From positions 1-51,587 of the forward strand of contig NZ_JAMSLR010000016.1 of NCBI RefSeq assembly GCF_023806485.1: a stretch of DNA of 51,587 bases, written 5' to 3'. The notes under the pieces are model-generated. The model worked only from the letters and a program-made list of their open reading frames with translations, was not told where the DNA came from and did not search any database. This stretch comes from Thermalbibacter longus (GTDB lineage Bacteria; Chloroflexota; Chloroflexia; Thermomicrobiales; Thermomicrobiaceae). Both the position numbers and the translations under genes were made by a program. Numbering within the stretch: position 1 is the first letter of the stretch; each line of letters starts with the position of its first letter. Of the stretch, positions 1 to 51,587 are shown piece by piece.

Positions 1-280
1 GAGCCGAGCCGTGCTCATGGTCGAGGGCAGCCCTCAACCCTCACTCCCCCAAGCGGGAGCCCGGCACTTCCTAGCATCCTGCTCACCAGCAGCCCTACAC
101 ACCAGAGTCCGGCTGACCCGGGCGCGTGGCCGAGAGCGGCGTCGAACCACCCCGTCCCATCCCGAACCGGGTCGTGCCCGACGCCAGCGCCGGAGAGTAC
201 TGCGCGGGGGACCGCGCGGGAGGCGAGGCCGCTGCGCGCCCGGACCAGCCGAACTCCCGGTCGCCACGCTCTCTCATCGC

Positions 281-355
<75 letters not shown>

Positions 356-360
356 CCCGA

Positions 361-388
361 GCGCCCCAGGGATATCCCCCTGGGGCGC
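361..388 (+). terminator. Hairpin terminator after tRNA-fMet
   Basis: An 11-bp perfect GC-rich stem (361-371 pairs with 378-388) with a 6-nt loop ATATCC starts 5 nt after the tRNA. It is followed by ATCGTGTTTCGC, only a weak T-run. It most likely ends the tRNA transcript and separates it from the antiporter gene. Confidence 0.8.
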
Positions 389-457
389 ATCGTGTTTCGC
401 ACTCGCTTCCTCCGACGACACATTGGGCTACGCTTGCCCCAGCAGAGAGGAGAGCCC

Positions 458-2086
458 GTGCCTGATCTCACCCCCGCCTTCGCCCTGACCGCGATCGTCC
501 TCATCCTGACCGCGCTCGCCTCCGGCATCGTGGCCCGAGTACCGATCTCCTATCCTCTCATCTTCCTCGTGCTCGGCGTCCTCCTCGGTCCGACCGGCTT
601 CGGGATCATCGACCTGACCCCGCACAGCCCAATGCTCGAGGTCATCACCATCCTTACTCTCGCGCTGGTGCTCTTCATCGATGCACTCAAGATTCGCTTC
701 GACGAGGTCGGCGATGACTGGCTCATCCCGATTCTCTCGCTCGGCCCAGGCACAATCCTGACAACCGCCGTCTACACCGTCGCCGCCTATGCGCTCTTCT
801 CCACCACGCTCGCCGAGTCGCTGCTGCTCGGAGCGATCCTCTCCTCGACGGACCCCGTTGTCCTGCGTGACGTGCTCCGCGATGAGCGCATTCCCCGCTC
901 GGTCCGCCGGGCCCTCGGCGTGGAGGCCGGCACGAACGACCTGATCGTCTTGCCCATCGTTTTGATCTTGATCGCGATGTTAGAGTCATCCACCCAGAGC
1001 CTGGAGCGCTGGCTCGCCTTCCTGGGTCAGCTCTTCGTGCTGGGGCCGCTCGCCGGCATCGGGATCGGCTGGACTGGCGCTTGGTTGATGGCGAAGGCAG
1101 ATGCACGCTTCGGTATCTCTCGGCTGTACCAGGCGCTCTACGGGCTGGGGCTCGTGCTGGCCGCATACGTGGCCGGCGAGTCGATCGGGGGAAGCGGCTT
1201 CGTGGCAGCGTTCGCCGCCGGGGCAACCATCTCGATCAGCAATGTGGAGCTGTGCGATTGCTTCGTCGAGTACGGCGAGACTACCGCCGAGATCGCGATG
1301 CTCCTCGCCTTTACCCTCTTCGGCGCTCTCCTCTCGACCATGGTCACGCAGATCGAGCTGGTGCCGGCACTGCTCTTCGCTCTCGTCGGGATCGCGGTTG
1401 CTCGCCCGCTGGCGATGACTCTGGTGCTCCGACGAGCTGTCGCTAGCCGACAGGCCCGCCTCTTCATCAGTTGGTTCGGCCCCCGGGGTCTCAACTCGCT
1501 GCTCCTCGCTCTTCTAGCGATCCACAGCGGCGTCAGCGGTGCCGAGCGATTGCTCGCGATCGCTGGGGTGGTCGTCTTCGCTTCGGTGATCCTGCATGGC
1601 TCCTCTGCCACTCCGCTCGCCGCCTGGTATGGCCGGATAGTCGCTGAGGCAGCCCAAACGCCAGGGGAGGAGCGTGAGAGCACGGCCGCGGGGTTGTTTC
1701 GATCAACTGCCGGTGAGGTGCCACGGATATCGGCGAGCGAGCTGGCCGATCTGCTGGCCGGGCCTTCTCCGCCGCTGGTGCTCGACGTACGTGCTCGCGC
1801 GCACTACGCTGAGGACCAGGTGCGCATTCCCGGTAGCCTGCGTGTCCCGCCTGACCAGGTCGTGGAATGGGCCACAGGCCAGCCGCGCGACCGGCTGGTG
1901 GTCACCTACTGCACCTGACCGAACGAGGAGTCGAGCGCCCGTGCGGCGCGCCAGCTCCGGTCAATGGGTTTCGAAGCTGTGGCTCTGGAGGGCGGATTTC
2001 AGGCCTGGCGCGCCCGCTACCCGGTCGAGCCGATCGTCGAGGAAGGGGCGAGGGACATCTCGCCCTCGCGGAGCCGAGAATCCTAG
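458..2086 (+). CDS. CPA1 Na+/H+ antiporter fused to rhodanese; UGA (predicted Sec) at residue 487
   Basis: Residues 1 to about 400 form a multi-span CPA1/NhaP-type cation/proton exchanger, with the SSTDPVVL and EAGTNDL motifs of the ion-binding helices. Residues about 424-525 are a cytoplasmic rhodanese domain, as shown by VLDVRARAHY, IPGS and ALEGGFQAW. The start is GTG 458 after AGAGAGGAGAG; a longer upstream frame would run through the tRNA. The frame meets TGA at 1916-1918, then stays open for 55 further codons to TAG at 2084-2086. Those codons read as an intact rhodanese C-terminus. The TGA lies in the loop YCT-UGA-PNEESSARAA, and aligning this with CxxGxRSAxAA puts the UGA at the catalytic Cys. 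A SECIS-like hairpin follows. I therefore annotate one 542-residue selenoprotein. A single nonsense mutation (TGC to TGA) is the alternative; the same pattern in the SelW gene argues against it. Family roles and the Sec call are inference. Confidence 0.8.
1927..1958 (+). promoter_or_regulatory. Candidate bacterial SECIS element
   Basis: Directly downstream of TGA 1916-1918, GCGCC (1935-1939) pairs with GGCGC (1945-1949) around the 5-nt loop CGTGC (1940-1944). An outer stem GGAG (1927-1930)/CTCC (1955-1958) extends it across an internal loop. The apical loop starts 22 nt after the UGA and has G at its second position. This satisfies the usual bacterial SECIS rule: loop 16-37 nt from UGA, with a G in the first two loop bases. 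The same loop at the same offset occurs in the SelW gene. Confidence 0.65.
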
Positions 2087-2150
2087 CGCAGGTCCTCACC
2101 CCTCGCTTTCGCACCGCGATGGTCGCGAATGCCGTGCGTGCCGCGCGCTC

Positions 2151-3605
2151 TTACTTCGTGAGATAGACCATCGGCGGCTTCTGCTCGGTCGAGGGTGGCA
2201 CCGTGATCTCGAGATCGATGCTGCCCTGCAGCTTCACCTCGTACCCGATCAGCATCCCCGAGAGCGCGGCAGCGCTCTTGTTGCCATTGAACTGGATCGA
2301 GGTGCACGGCGCGTAGATCGTGCCCTCGATCGTCCAGGTCCCCGTGCCGGAGACCTTGAGGACGTTCACCGAGTTGCACGCGCCGGAGGCATTCGTATTG
2401 TCGATCCAGATCGCGATCTCATCCCACCGGGCGGCATCCCCGGTCTGCCCCCAACTCGTCCCGGCCGCCTTGGCATCGCGGATGGTCAACGTCTTGATCG
2501 TGTTGGATGCCACTGAGAATGTGCTTCCACCGGTGAAGTACAGGAGCACGCCATCGCCGCCATCGATTACCTGAACGCTATTCGACGGATCGAAACTGAC
2601 CCCATCGAAGCAGTAGATGCCGCGCTCGAGGATGATCGTATCTGCTTGCTTCAGGTTTTTGAGTGAGGTGGTCTTATTGGCCTGCGTGTAGTGGCCCGGA
2701 TGCAGCGTCAGCGTCTTGGTGGTCTCGTTCCAGCCAGGGGCCGGCGGATCGCCGCCGCAGGCCCCCTTGGTCAGCGGCGACGGCGTGCCCCAGAGCGGGT
2801 CGGTGACGCCGCCCATGCCACCTGCCGCGAAGCCGCTCACCTTAAAGGTCCCCTCGGGCTGCTTCACGATGCTGCCGGCAGCCTCGAGGTTCCCATCGAC
2901 CGACCCCTGGGTATTGCCGTTGAAGGTGATATCTGTATTCGACCCCACGCTGCCGCACGCCTGTGAGGGATCCTCGCAGACGATCGTGATGCAGGTGACC
3001 TTGGTGCACGATGTGCTCCCGGAGCCGCCCGCGCTCAGCCCGCCGAAGACCACGCCGTCCCCGTCTCGGCCGAGCGCCAGCAGCCCGAAGTGCTCGCCAG
3101 TGTTGATCACCGTCGCGGTAGCGGTGGCCGATACACTCCAGGGGCCGGTGTAGAGCGCGCGCAGGAAGAACGGTTCGAGCTGCCGCGTCACAGTCACGGT
3201 GACCTGTCGTGGGTGGAACGGTGGCGATGGCTTGAGGATCGGCGGCTGGACAACGGTGGTCGATCCGTCGTCGGGAAAGCCGTTCAGCCCGGCGAATCGC
3301 TCCGCAATGGCCTCGGCATCGGACTGGGTGACGAGACTCCCCGAGCTGTTGAGGTTGCGCGCCAGGGCCTTGCCCACCGCCATCGCGGCCGCGTCGGCCG
3401 CGTTCTGGGCCGCGCGTCGCTCGCTCATCAGGTAAGTGGCATCGATGGCAAGCGCGGTAAAGCCGATGAGGACGGTGATCATCAGCGCGAACAAGACCAT
3501 GACCTGGCCCGGCGCCTGACCCAGCCGGGCAGGGCGATCCCACGCGCTCGCGCGGGCCGTGGGAACGGTGCCCTTGCGGAATCGGGGATGTGGGAAGCGT
3601 GCCAT
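2151..3605 (-). CDS. TadG-like pilus-associated protein with Flp/TadE-type N-terminus
   Basis: A 484-residue protein. After a basic N-terminal segment, residues about 32-55 (GQVMVLFALMITVLIGFTAL) form one membrane helix. A DATYLMSERRAAQNAADAAAMA segment follows, typical of TadG/DUF2134-type putative Flp-pilus-assembly proteins. The remaining ~400 residues are predicted outside the membrane and are rich in Gly, Thr and Ser. They contain Cys clusters (SCTKVTC, CEDPSQAC) and beta-rich stretches. It is the last gene of a minus-strand operon, 15 bp after the TadE-like gene. No prepilin peptidase, TadA ATPase or secretin is in the window, so its role in a Tad secretion or pilus system rests on family resemblance. 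Confidence 0.75.
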   Translation of the reverse strand: MARFPHPRFRKGTVPTARASAWDRPARLGQAPGQVMVLFALMITVLIGFTALAIDATYLMSERRAAQNAADAAAMAVGKALARNLNSSGSLVTQSDAEAIAERFAGLNGFPDDGSTTVVQPPILKPSPPFHPRQVTVTVTRQLEPFFLRALYTGPWSVSATATATVINTGEHFGLLALGRDGDGVVFGGLSAGGSGSTSCTKVTCITIVCEDPSQACGSVGSNTDITFNGNTQGSVDGNLEAAGSIVKQPEGTFKVSGFAAGGMGGVTDPLWGTPSPLTKGACGGDPPAPGWNETTKTLTLHPGHYTQANKTTSLKNLKQADTIILERGIYCFDGVSFDPSNSVQVIDGGDGVLLYFTGGSTFSVASNTIKTLTIRDAKAAGTSWGQTGDAARWDEIAIWIDNTNASGACNSVNVLKVSGTGTWTIEGTIYAPCTSIQFNGNKSAAALSGMLIGYEVKLQGSIDLEITVPPSTEQKPPMVYLTK

Positions 3606-3620
3606 AGCTGCTCGTCCCCC

Positions 3621-4076
3621 TCAATAGTGAATCCGCATCGTGCTAGAGGCACTCATCGGGATCGACACATCGAAGACGATTCCAACCGCCGGCTGGAAGG
3701 TGTACGTCGCAGTCACCGTCACCTCGACACCAGGTCGATTGGGCATGTTCGGGCAGATAGCCTGGTTGGGTACCGTCCCGGACCCGAGGCTATCCGACCA
3801 GGTCGCCGTCAGCGTGAGGGCGTTCGGATCGATACCTTGCACCAGGTCGCGGACATAGGGCGTGAGGTACTTCGAGTAGTTGGATGGGGTCACCGATGGG
3901 TTCCCCACGCAGCCGTGGGCTGCGGCGTAGCGAGCGCCTTCGCGAGCCGCATTGCGGAGCTGGCCATACACGAACACGGCTCGGCCAGCCTCGATGACGC
4001 CAAAGACCAGCATAAAGAAAACCATCGCCCCGAGGGCGAACTCGACCGTTGCCTGACCCCGCCTGACACGCTTCAT
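3621..4076 (-). CDS. TadE-like pilus minor protein
   Basis: A 151-residue protein whose N-terminus (RRGQATVEFALGAMVFFMLVFGVIEAGRAVF) is the TadE family signature. A short basic tail precedes G/QATVEFAL and one membrane helix (about residues 12-34). NAAREGARYAAAHG follows, a typical post-helix TadE sequence. The C-terminal ~100 residues are predicted extracytoplasmic. Its ATG overlaps the end of the upstream TadE-like gene by 4 nt (ATGA), indicating translational coupling. Confidence 0.85.
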   Translation of the reverse strand: MKRVRRGQATVEFALGAMVFFMLVFGVIEAGRAVFVYGQLRNAAREGARYAAAHGCVGNPSVTPSNYSKYLTPYVRDLVQGIDPNALTLTATWSDSLGSGTVPNQAICPNMPNRPGVEVTVTATYTFQPAVGIVFDVSIPMSASSTMRIHY

Positions 4077-4636
4077 GGCCCCACATCCTTACAGCCACCG
4101 GCCGGATCTACCGTGGGGTCGTACCAGGGCCGGAACTGGACGCGCATCTGGGCAGTGCGCGACAGGCGCACCGAGTCTGGTAGCCCAGGCACTGGAAAGA
4201 TCGGGTGGAACTCGTACTCCACGCGGACGATCGCGATGCACTCCGGCATCGCTTCCGTGCCCATCCCTGGCTCGGCTTTCGAGTCAGGATCCTTGAGGAT
4301 CGAGCTCACGGTGACAACTGGCTGCTCCCCCCAGATGGTATGGTCGCTCCCGAGCTCATCCATTGCGGCAGTAATCATCTTCTGCTCGATCGCATCGACG
4401 TCGTCGCTCGGCGAGAGGAACGCTCCCATCGAGCCGTACTGCGCGCCGGCGCGCGCCATGTTGCCGAGCTGCACCCAGGCGGTAAAGGCGCGACCGAACT
4501 CGAACAGGGCGAGAATCAGCAACAGGAGGAAACCGGCAATGACGGCCAGCTCAACCAGAGCCTGCCCAGGGTGGTATGGAAGGCTCGGAGGTCGGCGCGC
4601 TACTCGCGGCCCGGTCCCCTCGCTGCTCAGGACCAT
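4073..4636 (-). CDS. TadE-like pilus protein, first gene of the operon
   Basis: A 187-residue protein with GQALVELAVIAGFLLLLILAL at residues 24-44, a TadE-type N-terminal helix, followed by FEFGRAFTAWVQLGNMARAGAQYGS. It is paralogous in plan to the next gene and probably forms a heteromer with it. The N-terminal ~22 residues before the helix are long for the family. A later start is possible, but no better in-frame start was seen. The gene overlaps its downstream partner by 4 nt and heads a three-gene minus-strand operon. Confidence 0.8.
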   Translation of the reverse strand: MVLSSEGTGPRVARRPPSLPYHPGQALVELAVIAGFLLLLILALFEFGRAFTAWVQLGNMARAGAQYGSMGAFLSPSDDVDAIEQKMITAAMDELGSDHTIWGEQPVVTVSSILKDPDSKAEPGMGTEAMPECIAIVRVEYEFHPIFPVPGLPDSVRLSRTAQMRVQFRPWYDPTVDPAGGCKDVGP

Positions 4637-5133
4637 ACCTGCTCACCCCGATCAGCGAGACCAACAACAGAAAAACCGGCTCAACCCTCTCGTCGGCCGG
4701 TTGCGCCACTCGCTCAGCGCGGGCCAGGCGCCCATACTAGAGCCCACGCGTCATCGCTGCCGTTTCGGGTTACTCGATTGTGTCCTGCGCCAGAGGCTCA
4801 GCGTACTGTCAGCACCGCCCTCAATGGCCCTCCCTCAGGAGCGATAGGCAGAGCCTCTGCGCGGCGACGTGGCCGCCAGTGCGCATTCTGACAGGCTACC
4901 CTTCCTGTCGACAGGATAGAGGAATGGTAAGTAGAGTCAAGAGTACGAATGTACCGTGGCGCCGTTTTGTATAGTCGCACCCCGTTCACGGTCCTCCGGC
5001 ACCCCGCCCAGCATGCATACACAGGCAACAGCAGCGGGCGGCAAGGCATGGTGGCTTCTATCCTGCGCCCTTTGATCTAGCTATGCGGGTCGTTCTATAC
5101 TGCTACAGCACCTTGAGCTGAAAGGAATCGGCT
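4637..5133. other. Divergent intergenic region, no gene seen
   Basis: About 500 bp separate the minus-strand Tad operon from the plus-strand NTF2-like gene. Base composition drops locally (AT-richer stretches around 4910-4975 and 5060-5105), as expected of a promoter-bearing spacer. I see no convincing coding frame, tRNA or long repeat. A promoter for the rightward gene is listed separately; the leftward promoter was not identified. Confidence 0.5.
5072..5101 (+). promoter_or_regulatory. Sigma70-like promoter for the NTF2-like gene
   Basis: TTGATC (5072-5077), an 18-bp spacer and TATACT (5096-5101) lie 32 bp upstream of the ATG at 5134. The ribosome binding site AAAGGA sits in between. Confidence 0.5.
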
Positions 5134-5517
5134 ATGCCAGCAACCTCTCCCGCAGAGATGCATCTGCGGTTCGCCGAAGCGTTCAATAGAGGAGATCGGG
5201 AGTCCCTGCTCGCCCTCTACGAGCCGGAGGCGACATATGTGGCGGGGCCCGAGCAGCTTGCCACCGGCACAGCGCAACTCAGCGCGGCCTTCCAGCAGCT
5301 CCTGGCGCTAAAGGGACACCTGGCGCTGGACACGAGGTTCGTCTCGCAGTGCGGCGACCTTGCGCTCCTCATCGGCGACTGGAGCCTAACCGGCGCTGGC
5401 TCGGACGGGAAGGCGATGGTGCTCCACGGGAACTCGGTTCAGGTCGCGCGGCGGCAGGCCGACGGGTCATGGCGGTTCGTCATCGACATACCGAGCGGAG
5501 AGCGAATCCTCCGGTGA
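5134..5517 (+). CDS. NTF2-like/SnoaL-fold protein
   Basis: A 127-residue soluble protein. The N-terminal helix FAEAFNRGDRESLLALYEPEATYV followed by GTAQLSAAFQQLLAL is typical of the DUF4440/SnoaL branch of the NTF2-like superfamily. The C-terminal strands GSWRFVIDIPSGERIL complete the cone-shaped fold. These proteins often act as small ligand-binding domains or isomerase-like enzymes, and no specific substrate can be deduced. ATG 5134 is preceded by GAAAGGAATCGGCT, a good ribosome binding site. The gene appears monocistronic with its own promoter. Confidence 0.8.
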   Translation: MPATSPAEMHLRFAEAFNRGDRESLLALYEPEATYVAGPEQLATGTAQLSAAFQQLLALKGHLALDTRFVSQCGDLALLIGDWSLTGAGSDGKAMVLHGNSVQVARRQADGSWRFVIDIPSGERILR

Positions 5518-5820
5518 AGCAGGGAGAATACCGCAACGCGCGATTGTTCCGGCCGCTGGCAACACGTGGGGGAACCACTGGGATGGACATAATATTTCTC
5601 CGTTCGAGAGGGTAGGGAGAGCGGTTGGGCGACCCAATCCGGGCCTGGTGACGTGAGGGACGGAGGCAGGGAAGTCTCGCCGGCACGGCCAACTCGGCTG
5701 GCTACACCGTGTCGATCCGGCAGAGCCGCTCCGTGACCAGAGCCTTGCCAGGACTCGCAGCGGCCGGCCTCTACAGAGGCCATCGCTTGTCGAACCGCCG
5801 CGAGGAAGCGAGTGCCACCA

Positions 5821-6093
5821 TCAAGCAAGAAAGGCTCGCGGCAGGCGGCCTCTCACTCGAGGCACCGCGCCCGGCGCTCCGGCACGCTGATACCACGTCC
5901 AGCCCGTCATGGCCCGCCGACCCATGACGCTCGAGTCCAGGAGAGTCTCGATCGGGCTCGGGTACCGCGCCACCAGCGACAGGAGTTCGGGCCAAGGATG
6001 GAAGAAGCAGCCGTGAGCTCCGGCGACCTCACCGTTGTCGGGCGCGAGAGACCACCGAGTCTGCAAACGCGCCCCGCAGCCGATCTCACACAA
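5821..6093 (-). pseudogene. Possible remnant, unknown protein
   Basis: A 90-codon minus-strand frame with protein-like texture: LQTRWSLAPDNGEV, CFFHPWPELLSLVARYPSP and RRAMTGWTWYQRAG. The alternation of hydrophobic and aromatic residues looks natural, unlike the Arg/Pro/Ala-rich shadow frames around it. It has no recognisable family and no good start. It may be a piece of a larger decayed gene. Confidence 0.25.
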
Positions 6094-6167
6094 GCACCGC
6101 CTGCCAGGGAGCAGCGTCCAGGACCAGGTGCAGCCGCACTAGGGGGCTGCTGGAGCACCCGAAGCTA

Positions 6168-6193
6168 TTGCGCATAACTCTCCTTATGCGCAA
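6168..6193. repeat. Perfect 10-bp inverted repeat TTGCGCATAA/TTATGCGCAA
   Basis: TTGCGCATAA (6168-6177) and TTATGCGCAA (6184-6193) are exact reverse complements around a 6-nt centre CTCTCC. The site is AT-richer than its surroundings. It could be a factor-independent terminator, an operator, or the end of a vanished mobile element. No direct repeats were seen beside it. Confidence 0.6.
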
Positions 6194-6372
6194 GATAGAC
6201 GTTCAGGTGCGTGCACGGGCTCGACGAATTCCAGCATGCCCGGCGCACGGCCCCGCCCCTCCTTGCGCTGCCGAGCTCCGCTCAGCGTCAGCCGCGCCGG
6301 CTCGTGCGGCACGACCACCAGGCCAAAGAGCTCGCAGGACACCGCAGCGTCCAGCATCATCGGACAGCCCAC
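6184..6372 (-). pseudogene. Possible remnant, unknown protein
   Basis: A 62-codon minus-strand frame from a GTG at 6372. It contains DAAVSCELFGLVVVPHEPARLTL, followed by a basic turn and MLEFVEPVHAP. The pattern of beta-strand-like hydrophobic stretches suggests genuine former coding sequence. The 3' end runs into the inverted repeat. No family was recognised. Confidence 0.2.
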
Positions 6373-6467
6373 TGCACCATGCGCCGGGCTCGATCCGTCG
6401 TGCGCACTGCGCGGGAGCTACCCCCAAGTCCCTCATTGCGCCCCTTCATTGCTCGTCTCGTCGCCGG

Positions 6468-6667
6468 CTACAAGCCCACCGGGAGCACTGGCGGCGTCGC
6501 GAACAGCGCGTTGTACCGCACCAGGAGCAGCAGCCATTCCGTTACCGTCAGTTCCGCCCGCCTCACCAGCCGCAACCAGCCCGAACTTGCGCTAGGTCGC
6601 GAGCTCGCCTGCTGGGTAACACCTGGGGCACGTCCTGGGAGCTCGTCAACAAGAGATCGACCGTCAC
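6468..6667 (-). pseudogene. Possible frameshifted small gene, unknown function
   Basis: The frame opening at GTG 6667 (VTVDLLLTSSQDVPQVLP...) is followed after a frame change by WLRLVRRAELTVTEWLLLLVRYNALF and ends at TAG 6468. Both halves have natural protein texture, and one frameshift around 6570-6580 would join them. No homologous family was recognised. It lies immediately downstream of chrA on the same strand. Confidence 0.22.
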
Positions 6668-6761
6668 CGCGCTAGGCGAAGGGGCTTCAGCATTACGAGC
6701 AGACAGAGCAACGGGATTGCGTCGATGACGACGTCCAGCGCGTGTTCTCGCAGATCTCGCT

Positions 6762-7949
6762 TCACCCGCCCAGCAGTCGCACCACCACGCCAATCGCCCC
6801 GCCGGCGAGCACCAGCCACGCGGAGTTCACCTTGAAGCGCAGCAAGAGCACGAGCGCTATCAGCGCCAGCCCAGCCGTCAGTGGATCGACGATCGCCTCC
6901 CGGCCGAGCTGCCACGAGACCGCCGCCATCAGCGCCATTGCTGCCACGTTCACGCCGTCCAGCAGCGGCGCCGTCCACGGGGAACGCCGCAGGCGCGGAA
7001 CGAACGGCTCGATGGCGGCGACAAAGAGGAACGACGGTAGGAAGATCCCGATCGTCGCCAGGACCGCGCCGGGCCAGCCGGCCACCAGGTATCCGACGAA
7101 CGTCGCGGTCGTGAAGACTGGCCCCGGGGTGAACTGGCCAACGGCCACGGCGTCGAGGAGCTGCTGGTCGGTAAGCCAGCCGAGCCGCTCGACGAAGTCG
7201 CGACGCAGGAACGCCAGCAGCACGTAGCCACTGCCATAGAGCACCGCGCCGATTTTGAGGAACGTGAGGAAAAGCTGGAGCAGGCTAACCGGCACCGCCG
7301 GCGCCGCGAGCGAGAGGGCCGGCAGCGGCAGGCCACCGAGCGGCAACAGCATCGCAGCCGAGCTGCCCCGCCATTGCCGCGCAAGGTGAACCAGCAGTAC
7401 GGCGAGCGCACCGCCGAACAGGATGGCGATCTCATTGATTCCCAGGAAGTACAGTACCAGCGCGGCCAGGCCCACTGTCGCCAGGAAGACACTCCGCACG
7501 GCCGCGCGCGCCAGCCCCCAGAGCGCCTGGCCGACGATCGCGATGATCACCGGTTTGATCCCATAGAGTAGCCAGCCAGCCTCAGGCGTGGAGCCCCAGC
7601 GCACGTAGGCCCAGGCAAGGCCCAGCACCATGAGCGCGGCCGGCGTGATGAACAGCGTCCCGGCGGCAATCAACCCGCGCCAGCCCGCCCGCAGGTACCC
7701 GCAGTGGATCACCATTTCTGTCGAGTTCGGGCCAGGGATCAGGTTGGTGGCGCCGATCAGGTCGAGGAAGTACTGTTCACTCAGCCAGCGCCGGCGGACG
7801 ACCACCTCCTCGCGGAGCATGGCGATGTGGGCTGCCGGGCCGCCGAACGCCGTGAATCCCAGCTTGAGCGCAACCCACGCCACCTCCCCGAGCGGCCCTG
7901 GCTCCACAGCCGGCACCGTGCGTCCTGTCGCCATCTCCCGATCGGGCAT
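6762..7949 (-). CDS. chrA: Chromate transporter family protein, two-domain ChrA
   Basis: A 395-residue integral membrane protein with the two homologous halves of long-chain ChrA. The N-terminal half carries FTAFGGPAAHIAMLREEVV...FLDLIGATNLIPGPNSTEM, the classic GGPAAH and GPNSTEM motifs. The C-terminal half repeats the plan with LTFLKIGAVLYGSGYVLLAFL and AVGQFTPGPVFTTATFVGY. The family exports chromate, possibly in exchange with sulfate. Start ATG 7949 is chosen because AGGGGAGGTGG lies 5 nt before it; an upstream in-frame extension to 8078 has no such site. The gene appears monocistronic. Confidence 0.9.
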   Translation of the reverse strand: MPDREMATGRTVPAVEPGPLGEVAWVALKLGFTAFGGPAAHIAMLREEVVVRRRWLSEQYFLDLIGATNLIPGPNSTEMVIHCGYLRAGWRGLIAAGTLFITPAALMVLGLAWAYVRWGSTPEAGWLLYGIKPVIIAIVGQALWGLARAAVRSVFLATVGLAALVLYFLGINEIAILFGGALAVLLVHLARQWRGSSAAMLLPLGGLPLPALSLAAPAVPVSLLQLFLTFLKIGAVLYGSGYVLLAFLRRDFVERLGWLTDQQLLDAVAVGQFTPGPVFTTATFVGYLVAGWPGAVLATIGIFLPSFLFVAAIEPFVPRLRRSPWTAPLLDGVNVAAMALMAAVSWQLGREAIVDPLTAGLALIALVLLLRFKVNSAWLVLAGGAIGVVVRLLGG

Positions 7950-8176
7950 CCACCTCCCCTTCGCACGATGCGGTATCGATACCTGCCAGCCAGCAGGCTG
8001 CGCCGGCAGTATACCAGCGGGCGCTTCCGCCACTGTGAACGCTCGATGACCAATCTTGTATCTATCTCCGGCGCGCACCCTCCCCTCGATACGACGCTGC
8101 GGGTAGCATTGCGCCGGTCGCGCCGCTCGGCTCGGGCGGGACGCACCGGCAGAGCGTCGTGTGAAACGGGGAAGCG

Positions 8177-9064
8177 ATGACTCTTATGAGTGGGCAGACA
8201 CGGGCGCAGATCGCCGTCCCGGCGGAGCGGTTCCTGGCCCTTATCGAGGTCGTCGCCGTCTGGGCCTCCAGCCTCGCGCTCCTCTGGGCATTCTCCCGTG
8301 GGCTGCCCGCGATCGATGATTGGCAGCGTGACGTCTTCGGCCAACCCTTCCTGACTACCCTTTTCGTCTTCATCGCGCTGCCGCTCCTGTTGCTCCTGGC
8401 CACCCGGCGGAGCCTTCCCGCCTACGGCCTCACCTTTGCTCCCATCGCCCGCCCACTGGAGGCCGGCTGCCTGGCGCTGGCAGTCCTGGGACCACTCAGT
8501 GGGCTCGCGTTCCCGCTGTTGATTGCGCTCGACCTCTCGCCGACCGGATGGCCAGGTGCGGTAGTCCTCGCACTGTGCTACGCCGCCTCCCTACCAGTCG
8601 TCGCCTACGCTGTCCGTAACACGCAACCGGTCGAGCAACGGGCGCCGCAGGCACGTGCAGTCACTGGCCTGGTGCTTTCGCTCGGGCTCGCGCTCGCGCT
8701 GGCAGCGCTCGCCCGACCACACACTTCCCTGGTCCCGGCGATCCTCTATCGGCTCTTCGTTGTTGCCCTCGCCGAAGAGGTGTTCTTCCGCGGTTACGTG
8801 CAGTCGCGGCTCAATGAGTCGTTCGGGCGTCCCTACCGCCTGCTCGGCGCACCCTGTGGTTGGGGGTTGGCCATCGCCGCGCTGTTCTTCGGCCTGGCTC
8901 ATGCGCTCAGCCCCGCCGGACCGTTCCAGTGGGGATGGGGTCTGTGGACAGCAATCCTCGGCGTGATCTTCGGGTACCTGCGCGAGAAGAGCGGCAGCGT
9001 CCTAGCGCCAACGGTCGTGCATGGAATCCTGATCGCGGTCGCGGTTATCGCCGGCGCCGGCTAG
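8177..9064 (+). CDS. CPBP-family intramembrane metalloprotease
   Basis: A 295-residue polytopic protein of the CAAX protease/bacteriocin-processing (Abi, PF02517) family. Its glutamate motif EEVFFRGYVQSRL (about residues 200-212) is followed by FFGLAHAL and VVHGILIAV. These carry the Glu-Glu-Arg and two His residues of the predicted intramembrane active site. At least seven hydrophobic segments are visible. Start ATG 8177 follows GGGGAAGCG. The substrate is unknown; such proteins process membrane peptides or proteins. No bacteriocin genes lie beside it. Confidence 0.88.
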   Translation: MTLMSGQTRAQIAVPAERFLALIEVVAVWASSLALLWAFSRGLPAIDDWQRDVFGQPFLTTLFVFIALPLLLLLATRRSLPAYGLTFAPIARPLEAGCLALAVLGPLSGLAFPLLIALDLSPTGWPGAVVLALCYAASLPVVAYAVRNTQPVEQRAPQARAVTGLVLSLGLALALAALARPHTSLVPAILYRLFVVALAEEVFFRGYVQSRLNESFGRPYRLLGAPCGWGLAIAALFFGLAHALSPAGPFQWGWGLWTAILGVIFGYLREKSGSVLAPTVVHGILIAVAVIAGAG

Positions 9065-9223
9065 GGGCGAGCTCCGGGTCGACTCGGAACTCTCACTCAG
9101 GCTTCATCTCCGCCTGGTGATCGACGACCACGAGGAACCAGCATGCCCACCAGGTGAGCGGGCCGATGACGCTGGTCACCCGCCGCTCTGGGGAGCGTTC
9201 TGGACAAGAGAGCGTTATGACCG

Positions 9224-10477
9224 TCAACGCGTGGCTGCAGCCAGCGCGAGCGTGACGTCCCAGGTCGCTGGGTCGCCCTGGTAGTCCGTTCGCTGAGCCA
9301 GGGACGAGGCCACGAGCGCCTGCGAGTCGAAGGCTTGTTCAGCCTCTTCCGCCTGGGCCAGCGTTGCGTGGGTGGCTGGGTGGCGCGGGATGAAGACGGT
9401 GCAGCAGTCATCGTCCGGCACCCGGGAGATCGGCTCGGTGCCGATCTGGATCGCCTCGCCCAGGATCTCGTCCTTGTTGAACCCCACCAGCGGGCGCAGC
9501 AGCGGCAGGTCGGTCACCGCGCCGATCACCCGCATATTCTCGAGCGTCTGCGAGCTGACCTGCCCCAGACTCTCGCCGGTGACCACCGCCCCGGCGCCCT
9601 GCTCGTACGCGATCGCGGTGGCGATTCGCATCATCAGTCGCCGGTACAGCACGACACGGAGGGCCGGCTGGCTGGCCAGCGCGATCTCGCGCTGCGCGTC
9701 GCCGATCGGCACGACGATGAGCCGTACGCCTGGCTGGTAGCGCCCGAGATGCCGCGCGATCTCGACGGCTTTCTCGATCGAGATCGGGCGGACGTACGGG
9801 TAGGCATGGAAGTGCACCAGCGTTACGAAGCAGCCACGCTTCATCATCCGGTAAGCGGCGACCGGCGAGTCGAATCCCCCGGACAGCAGGACGACGACGC
9901 GGCCGCTGACACCAACCGGCAATCCACCGGGACCCTTGACCGCCTCGCCGCTGACCAGCGCGCGGTCGTAGAGAATCTCTACCTGGTAGGTGACGTCGGG
10001 CTCGGTCAGGTTCACCGGCGCGCCGGTACGATCCTTGATGAATTGGCCCAGTTCACGTTCGAGTTCCGGCGAGGTCAAGGGATAGCTCTTGTTCGTGCGT
10101 TTGGCGCGCACGCGGTAGCTTCCTGATGGAGGACCGAGAAGCTCCATCAGCTTCGCGAGCCCGGCCTGTATTTCTTCCTGCCGCAGGCCCGTCTCGAGCG
10201 CAAGGGAGAAGTTCGCGACCCCGAAGACCCAGGACAGCCGTTCGCGAACCGTTGGCCAGGTCTCGAGCCCCGGGATCGGGATCACCAACCGCGTGTTACG
10301 CACCCTGACGCGCTCGTGCGGCACGTCCCGCAGCGCGTGCTCGACGTTCTGCACCAGCGTGTGCATGAACCAGGGCCGGTTCGCTCCTTTGAGCGCGACC
10401 TCGTGCACCCGGGCAACCACGATCGGCTTGTACCCGCTGTCCACTCGCCCGTTCACGACCACGACATTCGATTCCAA
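9224..10477 (-). CDS. thiI: tRNA 4-thiouridine synthase ThiI (short form, no rhodanese)
   Basis: A 417-residue enzyme. The N-terminal NFLD/THUMP region (about residues 15-170; EVALKGANRPWF, YRVRAKRTNKSYP) binds tRNA. The PP-loop SGGFDSPVAAYRMMKRG (residues 199-215) adenylates U8 before sulfur transfer. VVTGESLGQVSSQTLENM and the C-terminal CCTVFIPRHP are conserved. The C-terminal rhodanese domain that carries the persulfide Cys in E. coli ThiI is absent, so a separate sulfur donor is needed. The predicted start is TTG 10477 without a clear ribosome binding site; a GTG further in is possible. It lies 92 bp downstream of the SelW-like gene on the same strand, probably in one transcript. Confidence 0.93.
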   Translation of the reverse strand: MESNVVVVNGRVDSGYKPIVVARVHEVALKGANRPWFMHTLVQNVEHALRDVPHERVRVRNTRLVIPIPGLETWPTVRERLSWVFGVANFSLALETGLRQEEIQAGLAKLMELLGPPSGSYRVRAKRTNKSYPLTSPELERELGQFIKDRTGAPVNLTEPDVTYQVEILYDRALVSGEAVKGPGGLPVGVSGRVVVLLSGGFDSPVAAYRMMKRGCFVTLVHFHAYPYVRPISIEKAVEIARHLGRYQPGVRLIVVPIGDAQREIALASQPALRVVLYRRLMMRIATAIAYEQGAGAVVTGESLGQVSSQTLENMRVIGAVTDLPLLRPLVGFNKDEILGEAIQIGTEPISRVPDDDCCTVFIPRHPATHATLAQAEEAEQAFDSQALVASSLAQRTDYQGDPATWDVTLALAAATR

Positions 10478-10569
10478 CGCCGAGCAAGGAGTCGACAGAC
10501 TCCTGCCCGGACCATTCTTGGATCCGCGGCACGTCGTGCACGCCGCTAGCGAGCGTCACCGGCCATGGA

Positions 10570-10815
10570 CTACGCCCTCAGGCGCTCGCCGACCAACCGG
10601 ACGAGCTCATCCTCCTCGGGGAAACGGCCAGTCATGTGCTTCGAATAGACCAGCTCTCCATCGACCGTGACTTCGAAGCGCCCGCCGTCTGATGGCTTGA
10701 GCGCGATCTCCTCGATGTACTCCTCGAACCGGCCCACCAACAGCTCCACCGCACGGGTGGCACGCTTCTGGTAGCCTCAACTCGTGCAGTACTCGATCCG
10801 GATCGCGTGCAGCAC
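10570..10815 (-). CDS. selW: SelW/Rdx-family selenoprotein, UGA (predicted Sec) at residue 13
   Basis: Read through the in-frame UGA at 10779-10777, this gives an 81-residue protein: GTG start, IRIEYCTSU, GYQKRATRAVELL, then FEVTVDGELVYSKHMTGRFPEEDELVRLVGERLRA. The CxxU motif with U at residue 13, the following GY, and the FEV-V-G-L--SK core match SelW/SelT/SelH/Rdx thioredoxin-like proteins; animal SelW also has U13 in CxxU-GY. The start GTG 10815 follows GGAAAGGGGG. The frame ends at TAG 10572-10570. A SECIS-like hairpin lies at +17 to +31 from the UGA. SelW-type proteins are thought to act in thiol redox control. The gene is missed by ordinary calling because the frame before the UGA looks like noise. 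Together with thiI it may form an operon. Confidence 0.88.
10742..10766 (-). promoter_or_regulatory. Candidate bacterial SECIS element in selW
   Basis: On the minus strand CCACC (10760-10756) pairs with GGTGG (10750-10746) around loop CGTGC (10755-10751). AGC (10766-10764) with GCT (10744-10742) extends it across an asymmetric internal loop. Stem and loop occupy +17 to +31 after the UGA, exactly as in the antiporter gene. The nonamer CCCGTGCGG is identical in both. Confidence 0.68.
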
Positions 10816-10857
10816 GACGCCCCCTTTCCACTCCGCACCGCGTCGCACAACTGCGTG

Positions 10858-10879
10858 AGTATACCAAATAGAGTATGCT
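10858..10879. promoter_or_regulatory. Divergent promoter region between selW and aspartokinase (weak)
   Basis: An AT-rich island in otherwise GC-rich DNA carries TATACT on the minus strand (10863-10858, towards selW) and TATGCT on the plus strand (10874-10879, towards the aspartokinase). Neither has a convincing -35 hexamer. The two -10-like boxes are the only AT-rich sequence in this spacer. Confidence 0.35.
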
Positions 10880-10924
10880 TGGCCGCTTGGAACCGTGCGG
10901 TCGGGAGCGAGGGGTACGCCAGCG

Positions 10925-12340
10925 ATGCGGGTGATGAAGTTCGGCGGAACATCGGTCGGTAACGCAGAGGCTATCGACCAGACGGCCCGGATTCTCACCG
11001 AAGCCTACCGGTCGGGCGAGCCGGTCGTGGCTGTCGTCTCGGCGATGAGTGGTGTGACGAACCAGCTTCTGGCCTCCGCCGCAGCCGCCGCATCCGGACA
11101 GGGCGACGCGAGCAGCGAGCTCCGACAGTTTCTGCTCGATCGTCACCTGGCTGTCGTCGCCGAGCTGGTGCACGATCTTGGGCGACGCGCGCAGGTCACG
11201 GTGACGCTGGAGGAGATCGCGAGCCGCTGCGCGCGGCTGGTAGAGTCAGTGCATATCCTCGGTGACCTCTCGCCCAGAGCACAGGACTGGATTGTCTCCT
11301 TCGGCGAGCGGATGAGCAGCGTCCTTGTCGCCAGCGTGCTCCAGGATCGCGGCATTCCGGCCGTTGCCGTCGAGAGCGACCAGGTGATCATCACTGACGA
11401 TGCCTTCGGCAATGCCTCCCCGCTCCTCGAGCAGACGCGCGCGCGAGCTCAGGAGCGCCTGGGGCCGCTCCTCGCCGAGCGGAAACTGCCCATCGTGACT
11501 GGTTACTTCGGGGCGACGACCAGCGGGTCGGTCACCACGCTCGGCCGGGGCGGATCCGACTTCTCGGCGTCGATCCTGGGCTACGCGCTGGACGCCGATG
11601 AGGTCTGGATCTGGACTGACGTCGACGGCGTGATGACCGCCGACCCGCGTCTGGTGCCGGAGGCGCGCACCCTCCCGTCGATCTCGTTCGCCGAGGCAAC
11701 GGAGCTGGCATACTTCGGCGCCAAGGTGATCCATCCCCGCACGATGCAACCGGCCGCCGAGCGCGGCATTCCGATCTGGATCAAGAACACGTTCCGCCCA
11801 GAACACCCTGGCACGCGTATCGGCCCGGACACGACGCAGGACGGTTCGGTGGTCAAGGCCATCACCGCGATCCCCGGCGTCAGCGTGATTACGGTCGAGG
11901 GAAGCGGGTTCCTCAGCGTCGCCGACGTAACCGCGCGCGTGTTCGACACAGTCGGCGAGACCGGCGTCAACGTCTATATGATTTTCCAGGCATCCTCGCA
12001 GCACTCGCTGGGCTTCGTGGTTCGCCAGGCCGATACGGCGAAGGTGCTGGCGGCACTGGAGCAAGAGTTCGAGTTGGACTTGCTCAAGGGCCGGGTCATG
12101 CGCATCTGGGAGGATCCGAACCTGGCGGTCGTGGCGGTGGTCGGCGCTGGCATGCGGGGCACACCCGGTGTGGCCGGTCGCGTCTTCCAGACGCTGGGCC
12201 AGAACCGGATCAACATTGTGGCGATCGCCCAGGGATCGTCGGAGTTGAACATCTCCTTCGTGATCGCCGAGCACGAGGTGACCCGCGCTGTGCCAGCCAT
12301 TCACGCGGCATTCGGCCTCGGCAACGCGAGGGAGGCATAG
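10925..12340 (+). CDS. lysC: Aspartate kinase
   Basis: A 471-residue monofunctional aspartokinase, the first step of the Lys/Met/Thr pathway. The N-terminal MRVMKFGGTSVGN is the KFGGTS nucleotide/aspartate site. VTGYFGATTSGSVTTLGRGGSDFSAS holds the catalytic GRGGSD loop. Two ACT domains (about residues 315-390 and 395-465: VSVITVEGSGFLSVADVTARVF and GTPGVAGRVFQTLGQNRINI) give amino-acid feedback regulation. The organisation and the length near 470 resemble the ThrA/MetL-kinase-like class rather than the ~400-residue alpha/beta LysC class. ATG 10925 is chosen to begin just before KFGGTS, with GCGAGGGG upstream. No homoserine dehydrogenase domain is fused. Confidence 0.95.
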   Translation: MRVMKFGGTSVGNAEAIDQTARILTEAYRSGEPVVAVVSAMSGVTNQLLASAAAAASGQGDASSELRQFLLDRHLAVVAELVHDLGRRAQVTVTLEEIASRCARLVESVHILGDLSPRAQDWIVSFGERMSSVLVASVLQDRGIPAVAVESDQVIITDDAFGNASPLLEQTRARAQERLGPLLAERKLPIVTGYFGATTSGSVTTLGRGGSDFSASILGYALDADEVWIWTDVDGVMTADPRLVPEARTLPSISFAEATELAYFGAKVIHPRTMQPAAERGIPIWIKNTFRPEHPGTRIGPDTTQDGSVVKAITAIPGVSVITVEGSGFLSVADVTARVFDTVGETGVNVYMIFQASSQHSLGFVVRQADTAKVLAALEQEFELDLLKGRVMRIWEDPNLAVVAVVGAGMRGTPGVAGRVFQTLGQNRINIVAIAQGSSELNISFVIAEHEVTRAVPAIHAAFGLGNAREA

Positions 12341-12453
12341 GCTCGCGGACTCACCGCAGACGCCTCCAGCGCGGACGAACTTCTCGTCACCCTGAGCGCC
12401 TTCCGGGCACGCACGTGGATCATCCCGCCGTCTCGCCGGACGCGGGGTGGCAG

Positions 12454-12684
12454 CTAGGACTCGGTCGGCGGCAACTCCGCAGTCTCGGCTATGCCCGCCT
12501 CTGCTCCTGACGATGGATCCGCTCTCGGCGCTGCCGGCGGTGGCAGAGTCTCGTTCGGATGTGACGACGCGGCCCGACGCTGCCGGCGCAGGGCCGCGAG
12601 GCTGGTGAGGATGACCAATATCGGCATGACCAGGAAACCACCGATGAAGAGGACATCACCCCAGTCTAGCGAGCGCACGACCAT
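12454..12684 (-). CDS. Small single-span membrane protein
   Basis: A 76-residue product with one strong membrane helix (DVLFIGGFLVMPILVILTSLAAL, about residues 9-31). A basic RRQRR stop-transfer and a Pro/Ser/Ala-rich acidic cytoplasmic tail follow. It resembles no family I know. A weak GAGG lies close before ATG 12684. It is convergent with the aspartokinase gene and divergent from another small membrane gene. Confidence 0.55.
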   Translation of the reverse strand: MVVRSLDWGDVLFIGGFLVMPILVILTSLAALRRQRRAASSHPNETLPPPAAPRADPSSGAEAGIAETAELPPTES

Positions 12685-12774
12685 ATCCTCATCTCGCCGC
12701 GTCCTCGCCTCCCTCGAACATAAAACGCTCCGGCAGACGATCCGGCTCCAGGGCTAGGGCAGGGAGGGCACTCG

Positions 12775-12951
12775 ATGCTGACCTGGATCGCGCTGACGTT
12801 CCTCGCGGCCGCCGCGCTGCGCCTGGGGATCGCTTGGCTGCTGCGCCGGCTCGGCGTCGAGCCGGCCGCGCCCGAGCAGCGGGCCGGCGGCTTTCGTGAC
12901 GTGGTAGCACGCCTCCGAGACTGGACGGCGAGTCGTCCCGGCCGCGGCTGA
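12775..12951 (+). CDS. Small membrane protein (58 residues)
   Basis: A frame from ATG 12775, preceded by AGGGAGGG at good spacing, gives MLTWIALTFLAAAALRLGIAWLLRRLGVE and then an Arg/Ala-rich tail to TGA 12951. One N-terminal helix with a positive flank suggests a bitopic inner-membrane micropeptide. There is no homology that I recognise. The ribosome binding site and codon texture are the main support. Confidence 0.5.
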   Translation: MLTWIALTFLAAAALRLGIAWLLRRLGVEPAAPEQRAGGFRDVVARLRDWTASRPGRG

Positions 12952-12999
12952 ACGTTCCCTGCGAGGAGCCATCGCCCAATAAGGCGGCGATTCATCTCC

Positions 13000-15501
13000 T
13001 CAACCCTGCGCCGGTGATCCCTCCTCGCTCTGGCCGGTAGGATCACCTGAGGATCGAGCTCGATCGTCTCGCTCATTCCGGCGGCTGCCGAAGTCGCGGA
13101 GGCGCTCAGCGTACGCGCGGAGCCGGTCCGACACCAGGCGATGGACGGTTCCTTCGGGATATTGGCCATCCGGCCCGCGCTCGCCAGCCGGGATGCCGGT
13201 CAGGATCTCGATCCCCTCGTCGACCGTCCGCACGGCCCAGACATGGAACCGCCCCTGCCTCACCGCCTCCACCACCTCGTCCTTGAGCATCAGGTGCTGC
13301 GCATTGGCCGCCGGGATGATGACCCCCTGCCCTCCGGTCAAGCCCTTGGACTTACAGACGGCATAGAAGCCTTCGATCTTCTCGCTGACCCCGCCGACCG
13401 CCTGGATCTCCCCATGCTGGTTGACCGATCCGGTGACGGCGATCCCCTGCTCGAGCTCCAGCCCCGAGAGCGCCGAGAGCAGCGCGTAGAGCTCAGCCGA
13501 AGAGGCGGAGTCACCTTCGATCTCCTCGTACGCCTGCTCGAACGTGATCGAGGCGCTGATGGAGAGCGGGAACTCCTGAGCGTACGCTCCGGCTAGATAG
13601 TTGGAGAGAATCAGGAAACCCTTCGAGTGAATCGGGCCGGAGAGCGCGATCTCCCGCTCGATGCTGACGACCGCGCCTCGGCCCAGCGAGACGCGCGCCG
13701 TCACCCGCGTCGGCCGGCCGAAGGCGTAGTCTCCGAGCTGGATGTACGACAGGCTGTTGATCTGCCCGACGCGCGTCCCCTCGGTGTCGATCTGAAGTGT
13801 CCCCTCGGCGATGAGCTCGCGGATACGCTCCTCCACCAGATTGGAGCGGTATTCCTTCTGCTCGATCGCCCGGTCGACGTCTTCGGCCGTTACCAGCTCG
13901 CGATCAGCCTTGCCGGCCCAGTAGCTGGCTTCGGCGACCAGGTTGCTGATCTCGAGGAGCTGGAGCGAGAGCTTGCGCTGGTGTTCGACGATCCGGGCGC
14001 CGTACTCGATGACGCGTGCCACGGCCCCGCGATCGAAGTGTCGCAGCCCACCGTCGCGGACACACCGGCTGATGAACGCGGCGTACTCTAGCGCATGCTC
14101 GTCGTTCCAGTCCATATCCGGGGCAAAGTCGGCCCGCACGCGGAACAGCTCTTTGAAGTCCTCGTCCAGGGCAGACATCAGGTGATAGAGCAGCGGCGTG
14201 CCGATCAGCACCACCTTCACGTCGAGCGGGATCGGCTGCGGGCGCAGCGACGCTGTTGGAACCGGGTTCAACAACTGAGCCCCCAGGTTTTCGATCACGA
14301 TCTGCCGGCTGAGCAGCGCTCGCTTGAGCCCTTCCCAGGCGAAGGGGTTGCGCAGTGTATCGGCCAGGTGCAGCACGAGGAATCCACCGTTTGCCCGATG
14401 GAGGGCACCGGGCCGAATCTGGCTGAAGTCGGTGACCATAGCGCCGAAAGCAGCGCGGTAGTCGATGCGCCCCAGCACGTTATAGTAGCTGGGGTTGCGC
14501 TCGAAGATCACCGGCGCTCCCTCGAGCCTGCTGTTGTCGACGAGCACGTTCACGCGGTAACGTGCCAGGTGCTCCTCCTGCTGGACCACCTGAAGCTGCG
14601 CGATCGGCGGCGGGACGTTGGCCGCTTGCGGCGGGAAGAAGTCGTGCAGGTGATCCGGCAGATCCTCGCGCACCTCCTCCAGGTACGCGAGGACGGCTGG
14701 CTGATCGGCATAGCGCTCGCGCAGATCGTCGAAGAGCGACCCGACGGCGAAGAGCGCCACTTCGCGGTCGAGCTGGCGCAGCCGCTCCGCTGCCTGCTTC
14801 TCGAGCCGGCGCACTTCGCGCAACGTATCGGCGATGCGCGCCTGGATCTCCTGGTTCCTGCGCTCCAAGTCCTCGCGCACCGGCGCCGGGAGAACCTCGA
14901 ACGCCTCCGGCGTGATGGGGCGCCCCTGCACCACCGGCACGCTGACGACACCGGCTGGGGTCGCCTCGAGCGCGAATCCTCGCTGTTGAGCGAACTCCTG
15001 CGCTGCCGTCCAAAGCTCGCCCCGTTGGCGCTCGAGCCTGTCCACGATCTCTCGACGGCGACGGTCGTATTCGTCGCTCTCGAAGGCTCGAGGGATCGCC
15101 TGCTGGGCCGCCCGCACGAACTCGTCCATGTCCCGCGCGAACTGGATGCCGCGCCCGGCTGGGAGGGCGATCGCAACCGGCTGCTCCGGGTCTTTGAAGT
15201 TGTGGACGTAGACCCAATCCGGCGGAATCGGTCGCCGCCGGGCGTAGCGTTCAAGGTAACGGCGGACGGTGCTCTCGCGTCCTGAACCGGGTCGACCGGC
15301 GACGTACAGGTTATAGCCTTCGGTCGGGATCTCCAGCCCGAACTCCAGCGCGCTCAGCGCGCGCGGCTGGCCAATCGTGGCTTCCAGGGGCTCGATGTCG
15401 GCGGTCGTCTCGAACGGCAGGCGCGCCGGATCGAGGCGGCGCCGCAACTGGTCCGGTGCGAGTGCCAGGTGCGCAGCCGCTGCCCGGGTCAACTCGGACA
15501 T
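13000..15501 (-). CDS. Lon-related AAA_32 protease (LonB/LonC-like)
   Basis: An 833-residue protein of the Lon-related family seen in E. coli YcbZ and in LonC. The N-terminal half (residues 1-600) is an AAA_32-type module. It has YVAGRPGSGRESTV at 66-79, a Walker-A-like loop with Arg75 where Lys is expected, and a long charged coiled-coil region around 170-260. The C-terminal Lon protease domain has catalytic Ser665 in EGDSASSAE and Lys708 in GGVSEKIEGF, with the family spacing of 43. The Walker Lys to Arg change suggests weak or no ATP hydrolysis, like the ATP-independent LonC branch; that is inference. Start ATG 15501. The Yip1-like gene lies 19 bp upstream on the same strand and is probably co-transcribed. 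Confidence 0.9.
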   Translation of the reverse strand: MSELTRAAAAHLALAPDQLRRRLDPARLPFETTADIEPLEATIGQPRALSALEFGLEIPTEGYNLYVAGRPGSGRESTVRRYLERYARRRPIPPDWVYVHNFKDPEQPVAIALPAGRGIQFARDMDEFVRAAQQAIPRAFESDEYDRRRREIVDRLERQRGELWTAAQEFAQQRGFALEATPAGVVSVPVVQGRPITPEAFEVLPAPVREDLERRNQEIQARIADTLREVRRLEKQAAERLRQLDREVALFAVGSLFDDLRERYADQPAVLAYLEEVREDLPDHLHDFFPPQAANVPPPIAQLQVVQQEEHLARYRVNVLVDNSRLEGAPVIFERNPSYYNVLGRIDYRAAFGAMVTDFSQIRPGALHRANGGFLVLHLADTLRNPFAWEGLKRALLSRQIVIENLGAQLLNPVPTASLRPQPIPLDVKVVLIGTPLLYHLMSALDEDFKELFRVRADFAPDMDWNDEHALEYAAFISRCVRDGGLRHFDRGAVARVIEYGARIVEHQRKLSLQLLEISNLVAEASYWAGKADRELVTAEDVDRAIEQKEYRSNLVEERIRELIAEGTLQIDTEGTRVGQINSLSYIQLGDYAFGRPTRVTARVSLGRGAVVSIEREIALSGPIHSKGFLILSNYLAGAYAQEFPLSISASITFEQAYEEIEGDSASSAELYALLSALSGLELEQGIAVTGSVNQHGEIQAVGGVSEKIEGFYAVCKSKGLTGGQGVIIPAANAQHLMLKDEVVEAVRQGRFHVWAVRTVDEGIEILTGIPAGERGPDGQYPEGTVHRLVSDRLRAYAERLRDFGSRRNERDDRARSSGDPTGQSEEGSPAQG

Positions 15502-15519
15502 CGCCCCCCCCTTCCCGGT

Positions 15520-16026
15520 CTAGCCCAGAGCTGGGGCCAGCATGAGGTTGAGCAAGACGAAACCGAGCCAAGAGATTGCAGCAACCACGAGTGTTCGCGT
15601 CGTTGTCAGGTCGAGCGCCTCGCGCAGGGCGACGATGGTGGCCAGGAGCACCCAGACGAAGACGAGTGGCCCGAGCACGACGAGGAACGGCGGGAAGATC
15701 CCACCCAGGGCCAGCAAGAGCACCGGAGTCTGGGCGAAGCCCAGCGTGCGCACGAGCTGGCCGATCGTAGCCGAGGTTTCAGGACCAGGTAGTGCTTTGG
15801 TTCCGATCAGGTAGGCGATGATAAGGAACAGGGTCCAGGAAATGAACGCCGTGGCAGCTCGCGTGTAGACGCCGGCCAACCCGACGGCCGGCAGCAGCGC
15901 CACCCCGCTGGCCAGCGACGCCAGGACCACGACGAGCAACGCGGGTACCGTCGCGCTGTACTCGCGTTCCAGCTCATCGTAGATCGTGGGGTCGAGCCTG
16001 GCCGCCCCGATCATCCAGCGCAGCAC
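15520..16026 (-). CDS. Yip1-like membrane protein
   Basis: A 168-residue polytopic protein with five probable membrane segments (VPALLVVVLASLASGVALL, FISWTLFLIIAYLIGTKAL, VLLLALGGIFPPFLVVLGPL, FVWVLLATIVAL, TLVVAAISWLGFVLLNLML). The N-terminal ARLDPTIYDELEREYSATVPAL and the spacing of helices fit the YIP1 (PF04893) family, whose bacterial role is unknown. GTG 16026 is chosen because AAGGAGCAGGT precedes it; a longer upstream frame lacks a site. It lies just upstream of the Lon-like protease. Confidence 0.7.
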   Translation of the reverse strand: MLRWMIGAARLDPTIYDELEREYSATVPALLVVVLASLASGVALLPAVGLAGVYTRAATAFISWTLFLIIAYLIGTKALPGPETSATIGQLVRTLGFAQTPVLLLALGGIFPPFLVVLGPLVFVWVLLATIVALREALDLTTTRTLVVAAISWLGFVLLNLMLAPALG

Positions 16027-16070
16027 ACCTGCTCCTTTCCGCCTTGGCCTCTCCCCGGCCACCTCGGCCG

Positions 16071-16442
16071 CTAGCGCGGCCACCCGTACTCCTTGACGAC
16101 CCACACGTACGGTTCCGGCACCTCGAGGAACTCGACCCGCAGCCCGAGCACCCGCGCTTCCCACAAGAACCGGGCGACCCGATCGGGATCTACGTAGAGC
16201 CGGTCGGGCGAAGCGGCGACGACAACATCGAACTCTTTGTGCCACATCGCGGTCCGCAGCCGCTTCAGCTCGGGCCGGCTTTCCGGTAGGTCCGGCAGCA
16301 CCTCGCGAAAGACCGCGGTCACCTGGTAGCCGGTGTCAGCGGCATAGTCACGACAGCGCTGCTCCTGCTGTGCCAGCTCGGTTTGAGGATCGCTCTTCTT
16401 CTGGACCCGGGCGCCGAGGAAGAGCGCTGCGCGTTCGTGCAT
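16071..16442 (-). CDS. Serine-recombinase N-terminal-like protein without catalytic Ser
   Basis: A 123-residue protein following the plan of a resolvase/invertase catalytic domain: ALFLGARVQKKSDPQTELAQQEQRCRDYAADTGY, VFREVLPDLPESRPELKRLRTA, FDVVVAASPDRLYVDPDRVARFL and GLRVEFLEVPEP. In active recombinases the first strand ends Y-x-R-V-S; here the serine position is occupied by Gln/Lys (ARVQKK). The DNA-binding C-terminus is missing, yet the frame is intact and well composed. It may be an inactive, repurposed domain rather than a decaying gene. ATG 16442 follows AAGGGACTTTCACC. Confidence 0.65.
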   Translation of the reverse strand: MHERAALFLGARVQKKSDPQTELAQQEQRCRDYAADTGYQVTAVFREVLPDLPESRPELKRLRTAMWHKEFDVVVAASPDRLYVDPDRVARFLWEARVLGLRVEFLEVPEPYVWVVKEYGWPR

Positions 16443-16605
16443 GGTGAAAGTCCCTTCGCTCTCCGACCCCGCCACTGCCATTCTGCCACGATTTCCAGAA
16501 GCGCGATAACGGCTAGCCACGCAGGCCCTATATGGTAGGATTTAGCCAGATCTGTATGTACACTACGATAATTGGGTCGTGCCCCTCACGTTAGGAAGCA
16601 TGGTC

Positions 16606-17625
16606 ATGGTGGAGCGGTTCAATCTCACTGAGCAATCACTGGCTGAGGCAAGAGCGCACAGCATTATCCTACCCGGCCGCAGTTTGCAGCACCTCAACGG
16701 CGTAGTTCCTGAAGGCGCTGTGAAGCTTTTGCACTCACTCGGACAACAGGCAGTACCAGCTATTGCCAAAGACCCAGTCCTTATAAGACAGATCAATGCC
16801 GTTGTTCGACAGCTATCATCGAATCACCAGCTATTTCTCGGTGATAGCCGAGAGGTTCTAACTGCCCTTCCTGATGAGTCAGTACATCTGATTGTCACGT
16901 CACCTCCGTACTGGACACTTAAGTCCTATCCTGAACGCACCGGGCAGCTCGGTCTGATTGCTGACTATGAAGCCTTTCTGGATGAGCTCGACCATATTTG
17001 GAGAGAGTGCTTCCGTCTACTAGTACCCGGTGGACGCTTGATAATCGTAGTTGGTGATGTCTGCTTACCACGGCGTCGATTCGGCCGTCACGTGGTGTTT
17101 CCACTACATGCAAGCATCCAAGAGCGCTGCCGAAAGATTGGATTCGATAACCTGGCTCCTATCATCTGGTATAAGATCGCAAATGCTCAACTGGAGGCTA
17201 CTGGAAATTCTGGTAGTTTTCTTGGTAAGCCATATGAGCCTAACGCGATTATCAAGAATGATATTGAATTTATTCTCTTCCAACGCAGGCCTGGAGGTTA
17301 TCGTAGCCCCTCTGACATAGTTCGTATTCTCTCAGTCATACCAGAAGACTGTCATCGGGAATGGTTCAGGCAAGTATGGACACTTAATGGCGCCTCCACT
17401 CGTTATCATCCTGCTCCATTTCCACTCTTACTTGCCGAACGCCTGGTCCGGATGTTTAGTTTTGTCGGCGACACAGTCCTTGACCCCTTTATGGGGACAG
17501 GGACAGCAAACGTTGCGGCGGCGATGTGGGGACGGAACAGCATTGGAATTGAGATTGAGCCGTCCTACCTTCCTCTGGCAATCCGGCGCTTAGAAAAGCT
17601 TCAGCAAGCAACGTTAGCCTTCTGA
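16606..17625 (+). CDS. Site-specific DNA methyltransferase (beta-class amino-methyltransferase)
   Basis: A 339-residue enzyme of the N6-adenine/N4-cytosine methyltransferase family (PF01555). Catalytic motif IV, TSPPYWTLKSY (about residues 100-110), precedes the SAM-binding motif I, DPFMGTGTANVAAAMWGRNSIGIEIEPSY (near the C-terminus), which is beta-class order. The N-terminal ~80 residues are extra and may help recognition. Start ATG 16606 follows AGGAAG by 7 nt; ATG 16600 and GTG 16579 are alternatives. The gene is visibly AT-richer than its surroundings and its codon use differs (TTA, ATA, AGA codons), indicating horizontal transfer. It lies 12 bp before the restriction endonuclease and should protect host DNA from it. 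Confidence 0.9.
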   Translation: MVERFNLTEQSLAEARAHSIILPGRSLQHLNGVVPEGAVKLLHSLGQQAVPAIAKDPVLIRQINAVVRQLSSNHQLFLGDSREVLTALPDESVHLIVTSPPYWTLKSYPERTGQLGLIADYEAFLDELDHIWRECFRLLVPGGRLIIVVGDVCLPRRRFGRHVVFPLHASIQERCRKIGFDNLAPIIWYKIANAQLEATGNSGSFLGKPYEPNAIIKNDIEFILFQRRPGGYRSPSDIVRILSVIPEDCHREWFRQVWTLNGASTRYHPAPFPLLLAERLVRMFSFVGDTVLDPFMGTGTANVAAAMWGRNSIGIEIEPSYLPLAIRRLEKLQQATLAF

Positions 17626-17637
17626 CGCGGAGGTCAA

Positions 17638-18372
17638 ATGACGGCTATTAGCATTCCTGACCGCGTTTTCTATGAAGCCGTGCAGGAATTCTGGCGGGTA
17701 AGGGAGGAACAAGCAGCTCGGCAGCTTCAGCGAGGCACCCCCGATCAAGGCTACCGGGGAGCAGTCACCGGTGGCAAGCAGATGCACGGATTCGCTCGGA
17801 AGATTGAAGAGCTTCTTATTGGTGCTGGCGTAAGCAAGGATGATATCTTTTATGGACTGAAACCCACTACCTTGCCCGGTTTCTATCGGCCAACCAAGGA
17901 ATGGGATATCATTGTTGTCTCCAAAGGTCGGCTCATCGCAGCGATAGAGCTCAAATCACAGGTAGGACCCTCGTTCGGTAACAACTTCAATAATCGTGTA
18001 GAGGAAGCAGTGGGGACGGCTGTCGACTTATGGACTGCCCATCGCGAGAGTGCATTTAGTGTTCTATCGAACCCTTGGTTAGGCTATTTCTTCGTCCTTG
18101 AAGATTGTACAAGATCAAGGAGTGTTGTAAGGATAGAAGAACCACATTTTGAGGTACTGTCTGAGTTTAAGGAGACGTCCTACGCTAAACGCTACGAGAT
18201 ATTTTGTCGCAAGCTAGTCAAGGAGCGCCAATACTCTGCCGCTTGTCTCCTGCTTGTGGACCGCTCAAAAGCCCACGAACGAGCGAATTACGATGAGCCG
18301 GCCGAGGATCTCTCAGCCCGACGATTCTTGGCTCAGCTTCTTGGTCATGTCCTTGGGCAGTTAAGTTCCTAA
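17638..18372 (+). CDS. XhoI/PaeR7I-like type II restriction endonuclease
   Basis: A 244-residue protein with a strong match to the XhoI/PaeR7I family: QGYRGAVTGGKQMHGF, TTLPGFYRPTKEWDIIVV, LIAAIELKSQVGPSFGNNF and NNRVEEAVGTAVDLWTA. The PD-(D/E)XK core is the EWD...ELKSQ segment (about residues 82-104). Known members cut CTCGAG, so this is the predicted recognition site. ATG 17638 follows GGAGGTCAA. It is AT-rich like the methyltransferase beside it. The family's usual partner methylases are gamma-class (NPPY), whereas this one is beta-class with SPPY, so the methylated base may differ. Confidence 0.9.
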   Translation: MTAISIPDRVFYEAVQEFWRVREEQAARQLQRGTPDQGYRGAVTGGKQMHGFARKIEELLIGAGVSKDDIFYGLKPTTLPGFYRPTKEWDIIVVSKGRLIAAIELKSQVGPSFGNNFNNRVEEAVGTAVDLWTAHRESAFSVLSNPWLGYFFVLEDCTRSRSVVRIEEPHFEVLSEFKETSYAKRYEIFCRKLVKERQYSAACLLLVDRSKAHERANYDEPAEDLSARRFLAQLLGHVLGQLSS

Positions 18373-18440
18373 ATCGACTTTGTTATGGTCTCGATCGAGC
18401 TGAATCGGGGTGATGGTCAGCCTGAACCAGAGGAGGCTCC

Positions 18441-18833
18441 ATGAAGGTCGTTCGACGTGGCGAGCAGCCGGCCCAGCGCGGCACTACCTTCACCGGGGAG
18501 GTAACCCTCGAGCGGCTGCTCGAGGCGCAGCAGCCCGGCGGTGTCAGCGTGGCGCGAGTCACCTTCCGCGACGGCGCTCGCACCCACTGGCACACTCACC
18601 CGGGCGAGCAAGTGCTGGTGATCCTCGAAGGGCGCGGGATCGTCGGCAACGAGCGGGAGCAGGTCGAGGTTCAGCCGGGCGACCTGGTCTACACCTCGCC
18701 AGGCGAGAAGCACTGGCACGGCGCAGCGCCTGGCCAGACGATGGTGCACTTGAGCATCACCACCGTCGGCCCGGCCGAGTGGTACGGGCCGGTGGAGCAG
18801 CCACCCATCGACACGGCCCCGGATCAGCAGTGA
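18441..18833 (+). CDS. Cupin-domain protein
   Basis: A 130-residue single-domain cupin. The metal-binding motif 1 is seen in RTHWHTHPGEQVLVILEGRG (His-x-His...Glu) and motif 2 in PGDLVYTSPGEKHWHG (His). It resembles the carboxymuconolactone-decarboxylase-associated/quercetinase-like Cupin_2 proteins; the substrate is unknown. ATG 18441 follows AGAGGAGGCTCC. It is followed 22 bp later by an NTF2-like gene, so the two probably form an operon. Host-like GC returns here, marking the right edge of the R-M island. Confidence 0.88.
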   Translation: MKVVRRGEQPAQRGTTFTGEVTLERLLEAQQPGGVSVARVTFRDGARTHWHTHPGEQVLVILEGRGIVGNEREQVEVQPGDLVYTSPGEKHWHGAAPGQTMVHLSITTVGPAEWYGPVEQPPIDTAPDQQ

Positions 18834-18855
18834 GTGAGATCGAGAGGAGCTGGCG

Positions 18856-19248
18856 ATGCAGTCGGCGCAGCACCGGGAGCCAGCAAAGGACCCTACCATG
18901 GAGGCAGTCGAGCGCTTCAACCAGGCGTTCAACCGCCATGACGTCGATGCGGTGATGGCCGCGATGACCGAGGACTGCGTCTTCGAGAACACCTTCCCCC
19001 CACCAGACGGTGAACGCTTCGAGGGCCAGGCGGCCGTCCGCGCCTTCTGGGAAGCCTTCTTCCTCTCGTCGCCGGGCGCGGTCTTCGAGGTCGAGGAGCT
19101 GTTCGCGACCGGGGATCGCTGCGTCGTGCGCTGGCGGTACCGCTGGGCCCCAGACGTCGAGGGCACGCCTGGACACATCCGCGGTGTCGATCTGTTCCGC
19201 GTGCGCGACGGCAAGGTTGCGGAGAAGCTCTCGTACGTGAAGGGATAA
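18856..19248 (+). CDS. NTF2-like/SnoaL-domain protein
   Basis: A 130-residue protein. MEAVERFNQAFNRHDVDAVMAAMTEDCVFEN, FEGQAAVRAFWEAFF and IRGVDLFRVRDGKVAEKLSYVKG are typical of the SnoaL-like polyketide-cyclase family of the NTF2 superfamily. The start at ATG 18856 has GAGAGGAGCTGGCG upstream; ATG 18898 would still give a complete domain. It is paired with the cupin gene and is a distant paralogue in fold of the protein at 5134. No active-site assignment is possible. Confidence 0.85.
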   Translation: MQSAQHREPAKDPTMEAVERFNQAFNRHDVDAVMAAMTEDCVFENTFPPPDGERFEGQAAVRAFWEAFFLSSPGAVFEVEELFATGDRCVVRWRYRWAPDVEGTPGHIRGVDLFRVRDGKVAEKLSYVKG

Positions 19249-19454
19249 CGCAAGGAACTGGCCGTACGGTCAGCAGATCGACCGGGAGCGACGCGAGATC
19301 GGGCAAACTGGGCCGGGCTGAGCTCGACGATGAGGGTCGCGCCCGCAGCGAGCGAGTGTGACAGCAACGCCTCGTCGCCGAGATGTGACGCGCTGTCCCC
19401 GATTCTCTGACGAGCATGTTTTCCGAGGGCTCGCCCACTGTCCATGGCCCCCGT

Positions 19455-19470
19455 CTGACATCGATGTCAG
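19455..19470. repeat. 16-bp perfect palindrome
   Basis: CTGACATCGATGTCAG is perfectly self-complementary with no central gap. It sits in the spacer just before the truncated Uma2 fragment and 207 bp after the NTF2-like gene. It has the size and symmetry of a dimeric regulator site. No complete gene starts next to it, so it may be left over from the deleted 5' part. Confidence 0.55.
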
Positions 19471-19497
19471 GCTCGCCTACTTACTCCGAGTACCTGC

Positions 19498-19740
19498 GTG
19501 GTGTTCACTTCGGGCCGGACGGCCAGTAATCACACACGCGAGGTCAGGAATAAGGTGCACGACTACCTGGCCGCCGGCACCCGGCTGGTCTGGGGGCTCT
19601 CGCCCAAGAGTCGCTCGGTTACCGTCTACACCCCAGACGGCCAGGCCCGCGAGCTCGGCCCCGAGGAGGAACTCGATGGGGGCGGCGTGCTCCCAGGCCT
19701 CCGCGCGCCGGTGGCGTCGCTCTTCGCGGTCGAGCCCTGA
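19498..19740 (+). pseudogene. Truncated Uma2/DUF820 nuclease C-terminus
   Basis: Residues after about position 14 read REVRNKVHDYLAAGTRLVWGLSPKSRSVTVYTPDG and then DELDGGGVLPGLR-like sequence ending in LFA. This is the C-terminal third of Uma2-family (PF05685) putative endonucleases, which include the KVxxYLxAGxxxVW motif. The N-terminal two thirds, including the first active-site strand, are missing. Upstream sequence (19249-19497) shows no frame that supplies them. It is best read as a 5'-deleted remnant ending at TGA 19738-19740. Confidence 0.75.
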
Positions 19741-19743
19741 TCC

Positions 19744-20667
19744 TCACCCCAGGCTGATCGCACTCACGCCGGCTAGCACCGCCCCCACCCCGGCGAGCTG
19801 TACCGGGCGCAGCCGTTCCCCGAGAACAAAGCGGGCCAGGAGCACCGTGCTCACCGGGTAGAGCGAGCCCAGCACCCCTACAACGCTCAACGCGCCGAGG
19901 CCCGAGGCGACGCCGAAGAGGAGATTCGAACCCGCATCCAGCGTCCCCGCAGTCACGATCAACAGGCTAGTGAGCCGCCGCGAATCCGATCGAACCGTCG
20001 TGTCCCCAGCCGCCGGCTTCACGGTAGCCGGCCTAGATTCCCCCAGCGGTGACTCGCCGCCAAGCGCGTGCCCGAAGACTCGGCGCGCCAGCAACCCGCC
20101 GAACAGCGCGGTGACGACCGCCAGGCGCAGCGCGAGCACAGCCCAGACCGGATGAGCCGTGCTGGCCGCGTTCAGCCCGACCAGCGCGCTCCCGATCCCG
20201 GCCGCGGCCACCAGCCCGAGCCCAGCAGCCACCCAACCCGGCTGGCCGCCAGCCGGCGTCGATGGCGCCGCCGCGGCTGCAGCAACGCCGAGCAGGCTCA
20301 GCGCCATCCCGACGAGCTGCAGCCCGGACGGTCGCTCGCCCAGGGCCAGGCCGGCCAGCAAGGGCACAGCCCCGGAGAGCGCCGAGATCGGCGCCACGAC
20401 CCCCATCGGTCCGAGAGCTAGCCCCCGGTAGAGCGCCCCGAGCCCCACCGCCGCGCCGACCGCTCCCAGCGCCGCGTAGCCGAGGCGGGCATCCCGCGGC
20501 AGGGCATCCCTACTTGCCAGGAGGACAAGGGCGACCAGCGCCAGCCCCGCGAGCTGGGTGCCGAGCAGCACAGTTACGAGCGGCGCTCGCCGGTTAGCCA
20601 GCCCAGCCAGGAAGTCGGCAGCCCCCCAGAGGAGGCTCGAGACCAGCGCTAACCCGACCCCGACCAC
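19744..20667 (-). CDS. EamA/DMT-family transporter
   Basis: About 307 residues with ten hydrophobic segments in two EamA repeats. The first begins VGVGLALVSSLLWGAADFLAGL and ends LGERPSGLQLVGMALSLLGVAAA. The second ends LGERLRPVQLAGVGAVLAGVSAI. The LGER...GxxLxxxGV pattern closing each half is typical of drug/metabolite transporters. GTG 20667 is chosen since the upstream frame to 20757 would lie inside the hydantoinase B gene. It follows that gene by 5 bp on the same strand, so it may transport a hydantoin-related compound or its product (inference). Confidence 0.83.
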   Translation of the reverse strand: MVGVGLALVSSLLWGAADFLAGLANRRAPLVTVLLGTQLAGLALVALVLLASRDALPRDARLGYAALGAVGAAVGLGALYRGLALGPMGVVAPISALSGAVPLLAGLALGERPSGLQLVGMALSLLGVAAAAAAPSTPAGGQPGWVAAGLGLVAAAGIGSALVGLNAASTAHPVWAVLALRLAVVTALFGGLLARRVFGHALGGESPLGESRPATVKPAAGDTTVRSDSRRLTSLLIVTAGTLDAGSNLLFGVASGLGALSVVGVLGSLYPVSTVLLARFVLGERLRPVQLAGVGAVLAGVSAISLG

Positions 20668-20672
20668 TGGCG

Positions 20673-22415
20673 CTATCCCGGCCTCTCCGTCGCGGCCACT
20701 CCCCTCTGGCTTTCTAGCAGCCGCTCGGCGGCCTGGCGCAGCGACTCCGGCAGACACTGCGGGTCGACCAGGCCAGCGCGGAGATCGGCAGCGGCCAGTT
20801 CTGGGTCGCGCTGCTCCAGCGGCCCGTAGCCAGCGCCACCCGGCAGGCGCAGCTCGAGCCGGTCATCCGGCGTCTGCAACGTGATCTGCCCGGAGCGCAG
20901 CTCCTCCGGTCCGAGCCGCCGGCCATTGACGATCACCTCGGTACAGGGACCATCCTGCCCCCCAGCGAGCCCCTTCGGAGGGAAACGCAGCCGGTCAGGG
21001 TCGATGAAGACGTTCACCGGGAGCGGGTACCCGGGCAACGGGCTGAACTCGAGCTGGTGCCCGAAGGCACCACGCCACTGCCCCAGCCCGGCCGAATCCG
21101 GTCGAAGCGAGCGCGTTCGCACCAGGACCGGCGTGCGGCTCTCGAAGATCTCGACCGGCACGTTGCGAGCGCTCGAGGGGAAGCAGTTGCGACCGATCCC
21201 GTCCCGCCCCAGGCTCGCGCCACGCCCGCCGGCAGTGAAGAAGTGCGCGTTGTAGAAGCGTCCGTCCGGCTCCTGGCCGTAGACATGGATCGAATGCATC
21301 AATCCGTTGCCGGCCTGCACCCGGTCGGGCAGCGCCGTCGCCAGCGCGCCGAAGATGAGCGCGTGTAGGTGCCAGCCGGTGCGCGTGCGCGAGCCGACCG
21401 AAGCCGGGACTGTGCAGTTGAGGATCGAACCTTCCGGCGCGATCACCTCAATCGGCCGGAAGGTGCCCTCGTTGGCCGGGACAGTCGGGGAGAGCAGGCA
21501 CTTGAGCGGGTAAGCAGTGTGGGCCCTGGTGTAGGTCAGCGTGCAGTTGATGCCTCCGCGGGGACGTTGCCGATCCGATCCAGTGTAGTCGACCAGGATC
21601 TCGTCGCCCCGCACCAGGATCCGGCAGCGCAGGTAGACCGGCTCGTCCAGCCCGTCGGCCCACACCTCGTGCTCGTAGACCCCGTCCGGCACCGCGGCGA
21701 TCGCCTCGCGCATCGCCCGCTCAGAATACGCCTGGATGACCCGGGAGATAGCCTTGAGATCCGGCAGCCCGTACTCGTCGAGGAAGGCCAGTACCCGCTC
21801 GGCGCCGAGCCCGTTCGCGGTGAGCTGGGCCTCGATATCGGTCAACACCAGGTCGGGCGTGCGCACGTTCTCGCGGATGAAGGCGAAGGCGGTCTCGTTC
21901 GGCCGGCCGGCATCGTAGAGCTTGAGGATCGGGATGCGCAGGCCGTCCTCGTAGATGTCGCGCACGGTGCGGCGGTCGAGCGAGCCGCCGATGCTGGTGG
22001 TATGGGCGACGCTGACGGCGAAGGCGACGACCCGGCCATCGCGGAACACTGGCGTGATCAGGGCAATGTCGTCCAGGTGCCCGGCGCACAGCCAAGGGTC
22101 ATTCGTGATGTAGACATCGCCGGGACGCATCTGCTCGATGGGGTAGCGGGCGATCACTCCTCGCGTGACGGTCGGCATGACCAGGTTGAAGACGGGCATG
22201 CTGCGGTTGGAGTGGGCAACCGAGCCCGCGTCGGCGTCCAGGATCTCGCAGCCGAAGTCCTGGGCCGCGCCGATGATGGTGGAGACAGCAGTGCGCAGGA
22301 TGGTCACCCACATCTCGTCGGCGATGCCGATGAGCCGGCTCCACATGATCTCCAGGCTGACCGGGTCGAACGACGGCTGGGCAACGTCCTGGCCCACTCC
22401 TCGCGTCTCACTCAT
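20673..22415 (-). CDS. Hydantoinase B/oxoprolinase family protein
   Basis: A 580-residue protein of the HyuB/N-methylhydantoinase B family (PF02538): FDPVSLEIMWSRLIGIADEM at the N-terminus, then GDVYITNDPWLCAGHLDDIALI, CLLSPTVPANEGTFRPIEVIAP and PGGAGYGPLEQRDPE near the C-terminus. With the A subunit it forms ATP-dependent ring-opening enzymes acting on hydantoins, oxoproline or related lactams, or acetone-carboxylase-like complexes; the substrate cannot be told. ATG 22415 follows AGGAGGTATTCGATCG. It lies 44 bp after the A-subunit gene. The EamA gene directly follows, suggesting a three-gene operon. Confidence 0.93.
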   Translation of the reverse strand: MSETRGVGQDVAQPSFDPVSLEIMWSRLIGIADEMWVTILRTAVSTIIGAAQDFGCEILDADAGSVAHSNRSMPVFNLVMPTVTRGVIARYPIEQMRPGDVYITNDPWLCAGHLDDIALITPVFRDGRVVAFAVSVAHTTSIGGSLDRRTVRDIYEDGLRIPILKLYDAGRPNETAFAFIRENVRTPDLVLTDIEAQLTANGLGAERVLAFLDEYGLPDLKAISRVIQAYSERAMREAIAAVPDGVYEHEVWADGLDEPVYLRCRILVRGDEILVDYTGSDRQRPRGGINCTLTYTRAHTAYPLKCLLSPTVPANEGTFRPIEVIAPEGSILNCTVPASVGSRTRTGWHLHALIFGALATALPDRVQAGNGLMHSIHVYGQEPDGRFYNAHFFTAGGRGASLGRDGIGRNCFPSSARNVPVEIFESRTPVLVRTRSLRPDSAGLGQWRGAFGHQLEFSPLPGYPLPVNVFIDPDRLRFPPKGLAGGQDGPCTEVIVNGRRLGPEELRSGQITLQTPDDRLELRLPGGAGYGPLEQRDPELAAADLRAGLVDPQCLPESLRQAAERLLESQRGVAATERPG

Positions 22416-22459
22416 CGATCGAATACCTCCTCGCCCCTCACCTGCCTCCACCGGCGACC

Positions 22460-24574
22460 TCACTCGTCAGCCTCGTGCCCAGCGCGCTCGAGAATCAGGT
22501 TACGATAGGCGTCTACCTTCGCCTGCCAGCCGGGTGGCACCACGATCGTCGTCTCGCGCTCCTCGACGATTGCCGGGCCGGCGAGCTGCATGCCAGGCCC
22601 CAGCCGGTAGCGGTCGTAGACCGGGCATCGCCGCTCGCCGGGCGTCGGGTCGTCGAAGTAGACTGCCCGCTCGCCCCGGAGCGCAGGCGTGGGATCGCGA
22701 GCTTCCTCTGGCTCCGGAGCCAGCCGGAAAGCCGGCCGGGGCACCGAGGCCGTTAAGTGCCAGTTGAGCGCCTCTACCCCCAGGCCCGACGGTACCCGCC
22801 CGTAGACTTCGCGGTAGCGCGCGGCGAAGGCCGCCTCCAGCGCGTCCCGCGACCCGGCCGAGAGCTCCAGCCCCTCGGGGATCGTGACGCGCAGCTCGTG
22901 GTACTGCCCGGCGAAGCGCAGGTCGACCGCCCGCGTCTCGATCAGCGCTGCCTCGCCGGCTACCGGAGCGAGGGCTCGGGCAGCCTCGGCCCGCATCTCC
23001 TGGTAGAGGTCACGCACCACCGACCAGTCGCAGTTCTCGAGGGTCGTCATATACGTGCGCGTGAAGGGCATGGCCAGTGGTGCCGTCAACGCGCCGATCG
23101 CCGAGGCCACTCCGGCGCCGAGCGGCACGATCACCGTGCGGATGCCGAGGATGCGCGCTACCGAGGCCGCGTGGGCCGGCCCGGCACCGCCGAAGGCGAC
23201 CATCGCCAGCGAACGCGGGTCGCGATTGCGCTCGATGATGTGCGTCCGCGCCGCTTGGGCCATGTTCTCGTTGACGATCGCGTGCACGCCGCGGGCGGCT
23301 GCAGCGAGCTCCAGCCCTAGCGGCTCCGCGACGAAGCGGGCAACCGCCCGGCGCGCCTGCTCCGATCGCAACGTCATCCGGCCGCCGAGGAAGGCTGCCG
23401 GATCGAGATACCCGAGCAGGAGGTTCGCGTCGGTCACTGTCGGTCGCTCACCGCCCCGACCGTAACAGGCCGGCCCAGGGTCGGCCCCGGCGCTCTGTGG
23501 CCCCACTTTGAGCAGCCCCAGCCGGTCGATCGTGGCGATACTCCCGCCGCCGGCACCGATCTCGATCAGGTCGACTGTCGGCGTCATCACCGGCAGCCCA
23601 CTGCCTGGCTTGAAGCGGTGCACCCGATCGACTTCGAGCATGCGCACGACTTCCGGCGCGCCTCGCTCGATCAGGCAGGCCTTGGCAGTGGTGCCGCCCA
23701 TGTCCAGCGAGAGCACATCCTCGTGCCCGGCCAGCCGGCCGTAGAAGCTGGCTGCGAAGGCTCCAGCCGCCGGGCCGGACTCGAGCAGACGTACCGGGAA
23801 GTCCATAGCCGCTTCCAGCGTCGTGACCCCGCCGGAGGAGAGGACGAGGAAGAGCCGGCCCCGGAAACCCTCCCCCTCGAGCGCGTCACGCAAGTCAGCC
23901 AGGTACCGACGGAGCAGCGGCTTGACGTAGGCATCGGCGACGACTGTCACGGTGCGCTCGTACTCGCCGATCAGCGGCGCCACCTGCGACGAGAGCGAGA
24001 CCGCCAGCTCCGGGTAGCGGCTGGCGATGAGCTCGGCGATGCGCCGCTCGTGGGCCGGATTCCGGTACGCGTGGATCAGCGAGACGGCGATCGACTCGAC
24101 CCCTTCGGAGACCAGCTCATCCACCTGGGCCAGCACGCTGTCCTCGTCCAGCGGCTCCAGCACCGACCCGTCCCTGCTCAGGCGCTCGCGCACCTCGCGC
24201 CGCCAGTGGCGGGGCACCAGCGGCTCCGGGTACGGAGCGAAGAGATCGTAGATATCGTAGAGCTGCTCGATGCCGATCTCGAGGACATCGCGGAAGCCCT
24301 GGGTCGTGAGCAACGCCGTGCGGGCACCCCGCCGCTCGACCAGCGCGTTCGTCACGAGCGTGGTGCTGTGTACGACTTCAACGACCTGACGTGGCTCGAC
24401 GCCGGCCAGCTCCAGCAGCTCGCGCCAGCCCTGGAGCACCGCGCGTGCCGGCCGCCGAGGATCGGTCAGCACCTTGTGCACCCCTGCGACGGTTCCTGCG
24501 TCGACATCGAAGAGCGCCAGATCGGTAAACGTGCCCCCAACATCGATGCTGACGGCGTACCGTGGTGCGGCCAC
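22460..24574 (-). CDS. Hydantoinase A/oxoprolinase family protein
   Basis: A 704-residue protein of the HyuA family. The N-terminal VSIDVGGTFTDLALFD is the ASKHA ATPase phosphate-1 motif and VVHSTTLVTNALVERRG follows. The central region has FLVLSSGGVTTLEAA, LSLDMGGTTAKACLI (second phosphate motif) and EIGAGGGSIATID. The C-terminal domain holds VPPGWQAKVD. It uses ATP to activate the amide or carbonyl of a cyclic substrate together with the B subunit. GTG 24574 follows GGGGAGGACAG. It is the promoter-proximal gene of the minus-strand operon. Confidence 0.94.
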   Translation of the reverse strand: MAAPRYAVSIDVGGTFTDLALFDVDAGTVAGVHKVLTDPRRPARAVLQGWRELLELAGVEPRQVVEVVHSTTLVTNALVERRGARTALLTTQGFRDVLEIGIEQLYDIYDLFAPYPEPLVPRHWRREVRERLSRDGSVLEPLDEDSVLAQVDELVSEGVESIAVSLIHAYRNPAHERRIAELIASRYPELAVSLSSQVAPLIGEYERTVTVVADAYVKPLLRRYLADLRDALEGEGFRGRLFLVLSSGGVTTLEAAMDFPVRLLESGPAAGAFAASFYGRLAGHEDVLSLDMGGTTAKACLIERGAPEVVRMLEVDRVHRFKPGSGLPVMTPTVDLIEIGAGGGSIATIDRLGLLKVGPQSAGADPGPACYGRGGERPTVTDANLLLGYLDPAAFLGGRMTLRSEQARRAVARFVAEPLGLELAAAARGVHAIVNENMAQAARTHIIERNRDPRSLAMVAFGGAGPAHAASVARILGIRTVIVPLGAGVASAIGALTAPLAMPFTRTYMTTLENCDWSVVRDLYQEMRAEAARALAPVAGEAALIETRAVDLRFAGQYHELRVTIPEGLELSAGSRDALEAAFAARYREVYGRVPSGLGVEALNWHLTASVPRPAFRLAPEPEEARDPTPALRGERAVYFDDPTPGERRCPVYDRYRLGPGMQLAGPAIVEERETTIVVPPGWQAKVDAYRNLILERAGHEADE

Positions 24575-24792
24575 CTGTCCTCCCCTCAGCCCATGCGAGT
24601 CAGGTTCTCTGGTTGTTCAGCGGAGACGGACTCCGCCGCCCGTTTCTACCACCGAGCGCTGCCTTCGCCAATGGTCTGATCCGGGAAGCCAGCGGCGCTG
24701 AGCCTCGTGGTCTCCGCCCCCGATGCCGATCGTCTGCAAGTACAATGCGGGCCGGGCTCCGATCGGCTGCGAGGCAACGTGAGGGATTGGCG

Positions 24793-26289
24793 GTGCGCAG
24801 GGAGGGCGAGAGCGATATCCAGGCTACTCCGGCAGGGGAGATCGTCACCCTCACCAGGTTCCCGGGTGGGGAGCTTCACGACGGGGCGGAGCTCGGTGCC
24901 GTCACTGAACAAACCGTTCGCGTCTGGGCGCGCCAGCCCGGAGCGCCGACGCTGATCGCCCGGCTCGAGATACCGGGGTTTTCACCGGTTGTCGGCTCGG
25001 TCCCGCTCTCCGCTGAGACCGACTGGACCGGGGTACTTACGCTCTCCGCGCCGGCTCCCGTACCTGACCAGCCGTTCGTGTGCATCGTCGGGGAGCGGCG
25101 GCTCAGCGGCCGCTTCGCGCCGGCACCGGACGAACACTGCGCGTTCGCCTTTGCCTTCGGGAGCTGCCACCGTCCGTACGAGCTCGACCCGGATGGCCAC
25201 GTCCGTCTAAGCGAGCGAGCCAAGCTGTACCCGGCGATGCGCGAAGAACTCCTCACGCAGGGAGCCCGCTTCCTGCTCCTCTGTGGAGACCAAGTCTACA
25301 GCGACGCATTGCCTCCCATCAGCGTGCGGGAGAACCTGCCCGGTGACGAGGACCATCCGCCACCGCTCGAGACGATCATCGAGGCTTACCGGCGCGTTAC
25401 CCGGGGCTATCTCGGCGAGGCGGGCTTTCGCGCGCTCCGAGAGGCGTTCCCGACGTACTGTATCTGGGACGACCATGACATCTTTACTACTTGGGGCTCA
25501 CGACTGCATGAGAGTCCTCTGGACCGGCGACTATTCCATGCTGCCAGCCGCGTCTACTGCGAGTACCAGCACTCGCGCAACCCCGGCGGTAGCCTGAAGG
25601 AGCCACCCTACCACTATACCTTTCGCTTCGGCACGGCCGGGTTCCTCGTACTCGACGTGCGCGGTGCCCGTCATTACCCCAGCGGCACGCTCCTGGGTAC
25701 GCAACAGTGGGAAGATATCCAGCGATTTCTCGGCAGCGCAGAGGCTGCCAGCCTTCACACGCTCTTCGTGGTAACCAGCATCCCGGTCGCCCACGTCTCC
25801 CGCTGGCTGGTACGCCTGTTTCAGCGGCTGCCTGGCCATCTCGCCGACGAGGTACGTGACCGCTGGTGTTCTGACGCGTTCATCGAAAGCCGGAACCGGT
25901 TGTTGAGCGCCCTGTTCGACTGGCAGACCGCCGCGCCCTACCGGCAGGTCGCCCTGCTCTCGGGCGACGTGCACGCAGCGAGCGCGTTCACCATTCGCCG
26001 GCGCGGGAAGTTCGGCGCGATCCTCGAGTGCACGAGCAGCCCGCTAACAACGAAGGCCACCCGTCTCGAACGGTGGCTCAACCTCATCGCCACCCGCGCC
26101 CCGAACCTGCTCGAGCCCGAGCTGCATTTTGAGCGCCACTTCCTGGTTCTGGCCAACAATCACGGGCTCGTCCGGCTCCGCCCGCTCCCGGGAGGAGGGC
26201 ACCACATCGAGTTCACCGTGCGGGCCTGGGAAGAGCGCTCCCGCGCCTTCCGGCCCGCGGGTCGGCTCGCCAGCGCGCCGGAGTTCTAG
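24793..26289 (+). CDS. PhoD-like metallophosphatase
   Basis: About 498 residues of the alkaline phosphatase D/PhoD-like (PF09423) metallophosphoesterase family: FAFGSCHRPYE, LLLCGDQVYSDALP, FPTYCIWDDHDIFTTWG and VALLSGDVHAASAFTI supply the expected Asp, His and Asn-region ligands. An N-terminal beta-rich domain (residues 1-110, VRVWARQPGAPTL) matches the PhoD N-domain. No Tat or Sec signal is visible, unlike secreted PhoD, so it is probably cytoplasmic. GTG 24793 has GTGAGGGATTGGCG just upstream; ATG 24745 is an alternative. It is divergent from the hydantoinase operon. Confidence 0.85.
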   Translation: MRREGESDIQATPAGEIVTLTRFPGGELHDGAELGAVTEQTVRVWARQPGAPTLIARLEIPGFSPVVGSVPLSAETDWTGVLTLSAPAPVPDQPFVCIVGERRLSGRFAPAPDEHCAFAFAFGSCHRPYELDPDGHVRLSERAKLYPAMREELLTQGARFLLLCGDQVYSDALPPISVRENLPGDEDHPPPLETIIEAYRRVTRGYLGEAGFRALREAFPTYCIWDDHDIFTTWGSRLHESPLDRRLFHAASRVYCEYQHSRNPGGSLKEPPYHYTFRFGTAGFLVLDVRGARHYPSGTLLGTQQWEDIQRFLGSAEAASLHTLFVVTSIPVAHVSRWLVRLFQRLPGHLADEVRDRWCSDAFIESRNRLLSALFDWQTAAPYRQVALLSGDVHAASAFTIRRRGKFGAILECTSSPLTTKATRLERWLNLIATRAPNLLEPELHFERHFLVLANNHGLVRLRPLPGGGHHIEFTVRAWEERSRAFRPAGRLASAPEF

Positions 26290-26514
26290 CCGCACGCACC
26301 ACTGCTTCGCAGCGCTGGCAAGCGGGGTATGCTGCCCGGGTATTCCCTGCCAGATGACGAGCATTCAACCTGAGGGGCACTACTTCTCTCCGTCTAAGCA
26401 GCCGCGCGAGTCTGCCGGCCCTTTTGTCCGCAAGTTTGAAGCCCGCGTCACCCACCAGGAGCGGTTGGAAGCCGGCTCGGCGAGGGTAAGAATCAGCCTC
26501 TTTCATTCCACCCG
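26290..26514. other. Intergenic spacer, nothing recognised
   Basis: The first part of the long spacer between the PhoD-like gene and the symporter operon. I see no gene-like frame and no clear terminator hairpin for the phosphatase gene. The rest of the spacer carries the promoter and leader listed next. Confidence 0.4.
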
Positions 26515-26543
26515 TTGACATGCGGAACCGGTTCCACTACACT
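26515..26543 (+). promoter_or_regulatory. Sigma70-like promoter of the symporter operon with palindromic operator
   Basis: TTGACA (26515-26520), a 17-bp spacer and TACACT (26538-26543) make a near-consensus promoter. The spacer contains GGAACCGGTTCC (26524-26535), a perfect 12-bp palindrome. A dimeric repressor bound there would block RNA polymerase directly. The CG-centred form with A/T flanks resembles LacI-family operators; no such regulator is encoded in the window. Confidence 0.75.
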
Positions 26544-26549
26544 AGCACT

Positions 26550-26980
26550 ATCAACCCGAAGAAGCAGAAATAGGCTGTCGCTCCCTTCCGTACGAGCGAT
26601 GTATTCAACGAGCAGCACGAAGCCGCGACCGGCGCGATGAGCAGCGACTTTGGCGGTGGCCAGCGCTCAGTTCTTTGTGAGCCGTCTGAGGACATAGGGT
26701 TGGCCCGGCGTGTCTGGGCTGCCCGCCGGAGCCAGGTGGCTCATCAACCTCCAGGCGCTGGCCTGCTGCGTCATTGCCTGAGATTGAGCGGGACTGTGTG
26801 AGCGAAGCGGAGGGTGCCTGAATTCGGTTCGGCAACCGTGAATGCCGACCGGAGGAAGGAGGTGCGGCAGGACCGAGCATTGCGAAGCCAGCAGTGCAAG
26901 ACGAAAGGAGGGAGATCGACTCGACGATCGATACTCCATCGCTCAGTTCGGCCATAAAGCGCGAGATGGGGAGGAATGTG
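26550..26980 (+). other. Long 5' leader of the symporter operon
   Basis: From the predicted start site to ATG 26981 there are roughly 430 nt with no convincing coding frame. It contains several GGAGG-like stretches (26850s, 26905-26912, 26969-26974) and short GC-rich dyads. I recognise no known riboswitch core. A leader this long could hold a regulatory RNA element or a small coding leader. Confidence 0.35.
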
Positions 26981-27265
26981 ATGGAAGACCAGCGATCGCA
27001 GGCGGAGCAGAGCCGGATCGCGGCCTACTGGCGTGAGAACTGGCGCCTGATCATCATCCTGCTCGCGATCTGGTTCGTCGTCAGTTACCTGCATCCACCG
27101 TTCGCCAAGGCGTTGAACAACATCCATATCCTCACCGGGTTCCCGCTCGGCTACTGGCTCTCTAGCCAGGGGGCCATCACGGTCTATGTGATCCTGATCT
27201 TTATCTACGCCCTGCGCATGAACCGCGTGATCGACAAGAAGTACGGCTTCGACGAGGAGGAGTAG
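26981..27265 (+). CDS. DUF4212 small subunit of sodium:solute symporter
   Basis: A 94-residue protein with YWRENWRLIIILLAIWFVVSYL (first helix), FAKALNNIHILTGFPLGYWLSSQG and ITVYVILIFIYALRMNRVIDKKYGFDEEE (second helix and acidic tail). This is the DUF4212/Na-symporter small-subunit signature, always found before the large subunit. ATG 26981 follows GGGGAGGAATGTG. Five bp separate it from the large subunit gene. Confidence 0.93.
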   Translation: MEDQRSQAEQSRIAAYWRENWRLIIILLAIWFVVSYLHPPFAKALNNIHILTGFPLGYWLSSQGAITVYVILIFIYALRMNRVIDKKYGFDEEE

Positions 27266-27270
27266 CGAAG

Positions 27271-29169
27271 ATGGCGCAGGAAGGGTCGTACGTCCGGGTC
27301 ACGCGCAAGGAAATCTCGGTCTTCCAGAGCCGACTGGCACGGTACTACGGCGCGTTCTTGGTCGGGTTGATCCTCTTTACGCTCTTCACCATGCTCCTAG
27401 AACTCTATGCCGGGCTGCCCAACCGCGTCATCGGCTGGCTGTTCATCCTGCTCACGCTCGGCATCTACGCCTTCATCGGCATCCTCAACTTCACCCGCCG
27501 GCTCGATGAGTATTATGTCGCCGGGCGGCGTGTGCCCGCCGTCTTCAATGGTATGGCGACCGGCGCCGACTGGATGAGCGCCGCCTCGTTCATCTCGATG
27601 GCGGGCACGCTCTGGCTCCTCGGCTATGACGGCCTGGCCTACATCATGGGGTGGACCGGCGGCTACGTGCTGCTGGCGCTGCTCTTCGCCCCCTATATTC
27701 GCAAGTTCGGGCAGTTCACGATCCCGGACTTCGTCGCCGCGCGGTTCGGTGAGCGCGAGAAGCTGGCCCGCCTGGTCGCCGCCATCTGCGCCATCATCGT
27801 CTCCTTCACCTACGTCACGGCACAGGTGACCGGCGTCGGCATCATCATGAGCCGCTTCTTCGGACTGGACTACCGGGTCGGCGTCTTCGTCGGTCTGGCG
27901 GGGGTACTGCTCTGCTCGTTCCTGGGCGGGATGAAGTCGATCACCTGGACGCAGGTGGCCCAGTACATCATCCTCATCGTCGCTTACCTGATCCCGGTGA
28001 CGGTGCTCTCGGCGCGGCTCACCGGCATCCCCTTCCCGCAGCTCATGTACGGCGAGGCGCTGAACCAGATCGTGCAGATCGAGCGGCAGTTGAACCTCTC
28101 GTCGTACGTCGAGCCGTTCAAGACGGCGCTGTCCAACGCGTCGGCCGTGCGCTCGCTGTCGGAGATCGGCCTCCCGGCGCCGGAGCCGATGGTCAACCGC
28201 GACTGGGTGGGCACGCCCTGGGAGTTCCTGGCTCTCACGTTCTGTCTGATGGCAGGAACGGCCGGGCTGCCGCACATCCTGATCCGGTACTACACCGTTC
28301 CCAGCCCGAAAGATGCCCGGCTGAGCGTCGGCTGGTCGCTCTTCTTCATCTACCTGCTCTACTTCACCGCGCCGGCCTACGCCGCCTTCTCCCGCTGGGA
28401 GGTGCTCCGCAGCGTCGTGGGACAGCAGATCGCCACGCTCCCGGCCTGGGTCAACAACTGGGTGCAGACCGGGCTGCTGACGATCAACGACGCCAACGGC
28501 GACGGGATCCTGCAGTTCAGCGAGCTCCAGATCGTGGGTGATATCGTGGTGCTGGCCACCCCGGAGATCGCTGGCCTTCCATTCACCATCGCCGCGCTGG
28601 TGGCGGCTGGTGGACTGGCGGCGGCGCTGTCCACCGCGGACGGCCTGCTGCTGGTGATCTCTACGGCACTCTCGCACGACATCTACGCCAAGATCATCAA
28701 TCCCAACGCGAGCTACGGCCGGCGCTTCCTGATGAGCCGGGTGATGATCCTCATCGCCGCGGTGCTCGCCGGTCTGGCCGCGATCCCGCGCCTGGCGCTG
28801 ATCGTGCAGATGGTGGCCTGGGCCTTCTCGCTGGCGGCCTCGACCTTCTTCCCAGTGCTGCTGCTCGGCATCTTCTGGAAGCGCGCGAACGCGAACGGAG
28901 CCATCGCCGGGATGATCGGCGGGCTTCTGACCTGCATCGCGTACATGGCCGCTAATTACGTGAACCCGAACATCACGATCCTCGGCCTCTCGCACCTCTC
29001 TGCCGGGATCTTCGGTATGGCCGTCAACTTCGCGCTGCAGGTGATCGTGAGCCTGGCGACGGCGCCCTCGCCGAAGCACATCCAAGACATGGTCGAGCAG
29101 CTCCGTATCCCGGTGGGCGAGCTGAAGGTCGCGCCTCAGCCTGGGGCGGTTGCCGGTGGCGAGGACTGA
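27271..29169 (+). CDS. Sodium:solute symporter large subunit, VC_2705-type (acetate/monocarboxylate)
   Basis: A 632-residue SSS-family transporter: DEYYVAGRRVPAVFNGMATGADWMSAASFISMAG (family signature near residues 80-115), FTIPDFVAARFGERE, GGMKSITWTQVAQYIILI and GLAAALSTADGLLLVISTALSHD. About 14 membrane segments are visible. A periplasmic-side loop at residues 407-418, DANGDGILQFSE, is a textbook EF-hand Ca2+ loop. The VC_2705 branch with DUF4212 partner is associated with acetate and related monocarboxylates. The nearby acyl-CoA synthetase fits this. Start ATG 27271 follows GAGGAGTAGCGAAG. Confidence 0.92.
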   Translation: MAQEGSYVRVTRKEISVFQSRLARYYGAFLVGLILFTLFTMLLELYAGLPNRVIGWLFILLTLGIYAFIGILNFTRRLDEYYVAGRRVPAVFNGMATGADWMSAASFISMAGTLWLLGYDGLAYIMGWTGGYVLLALLFAPYIRKFGQFTIPDFVAARFGEREKLARLVAAICAIIVSFTYVTAQVTGVGIIMSRFFGLDYRVGVFVGLAGVLLCSFLGGMKSITWTQVAQYIILIVAYLIPVTVLSARLTGIPFPQLMYGEALNQIVQIERQLNLSSYVEPFKTALSNASAVRSLSEIGLPAPEPMVNRDWVGTPWEFLALTFCLMAGTAGLPHILIRYYTVPSPKDARLSVGWSLFFIYLLYFTAPAYAAFSRWEVLRSVVGQQIATLPAWVNNWVQTGLLTINDANGDGILQFSELQIVGDIVVLATPEIAGLPFTIAALVAAGGLAAALSTADGLLLVISTALSHDIYAKIINPNASYGRRFLMSRVMILIAAVLAGLAAIPRLALIVQMVAWAFSLAASTFFPVLLLGIFWKRANANGAIAGMIGGLLTCIAYMAANYVNPNITILGLSHLSAGIFGMAVNFALQVIVSLATAPSPKHIQDMVEQLRIPVGELKVAPQPGAVAGGED

Positions 29170-29180
29170 CGTGTACCAGG

Positions 29181-29210
29181 GGGGCGCCGGGGTTGCTGCT
29201 CCGGCGCCCC
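29181..29210 (+). terminator. Terminator hairpin after the symporter gene
   Basis: GGGGCGCCGG (29181-29190) and CCGGCGCCCC (29201-29210) form a perfect 10-bp stem around GGTTGCTGCT, 11 nt after the stop codon. There is no T-run; the strength of the stem is the evidence. Confidence 0.7.
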
Positions 29211-29246
29211 GCTCCTTATGCCGCGGGCGTGTCGAACAGGGGATAG

Positions 29247-29504
29247 ATGGCGGAGCTGATCGGACACCTCGTCAATATCGCGCTCTCGCTCCTGATGTGG
29301 CTCATCATCGGGCGGATCGCGCTCACCCTGATCACCGGCGACACCCGCACCTTCTTCTCCGAGTTCTTCCGCCGCACGACCGAGCCGGTCTACCAGGTCG
29401 TTCGCCGCATGCTGCCGATCCCCGAACGCCTGGTGCCGCTCGCCGCGCTGCTCTTGATCATCGCGCTGCGTATCCTCTTGCTCCCCTTGCTCCGGGCGGG
29501 CTGA
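29247..29504 (+). CDS. YggT-family small membrane protein
   Basis: An 85-residue protein with two helices (VNIALSLLMWLIIGRIALTLI and LVPLAALLLIIALRILLLPLL). Between them is FFSEFFRRTTEPVYQVVRRMLPIPE, the TEP-x-x-x-x-RR-x-LP connecting segment typical of YggT proteins. The function is unknown; relatives are linked to osmotic or potassium homeostasis and cell division. ATG 29247 follows GGGGATAG. It stands alone between the symporter terminator and a minus-strand operon. Confidence 0.75.
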   Translation: MAELIGHLVNIALSLLMWLIIGRIALTLITGDTRTFFSEFFRRTTEPVYQVVRRMLPIPERLVPLAALLLIIALRILLLPLLRAG

Positions 29505-29552
29505 GGCGACCGGAAGCACGAGTACCCGTTCCCCGCAGATCGCTCGCACAGC

Positions 29553-30257
29553 CTACCGCCGTGGCCCGGCACTGCGGCGTAACGCGCCGATCAACGCCAG
29601 GTCTCCCACAGTCGTGACCCTCTCTGCCAGCAGCCGGGCGAGTTGACGCTGCCAGAGCTGAGCCGCCACGAAGGCGTCGGCCAGAGCATGATGGGTGGCC
29701 GGAACTGGGATGCCTTCCTGCTGCGCCAGCGTGGCGAGGGTGGGCAACCGCTCCGATGCGCCGGCTTCCGGGAGCCGGCCCGCGCGCGAGCGCAGCCAGC
29801 GCTCCACCCGGGCGATATCGAGCCACAGGCGAGGCAGCTCATCCTTCCCTAAACGCGCCAGGCTCCGCTCCAGGACTCGGCGATCCAGGTCGACCCCATA
29901 GCCCACCATCACGGTTCCCTTGCAGAAATCGATCAGGGCCGGCAACACGGCCTCTGCCGGAGAAGCGTGCTGCACATCCACCGGCCGAATCCCATGGACA
30001 GGCACGCTTGCGCCCCAAGCCCGGCGCTCCGGGCGTATGGCAGAGAAGAGGGTCTCTCCCACCAGGATGCGTGTCCCGATCATCCGGATGGCGCCGATGG
30101 CCAGGATCTCGTCCGAGTCGGGATCGAGGCCCGTCAGCTCGGTATCGACCACCGTGAACGCCGTTTCGGCGAGCGGCTGGCGGGAGAGCGAGCGGATCGA
30201 TCGCAGGCGCTCGACCAGCGGCTGGAGCGCATGGCGGCGACCGCCGTGCCAGCTCAT
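29553..30257 (-). CDS. DnaQ-like 3'-5' exonuclease (DEDDh)
   Basis: A 234-residue exonuclease domain protein. Exo I is AFTVVDTELTGLDPDSDEILAIGAI (D-x-E), Exo II VMVGYGVDLDRRVL (D) and Exo III THHALADAFVAAQLW (H...D), so all catalytic residues are present. It is related to the epsilon subunit and to RNase T-type nucleases. Its ATG overlaps the stop of the upstream gene (ATGA), so translation is coupled. A longer upstream frame overlaps that gene and is rejected. The DUF294/cNMP/CBS protein plus exonuclease pair is a recurring neighbour of VC_2705-type symporters, but its job there is unknown. Confidence 0.9.
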   Translation of the reverse strand: MSWHGGRRHALQPLVERLRSIRSLSRQPLAETAFTVVDTELTGLDPDSDEILAIGAIRMIGTRILVGETLFSAIRPERRAWGASVPVHGIRPVDVQHASPAEAVLPALIDFCKGTVMVGYGVDLDRRVLERSLARLGKDELPRLWLDIARVERWLRSRAGRLPEAGASERLPTLATLAQQEGIPVPATHHALADAFVAAQLWQRQLARLLAERVTTVGDLALIGALRRSAGPRR

Positions 30258-32167
30258 GCCATGCCGTGCTCCACAGAGAACTCTTGCCGGACTACTGCCT
30301 GCGCTCGACCGATGATCTTGAACGACTCCTTGAGCAGGCGCCGCTCGAGCGACGAGAGCTGGCGTGGATCGATGAAGTTCGAGATCGGCTTGCCAGCTCG
30401 AAGATCTTCCCACTGCTGGCGAAAGCGCAGGCTCAGCAAGAACTCGAAAGCCTCGGCCAGGTCGTTCGCCAGCTCGTCCTGCATCTGCCCGGCAGCCTTG
30501 AGCCGCTCCAGGCGGCTGAGCGTGTTGGTCTCCTCCACGCCATGCCGGAGCGCGAAGAGGCGAACGAGGTTCACGATGGCGCCGGTCCCACCGTGCTTGA
30601 GGTCGAGCTGGTCCTTGTGCTCCCCTGAGCGCTCCACGACGAACTGCCCGAGGAAGCCGAGCGGTGGGCCCTGCGCGGTCGAGATGCCGGCCACGTGAAC
30701 GAGGAACAGCCCGCTCTGCGGCATCAGCTCCGTGATGTACCGGCGGAGCTGATCGGCGAGCGCAAGGTCCCCGTGCACGCCACGGAAGTCGAAGAAGATC
30801 AACGAGCTGAGCACATCTTCCGGCTCGGGTACCGCGACCCACGCCTCGAAGCGCCGTCGCCAGCGCGCCAGCGGCTGTACCCACTCCGGGTTATCGGCCG
30901 TGTAGCGGCCGGAGCAGGGAGGAAAGCCGACCGCCACCAGCCCCTCGACGGCGCGCCGGCCGAGTTCGAGGAAGTAGTCGCGCGCGGCATCCTCCTCGCC
31001 TTCGGGAGGGTCGGCATAGAGGAGTGCGTTGTCCTGATCCGTCTTGATCGTCTGCTCGCGGCGCCCTTCGCTACCCAGCACCAGCCAGCAGTAAGGCACG
31101 GGGGGCGGGCCGAGCTCGGCTTCGAGCAGGGCTAGCAGCCGCGCGATGATCCGGTCGTTGATCTCGGCCGCGATGTAGCCGAGCTGGGTCGCCCGCACCC
31201 CACGCGCGAGCAGGAACGGGAAGAGTTGCCGCTGCACCTGCTCCAGGAGCGACCTCATGGCCTTCGGGTCGCTGGCCCGGTCGATCGCTTTTGCGATGAA
31301 GACCGGGCTGGTTCCCTGGCGCACGACCAGGTCGTAGCCCGTGATCATCCCGATCGGCCTGGCACCGTCCACGACGACGAGGTGATGGATGTTCCTGGCG
31401 ATCATCAGCCGAATGGCTTCAGCGACCGGCTCGTCGCCCGCGACGGTGACCAGTGGGCTGCTCATGATCTGGCTCACGGGCTGCAGGTAGTCGAGGCCAG
31501 CGGCGACGACACGCTCCCGCAGGTCCCAGTCGGTGACAATGCCGCTTCCGTGTCCAGCCTCGTCGACAACGACGATCGAGTTAACCCGGTGCTCCGTCAT
31601 CCGTCGCGCGGCTTCCTGGATCGGAGTCGCCGGCGAGCAGGTCAACACCGGTGAGCGGGCGATATCCCGGCAGCGCGCGGCGAGCAGGAACGAGCCGTCA
31701 CTCTCCCAGAGCGCCGCCCGCTGGCGGAGAGCCTCCAGGCTCACGTCCAGCGCCTGTTGCAGCGCGTGCAGCAGGTAACGGGTAAAGGCTGGCTCGGTCG
31801 CCATAAGCTCGTCTACGACCGCACGGGGAATGGCGTAGCAGACGGTGTCTTCCAGCGCGATATCGTCGAGATGGCCGGCGGTGTGATCCACGGCCGAGAG
31901 CACGCCGACGAGGTCTCCCTCGCCCGCGATCTCGACCACTGTCTCTTCGCCATCCTCGGATCTGACCGACTTTTTTACGCCGCCGCGCTGGATCACGTAG
32001 AGGTACTCAGCGGGTGCTCCGCCGCGGCGGATGAGCGCCGTGCCCTTCGGGAAGTAGTGGATCTCCGCCTGGGCAGCGACACGCCGCAGCGTCGGCTCCG
32101 GCAAGAACTGGAACGGTGGTATCCGCTGCAAAAAGGCGACAGTCGAGTCGAGGACGACATTGTCCAT
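30254..32167 (-). CDS. cNMP-binding/CBS/DUF294 nucleotidyltransferase-like signalling protein
   Basis: A 637-residue multidomain protein. Residues about 10-130 are a cyclic-nucleotide-binding domain (FPKGTALIRRGGAPAEYLYVIQRGGVKK, then a CRP-like barrel end). Residues about 165-290 are a CBS pair (RMTEHRVNSIVVVDEAGHGSGIVTDWDLRE; LMIARNIHHLVVVDGARPIGMITGYDLV). Residues about 320-470 are the DUF294 nucleotidyltransferase fold (LVLGSEGRREQTIKTDQDNALLYAD, the GS...D-x-D motif), with a helical C-terminus. It resembles GlnD-like regulators and probably senses nucleotide or energy state to control acetate uptake or activation. ATG 32167 follows AGGAAAGG; a frame extending to 32287 lacks support. Confidence 0.9.
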   Translation of the reverse strand: MDNVVLDSTVAFLQRIPPFQFLPEPTLRRVAAQAEIHYFPKGTALIRRGGAPAEYLYVIQRGGVKKSVRSEDGEETVVEIAGEGDLVGVLSAVDHTAGHLDDIALEDTVCYAIPRAVVDELMATEPAFTRYLLHALQQALDVSLEALRQRAALWESDGSFLLAARCRDIARSPVLTCSPATPIQEAARRMTEHRVNSIVVVDEAGHGSGIVTDWDLRERVVAAGLDYLQPVSQIMSSPLVTVAGDEPVAEAIRLMIARNIHHLVVVDGARPIGMITGYDLVVRQGTSPVFIAKAIDRASDPKAMRSLLEQVQRQLFPFLLARGVRATQLGYIAAEINDRIIARLLALLEAELGPPPVPYCWLVLGSEGRREQTIKTDQDNALLYADPPEGEEDAARDYFLELGRRAVEGLVAVGFPPCSGRYTADNPEWVQPLARWRRRFEAWVAVPEPEDVLSSLIFFDFRGVHGDLALADQLRRYITELMPQSGLFLVHVAGISTAQGPPLGFLGQFVVERSGEHKDQLDLKHGGTGAIVNLVRLFALRHGVEETNTLSRLERLKAAGQMQDELANDLAEAFEFLLSLRFRQQWEDLRAGKPISNFIDPRQLSSLERRLLKESFKIIGRAQAVVRQEFSVEHGMA

Positions 32168-32268
32168 GCCGGTGTGCCTTTCCTGGAGCTCGCGGTAACT
32201 ATACCGGGCTACACGACCGCGCTGCCATCGACCGTGCCCGTCCGTACGGCACCGGTGGCTTGGGAGTC

Positions 32269-32297
32269 TGGACAACCAGGCAATCAACTATTACAGT
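32269..32297 (+). promoter_or_regulatory. Candidate promoter of the acyl-CoA synthetase gene
   Basis: TGGACA (32269-32274), a 17-bp spacer and TACAGT (32292-32297) lie about 67 bp before the ATG at 32364. They sit in the AT-rich part of the divergent spacer. Confidence 0.5.
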
Positions 32298-32363
32298 GAG
32301 GCTGTAGCCGCGAGGTCAATCGAGCTGGTGCCGCAGACCGCGAGCTGTCCAGGGAGGTGCTCG

Positions 32364-34313
32364 ATGGAAGTGGTCAATCCGATCGTCGCACGCTGGCAGC
32401 GAGAGGCGAAGGCCGATCCCGAAGAGTTCTGGGCCCGCGCCGCCCGGAAGGCTCCCTGGTTCCGGACCTGGGACCGCGTGTTCGAGTGGGAGCCGCCAAC
32501 CTTCCGGTGGTTCGCGGGCGCCCAGACCAACCTGTGCTACGCCGCGCTCGACCATCATGTGGAGCGCGGCTGGGGCGGGCACGCGGCGCTGATCGCTGAG
32601 AACGAGCGGGGCGAGCGGCGCGTCTACACCTATGGCCAGCTCCTGCGCCAGGTCAAGCGCCTCGCCGCCGCGCTCCGAGGCCTCGGCATCGAGCGAGGCG
32701 ACCGGGTGGGTATCTACATGCCGACCTGCCCGGAAGCGATCATGTTGATGCTGGCAACTGCCCGGATCGGCGCGATCCACCTGGTCGTATTCGCCGGCTT
32801 CGGGGCAGGCGCGCTGAACGACCGGCTCACGATGGCCGGAGCGAAGGCGGTCTTCACAGCCGACGTGACCTGGCGCCGGGGCAAGCCGATCGCCCTCAAG
32901 GAGATCGTCGACCAGGCACTGGCGGCCGGTGCCGAGACGGTGCGCTCCGTCGTCGTCCTGCGCCGCGGCGAGCAGGACGTGCCGATGCAGCCTCGGAGGG
33001 ACATCTCGTGGGAGGACTTCCTGGCACTGGGTCAGGGACAGGACGACGGCTATGTCCCGATGGAAGCCAACGAGCCGGCCTTCATCCTCGCCACCTCCGG
33101 CACAACGGCCAAGCCCAAGCTGGCCGTGCACAGCCACGGAGCCTACCAGGTCGGCATCCGCAGCACCGGCGAGTGGTGCTTCGGTCTCAAGCCGACCGAC
33201 GTCTGGTGGTCGACTTCCGACATCGGCTGGATCGTCGGGCACAGCTACATCGTCTACGCGCCGCTCCTCATCGGCTGCACCACCATCGCCTACGAGGGCG
33301 CGCTCGACCACCCGAGCCCGCAGACCTTCTACCGCATCGTCGAGGAGAACCAGGTCACCGGGATCTTCACCTCGCCCACCGCGGCCCGCTTGTTGATGAA
33401 GTACGGGACAGAGCCCGCGCGCGGCTTCGACCTGCGGTCGGTCGAGCGCGTGGTCTGCGCCGGCGAGGTGCTCAACCCACCGGCCTGGGAGTGGCTGCAG
33501 AAGGAGGTCTTCCAGGATCGCATCCCGGTGCTCGACCACTGGTGGCAGACCGAGACCGGTGGCCCAGTCGTCGGCAACCCGTACGGCCTGGCGATGCTGC
33601 CGATCAAGCCTGGTTCGGCCGGTATGCCGCTACCCGGCATGGACGTCGCGGTGGTCTCGATGGATGGCACCCCGCTTCCACCAGGCGAGCGCGGCATCGC
33701 AGTGATCCGGCGCCCCTTCCCGGGCCTGACCCCGACCCTCTGGGGCGAGCCGGAGCGGTACGACCGCGACTACTGGCAGCGTATCCCCGGCGTCTACTTC
33801 ACCGGCGACGCTGCGATGGTTGACGAGGACGGCTACTTCTGGTTCGCCGGGCGCGCCGACGAGGTCATCAAGATCGCCGATCACCGGATCGGCACCATCG
33901 AGGTCGAAAACGCCCTGCTGCGCCACCCGGCTGTAGCCGAGGCAGGTGTGACCGGACGACCGGACCCGCTGCGCGGCGAGGTGATCTCCGCCTTCGTCAC
34001 GCTCAAGGAGGGGTACCAGCCGTCGGAGCAGCTCGAGAGCGAGCTGATCGAGACCGTCCGCCGCGAGCTGGGCCCGGTGGCGGTGATCGGCGAGCTGAAT
34101 TTCGTCCGCCTCCTGCCGAAGACGCGGAGCGGCAAGATCATGCGCCGCGTACTGAAGGCGGTCATCCTCGATCGCGACCCCGGCGACATCTCGACCATCG
34201 AGGAGGAAGGCAGCGTCGAGGAGGCACGGGCCGCCTGGCTGCAACTGAAGGAGATGCTCAAGGTCGGTACCTGGCTCGAGTCCGAGACAGTGTCGACCTC
34301 GGACGACAAGTGA
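32364..34313 (+). CDS. Acetyl-CoA synthetase-like AMP-forming ligase
   Basis: A 649-residue ANL-family enzyme with the ACS layout. The N-terminal linker includes FRTWDRVFEWEPPTFRWFAGAQTNLCYAALDHH. GIYMPTCPEAIMLMLATARIGAIHLVVFAGFG is typical of ACS. The phosphate loop is ATSGTTAKPKLAVHSHG. A5 is DHWWQTETGGP, A8 is YFWFAGRADEVIKIADHRIG, and PKTRSGKIMRR supplies the adenylation lysine that is acetylated in regulated ACS. The P-loop differs from the canonical TSG(S/T)TGKPKG at two glycines. ATG 32364 follows AGGGAGGTGCTCG. With the symporter it would take up and activate a short-chain acid. Propionate or another small acid is possible. Confidence 0.88.
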   Translation: MEVVNPIVARWQREAKADPEEFWARAARKAPWFRTWDRVFEWEPPTFRWFAGAQTNLCYAALDHHVERGWGGHAALIAENERGERRVYTYGQLLRQVKRLAAALRGLGIERGDRVGIYMPTCPEAIMLMLATARIGAIHLVVFAGFGAGALNDRLTMAGAKAVFTADVTWRRGKPIALKEIVDQALAAGAETVRSVVVLRRGEQDVPMQPRRDISWEDFLALGQGQDDGYVPMEANEPAFILATSGTTAKPKLAVHSHGAYQVGIRSTGEWCFGLKPTDVWWSTSDIGWIVGHSYIVYAPLLIGCTTIAYEGALDHPSPQTFYRIVEENQVTGIFTSPTAARLLMKYGTEPARGFDLRSVERVVCAGEVLNPPAWEWLQKEVFQDRIPVLDHWWQTETGGPVVGNPYGLAMLPIKPGSAGMPLPGMDVAVVSMDGTPLPPGERGIAVIRRPFPGLTPTLWGEPERYDRDYWQRIPGVYFTGDAAMVDEDGYFWFAGRADEVIKIADHRIGTIEVENALLRHPAVAEAGVTGRPDPLRGEVISAFVTLKEGYQPSEQLESELIETVRRELGPVAVIGELNFVRLLPKTRSGKIMRRVLKAVILDRDPGDISTIEEEGSVEEARAAWLQLKEMLKVGTWLESETVSTSDDK

Positions 34314-34770
34314 CGGCTGCCAGCGCCGTGCGCCTCTATTGCGCCGAGCGCTAGAGCCCCGCGCTCAAGTCTCTATCCCCTGCGAGGGACTGGCCTGCCG
34401 GTGAGCCGGCTTCTAGCCGGCTCCTTGCGCGCGAGCGCGTGGAGACATCGCTGTGCGAACTGTTCGCACGTCAGCCGCCGCCCCGGCGCAGTCGCTTGCG
34501 ACTGTAGACCGTCGCCTGGCCTACCCTGGTGGCGCGAAGCGGAGATCCACACGCTTGCACGGGCAAATGGTGATTCGCCCCTGCAACCCAGGGTAACGCT
34601 CACCCCCGTTCCGTCGTCTGACACGTTAGGAGATACAGCCTGAGCACGGAATGGAGCGAGCGGCCGCCCTTGACAGCTCCCGCTCCCTGCGCGACAACAG
34701 GCGCGGCGCGCCCTCGATGCGGAAGGGAGATGGGCGCGCGGCGACGAGGCGAACGGGAGGGAGCAGCACG
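34314..34770. other. Intergenic spacer with one hairpin
   Basis: About 450 bp between the synthetase and the beta-propeller gene. Apart from the hairpin at 34403-34423 I see no gene, promoter or repeat that I can defend. A minus-strand frame entering here is the shadow of the propeller gene. Confidence 0.4.
34403..34423 (+). terminator. Hairpin, probable terminator of the synthetase gene
   Basis: GAGCCGGC (34403-34410) and GCCGGCTC (34416-34423) are exact complements with loop TTCTA, 90 nt after the synthetase stop. CTTGCG follows; there is no strong T-run. Confidence 0.5.
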
Positions 34771-37700
34771 ATGGCCGAGCGTGGACGGCGGGATCTCGAT
34801 CAGGCGCTCGAGTTCCGGCTGATCGGCCCATTCCGGGGTGGGCGCGTCGTCGCGGTCGCGGGCCACCCGACCGACCCGCTCACCTTCTACTTCGGATCTA
34901 CCGGGGGCGGCGTCTGGAAGACAACTGACGGCGGCCGCTACTGGAAGAACATCTCCGACGGTTTCTTCAAACGCGCCTCTGTCGGCGCCATCGCGGTGAG
35001 CGACGCCGACCCGAACGTGATCTATGTCGGCATGGGTGAGACCTGCATCCGCGGGAACGTCTCCCACGGCGACGGCGTCTACAAGTCCACCGACGGCGGC
35101 CGCACCTGGATTCACTGCGGGCTGGCCGATACCCGCCACATCGGCGAGATCGTCATCCACCCGCAGAACCCGGACATCGTCTACGTCGCCGCGCTCGGGC
35201 ACGCCCACGGCCCCAACGAGGAGCGCGGCGTCTTCCGCTCGACCGATGGCGGCAAGACCTGGCAGAAGGTGCTCTACCGCGACGAGCACACCGGCGCGAT
35301 CGACCTGGCGCTCGATCCGAACAACCCGCGCATTCTCTACGCGGCGCTCTGGCAGGCGATCCGCCGGCCATGGGAGCTCGTCAGCGGCGGGCCGGGGAGC
35401 GGGCTCTTCCGTTCCTTCGACGGCGGCGATACCTGGGAGGAGATCACCCGCAACAAGGGCCTGCCCAAGGGCGAGATCATCGGCAAGATCGGGGTGACCG
35501 CCTCGCCGGCTAAGCCCGGCCGCGTCTGGGCCATCGTCGAGGCCGAGGACGGGGCCGTCTTCCGCTCGGACGACTACGGCGACACCTGGGAGCGCTGCTC
35601 CGAAGACCGCAACCTCCGGCAGCGTGCCTGGTACTACCACCATATCTACGCCGACCCTCAGGATCCGGAGACCGTGTGGGTGTTGAACGTCGAGGCCTGG
35701 AAATCGAACGACGGGGGCAAGACCTTCTTCCAGGTTCCCGTCCCACATGGCGACAACCACGCGCTCTGGATCGACCCGAAGAATCCCCGCCGGATGATCA
35801 ACGGCAACGACGGCGGCGCCTGCGTCAGCTTCGACGGCGGCCAGACCTGGTCGGATCTCTACAACCAGCCGACGGCCGAGATGTACCACGTCACTGTCGA
35901 TACCCGCTTCCCGTATCGCGTCTACGGCGCCCAGCAGGACAACACCACCATCTCCGGCCCCAGCCGCTCCCACCTGGCCGCGATCAGCCAGGGCGAGTGG
36001 CACGAGGTCGGCGGCGGCGAGAGCGGCTACATCGCCGTCCACCCCCAGAACCCCGACATCGTCTACGCCGGCAGCTACCTGGGCTATCTGACCCGGTACG
36101 ACCGCAAGACCGGCCAGATCCAGAACATCCAGGTCTGGCCCGAGAGCACGCTCGGCGCTGGCGCCATCGAGGCGAAGTACCGCTTCCAATGGACGTACCC
36201 GATCGCCATCTCGCCGCACGACCCAGACACCCTCTACGTCACCTCCAACGTCGTCCACCGCTCGCGCGATGGCGGGATGAGCTGGGAGGTGATCAGCCCC
36301 GACCTCACCCGCAACGACCCGGAGAAGCTCCAGCCTTCCGGCGGGCCGATCACCAAGGACAACACCGGCGCCGAGTACTACTGCACCATCTTCGCCTTCG
36401 CCGAGTCGCCGGTCGCCCCTGGTGTCCTGTGGGCTGGCTCCGACGACGGCCTGGTGCATGTCTCCCGCGACGGCGGCCAGACCTGGCAAAACGTCACCCC
36501 ACCCGACCTGCCGGAATGGGCGCTGATCAGCATCATCGAACCCTCGCCCCACGACCCGGCCACCTCCTACCTGGCCGCCACCCGGTACAAGCTGGACGAC
36601 TTTCGCCCCTACCTGTTCAAGACGACCGACTACGGGCAGACCTGGACGCAGATCACCGAAGGCATCCCAGAGGACGACTTCACCCGGGTCATCCGCGAAG
36701 ATCCCAATCGTCGCGGGCTGCTCTACGCCGGGACGGAGACTGGTCTCTACGTGTCGTTCGACGACGGGGCGAGCTGGCACCGCTTCCAGAGCAACCTGCC
36801 GGTCGTCCCTATCCACGACCTGGCGGTCAAGGACAGCGACCTGGTGGTGGCGACCCACGGCCGAAGCTTCTGGATCCTGGACGATCTCACGCCGCTGCGG
36901 CAGTTCGAACCCGCCCAGCTCGAGCAGCCCGCCCACCTCTTCCCGCCCCGTACCACCGTTCGCTTCCGCACCTATCGCGGCTTCGGCCATCCCCCAGCGC
37001 CCGGCGTGAACTACCGCATGACCGGAGCCACCCAAGTTGCCTTCGAGACGCGCCAGACCGAGACCGGCGAGAAGGTCGAAGTTTACCTCGATGCCGGGCA
37101 GAACCCGCCAGACGGCGCGATCATCACCTACTACCTCCGCGAGCAGCCGGAGGGCGAGGTGACGCTCACGATCCTCGACGCCGAGGGGAACGCGATCCGC
37201 TCCTACTCCAGTGAGAAGAAGGAGCCACAGCCCGGCGAGGAGGAATCGAAGGAGCCACTGGTTCCCAAGACGCCCGGCTTCCACCGTTTCGTCTGGAACC
37301 TGCGCTACCCCGACGCCGTCAAGGTGCCGGACGACAAGTCGATGGAGTTCGCCGGCGGCGTACTCGGCCCGCTCGTCCCACCGGGGCGGTACCAGGTGCG
37401 GTTGACGATCGGCGAGCAGTCCTGGACAGAGTCGTTCGAGGTGGTGCGCGACCCGCGGATCGAGGCGAGCGATGCCGACCTGCGCGAGCAGTTCGAGCTG
37501 GCACTTCAGGTCTGGCGCAAGCTCTCCGAGACGCACGAGTCGATCAACCGGATCCGGAAGCTACGCCGCCAGCTCGAGGTGTGGGAGACGCGAGAAGATC
37601 TCGCCGAGATCCGCGAGAAGGCTAGGGAACTGCGCGAGAGGCTACTCGAGATCGAAGGCGAGCTGATCCAGTACCGCGCGCAAGGACGGCAAGATGTGCT

Positions 37701-37914
37701 CAACTACCCGCTCAAGCTGAACGCCAAGATGGCCGGCCTGGCCACGGCCATCGGCTCGGCCGACAGCCGGCCCACCCGGCAGGCGTACGAGGCGTTCGCC
37801 GATCTCAGCGGGCGCGTCGATGCCCAGCTCGCCCGGCTCGAGGAGCTGATCGAGCGCGACGTGGCCGCGTTCAATCGCATGGTCGCCGAGTCGGCGGCGG
37901 TTGTCGCCGTCTAG
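34771..37914 (+). CDS. BNR/Vps10-type beta-propeller protein, no signal peptide
   Basis: A 1047-residue protein. Residues about 10-720 hold a dozen or so BNR/Asp-box-like repeats (GGGVWKTTDGGRYWKN, GVYKSTDGGRTW, GVFRSTDGGKTWQKV, GLFRSFDGGDTWEEI, HVSRDGGQTWQNV, YVSFDDGASWHRF). They build one or two large propellers like sortilin/Vps10 or xyloglucanase. A beta-sandwich-like segment (about 730-900) follows, then a charged helical C-terminus (LRKLRRQLEVWETREDL...). The N-terminus MAERGRRDLDQALEF has no signal peptide, although most relatives are secreted, so the protein may be cytoplasmic or the start may be wrong. ATG 34771 follows GGGAGGGAGCAGCACG. The substrate is unknown. Confidence 0.85.
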   Translation: MAERGRRDLDQALEFRLIGPFRGGRVVAVAGHPTDPLTFYFGSTGGGVWKTTDGGRYWKNISDGFFKRASVGAIAVSDADPNVIYVGMGETCIRGNVSHGDGVYKSTDGGRTWIHCGLADTRHIGEIVIHPQNPDIVYVAALGHAHGPNEERGVFRSTDGGKTWQKVLYRDEHTGAIDLALDPNNPRILYAALWQAIRRPWELVSGGPGSGLFRSFDGGDTWEEITRNKGLPKGEIIGKIGVTASPAKPGRVWAIVEAEDGAVFRSDDYGDTWERCSEDRNLRQRAWYYHHIYADPQDPETVWVLNVEAWKSNDGGKTFFQVPVPHGDNHALWIDPKNPRRMINGNDGGACVSFDGGQTWSDLYNQPTAEMYHVTVDTRFPYRVYGAQQDNTTISGPSRSHLAAISQGEWHEVGGGESGYIAVHPQNPDIVYAGSYLGYLTRYDRKTGQIQNIQVWPESTLGAGAIEAKYRFQWTYPIAISPHDPDTLYVTSNVVHRSRDGGMSWEVISPDLTRNDPEKLQPSGGPITKDNTGAEYYCTIFAFAESPVAPGVLWAGSDDGLVHVSRDGGQTWQNVTPPDLPEWALISIIEPSPHDPATSYLAATRYKLDDFRPYLFKTTDYGQTWTQITEGIPEDDFTRVIREDPNRRGLLYAGTETGLYVSFDDGASWHRFQSNLPVVPIHDLAVKDSDLVVATHGRSFWILDDLTPLRQFEPAQLEQPAHLFPPRTTVRFRTYRGFGHPPAPGVNYRMTGATQVAFETRQTETGEKVEVYLDAGQNPPDGAIITYYLREQPEGEVTLTILDAEGNAIRSYSSEKKEPQPGEEESKEPLVPKTPGFHRFVWNLRYPDAVKVPDDKSMEFAGGVLGPLVPPGRYQVRLTIGEQSWTESFEVVRDPRIEASDADLREQFELALQVWRKLSETHESINRIRKLRRQLEVWETREDLAEIREKARELRERLLEIEGELIQYRAQGRQDVLNYPLKLNAKMAGLATAIGSADSRPTRQAYEAFADLSGRVDAQLARLEELIERDVAAFNRMVAESAAVVAV

Positions 37915-37921
37915 GCCGCGA

Positions 37922-38488
37922 ATGGCCGAGCGCCAGCGTGGCTCCCGCGATGCCCGCGGCTCGGAACGCGGCGGGGCATCCGTGGCGCTGTTTCGCCTGC
38001 CGCCGCCAGCCGCTGGCGGCTCACCCTCGCGCGCTGACCAACTCATTCTGGCGGCCGCGACCGGAGCGCGCCGGCTGTCTGACGAGGAGCTGCGGGAGGT
38101 ACTCGAGCACGTCGCTCACGCCGGGTTCGACCCGCGGCCGGACCGGCGGGGAAGGACTGCAGCCGAGAAGCACTTTCGGAAACATGTCATCGAGCAGCGA
38201 GAGTGGCCGGAGGACACCACGTTCGAGCAGTATCTCGCTAGCGCGCGTATGGTGGTGCTTGACCCGAGAAGCAGCATCATGACCAGCCAGTATTATCGGG
38301 AGCATCAGCTCGCCGTCATAGGACCATCGGGTTCGATGCGTGGTCCTAAGGGCGGCGACTGGATCGTGGTAGAATACCGCCTAGGACTCGGGCACTGGAC
38401 CACGGTATTTCAACCTGAAGACCTTCAGCATGACTTTATTCATGTTCCAAGACGGGAGAATGTGCGATGGCTACGTCGGCACCTTTGA
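37922..38488 (+). CDS. Putative RNase-like toxin domain protein
   Basis: A 188-residue protein. The first ~60 residues are low complexity (Arg/Gly/Ser/Pro). The C-terminal ~100 residues contain TAAEKHFRKHVIEQREWPEDTTFEQYLASARMVV, followed by a beta-rich end (GGDWIVVEYRLGLGHWTTVFQPED). The HFxKHV--REW---T-EQYL-xA pattern is common in C-terminal toxin domains of polymorphic and phage-type RNase toxins, suggesting a BECR-like fold. The assignment is by resemblance and no catalytic residues are proven. Base composition falls in its 3' half and the next gene overlaps it by 22 nt, as in toxin-immunity pairs. The start could also be further downstream. Confidence 0.55.
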   Translation: MAERQRGSRDARGSERGGASVALFRLPPPAAGGSPSRADQLILAAATGARRLSDEELREVLEHVAHAGFDPRPDRRGRTAAEKHFRKHVIEQREWPEDTTFEQYLASARMVVLDPRSSIMTSQYYREHQLAVIGPSGSMRGPKGGDWIVVEYRLGLGHWTTVFQPEDLQHDFIHVPRRENVRWLRRHL

Positions 38489-38781
38489 CGACCGATATCG
38501 AGACCGAACTGGAAATGTTTGCTCACGCCATCGCTGATCTCTATCGGCTCCAAGAGGACTGGGATGGTGACCCGAACGATCCATGGCACTACTCTGAAAT
38601 GCTTGCCTGGAGACGCAATCTCACTCGACTGGAGCGTTACCTTGATGGTCCGTACCGTACCGGCCAGATGACGCCCGAGCAGGTAGCCCGCTACCGCGCG
38701 CTACTCGTGCGCCTCAAGGAGGCGCTACCGATCATCGAGCGCCTGGGGTTCCCCAAGCCGACGATTTCGCTCGAGCCATAG
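38467..38781 (+). CDS. Putative immunity/antitoxin partner
   Basis: A 104-residue, mostly helical acidic protein (TDIETELEMFAHAIADLYRLQEDWDGDPNDPWHYSEMLAWRRNL, TPEQVARYRALLVRLKEALPIIERL). It has no family I recognise. Its ATG lies 22 nt before the end of the upstream gene, so the two are translationally coupled. Small size, acidity and overlap fit an immunity protein or antitoxin for the upstream product. Its AT-richer start suggests the pair arrived together. Confidence 0.55.
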   Translation: MATSAPLTTDIETELEMFAHAIADLYRLQEDWDGDPNDPWHYSEMLAWRRNLTRLERYLDGPYRTGQMTPEQVARYRALLVRLKEALPIIERLGFPKPTISLEP

Positions 38782-38822
38782 CCAGCCCTTTGGGCGAGCT
38801 ACGCCCGCCAGTGAGCCGGTCA

Positions 38823-39725
38823 TCATGGAGGACTCCCGGCGCGCCGCTTCCAGGCCTCGGTCCATCGTCGCACCGCGTCGAGATGATGTGTCCGGAGCCA
38901 GACGCCAGGCCGGCCAACCTTCGGCGCGAGATCGCGGAGCATGACGACGCCAGCCCAGGTATAGAAGAGCGCCATCTCCGCCTGATCACCGAACCGCTGC
39001 CCATAGCCGTGGCGCCAGCCCAGTTCCAGCAGCCGGGTGATGAGACCGTGCAGGCGCTCGGGAAACCCCGGCGGTGACGGCGCCAGGCGGAGGATGCTCA
39101 ACGTCCGGGCCAGGTCAGCTCGAGCGTCACCGATCGAGACGTTCGCCCAGTCGAGCACGCCGGTGACCTTAGTTCCCTCCACCATCACGTTCAGCGGGTG
39201 GTAATCGAGGTGGATGAGCGCATCGGCACGCGGCGGCAGGGCGCGTAGCCGCGCTTGCAGGGCTTCCTCCCCAGGACCAGCCAAGGCGATCCAATCAGTC
39301 TCGAGCTGGCGCAGGGCTTCGGTAACTGGCACCGCGTGGATCCGTACCTGCGCTCGCCCGAAGGCGTGTCCAAGCCTCCCGGCCAGCCAGGGACGGGCCC
39401 GCAGCGCATGGGCTAGCGGCCGGCCCGGCACCCAGGAAAGCAGCAGGGCTGGCCGCCCGTGCCACGTCCCTTCGGCCTGGACCTCGGGCACGGGGACGTG
39501 CCCCACGAGCGCGCGCAGCGCCAGCGCCTCGCGCCGAGCGATGCTCGCCTGCTCCGGGCGGAACAGCCGCAGCGCACTCGATGCTCCACTACGCTCGACG
39601 CGCCAGAGGGCCGTATCCCAGCCACCCGCTACTGGCTCCACCGCCCTTGCGTCCTCCAGGCCGAGCGCTCGCAAGACCGCGAGCGGATCGAGCTCATCGC
39701 CAGGGGCCACGCGGTGGGCAGCCAT
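38823..39725 (-). CDS. APH-family phosphotransferase
   Basis: A 300-residue protein of the aminoglycoside phosphotransferase/choline kinase-like superfamily (PF01636). LIHLDYHPLNVMVEG (the HxDxxxxN catalytic loop, with Asp and Asn) and VTGVLDWANVSIGDARADLAR (the metal-binding D) are intact. The N-lobe has WDTALWRVERSGASSALRLFRP. Such kinases often phosphorylate small metabolites and not necessarily antibiotics. It lies 14 bp downstream of the amidohydrolase gene on the same strand, so it may be co-transcribed with it. Confidence 0.85.
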   Translation of the reverse strand: MAAHRVAPGDELDPLAVLRALGLEDARAVEPVAGGWDTALWRVERSGASSALRLFRPEQASIARREALALRALVGHVPVPEVQAEGTWHGRPALLLSWVPGRPLAHALRARPWLAGRLGHAFGRAQVRIHAVPVTEALRQLETDWIALAGPGEEALQARLRALPPRADALIHLDYHPLNVMVEGTKVTGVLDWANVSIGDARADLARTLSILRLAPSPPGFPERLHGLITRLLELGWRHGYGQRFGDQAEMALFYTWAGVVMLRDLAPKVGRPGVWLRTHHLDAVRRWTEAWKRRAGSPP

Positions 39726-39739
39726 CTTGGAGGCGTCTA

Positions 39740-40969
39740 CTAGCGATACTGAAGGATCGGGCGCTGGTGTTCTGGCAGCACCGCCCAGACCGGCCGCTCG
39801 CTCTCCGGGATGAGGGGCAACGGCTCACCGCCGAGTAGCGTCAGCGTGTTCACCAGCCGCTTCGTGCCTCGACGAGACGTCATCTCCACGTCGTAAAAGG
39901 TATACTCGCCCTCCTCGATGCGGAAGAGCGCGACGTCGGACAAACTGCCAGGCTTCAGCGTCCCCAGATCCTGCCGTCCGATCACGCGGGCCGGCGCGAC
40001 GGTAGCGCGCTCGATCACCTCCGGCAAGCTCATCCCTAGGGCCAGGAACTTGGATAGCGTGGTCGGCAGGTCGAACATTGGCCCCTGGATGGCGAGCTGG
40101 TGGATGTCGCTGCTGATCACGTCGGGCAGCAGGCCTTGCTCGAGCAGGGCCTCGGCCACTGGGAAGCTGAACGAACCCGCCCCGTGCCCGATATCGAGCA
40201 CCAGCCCGCGATCGTGCAACTCGCGGATGACCGGGTGCACCTTGCCGTCCTCGGTCAGGATGCGCATGGTACCCCCGGTGAAGCAGTGCGTGAGGATGTC
40301 GCCGGGCCGCAGGAGCGCCGCCACCTCGTCGATCGTCGGCGGGCCCTGGCCGATGTGCACCATCAGTGGCAAGCCGAGCCCGTCTGCCAGCTCACGGGCC
40401 AGCTCCAGTGGCCGGACCCCCACGCCACGGGTCGTGTTGCGGTCGATCCGGGCCTTGATGCCCAGGATCAGGTCGCGGTTCCGCTCGACAATCTGCGCCG
40501 CGAGCTCCAGGTCGCAGTAGTCCAGGTTCGCGAACTCCCAGGTGGGTGCAACCAGTCCGATCGCCGAGAGGTTGAGCAGCGCGTAGATCCGCACCCGGCT
40601 CGGCTCGACGATATAGCGCCGGAAACCGGGAAAGGTATACGACCCGGCACTGCCGACATCCAGCCAGGTGGTCACGCCGCTGCGTGCCGCGACCGGATCG
40701 GCTTCGATACCCCAGTAGGTGACACCCCAATAGACATGTGTGTGCAGGTCGATCAGGCCGGGTGTCACGATCTGGCCACGGGCATCGATGACTCGCTCGG
40801 CCCGCGCGCTCGCGAGCGAGGGCTCGACCGCGGCGATCCGCCCCTCGCGGATGCCGACGTCGAACTGTCCGACGACGCCCGCACCCGGATCGATGACGTG
40901 ACCACCGAGAATTACCGTGTCGAACTGCGGTGCTGCCCCTTCCGCGCTGGTGGATGTTGCTCCTGCCAT
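39740..40969 (-). CDS. Amidohydrolase/deacetylase family metallohydrolase
   Basis: A 409-residue cyclic amidohydrolase-superfamily protein. IVTPGLIDLHTHVYWG holds the HxH metal motif. GIKARIDRN supplies the lysine that is carbamylated in this superfamily. PLMVHIGQGP, DILTHCFTGG and DVISSDIHQ give the further His and Asp ligands. The layout matches the AHA_3915/EF_0837 amidohydrolase-deacetylase group, related to dihydroorotase and adenine deaminase. The substrate is unknown. ATG 40969 follows GCGAGGAGTGCTTT. The APH-like gene follows 14 bp later. Confidence 0.88.
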   Translation of the reverse strand: MAGATSTSAEGAAPQFDTVILGGHVIDPGAGVVGQFDVGIREGRIAAVEPSLASARAERVIDARGQIVTPGLIDLHTHVYWGVTYWGIEADPVAARSGVTTWLDVGSAGSYTFPGFRRYIVEPSRVRIYALLNLSAIGLVAPTWEFANLDYCDLELAAQIVERNRDLILGIKARIDRNTTRGVGVRPLELARELADGLGLPLMVHIGQGPPTIDEVAALLRPGDILTHCFTGGTMRILTEDGKVHPVIRELHDRGLVLDIGHGAGSFSFPVAEALLEQGLLPDVISSDIHQLAIQGPMFDLPTTLSKFLALGMSLPEVIERATVAPARVIGRQDLGTLKPGSLSDVALFRIEEGEYTFYDVEMTSRRGTKRLVNTLTLLGGEPLPLIPESERPVWAVLPEHQRPILQYR

Positions 40970-41292
40970 AAAGCACTCCTCGCCTCCCGGTCGACCACGC
41001 TATCTCTCTGCCACTTTATCGTGCTAACCGCGGCGTGCAAGCCCCATCTCCCGCTGTGGCCACCCTCTCTGGGGACAAGCGCGGCTCTCGGGCCAGCTCT
41101 CCTCCGAGCATCCACAGCCCTCGCGAGAGCTAGTACGATCCTCCAAAAGCAAATAGGGACTACCGGGCCACAGCCAGCACCGCCGCCATTGAAGAGAATG
41201 AACGGTAGGGACCATGGTGCGATTGGATCGCTTTGGGCTGTGTTTTTCGTCAATCGGCACATCGCTCGTCGCCCGGAATAGAGAGCGCTTGC
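40970..41292. other. Divergent spacer, nothing firm seen
   Basis: About 320 bp between the amidohydrolase and the GGDEF-EAL gene. It contains AT-richer stretches (41140-41260) but no complete promoter or RNA element I can support. No c-di-GMP riboswitch core was recognised. Confidence 0.35.
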
Positions 41293-43539
41293 GTGAAAGT
41301 CCCGCCAGCGTTTACACGAGTGCTTTCCCCCTTCCCGGCCGACCTTCTGACACGGGTGCGGCTTCTTCTGCTGTCGCTCGTCCTCCTGTTCGGCCTGCTT
41401 GCTATCCCTGACCTGGCGCTTTCCAGCGTGCAGCCGCCGCCGATACGCCTGCTGGCCATCGGTGCGATAATCTGGCTTGCGCTCCGCTGGATCGCCTGGT
41501 ATCGGACGGAGCGGCAACTGCCGCTCGACGTCGCGGTCGAGGCGCTGGCTGTCACCCTTCTGACCGGCAGCGTGTCGTTGCCGGCCGATGCGCTTGCGGT
41601 GGTCTATACGGGTCTGTTCTACCGATCACTCTTCGCACCAGCGCGGCAGGCGTACCTGGGGCTGCTCTGCTACAGCCTCGCCGTGGTGGCAGGGACAATG
41701 ATCGCGCGTCCAGACCCGTGGCTCCTCGTGCGGGAGGTGGTGACGCAACTCCCTGGCTTCGCGCTGGTCACCATCGCAGCGTACCACGTCGCGGAGATGC
41801 TGCGACACCAGCGCCGGCTGGCAGCAGAGCTAGAGGCAGCCGAGCGGCGCTACCGAATCCTGGTCGAGCATGCACCGGTCGTGACCTACCTAGCCGACAC
41901 CGCCGGTACGATCAGCTATATCAACCCGCGAGTCACCTCGCTCCTCGGCTATGCGCCCGCCGAGTGCCTCGGCGACTGGACAGCCTTCCTGGCGAGGATC
42001 GTCCATCCCGATGACCGCGAGCGGGTAATCAGCGAAGCGACTCGCGCCCTGAGGAGTGGCCGATCGTTCACGGCAGAATGCCGGATGATACGACGCACCG
42101 GTGATATTCTCTGGGTGCGCATCGAGGCCAGGCTGATCCGAGAGACTGGTCACGAGCACGCCTTCTGGCTCGGCACCATCATCGACGAGACCGGGCAGGA
42201 GCGCCTGGCACAGGAGCTCGTCCACCAGGCGTTCCATGATCCGCTCACTGGGCTGCCGAACCGCGCCCTGCTCCTAGATCGCCTCGAGCAAGCGCTCGCT
42301 CGACTGCGCCGGCGGCCCGGGAAGGTCGCCGTGCTCTTCCTCGACCTCGACAATTTCAAGTTCATCAACGATACCCTCGGCCATCGCGCCGGCGACCAGC
42401 TCCTCCAGGTCATCGCGCAGCGACTGGCTACCGTCCTTCGCCCCAGCGACACGATCGCGAGGCTGGGTGGCGACGAGTTCGTGCTCTTGCTCGAAGACCT
42501 GCACGAGGAGGATGTAGCCCGTCGCGTCGCGATGCGCATCCTCGAGCAGATGGGAATGCCGGTCGAGCTCGCTGGGCAGCCGGTCTACGTCACAGCGAGC
42601 ATCGGCATCGCCCTGACCGACGACCCCTGGCTGCACCCCGATGAGTTGATCCGCCGGGCCGACCTGGCAATGTACGAAGCGAAACGACTCGGCCGTGATC
42701 GCTACGCGCTGTTCGATGGGTATATGGAGGCACTGGCCTGGCGACGCCTGGAGATCGAGTGCGGCCTGCGCAAGGCGATCGAGCAACGCGAGCTCCGAGT
42801 CCATTTTCAACCGGTCGTCGAGCTCCGAACGGGCGCGCTCCGCGAAGTCGAGGCGCTCGTGCGCTGGCCACACCCCGAGCGCGGAATGCTCCAGCCCGAC
42901 GAGTTCCTGCCGGTCGCTGAGGAGAGCGGCCTGATTCTCTTGATCGATCGCCTTGTGCTCGAAGAGGCTTGCCGGCAACTCAAGGACTGGCAACTCGAGT
43001 ACCCGGCAAAGACGAACCTCGTGGTCAGCGTCAACCTCTCCACCAAGCAACTGCGCGAGCCGACCATGCTCGAGACCGTGACCTCGATCCTCGGCCAGAC
43101 CGGGCTGCGTCCGGAGCATCTGCGCATCGAGATCTCGGAACGCGCGGTGACATGGGACCTCGCTACGGCGCTCGATCAGCTTCACACGCTCCGCAACCTG
43201 GGAATCCGCCTGGCGCTCGACGACTTCGGGAGCGGACATGCGGCGATCGCGGCGCTCCGGCGTCTCCCGATCGACACGCTCAAGATCGACCGCACGCTGG
43301 TCGGCGCGCTGGGCAAGAGCGAGCGCGACACCACGCTGGTTCAGGCAGTGATCAGTCTGGCGAAGATCCTGGGGCTCACCGTGACTGCCGAAGGAATCGA
43401 ATCGCCAGAGCAAGCCCGGCAGCTCCGCACGTTCGGGTGCGATTTCGGACAGGGCACGTACTTCGGCGGCCCCATGCCCGCCGAGGAGTTCGCGCAGTAC
43501 CTCTCGACCGACTTCTCCGACCTCCTCCAGATCCGGTAG
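41293..43539 (+). CDS. PAS-GGDEF-EAL cyclic-di-GMP turnover protein
   Basis: About 748 residues. The N-terminus has about five membrane helices in the first 170 residues. A PAS domain follows (YRILVEHAPVVTYLADTAGTISYINP, about 190-310). The diguanylate cyclase domain has intact GGDEF at 392-396, with an RxxD inhibitory site (RPSD) five residues before it. The EAL phosphodiesterase domain has EALVRW at 520-525, NLSTKQL, EISERAV, DDFGSGH, IDTLKIDR and AEGIES. All signature residues for both activities appear present, so it may be bifunctional, with direction set by the PAS and membrane sensor. The start is uncertain: GTG 41293 is chosen; the frame is open back to 41233. Confidence 0.9.
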   Translation: MKVPPAFTRVLSPFPADLLTRVRLLLLSLVLLFGLLAIPDLALSSVQPPPIRLLAIGAIIWLALRWIAWYRTERQLPLDVAVEALAVTLLTGSVSLPADALAVVYTGLFYRSLFAPARQAYLGLLCYSLAVVAGTMIARPDPWLLVREVVTQLPGFALVTIAAYHVAEMLRHQRRLAAELEAAERRYRILVEHAPVVTYLADTAGTISYINPRVTSLLGYAPAECLGDWTAFLARIVHPDDRERVISEATRALRSGRSFTAECRMIRRTGDILWVRIEARLIRETGHEHAFWLGTIIDETGQERLAQELVHQAFHDPLTGLPNRALLLDRLEQALARLRRRPGKVAVLFLDLDNFKFINDTLGHRAGDQLLQVIAQRLATVLRPSDTIARLGGDEFVLLLEDLHEEDVARRVAMRILEQMGMPVELAGQPVYVTASIGIALTDDPWLHPDELIRRADLAMYEAKRLGRDRYALFDGYMEALAWRRLEIECGLRKAIEQRELRVHFQPVVELRTGALREVEALVRWPHPERGMLQPDEFLPVAEESGLILLIDRLVLEEACRQLKDWQLEYPAKTNLVVSVNLSTKQLREPTMLETVTSILGQTGLRPEHLRIEISERAVTWDLATALDQLHTLRNLGIRLALDDFGSGHAAIAALRRLPIDTLKIDRTLVGALGKSERDTTLVQAVISLAKILGLTVTAEGIESPEQARQLRTFGCDFGQGTYFGGPMPAEEFAQYLSTDFSDLLQIR

Positions 43540-43541
43540 GG

Positions 43542-43558
43542 ATCCTCGCCTCGAGGAT
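43542..43558. terminator. Small hairpin between convergent genes
   Basis: ATCCTCG (43542-43548) and CGAGGAT (43552-43558) pair around a 3-nt loop, directly after the GGDEF-EAL stop codon and before the convergent Mut7-C gene. It could serve as a terminator for either side; it is short. Confidence 0.35.
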
Positions 43559-43580
43559 TCGCACTCTCCTCTCACAAGCA

Positions 43581-44405
43581 TCAGGCAAGCGCCCCGCCAC
43601 GACTGTGTGACGCTATCTCCCCCGCCTGCAGATGCTCGATGAACTGCTGCATCCGCCGATAGTGCGAGCCCTTCCAGTAGAGCTGATCACACTCCTGGCA
43701 ACGATAGAACTCGTCGTAGTAGCGCCGTGTTCGAGGAGGCAGCCGGTGAACGATTTCCTGCTTGGGCACGGGCGTCAACCGACCATTGCACCGCATGCAA
43801 CGCTGGAACGGGGCAATCGAACCCAGCAGATCGAACCGGCGGATGACCTCGACGAGCTGCTGCCGCGGTTCCGTGGCCCGGACGTAATAGCCGTGGGAAA
43901 TCACGCTACGCCGGAGCAGGCCCCGGTCGCGAGTCAGCAGGATCCGGCGCTGGCTGGTCGCCATACGGGTGAGGGCTTCGTCGTCGTAGTCATTCCCGTA
44001 GAGTGTATCGAACCCCAGCATCCGAAGGTACGCCGCGAGTTTCCCCAAGTGAACGTCGAGCACGAAGCGTGGCTCCCGCAGGGGGCGTGGCCGCAGACGC
44101 GCGAGCGGCGCGATGTCGATCGACTCGAACATCGGATAGACGCTGATGCGGTCGCCATCCCGCACGATGTGGGCGAAATCGACTGGCTCGCCGTTGACCA
44201 GGATGAGATCGACTTCGGTATGCGGCACGCCGAGCGACTCGATCAGATCTTTCACCGAGGTGCGGCTGCTCAGCGGATGAGCAAACGCCACCTGCCACCG
44301 CGGTGGCGGGAGAAAGTCGTTCAGCTCAGCATAGAAGCGGAGCGTTACCTGCCCAGTCGGCTCACGCATCTCGCCCGCCTCGACCGGCTCGCTCTCCATC
44401 AGCAC
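43581..44405 (-). CDS. Ubiquitin-like/Mut7-C RNase with zinc ribbon
   Basis: A 274-residue protein in three parts. Residues about 15-100 are a ubiquitin-like Mut7-C-associated domain (VTLRFYAELNDFLPPPRW, VDLILVNGEPVDFAHIVRDGDRISVYPMFESIDI). Residues about 110-210 are the PIN-like Mut7-C RNase (FVLDVHLGKLAAYLRMLGFDTLY, ILLTRDRGLLRR, with conserved Asp residues). The end has a zinc ribbon (CMRCNGRL and CQECDQLYWKGSHYRRM). Proteins of this plan are widespread in bacteria and archaea and are predicted RNases in RNA turnover. GTG 44405 follows AGGGATAATT; ATG 44399 is an alternative. Confidence 0.9.
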   Translation of the reverse strand: MLMESEPVEAGEMREPTGQVTLRFYAELNDFLPPPRWQVAFAHPLSSRTSVKDLIESLGVPHTEVDLILVNGEPVDFAHIVRDGDRISVYPMFESIDIAPLARLRPRPLREPRFVLDVHLGKLAAYLRMLGFDTLYGNDYDDEALTRMATSQRRILLTRDRGLLRRSVISHGYYVRATEPRQQLVEVIRRFDLLGSIAPFQRCMRCNGRLTPVPKQEIVHRLPPRTRRYYDEFYRCQECDQLYWKGSHYRRMQQFIEHLQAGEIASHSRGGALA

Positions 44406-44506
44406 AATTATCCCTGATGATTCCGGGCAGAGATCGATCAGTAAGTGGCCGGAACCTTGCCGTAACGGGCGATAATTCAAGACAACCTGGCCGGAAACGG
44501 TGTATC

Positions 44507-44536
44507 TTGACGCTCGGCGGGAGGCTCACCTACAAT
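44507..44536 (+). promoter_or_regulatory. Promoter of the oligopeptide ABC operon
   Basis: TTGACG (44507-44512), an 18-bp spacer and TACAAT (44531-44536) stand upstream of a roughly 190-nt leader to ATG 44731. The hexamers are near consensus. Confidence 0.65.
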
Positions 44537-44730
44537 ACGCATAACTTCAGCGCGACGCCGCGCGGAGATGGCAGTGTTGGACGGGAAACCTACCGCGAGG
44601 CGCGTGGCGAGGGATGAGCCACTTGCGGAGTGGCACCGCCGTGCGCTAGCCTGCTGGCGTTCTTCGCGCGCAGCACGGCGCGTTCTCTGAAGGTCGAAGG
44701 CAGCGAGTGGAGAGCTGAGGAGGAGCTGAG

Positions 44731-46509
44731 ATGACGTACGATCCGCGAGTGGAAGCGCTCATCCGAGAGGCAACCCGGCGGCGCTACGACCGGCGCACGA
44801 TCCTGCGGCGCGCGGCGATGCTCGGCCTCTCGGCACCGGCTGTCGCCATGGTGCTCGCCGCCTGCCGCCAGGAGGAGGCCGCGCCGGGGCAGACACCCGC
44901 CCCTGCCCAAACTGCCGCTCCTGGCCAGACCCCAGCTCCGGCAGCGTCCCCGACCGCAGCCGAGCAGGCGACCGGGGGCATGGTCAACGTCATCAACACG
45001 CTCGGTGACAAGCAAGTCGGCAACCCGATCCTCAACAGCGCCGACTACTGGGTCGAGTGGCTCTGCTTCAACAAGCTGGTCAAGTACGACGATAAAGGCA
45101 ACATCATCCCCGACCTGGCGGAGCGTTGGGAATACAGCAGCGACGGCCTGACCCTGACGTTTCATCTCTTCGAGGCGAAGTGGCACGACGGTACGCCCTT
45201 CACCTCCGCCGATGTCCTGTTCACCTTCGAGACGATTAAGGACGAGAAGACCGACACCCCCTACGGCTCGCGCCTCCAAGTCGGCGGTGAATGGGTGAGC
45301 TGGGAAGCGCCCGACGACCGCACCGTCGTCCTCACGATGAAGGAGCCGTTCGCCCCGTTCCTCTACGGTCTCTCCCAGATCCCTATCATCCCGAAACACC
45401 TGCTCGAGGGCTCCAGCGATATCAACACCGACCCGTTCAACACGCAGCCGGTCGGTACCGGCCCCTTCAAGTTCGTGGAGTGGAACCCCTCCCAGTGGAT
45501 CCGGTTCGAGCGCTACGACGAGTACCACAAGGGCCGGCCAGCGGCCGACGGCTACACCGCCTTCTTCATGGAGGACACCAACGCCGGCGCCGCGGCCCTC
45601 GAGCGCGGCGAGGTCGACATGATGTTCGTTCCTCCCGAGATGCAGCCGCGCTACGAGAGCGATCCCAACTTCATGCTTCTCAATTACGTCTACTTCACGC
45701 CGATTACCCTCGCCTTCAACCACAAACACCCGATCCTGCAGGACTTCAATGTCCGCAAGGCGATCGCCCACGCCATCGACAAGAAGTCACTCATGGACAC
45801 CGTGACCAAGGGGCGCGGCCTGCTGGCGGAGAACCAGTACGCCACCACCGGGCCACTCGACAAGTACAACGACTACGACAATGTCAACTACTCGGAGGAG
45901 TACCCGTACGACCCCGAACTGGCCAAGAAGATCCTCGACGATGCCGGCTGGACTCCCGGCCCCGACGGCATCCGGCAGAAGGACGGCCAGCGCATGTCGT
46001 TCACGCTCCTGACGTACTCCGGTTTCGATGAGTACAAGAACGGTCAGGTCATCCTCCAGCAGATGCTCAGCCAGGTCGGGATCGAAGTCGTGCCCCAAGT
46101 CCTCGAGTACACGACGCTCGAGCAGATGTGGCACGATCCCAACGACGACCCGATGGGCCGAGCAATGGAACTGCAGGAGTGGCCGCACCCCTTCGAGCAG
46201 GATCCCGATGTCTACAACGAGCTCCACTCGGCCAACTGGCCACCGGGTGACAACTACATGTGGTTCAAGGACGCGGAGGTCGACCGGCTCATCGAGCTCG
46301 GCCGCACCACGGTCGATCCGGAGGAACGCGTCAAGGTGTACCACGAGCTCGATCTGGCTCGGCTCAAGACGCTTCCCGCCCTGCCGCTCTACTGCGCCGT
46401 GGACGGCTGGGTCGTGAGCCGGGCGCTGGGTGGGATCCCGGAGGATACCCCCAGCATCCGGTGGTACCACCGTGCCTTCCCGGAGAAGATCTACAAGAAG
46501 CAGTCGTAA
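44731..46509 (+). CDS. ABC oligopeptide-type solute-binding lipoprotein
   Basis: A 592-residue SBP_bac_5 family protein. The N-terminus RRYDRRTILRRAAMLGLSAPAVAMVLAAC has twin arginines, a hydrophobic core and a lipobox Cys near residue 49, so it is probably a Tat- or Sec-exported lipoprotein. A Pro/Ala/Gln/Thr linker follows. Domain motifs include LAERWEYSSDGLTLTFHLFEAKWHDGTPFTSADVLFTFE and NVRKAIAHAIDKKSLMD. It captures peptides or related solutes for the permease below. Start ATG 44731 follows GAGGAGGAGCTGAG. It is the first gene of the operon and is followed by a hairpin that probably stabilises its message. Confidence 0.93.
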   Translation: MTYDPRVEALIREATRRRYDRRTILRRAAMLGLSAPAVAMVLAACRQEEAAPGQTPAPAQTAAPGQTPAPAASPTAAEQATGGMVNVINTLGDKQVGNPILNSADYWVEWLCFNKLVKYDDKGNIIPDLAERWEYSSDGLTLTFHLFEAKWHDGTPFTSADVLFTFETIKDEKTDTPYGSRLQVGGEWVSWEAPDDRTVVLTMKEPFAPFLYGLSQIPIIPKHLLEGSSDINTDPFNTQPVGTGPFKFVEWNPSQWIRFERYDEYHKGRPAADGYTAFFMEDTNAGAAALERGEVDMMFVPPEMQPRYESDPNFMLLNYVYFTPITLAFNHKHPILQDFNVRKAIAHAIDKKSLMDTVTKGRGLLAENQYATTGPLDKYNDYDNVNYSEEYPYDPELAKKILDDAGWTPGPDGIRQKDGQRMSFTLLTYSGFDEYKNGQVILQQMLSQVGIEVVPQVLEYTTLEQMWHDPNDDPMGRAMELQEWPHPFEQDPDVYNELHSANWPPGDNYMWFKDAEVDRLIELGRTTVDPEERVKVYHELDLARLKTLPALPLYCAVDGWVVSRALGGIPEDTPSIRWYHRAFPEKIYKKQS

Positions 46510-46515
46510 AGCCGT

Positions 46516-46550
46516 ACCCGGTCAGGTCGTCCCGCGCGGCCTGACCGGGT
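46516..46550 (+). promoter_or_regulatory. Intercistronic hairpin between binding protein and permease genes
   Basis: ACCCGGTCAGG (46516-46526) and CCTGACCGGGT (46540-46550) make a perfect 11-bp stem with a 13-nt loop, 6 nt after the binding-protein stop. There is no T-run. Such hairpins in ABC operons allow partial termination or protect the 5' message, so the binding protein outnumbers the permease. Confidence 0.7.
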
Positions 46551-46571
46551 CGCCCGAGCGAAGGACGCGAC

Positions 46572-47552
46572 ATGACCGCCTACATCGTGCGGCGACTGCT
46601 CTGGATGATCCCGCTGCTGGTGGGAGTGTCGATCATCACCTTCGCCATGCTCAAACGCATCCCCGGTGACCCGGTGACGGTCATGCTGCTCGAGTCGCGC
46701 AGCTCCGGGCGAGTAATCACCGAAGCGGATCGCGAACGGCTGCGCAAGCAGTACGGGCTGGACAAGCCAGCATATCTGCAGTATTTCGACTGGCTGGGAG
46801 AGGTCTTGCGCGGCAACCTCGGCACCTCGATCCGGATGAAGCAGCCGGTGACCGAGGTCATCAAGCAGCGGCTTCCCAATACCATGAAGCTCGCTGGCGT
46901 CTCGCTGGTGATTACCTTGGCGATCGCGCTGCCGCTGGGGATCCTCTCGGCCGTGCGCCAGTACTCCTGGCTGGACTACGTGCTGACGGCGTTCAACTTC
47001 GTCGGCATCTCGATCCCGCAGTTCTGGCTGGCGCTGATGCTTCTCTACCTCTTCGCCGTCGAGATCCAGCTCCTGCCGGTACGCGGCATGCGCAGTCCCT
47101 ATGTGGAACCCGGCTTCTGGAACCATCTCGTCGACACTGTCACCCACTACATCTTGCCGGTGACCTCGGTCACCCTGGCCAGCCTGGCCGGCTACATGCG
47201 CTACCAGCGCGCCGCCATGCTCGAGGTCATCCGGCAGGACTACATTCGCACAGCACGTGCCAAGGGGCTCCCGGAGCACGTGGTCATCCTCAAGCACGCT
47301 TGGCGCAACGCCCTCATCCCGATCATCACCCTGCTCGGCTACGTCCTGGTGATCTTGGTCGAGGGCTCGATCGTGGTGGAAGCGATCTTCTCCTGGCCAG
47401 GCATGGGGCTGCTCGCTGTGGACTCGCTCCAGCAACGCGACTACCCTGTCGTGATGGCCATCGTGATGCTCTCGGCCGTGCTGATCATGATCGGCACGTT
47501 GCTGTCGGACATCCTGTACGCCATCGTCGATCCGAGGGTGCGCTATGATTGA
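46572..47552 (+). CDS. ABC transporter permease, DppB/OppB type
   Basis: A 326-residue permease with six helices: TAYIVRRLLWMIPLLVGVSIITF at the N-terminus, the GTS motif segment GNLGTSIRMKQPVTEVIKQRLPNT, and the EAA loop RTARAKGLPEHVVILKHAWRNALIPII, which contacts the ATPase. It pairs with the next gene product to form the channel. Its ATG follows CGAAGGACGCGAC. It overlaps the next gene by 8 nt. Confidence 0.95.
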   Translation: MTAYIVRRLLWMIPLLVGVSIITFAMLKRIPGDPVTVMLLESRSSGRVITEADRERLRKQYGLDKPAYLQYFDWLGEVLRGNLGTSIRMKQPVTEVIKQRLPNTMKLAGVSLVITLAIALPLGILSAVRQYSWLDYVLTAFNFVGISIPQFWLALMLLYLFAVEIQLLPVRGMRSPYVEPGFWNHLVDTVTHYILPVTSVTLASLAGYMRYQRAAMLEVIRQDYIRTARAKGLPEHVVILKHAWRNALIPIITLLGYVLVILVEGSIVVEAIFSWPGMGLLAVDSLQQRDYPVVMAIVMLSAVLIMIGTLLSDILYAIVDPRVRYD

Positions 47553-48501
47553 CCGCGACGCGACTTTCGAGCGAGCCGAACTGTCCACTGGCTTGCCCCG
47601 GGCGACCGCGCTCGAAGAGCTGGTCAGCGAGCGGCCGGAGAGCCCCTGGCGGCTGACCGGACGGCGCTTCCTGCGACACCGGCTGGCGGTCGTCAGCGCC
47701 GTCTTCCTCCTCGCGCTGTTCCTCGTGGCTCTGCTCGCCCCCTGGATTGCCCCCTACGATCCCAACGCTATCGACCTGCAGCTCGCCCAGTTCGGCCGCC
47801 CGGCCGAGCCGAGCCTCGCTCACCCGATGGGGAGCGATCAGGTCGGGCGCGACCTGCTCTCTCGGCTAATCTACGGCTCGCGCGTCTCGCTGGCCGTCGG
47901 CTTCCTCGCCACTGGCATCTCGATCATGGTCGGCGCGGCACTGGGTGCGATCGCCGGCTACCTCGGGCGCTGGGTCGACATGGCCATTATGCGCCTCGCC
48001 GACCTGCTCCTGGCCTTCCCGCCGCTGCTCTTCCTGATGGGCGTGCTCGCCGGCTTTCGCAGCCCGACCATTCTGATCATCTCCGCAGCCATCGGTGTCA
48101 TCGGCTGGATGAACGTCGCCCGGCTGGTGCGCGGCGAGTTCCTGACGCTGCGCACCCGCGAGTACGCTGAGGCAGCGCGTGCCATCGGTGTGCCCACCTG
48201 GGCCATTATCTTCCGCGAGCTGTTGCCCAACGCGATGGGACCGATCATCGTTGCAGCCACACTCAGTATCCCGGCCGCCATTCTGACCGAGTCGACGCTC
48301 TCCTTCCTGGGCTTCGGCATCCAGCCCCCCACTGCTTCCTGGGGCAATATGCTCCAGAACGCGTTTACCTACCTGCGCGATTACCGGGCCTGGTGGATGG
48401 GCTTCTACCCCGGCCTGATGATCGCGCTCACGGTGCTGGCATTCAATTTCGTCGGCGACGGCCTGCGCGACGCGCTCGACCCGCGATCGCGGATCGACTA
48501 G
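47545..48501 (+). CDS. ABC transporter permease, DppC/OppC type
   Basis: A 318-residue permease with the OppC N-terminal segment (PWRLTGRRFLRHRLAVVSAVFLLALFLVALLAPWIAPYDPNA), HPMGSDQVGRDLLSRLIYGSRVSL, and the EAA loop EYAEAARAIGVPTWAIIFRELLPNAMGPII. It starts 8 nt inside the end of the preceding permease, showing translational coupling, and ends 9 nt before the ATPase gene. Confidence 0.95.
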   Translation: MIDRDATFERAELSTGLPRATALEELVSERPESPWRLTGRRFLRHRLAVVSAVFLLALFLVALLAPWIAPYDPNAIDLQLAQFGRPAEPSLAHPMGSDQVGRDLLSRLIYGSRVSLAVGFLATGISIMVGAALGAIAGYLGRWVDMAIMRLADLLLAFPPLLFLMGVLAGFRSPTILIISAAIGVIGWMNVARLVRGEFLTLRTREYAEAARAIGVPTWAIIFRELLPNAMGPIIVAATLSIPAAILTESTLSFLGFGIQPPTASWGNMLQNAFTYLRDYRAWWMGFYPGLMIALTVLAFNFVGDGLRDALDPRSRID

Positions 48502-48510
48502 CGAGGATGA

Positions 48511-50652
48511 GTGAACGTGGAGAGGACGGCCCCGCGCCGTGACCAGCCGTTGAGCGCTCCGACAGGGGACGAGCTCCTGCGGGTCGAGGACCTGCGCACG
48601 TACTTCTTCCATCGTGGGACGACTGTGCGGGCAGTCGACGGGATCAGCTACCAGCTCAACCGGGGTGAAGTGCTCGGCGTCGTCGGCGAGTCGGGGAGCG
48701 GCAAGACTGTCAGCGGTCTCTCGCTCCTCCGGCTGATCGATAGCCCGCCCGGGCGAATCGTCGGCGGGCGCATCTGGTTCGACGGACAGGATCTGCTCAG
48801 CCTCTCCGAGGCCGAGATGCGCGAGATCCGCGGCAACGAGATCGCCATGATCTTCCAGGAGCCGCTGACCTCGCTCAACCCGGTGTTTACGGTCGGCGAT
48901 CAGATCGTCGAGGCCCTTGTCCTCCACCGCGGCTTAACCAGGGCACAGGCACGCGAAGAGACCATCAATCTCCTAGCACGCGTCGGCATCCCCAATCCGC
49001 CCGAACGGTTCAAGGCCTACCCGCACCAGCTCTCCGGCGGCATGCGCCAGCGCGCGATGATCGCGATGGCCCTCTCCTGCCGCCCCAAGCTCCTGATCGC
49101 CGACGAGCCGACGACCGCGCTCGATGTCTCGATCCAGGCCCAGATCCTCGAGCTCATGAAGGAACTCCAGCGTGACTTCGGGATGGCGATGATCTTCATC
49201 ACCCACGACCTAGGCGTCATCTCCGAAGTGTGCGACCGCGTGAACGTCATGTACGCCGGGCGTATCGTCGAGCAGGGCACCACGCCGCAGCTCTTCACCG
49301 CCCCCAGACACCCCTATACCTGGGGGCTGCTGGACTGCCTGCCCAGGATCGACGAGCCGCGACGCCAACGGCTGACCCCGATCATCGGCCAGCCGCCGAA
49401 CCTAGCCCGGCTGCCTTCTGGTTGCACGTTCCACCCCCGCTGCCCCTACGCCTGGGATAAGTGCCGTATCGAGGAGCCGCCGCTCTTCCGTCTGCCGGAG
49501 GGTCAGACCGTCCGTTGCTGGCTCTACGAGCCGTCACGGACTGAGATGCCGGCCCGCATCATCGCCCGAGAAGAGATCCAGGTGCGGCGCGCGGCCGACC
49601 GTCGCCCGCTGCTCGAGGTCGAAGGGCTGGTCAAGCATTTCCCGATCACTCGCGGCATCCTCCAGCGGAAGGTGGCCGACGTCGTAGCCGTCGACGGGAT
49701 CGACTTCACCGTATACCGGGGGGAGACGCTGGGGCTAGTCGGCGAGTCTGGCTGCGGCAAGACGACGACCGGGCGGCTGGTGCTCCGGCTGCTGGAGCCG
49801 ACTGCAGGGGCCATCCGATTCGACGGCGTGGATCTGCGCTCGCTCAAGGGCGACCAGCTCCGCTCCTTCCGCCGGCGGATGCAGATCGTCTTCCAGGACC
49901 CATTCTCCTCGCTCAACCCCCGCCGGACCGTCGGCAGCATCATTGCCCAGCCGATCGAGGTACACCAGCTAGCCCAGGGGCGGGAGGTGGAGGAGCGGGT
50001 GCGTCACATTCTCGAGCGCGTCGGGCTCAATCCTGCCTACGCCAACCGCTACCCGCACGAGTTCTCCGGCGGCCAGCGGCAGCGTATAGGCATCGCGCGC
50101 GCCATCGCGGCTAACCCGGACTTCATCGTCCTCGACGAGCCAGTCTCGGCGCTCGATGTCTCGATCCAGGCCCAGATCATCAACCTGCTCCAGGATCTCC
50201 AGCTCGAGCTGGGACTGAGCTACATCTTTATCGCCCACGACCTGAGCGTCGTGCGGGCGGTCAGTGACCGCGTCGCGGTGATGTACCTCGGCAAGATCGT
50301 CGAGCTGGCCGAGAACGCCGAGTTTTACGGCAACCCGCTGCACCCCTACACCAGAGCACTGCTCTCGGCTGTCCCGCGGATCGACCCGGATCGACGCGGC
50401 GCGCGCCAGCGCATCATCCTGCCAGGCGATGTGCCGAGCCCGATCAACCCTCCGTCTGGTTGCCGCTTCCATACCCGCTGCCCATATCGCTTCACCCCAT
50501 GCGACAGGATCGAGCCGCGACTGCGCGACATCGGCAGCGGGCACTTCGTCGCCTGCCACCTGTACGACCCCGAGTTCGCGGAGCAGGCCGGACTGGCCGC
50601 CAAGACCGTCCCGGCGAGCGAGGCAGCCATCGGCTCGCCAGGCCAGGGCTAA
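48511..50652 (+). CDS. Fused OppD-OppF-type double ABC ATPase
   Basis: A 713-residue protein with two complete ABC domains in tandem. The first has Walker [10 protein letters not shown] (59-67), signature [15 protein letters not shown] and Walker [13 protein letters not shown], followed by an oligo_HPY tail with a Cys motif ([14 protein letters not shown]). The second has [38 protein letters not shown] and its own tail ([14 protein letters not shown]). OppD and OppF are normally separate, so this is a fusion that enforces a 1:1 ratio. The paired Cys motifs in each tail resemble the iron-sulfur-binding Cys cluster known in some Opp/Dpp ATPases. GTG 48511 follows GAGGATGA. Confidence 0.95.
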
Positions 50653-50786
50653 GCAGGCCATCGAGCCCAACGATGCATCCAATTCCAATCGTCTCGGGGG
50701 AGGCTTGGCTGTTTGCAGCACCGGCGCGCGCAGCTATCCTCTTCTCCTGGGGGCGCTTGCGCTCCGAGTGGTGAAGGACGCTAACG

Positions 50787-51545
50787 ATGACACAGGCAGC
50801 CACCGCAACTCGCGAGCTGATTCTCGCCAACCTGGAGGCGGTTCGTAGCCGTATTCGGGACGCTTGCCGCCGGGCTGGCCGCTCTCCGGAGGAGGTGGAT
50901 CTGCTCTTGGTAACCAAGACGGTGCCTGCCGAGCGGATCCGGGTCGCTGTTGAGGCCGGCGAGCGCCTAATCGGCGAGAACAAAGCCCAGGAGGCGCTGG
51001 CCAAGTACGAGGAACTGAAAGACCTGCCGATCGAGTGGCACTTCATCGGCCATCTCCAGACCAACAAGGTCAAGGACGTGCTCACCTTCGCCAGCATGAT
51101 CCAGTCGGTCGACCGGATGCGGCTGGTGGAGAAGCTCGACCAGCAGTTGCAACGACTCGGCCGCAGCCTCGATGTCCTGATCCAGGTCAATACGTCCGAA
51201 GAAGAGAGCAAATTCGGCGTGGCACCGGAGGAGACGCTCGCGTTCGTCCGGCAGGTGGCGCGCTACGACACGCTCAACATCAAGGGGCTGATGACCATCG
51301 GCAAGCTCTCGGCCGACCCCGAGGACGCACGCCGCTGCTTCCGGCTACTCCGCCAGCTCCGCGACCGGATTGTTGCAGAGGGCATCCCGCGCGTGCGCAT
51401 GGAGATCCTCTCGATGGGCATGTCCGGTGACCTGGAGATCGCAGTCGAAGAGGGATCGACGCTGGTACGGGTCGGCACGGCCGTCTTCGGCCCGCGGCCG
51501 CAGCCGGCTAGCCATTTCTGGGACGAGCAGGCAAAGACGCGCTGA
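50787..51545 (+). CDS. YggS/PROSC-family PLP-binding protein
   Basis: A 252-residue protein with the fold-type III alanine-racemase N-terminal barrel. LLLVTKTVPAERI (Lys about residue 42) is the PLP lysine. GENKAQEALAKYEEL, WHFIGHLQTNKVKDV, VLIQVNTSEEESKFG, KGLMTIGKLS and ILSMGMSGDLEIAVEEGSTLVRVGTAVFG are family motifs. The usual GENYVQE has Lys in place of Tyr here. It buffers PLP and affects amino acid homeostasis. ATG 50787 follows GTGAAGGACGCTAACG. The next gene to the right is not in the window. Confidence 0.94.
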   Translation: MTQAATATRELILANLEAVRSRIRDACRRAGRSPEEVDLLLVTKTVPAERIRVAVEAGERLIGENKAQEALAKYEELKDLPIEWHFIGHLQTNKVKDVLTFASMIQSVDRMRLVEKLDQQLQRLGRSLDVLIQVNTSEEESKFGVAPEETLAFVRQVARYDTLNIKGLMTIGKLSADPEDARRCFRLLRQLRDRIVAEGIPRVRMEILSMGMSGDLEIAVEEGSTLVRVGTAVFGPRPQPASHFWDEQAKTR

Positions 51546-51587
51546 CCGGAACCCTCACGCCAGGATCTCATCCACGACCAGCTCGAG

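Follow-up and report, generated by a model that had tools for sequence, protein, structure and literature searches.

Analysis of the window, i.e., the whole stretch of 51,587 nucleotides, revealed close to its beginning a forward-strand gene in which an antiporter domain is followed by a rhodanese domain with an in-frame TGA. The features of this gene referred to below are the following:

458–2086, + strand: antiporter–selenorhodanese gene, 542 residues with the UGA taken as selenocysteine (Sec)
506–1627, + strand: CPA1-type antiporter domain, residues 17–390 (PF00999, Na_H_Exchanger, E 7e-42)
923–940, + strand: ion-site motif E156...N160-D161 (ND), equivalent to PaNhaP E154, N158 and D159 (profile alignment, 4cza)
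1253–1261, + strand: Cys-x-Cys pair (C266, D267, C268; ELCDCF), cytoplasmic start of helix 10
1484–1486, + strand: R343, equivalent to PaNhaP R337 (profile alignment, 4cza)
1730–2014, + strand: rhodanese domain, residues 425–519, spanning the TGA (PF00581, E 3e-11)
1910–1912, + strand: C485, Cys of the C-x-U motif, invariant in 25 relatives
1916–1918, + strand: UGA at codon 487, putatively decoded as selenocysteine, catalytic position of the rhodanese
1935–1949, + strand: predicted bacterial SECIS element 21 nt 3' of the UGA, a hairpin with loop CGUGC and a stem of 5 bp (GCGCC/GGCGC)

The gene starts with a GTG at 458, preceded by AGGAG (448–452) and located at the position where HRbin26 and other homologues also start, and ends with a TAG (2084–2086). 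Exactly one internal stop, the TGA at codon 487, was found in this frame, with 55 in-frame codons after it. PF00999 and PF00581 were the only Pfam matches in the protein and follow one another in a single frame, in agreement with the antiporter–rhodanese fusion proposed by the original prediction, which was made from the sequence alone; its claim that the frame runs past the TGA as a rhodanese C-terminus was likewise borne out, as the Pfam rhodanese match extends across this codon.

Upstream of the fusion gene lie a 5S rRNA and a tRNA-Met, and downstream of it convergent Tad pilus genes (TadE/TadG-like, 2151–4636, minus strand). A c-di-GMP-II riboswitch (4688–4770, minus strand; 56.2 bits, gathering cutoff 53.5) is located directly upstream of the latter, which suggests control of Tad pilus expression by c-di-GMP. 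The window also contains a chromate transporter gene (6762–8078, minus strand); elsewhere, ChrE-type rhodaneses have been associated with resistance to chromate, and no link between this transporter and the fusion was seen. Along 46 fusion loci, no recurrent gene neighbour was detected apart from local synteny shared by a handful of SAR202-type genomes, and therefore the surroundings offer no clue to an operon or pathway.

The length of the open frame was dropped as evidence for a selenoprotein, since in this window of 66% GC, by composition, an open frame of at least 55 codons follows 24% of the TGAs. The selenoprotein case rests, therefore, on homology. What goes beyond chance is the conserved rhodanese sequence 3' of the TGA, the presence of the same TGA codon in 65 loci, and the SECIS hairpin.

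Among 121 genomes, ranging from the genus of the window up to its class, all the 25 fusions with a readable rhodanese site carried TGA at this codon. When 84,980 species genomes were scanned, 80 loci were obtained, 47 of them with a readable site, corresponding to 40 TGA and 7 TGC forms. Altogether, 65 TGA and 7 TGC loci were counted at the same codon, the first figure being a number of loci from two genome sets that partly overlap. The original prediction had proposed a search for homologues with Cys aligned to the UGA, which these seven loci provide, and had named an eroded downstream sequence in relatives as evidence against it, of which no case was found. The closest relative was bacterium HR26 (HRbin26), with 88% protein identity. 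TGA carriers within the Chloroflexota included Thermomicrobiales, Dictyobacter aurantiacus, Ktedonospora formicarum, and Candidatus Chloroploca, and within the Acidobacteriota, Acidobacteriaceae bacterium KBS 96, Bryobacteraceae, and Pyrinomonadaceae; further ones belonged to the Gemmatimonadota, one Rubrobacteraceae bin, and one Pseudomonadota bin. TGC was found in Anaerolineaceae, a "Bacteroidetes" bin, Nitriliruptoraceae, Candidatus Manganitrophus, and one unclassified bin. The fusion architecture is thus present in at least five bacterial phyla, its spread covering Chloroflexota/Thermomicrobiota, Acidobacteriota, Gemmatimonadota, Actinomycetota, and the Pseudomonadota bin; a plasmid search did not find it.

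Some of the loci departed from the common organization. The minus-strand fusion L043 has 206 open codons after the UGA, versus the usual 41–60, and may carry an extra C-terminal domain. In L073 (Dehalococcoidia NORP26), a frame change interrupts the antiporter and a stop falls where residue 156 would be, due to either an assembly error or decay. In L092 (Candidatus Manganitrophus), a Cys form in whose genome selA was not found, antiporter and rhodanese lie in different frames, either through a frameshift or as a split gene or two genes. Finally, L037, L072, L074, L075, and L078 are antiporters with the Cys-x-Cys pair and without a rhodanese match that end at or near contig ends.

The sequence around the UGA reads Y-C-T-U-P-N-E-E-S-S-A-R-A-A. 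Alignment of a profile of 19 fusions with the rhodaneses 6mxv and 1yt8 placed residue 487 at the catalytic Cys, i.e., where the nucleophile of a rhodanese is expected, with C485 two positions earlier. The hand alignment in the original prediction had reached the same assignment and had also noticed the other Cys two residues before the UGA (C-T-U), which turned out to be invariant. The catalytic residue of the rhodanese domain is almost certainly selenocysteine. The tail after the UGA keeps the rhodanese signature GG-x-x-AW across phyla, and its dN/dS against HRbin26 was 0.116 for residues 488–525 and 0.197 for residues 488–542, compared with 0.135 for the antiporter; these ratios indicate that the tail is under purifying selection.

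Folding of the 25-sequence alignment with RNAalifold revealed exactly one helix, between columns 20–24 and 30–34, corresponding to 1935–1939 paired with 1945–1949. Pairing was kept in 125 of 125 cells over the 25 rows (100%) and in 249 of 250 (99.6%) over the 50 sequences, all distinct, of alignment A3, with compensatory changes at three of the five pairs (C-G to U-A, G-C to A-U, and C-G to U-A). None of the shuffled controls equalled the observed pairing, which fell to 22–61% when the partner strand was slid by one to three columns. Bacterial SECIS elements are described as having a loop of 3–9 nt, a stem of 4–16 bp, a distance of 16–37 nt from the UGA, and a minimum free energy (MFE) of −7.5 kcal/mol or lower, with a G at loop position one or two that in most cases precedes a G or U (PMC13188914). 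The hairpin lies within all these limits (5-nt loop, 5 bp, 21 nt, −9.3 kcal/mol), and the second nucleotide of its loop is a G that precedes U or G. Both the published constraints and covariation consequently support a conserved bacterial SECIS element, for which a search had been suggested together with the original prediction. When the 51 nt from the UGA were folded alone, a different MFE structure that pairs the UGA itself was obtained (z −1.9); it was rejected, as the alignment fold and the pair counts favour the short hairpin.

Codon freezing is the strongest evidence for the predicted SECIS. Among the TGA forms, positions +6, +7, +9, and +10 showed the same codon in 95–100% of the pairs that share the residue, versus 20–65% at most other positions and 0–45% at the same hairpin codons of the TGC forms. 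Ser+6 is AGC or AGU, Ala+7 is GCC without exception, the third base at +9 is invariably G, and +10 is almost always GCG, whereas Leu+13 uses six codons (0.20) and Gly+17 is similarly free (0.28). Upon synonymous recoding of the window gene, all five SECIS pairs survived in 3.5% of the draws. Pairing alone cannot separate the TGA and TGC groups, because the TGC form L055 can still make five pairs; loop, sequence, and codon freezing do separate them.

The genome of the window (3.63 Mb, 99.9% complete) contains selA (531 bits), selB (346 bits), selD (376 bits), and a tRNA-Sec with anticodon UCA, the machinery whose presence had been put forward as a check. Its selD (L010, C1:375586-376518) has an in-frame UGA of its own at the usual active-site Sec position (CAG-UGA-AGK), and it is a second selenoprotein gene in this genome. 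All the 25 TGA relatives bearing the fusion have selA, two of them as contig-edge fragments. Among 20 named fusion genomes, selA was found over the cutoff in 13 of 13 with TGA and in two of seven with TGC (Fisher p 0.0014). These two, both Nitriliruptoraceae, possess selA and yet use the Cys form, and the fusion can therefore do without Sec.

A maximum-likelihood tree of 62 rows, from which L073 and L092 were left out, grouped the fusions together against the unfused antiporters (100/100) and required at least three changes to account for TGC. The Anaerolineaceae-type TGC group was nested within the TGA forms, beside a TGA form from Dehalococcoidia (100/99), and in none of the three genomes of this TGC group did selA exceed the cutoff, a pattern that reads as the replacement of Sec by Cys upon loss of Sec decoding.

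By every computational test available, this is a real selenoprotein gene. We hold it to be very probable that the UGA at 1916–1918 encodes Sec in a 542-residue antiporter with a cytoplasmic selenorhodanese tail; the SECIS just 3' of the UGA would recruit SelB with the Sec-tRNA, and Sec would then actually be inserted at this codon. If the UGA were instead a genuine stop, the product would be a 486-residue antiporter followed by a decaying remnant, as could be thought from the end of the antiporter domain well upstream of the UGA and from the frequency with which long open frames follow TGAs in the window. However, a tail conserved across phyla with its GG-x-x-AW signature and under apparent purifying selection, the frozen hairpin codons, and the substitution of TGC for TGA in genomes mostly without selA are contrary to this explanation, which the comparative data refute and which we regard as highly improbable. 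Even less credit can be given to a sequencing error or a general reassignment of TGA in this genome, for which no support was found: the same TGA appears in 65 loci from mostly independent assemblies, seven of 17 long ORFs of the window end in TGA, as do many of the fusions, and tRNA-Sec(UCA) is present along with selA, selB, and selD. Both variants are considered refuted.

A different possibility accepts Sec decoding and makes it responsive to selenium, with the full fusion produced when selenium is available and a truncated antiporter, devoid of the C-terminal half of the rhodanese, when it is not, in such a way that selenium supply itself would set antiporter behaviour. Decoding of UGA depends on the supply of Sec-tRNA, and the codon lies past a complete transport domain; however, the Cys forms are incapable of a dual output and retain the fusion nevertheless, and we see this possibility as rather unlikely.

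In an AlphaFold model (mean pLDDT 81.7), the antiporter part has 13 predicted helices, with helices 5 and 12 broken, and Foldseek returned PaNhaP as the first match and MjNhaP1 among the best ones. The roles of E154, N158, D159, and R337 in PaNhaP are described (PMC4381880); of the equivalent residues, E156, N160, and D161 are conserved throughout the homologues and R343 in nearly all of them. The PF00999 match, the NhaP-like fold, and the ND motif on helix 6 assign the domain to CPA1; the motif marks the type and does not, from sequence, predict which ion is moved.

The Cys-x-Cys pair was present in 71 of 71 fusion rows, including Sec and Cys forms, and in two of 32 unfused antiporters (27–36% identity). 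As the fusions are monophyletic, the pair could mark one clade and not coupling to the rhodanese. Two distant antiporters in which no rhodanese was detected, L110 and L116, also have Cys-x-Cys at this position of helix 10. In an alignment gapless through helix 10, C266 and C268 correspond to PaNhaP positions 287 and 289, where PaNhaP has no such pair, adjacent to E290 and a helical turn ahead of H292. Helix 10 of PaNhaP protrudes on the cytoplasmic side, the side on which helix 13 has its C-terminus as well. A chain of hydrogen bonds leads from E290 to E73, which coordinates the ion, and H292 lies at the dimer interface; an H292C variant cross-links and shows 35% of the wild-type activity when cross-linked and 150% when reduced (PMC4381880). 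By analogy with this effect, a Cys pair at the aligned site, on the same side of the membrane as the rhodanese, could plausibly control exchange. The AlphaFold model provides no contact between the domains, because the linker (residues 399–419) is of low confidence.

Tentatively, we propose that Sec487/Cys485 acts on C266-x-C268 and tunes antiport to the redox or sulfur state. Sec487 and Cys485 would either form a selenylsulfide or carry sulfane sulfur, and exchange it with C266-x-C268, located on helix 10 at its cytoplasmic end and at, or close to, the dimer interface; ion/proton exchange would then be opened or closed by the cellular redox or sulfane-sulfur state. Formulated as a selenocysteine-gated antiporter, in which the Cys-x-Sec rhodanese introduces or removes a disulfide or persulfide at the Cys-x-Cys pair and thereby directly sets exchange, the proposal stays a possibility to which we give somewhat less than even credence; a thiol or persulfide switch that relies on selenium to regulate ion exchange is plausible. 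Which ion moves, the action of the rhodanese on the pair, and the direction of regulation are what we infer here. The original prediction had also conceived a link between thiol state and ion exchange, and the invariant pair makes it more specific than was supposed there; together, the two motifs, CxU and CxC, sharpen a loose notion of thiol-controlled exchange into one that mutagenesis can address. About as likely, in our opinion, the antiporter would be a mere membrane anchor, and the selenorhodanese would handle thiosulfate, polysulfide, or peroxide-derived sulfur without controlling transport. Rhodaneses are fused to many proteins, and the relatives of this one in family NF041203 are catalogued as CxU proteins without known function. 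However, conservation of the ion-site residues argues for more than an anchoring role of the antiporter, and the Cys-x-Cys pair is invariant. Selenium chemistry and ion homeostasis are joined in one polypeptide by this architecture.

With respect to known systems, NF041203 was the best NCBIfam rhodanese match for every fusion tested and shares the Cys-x-Sec active site (here C485-T-U487); however, it is a single-domain model of 126 positions, whereas the fusions add an N-terminal antiporter. Against its cutoff of 115, the window protein scored 89.7 bits (E 1e-25) and eight other fusions 81–99, so annotation by this model is expected to stop at the UGA, with loss of the catalytic half of the rhodanese domain. 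The family is listed as "Rhodanese-like domain-containing protein form 3", CxU, in Table 1 of a 2026 catalogue that includes five rhodanese-like selenoprotein forms and several transporter-related selenoproteins (PMC13188914), in line with the statement of the original prediction that rhodanese-like selenoproteins had been reported. It had also known of no description of an antiporter selenoprotein, and we found none: the words antiporter, exchanger, and sodium are absent from that catalogue (PMC13188914), the 2005 Sargasso Sea and the 2016 and 2025 selenoprotein surveys do not mention an antiporter, and a search of the open-access literature for selenoprotein and antiporter gave no relevant paper. 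The transport domain shares with PaNhaP and MjNhaP1 the fold, 13 helices of which 5 and 12 are broken, the ND motif, and the E/R pair, but these two antiporters lack a rhodanese and are about 23% identical to the fusion. Its best NCBIfam match was the potassium/proton antiporter NF003716 (PRK05326, YcgO/CvrA type), limited to the membrane part and at 180 bits, below the cutoff of 355. The glutathione-gated K+/H+ exchangers KefB and KefC (PMC10224563) likewise tie cation/proton exchange to thiol chemistry through a cytoplasmic domain at the C-terminus, although theirs is a KTN domain that binds glutathione conjugates, not a rhodanese, and involves no selenium; no KefC-type KTN (TrkA-N) domain was found by Pfam in the fusion protein. 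TsoB (NF045694, rhodanese/DsbD fusion-like selenoprotein) is also a selenium-containing rhodanese fused to another domain, but with a different partner and the motif UxxxxU, and the fusions reached about 20 bits versus its cutoff of 805. In conclusion, the CxU selenorhodanese chemistry is already known, and what is new is its widespread architecture fused to an antiporter.
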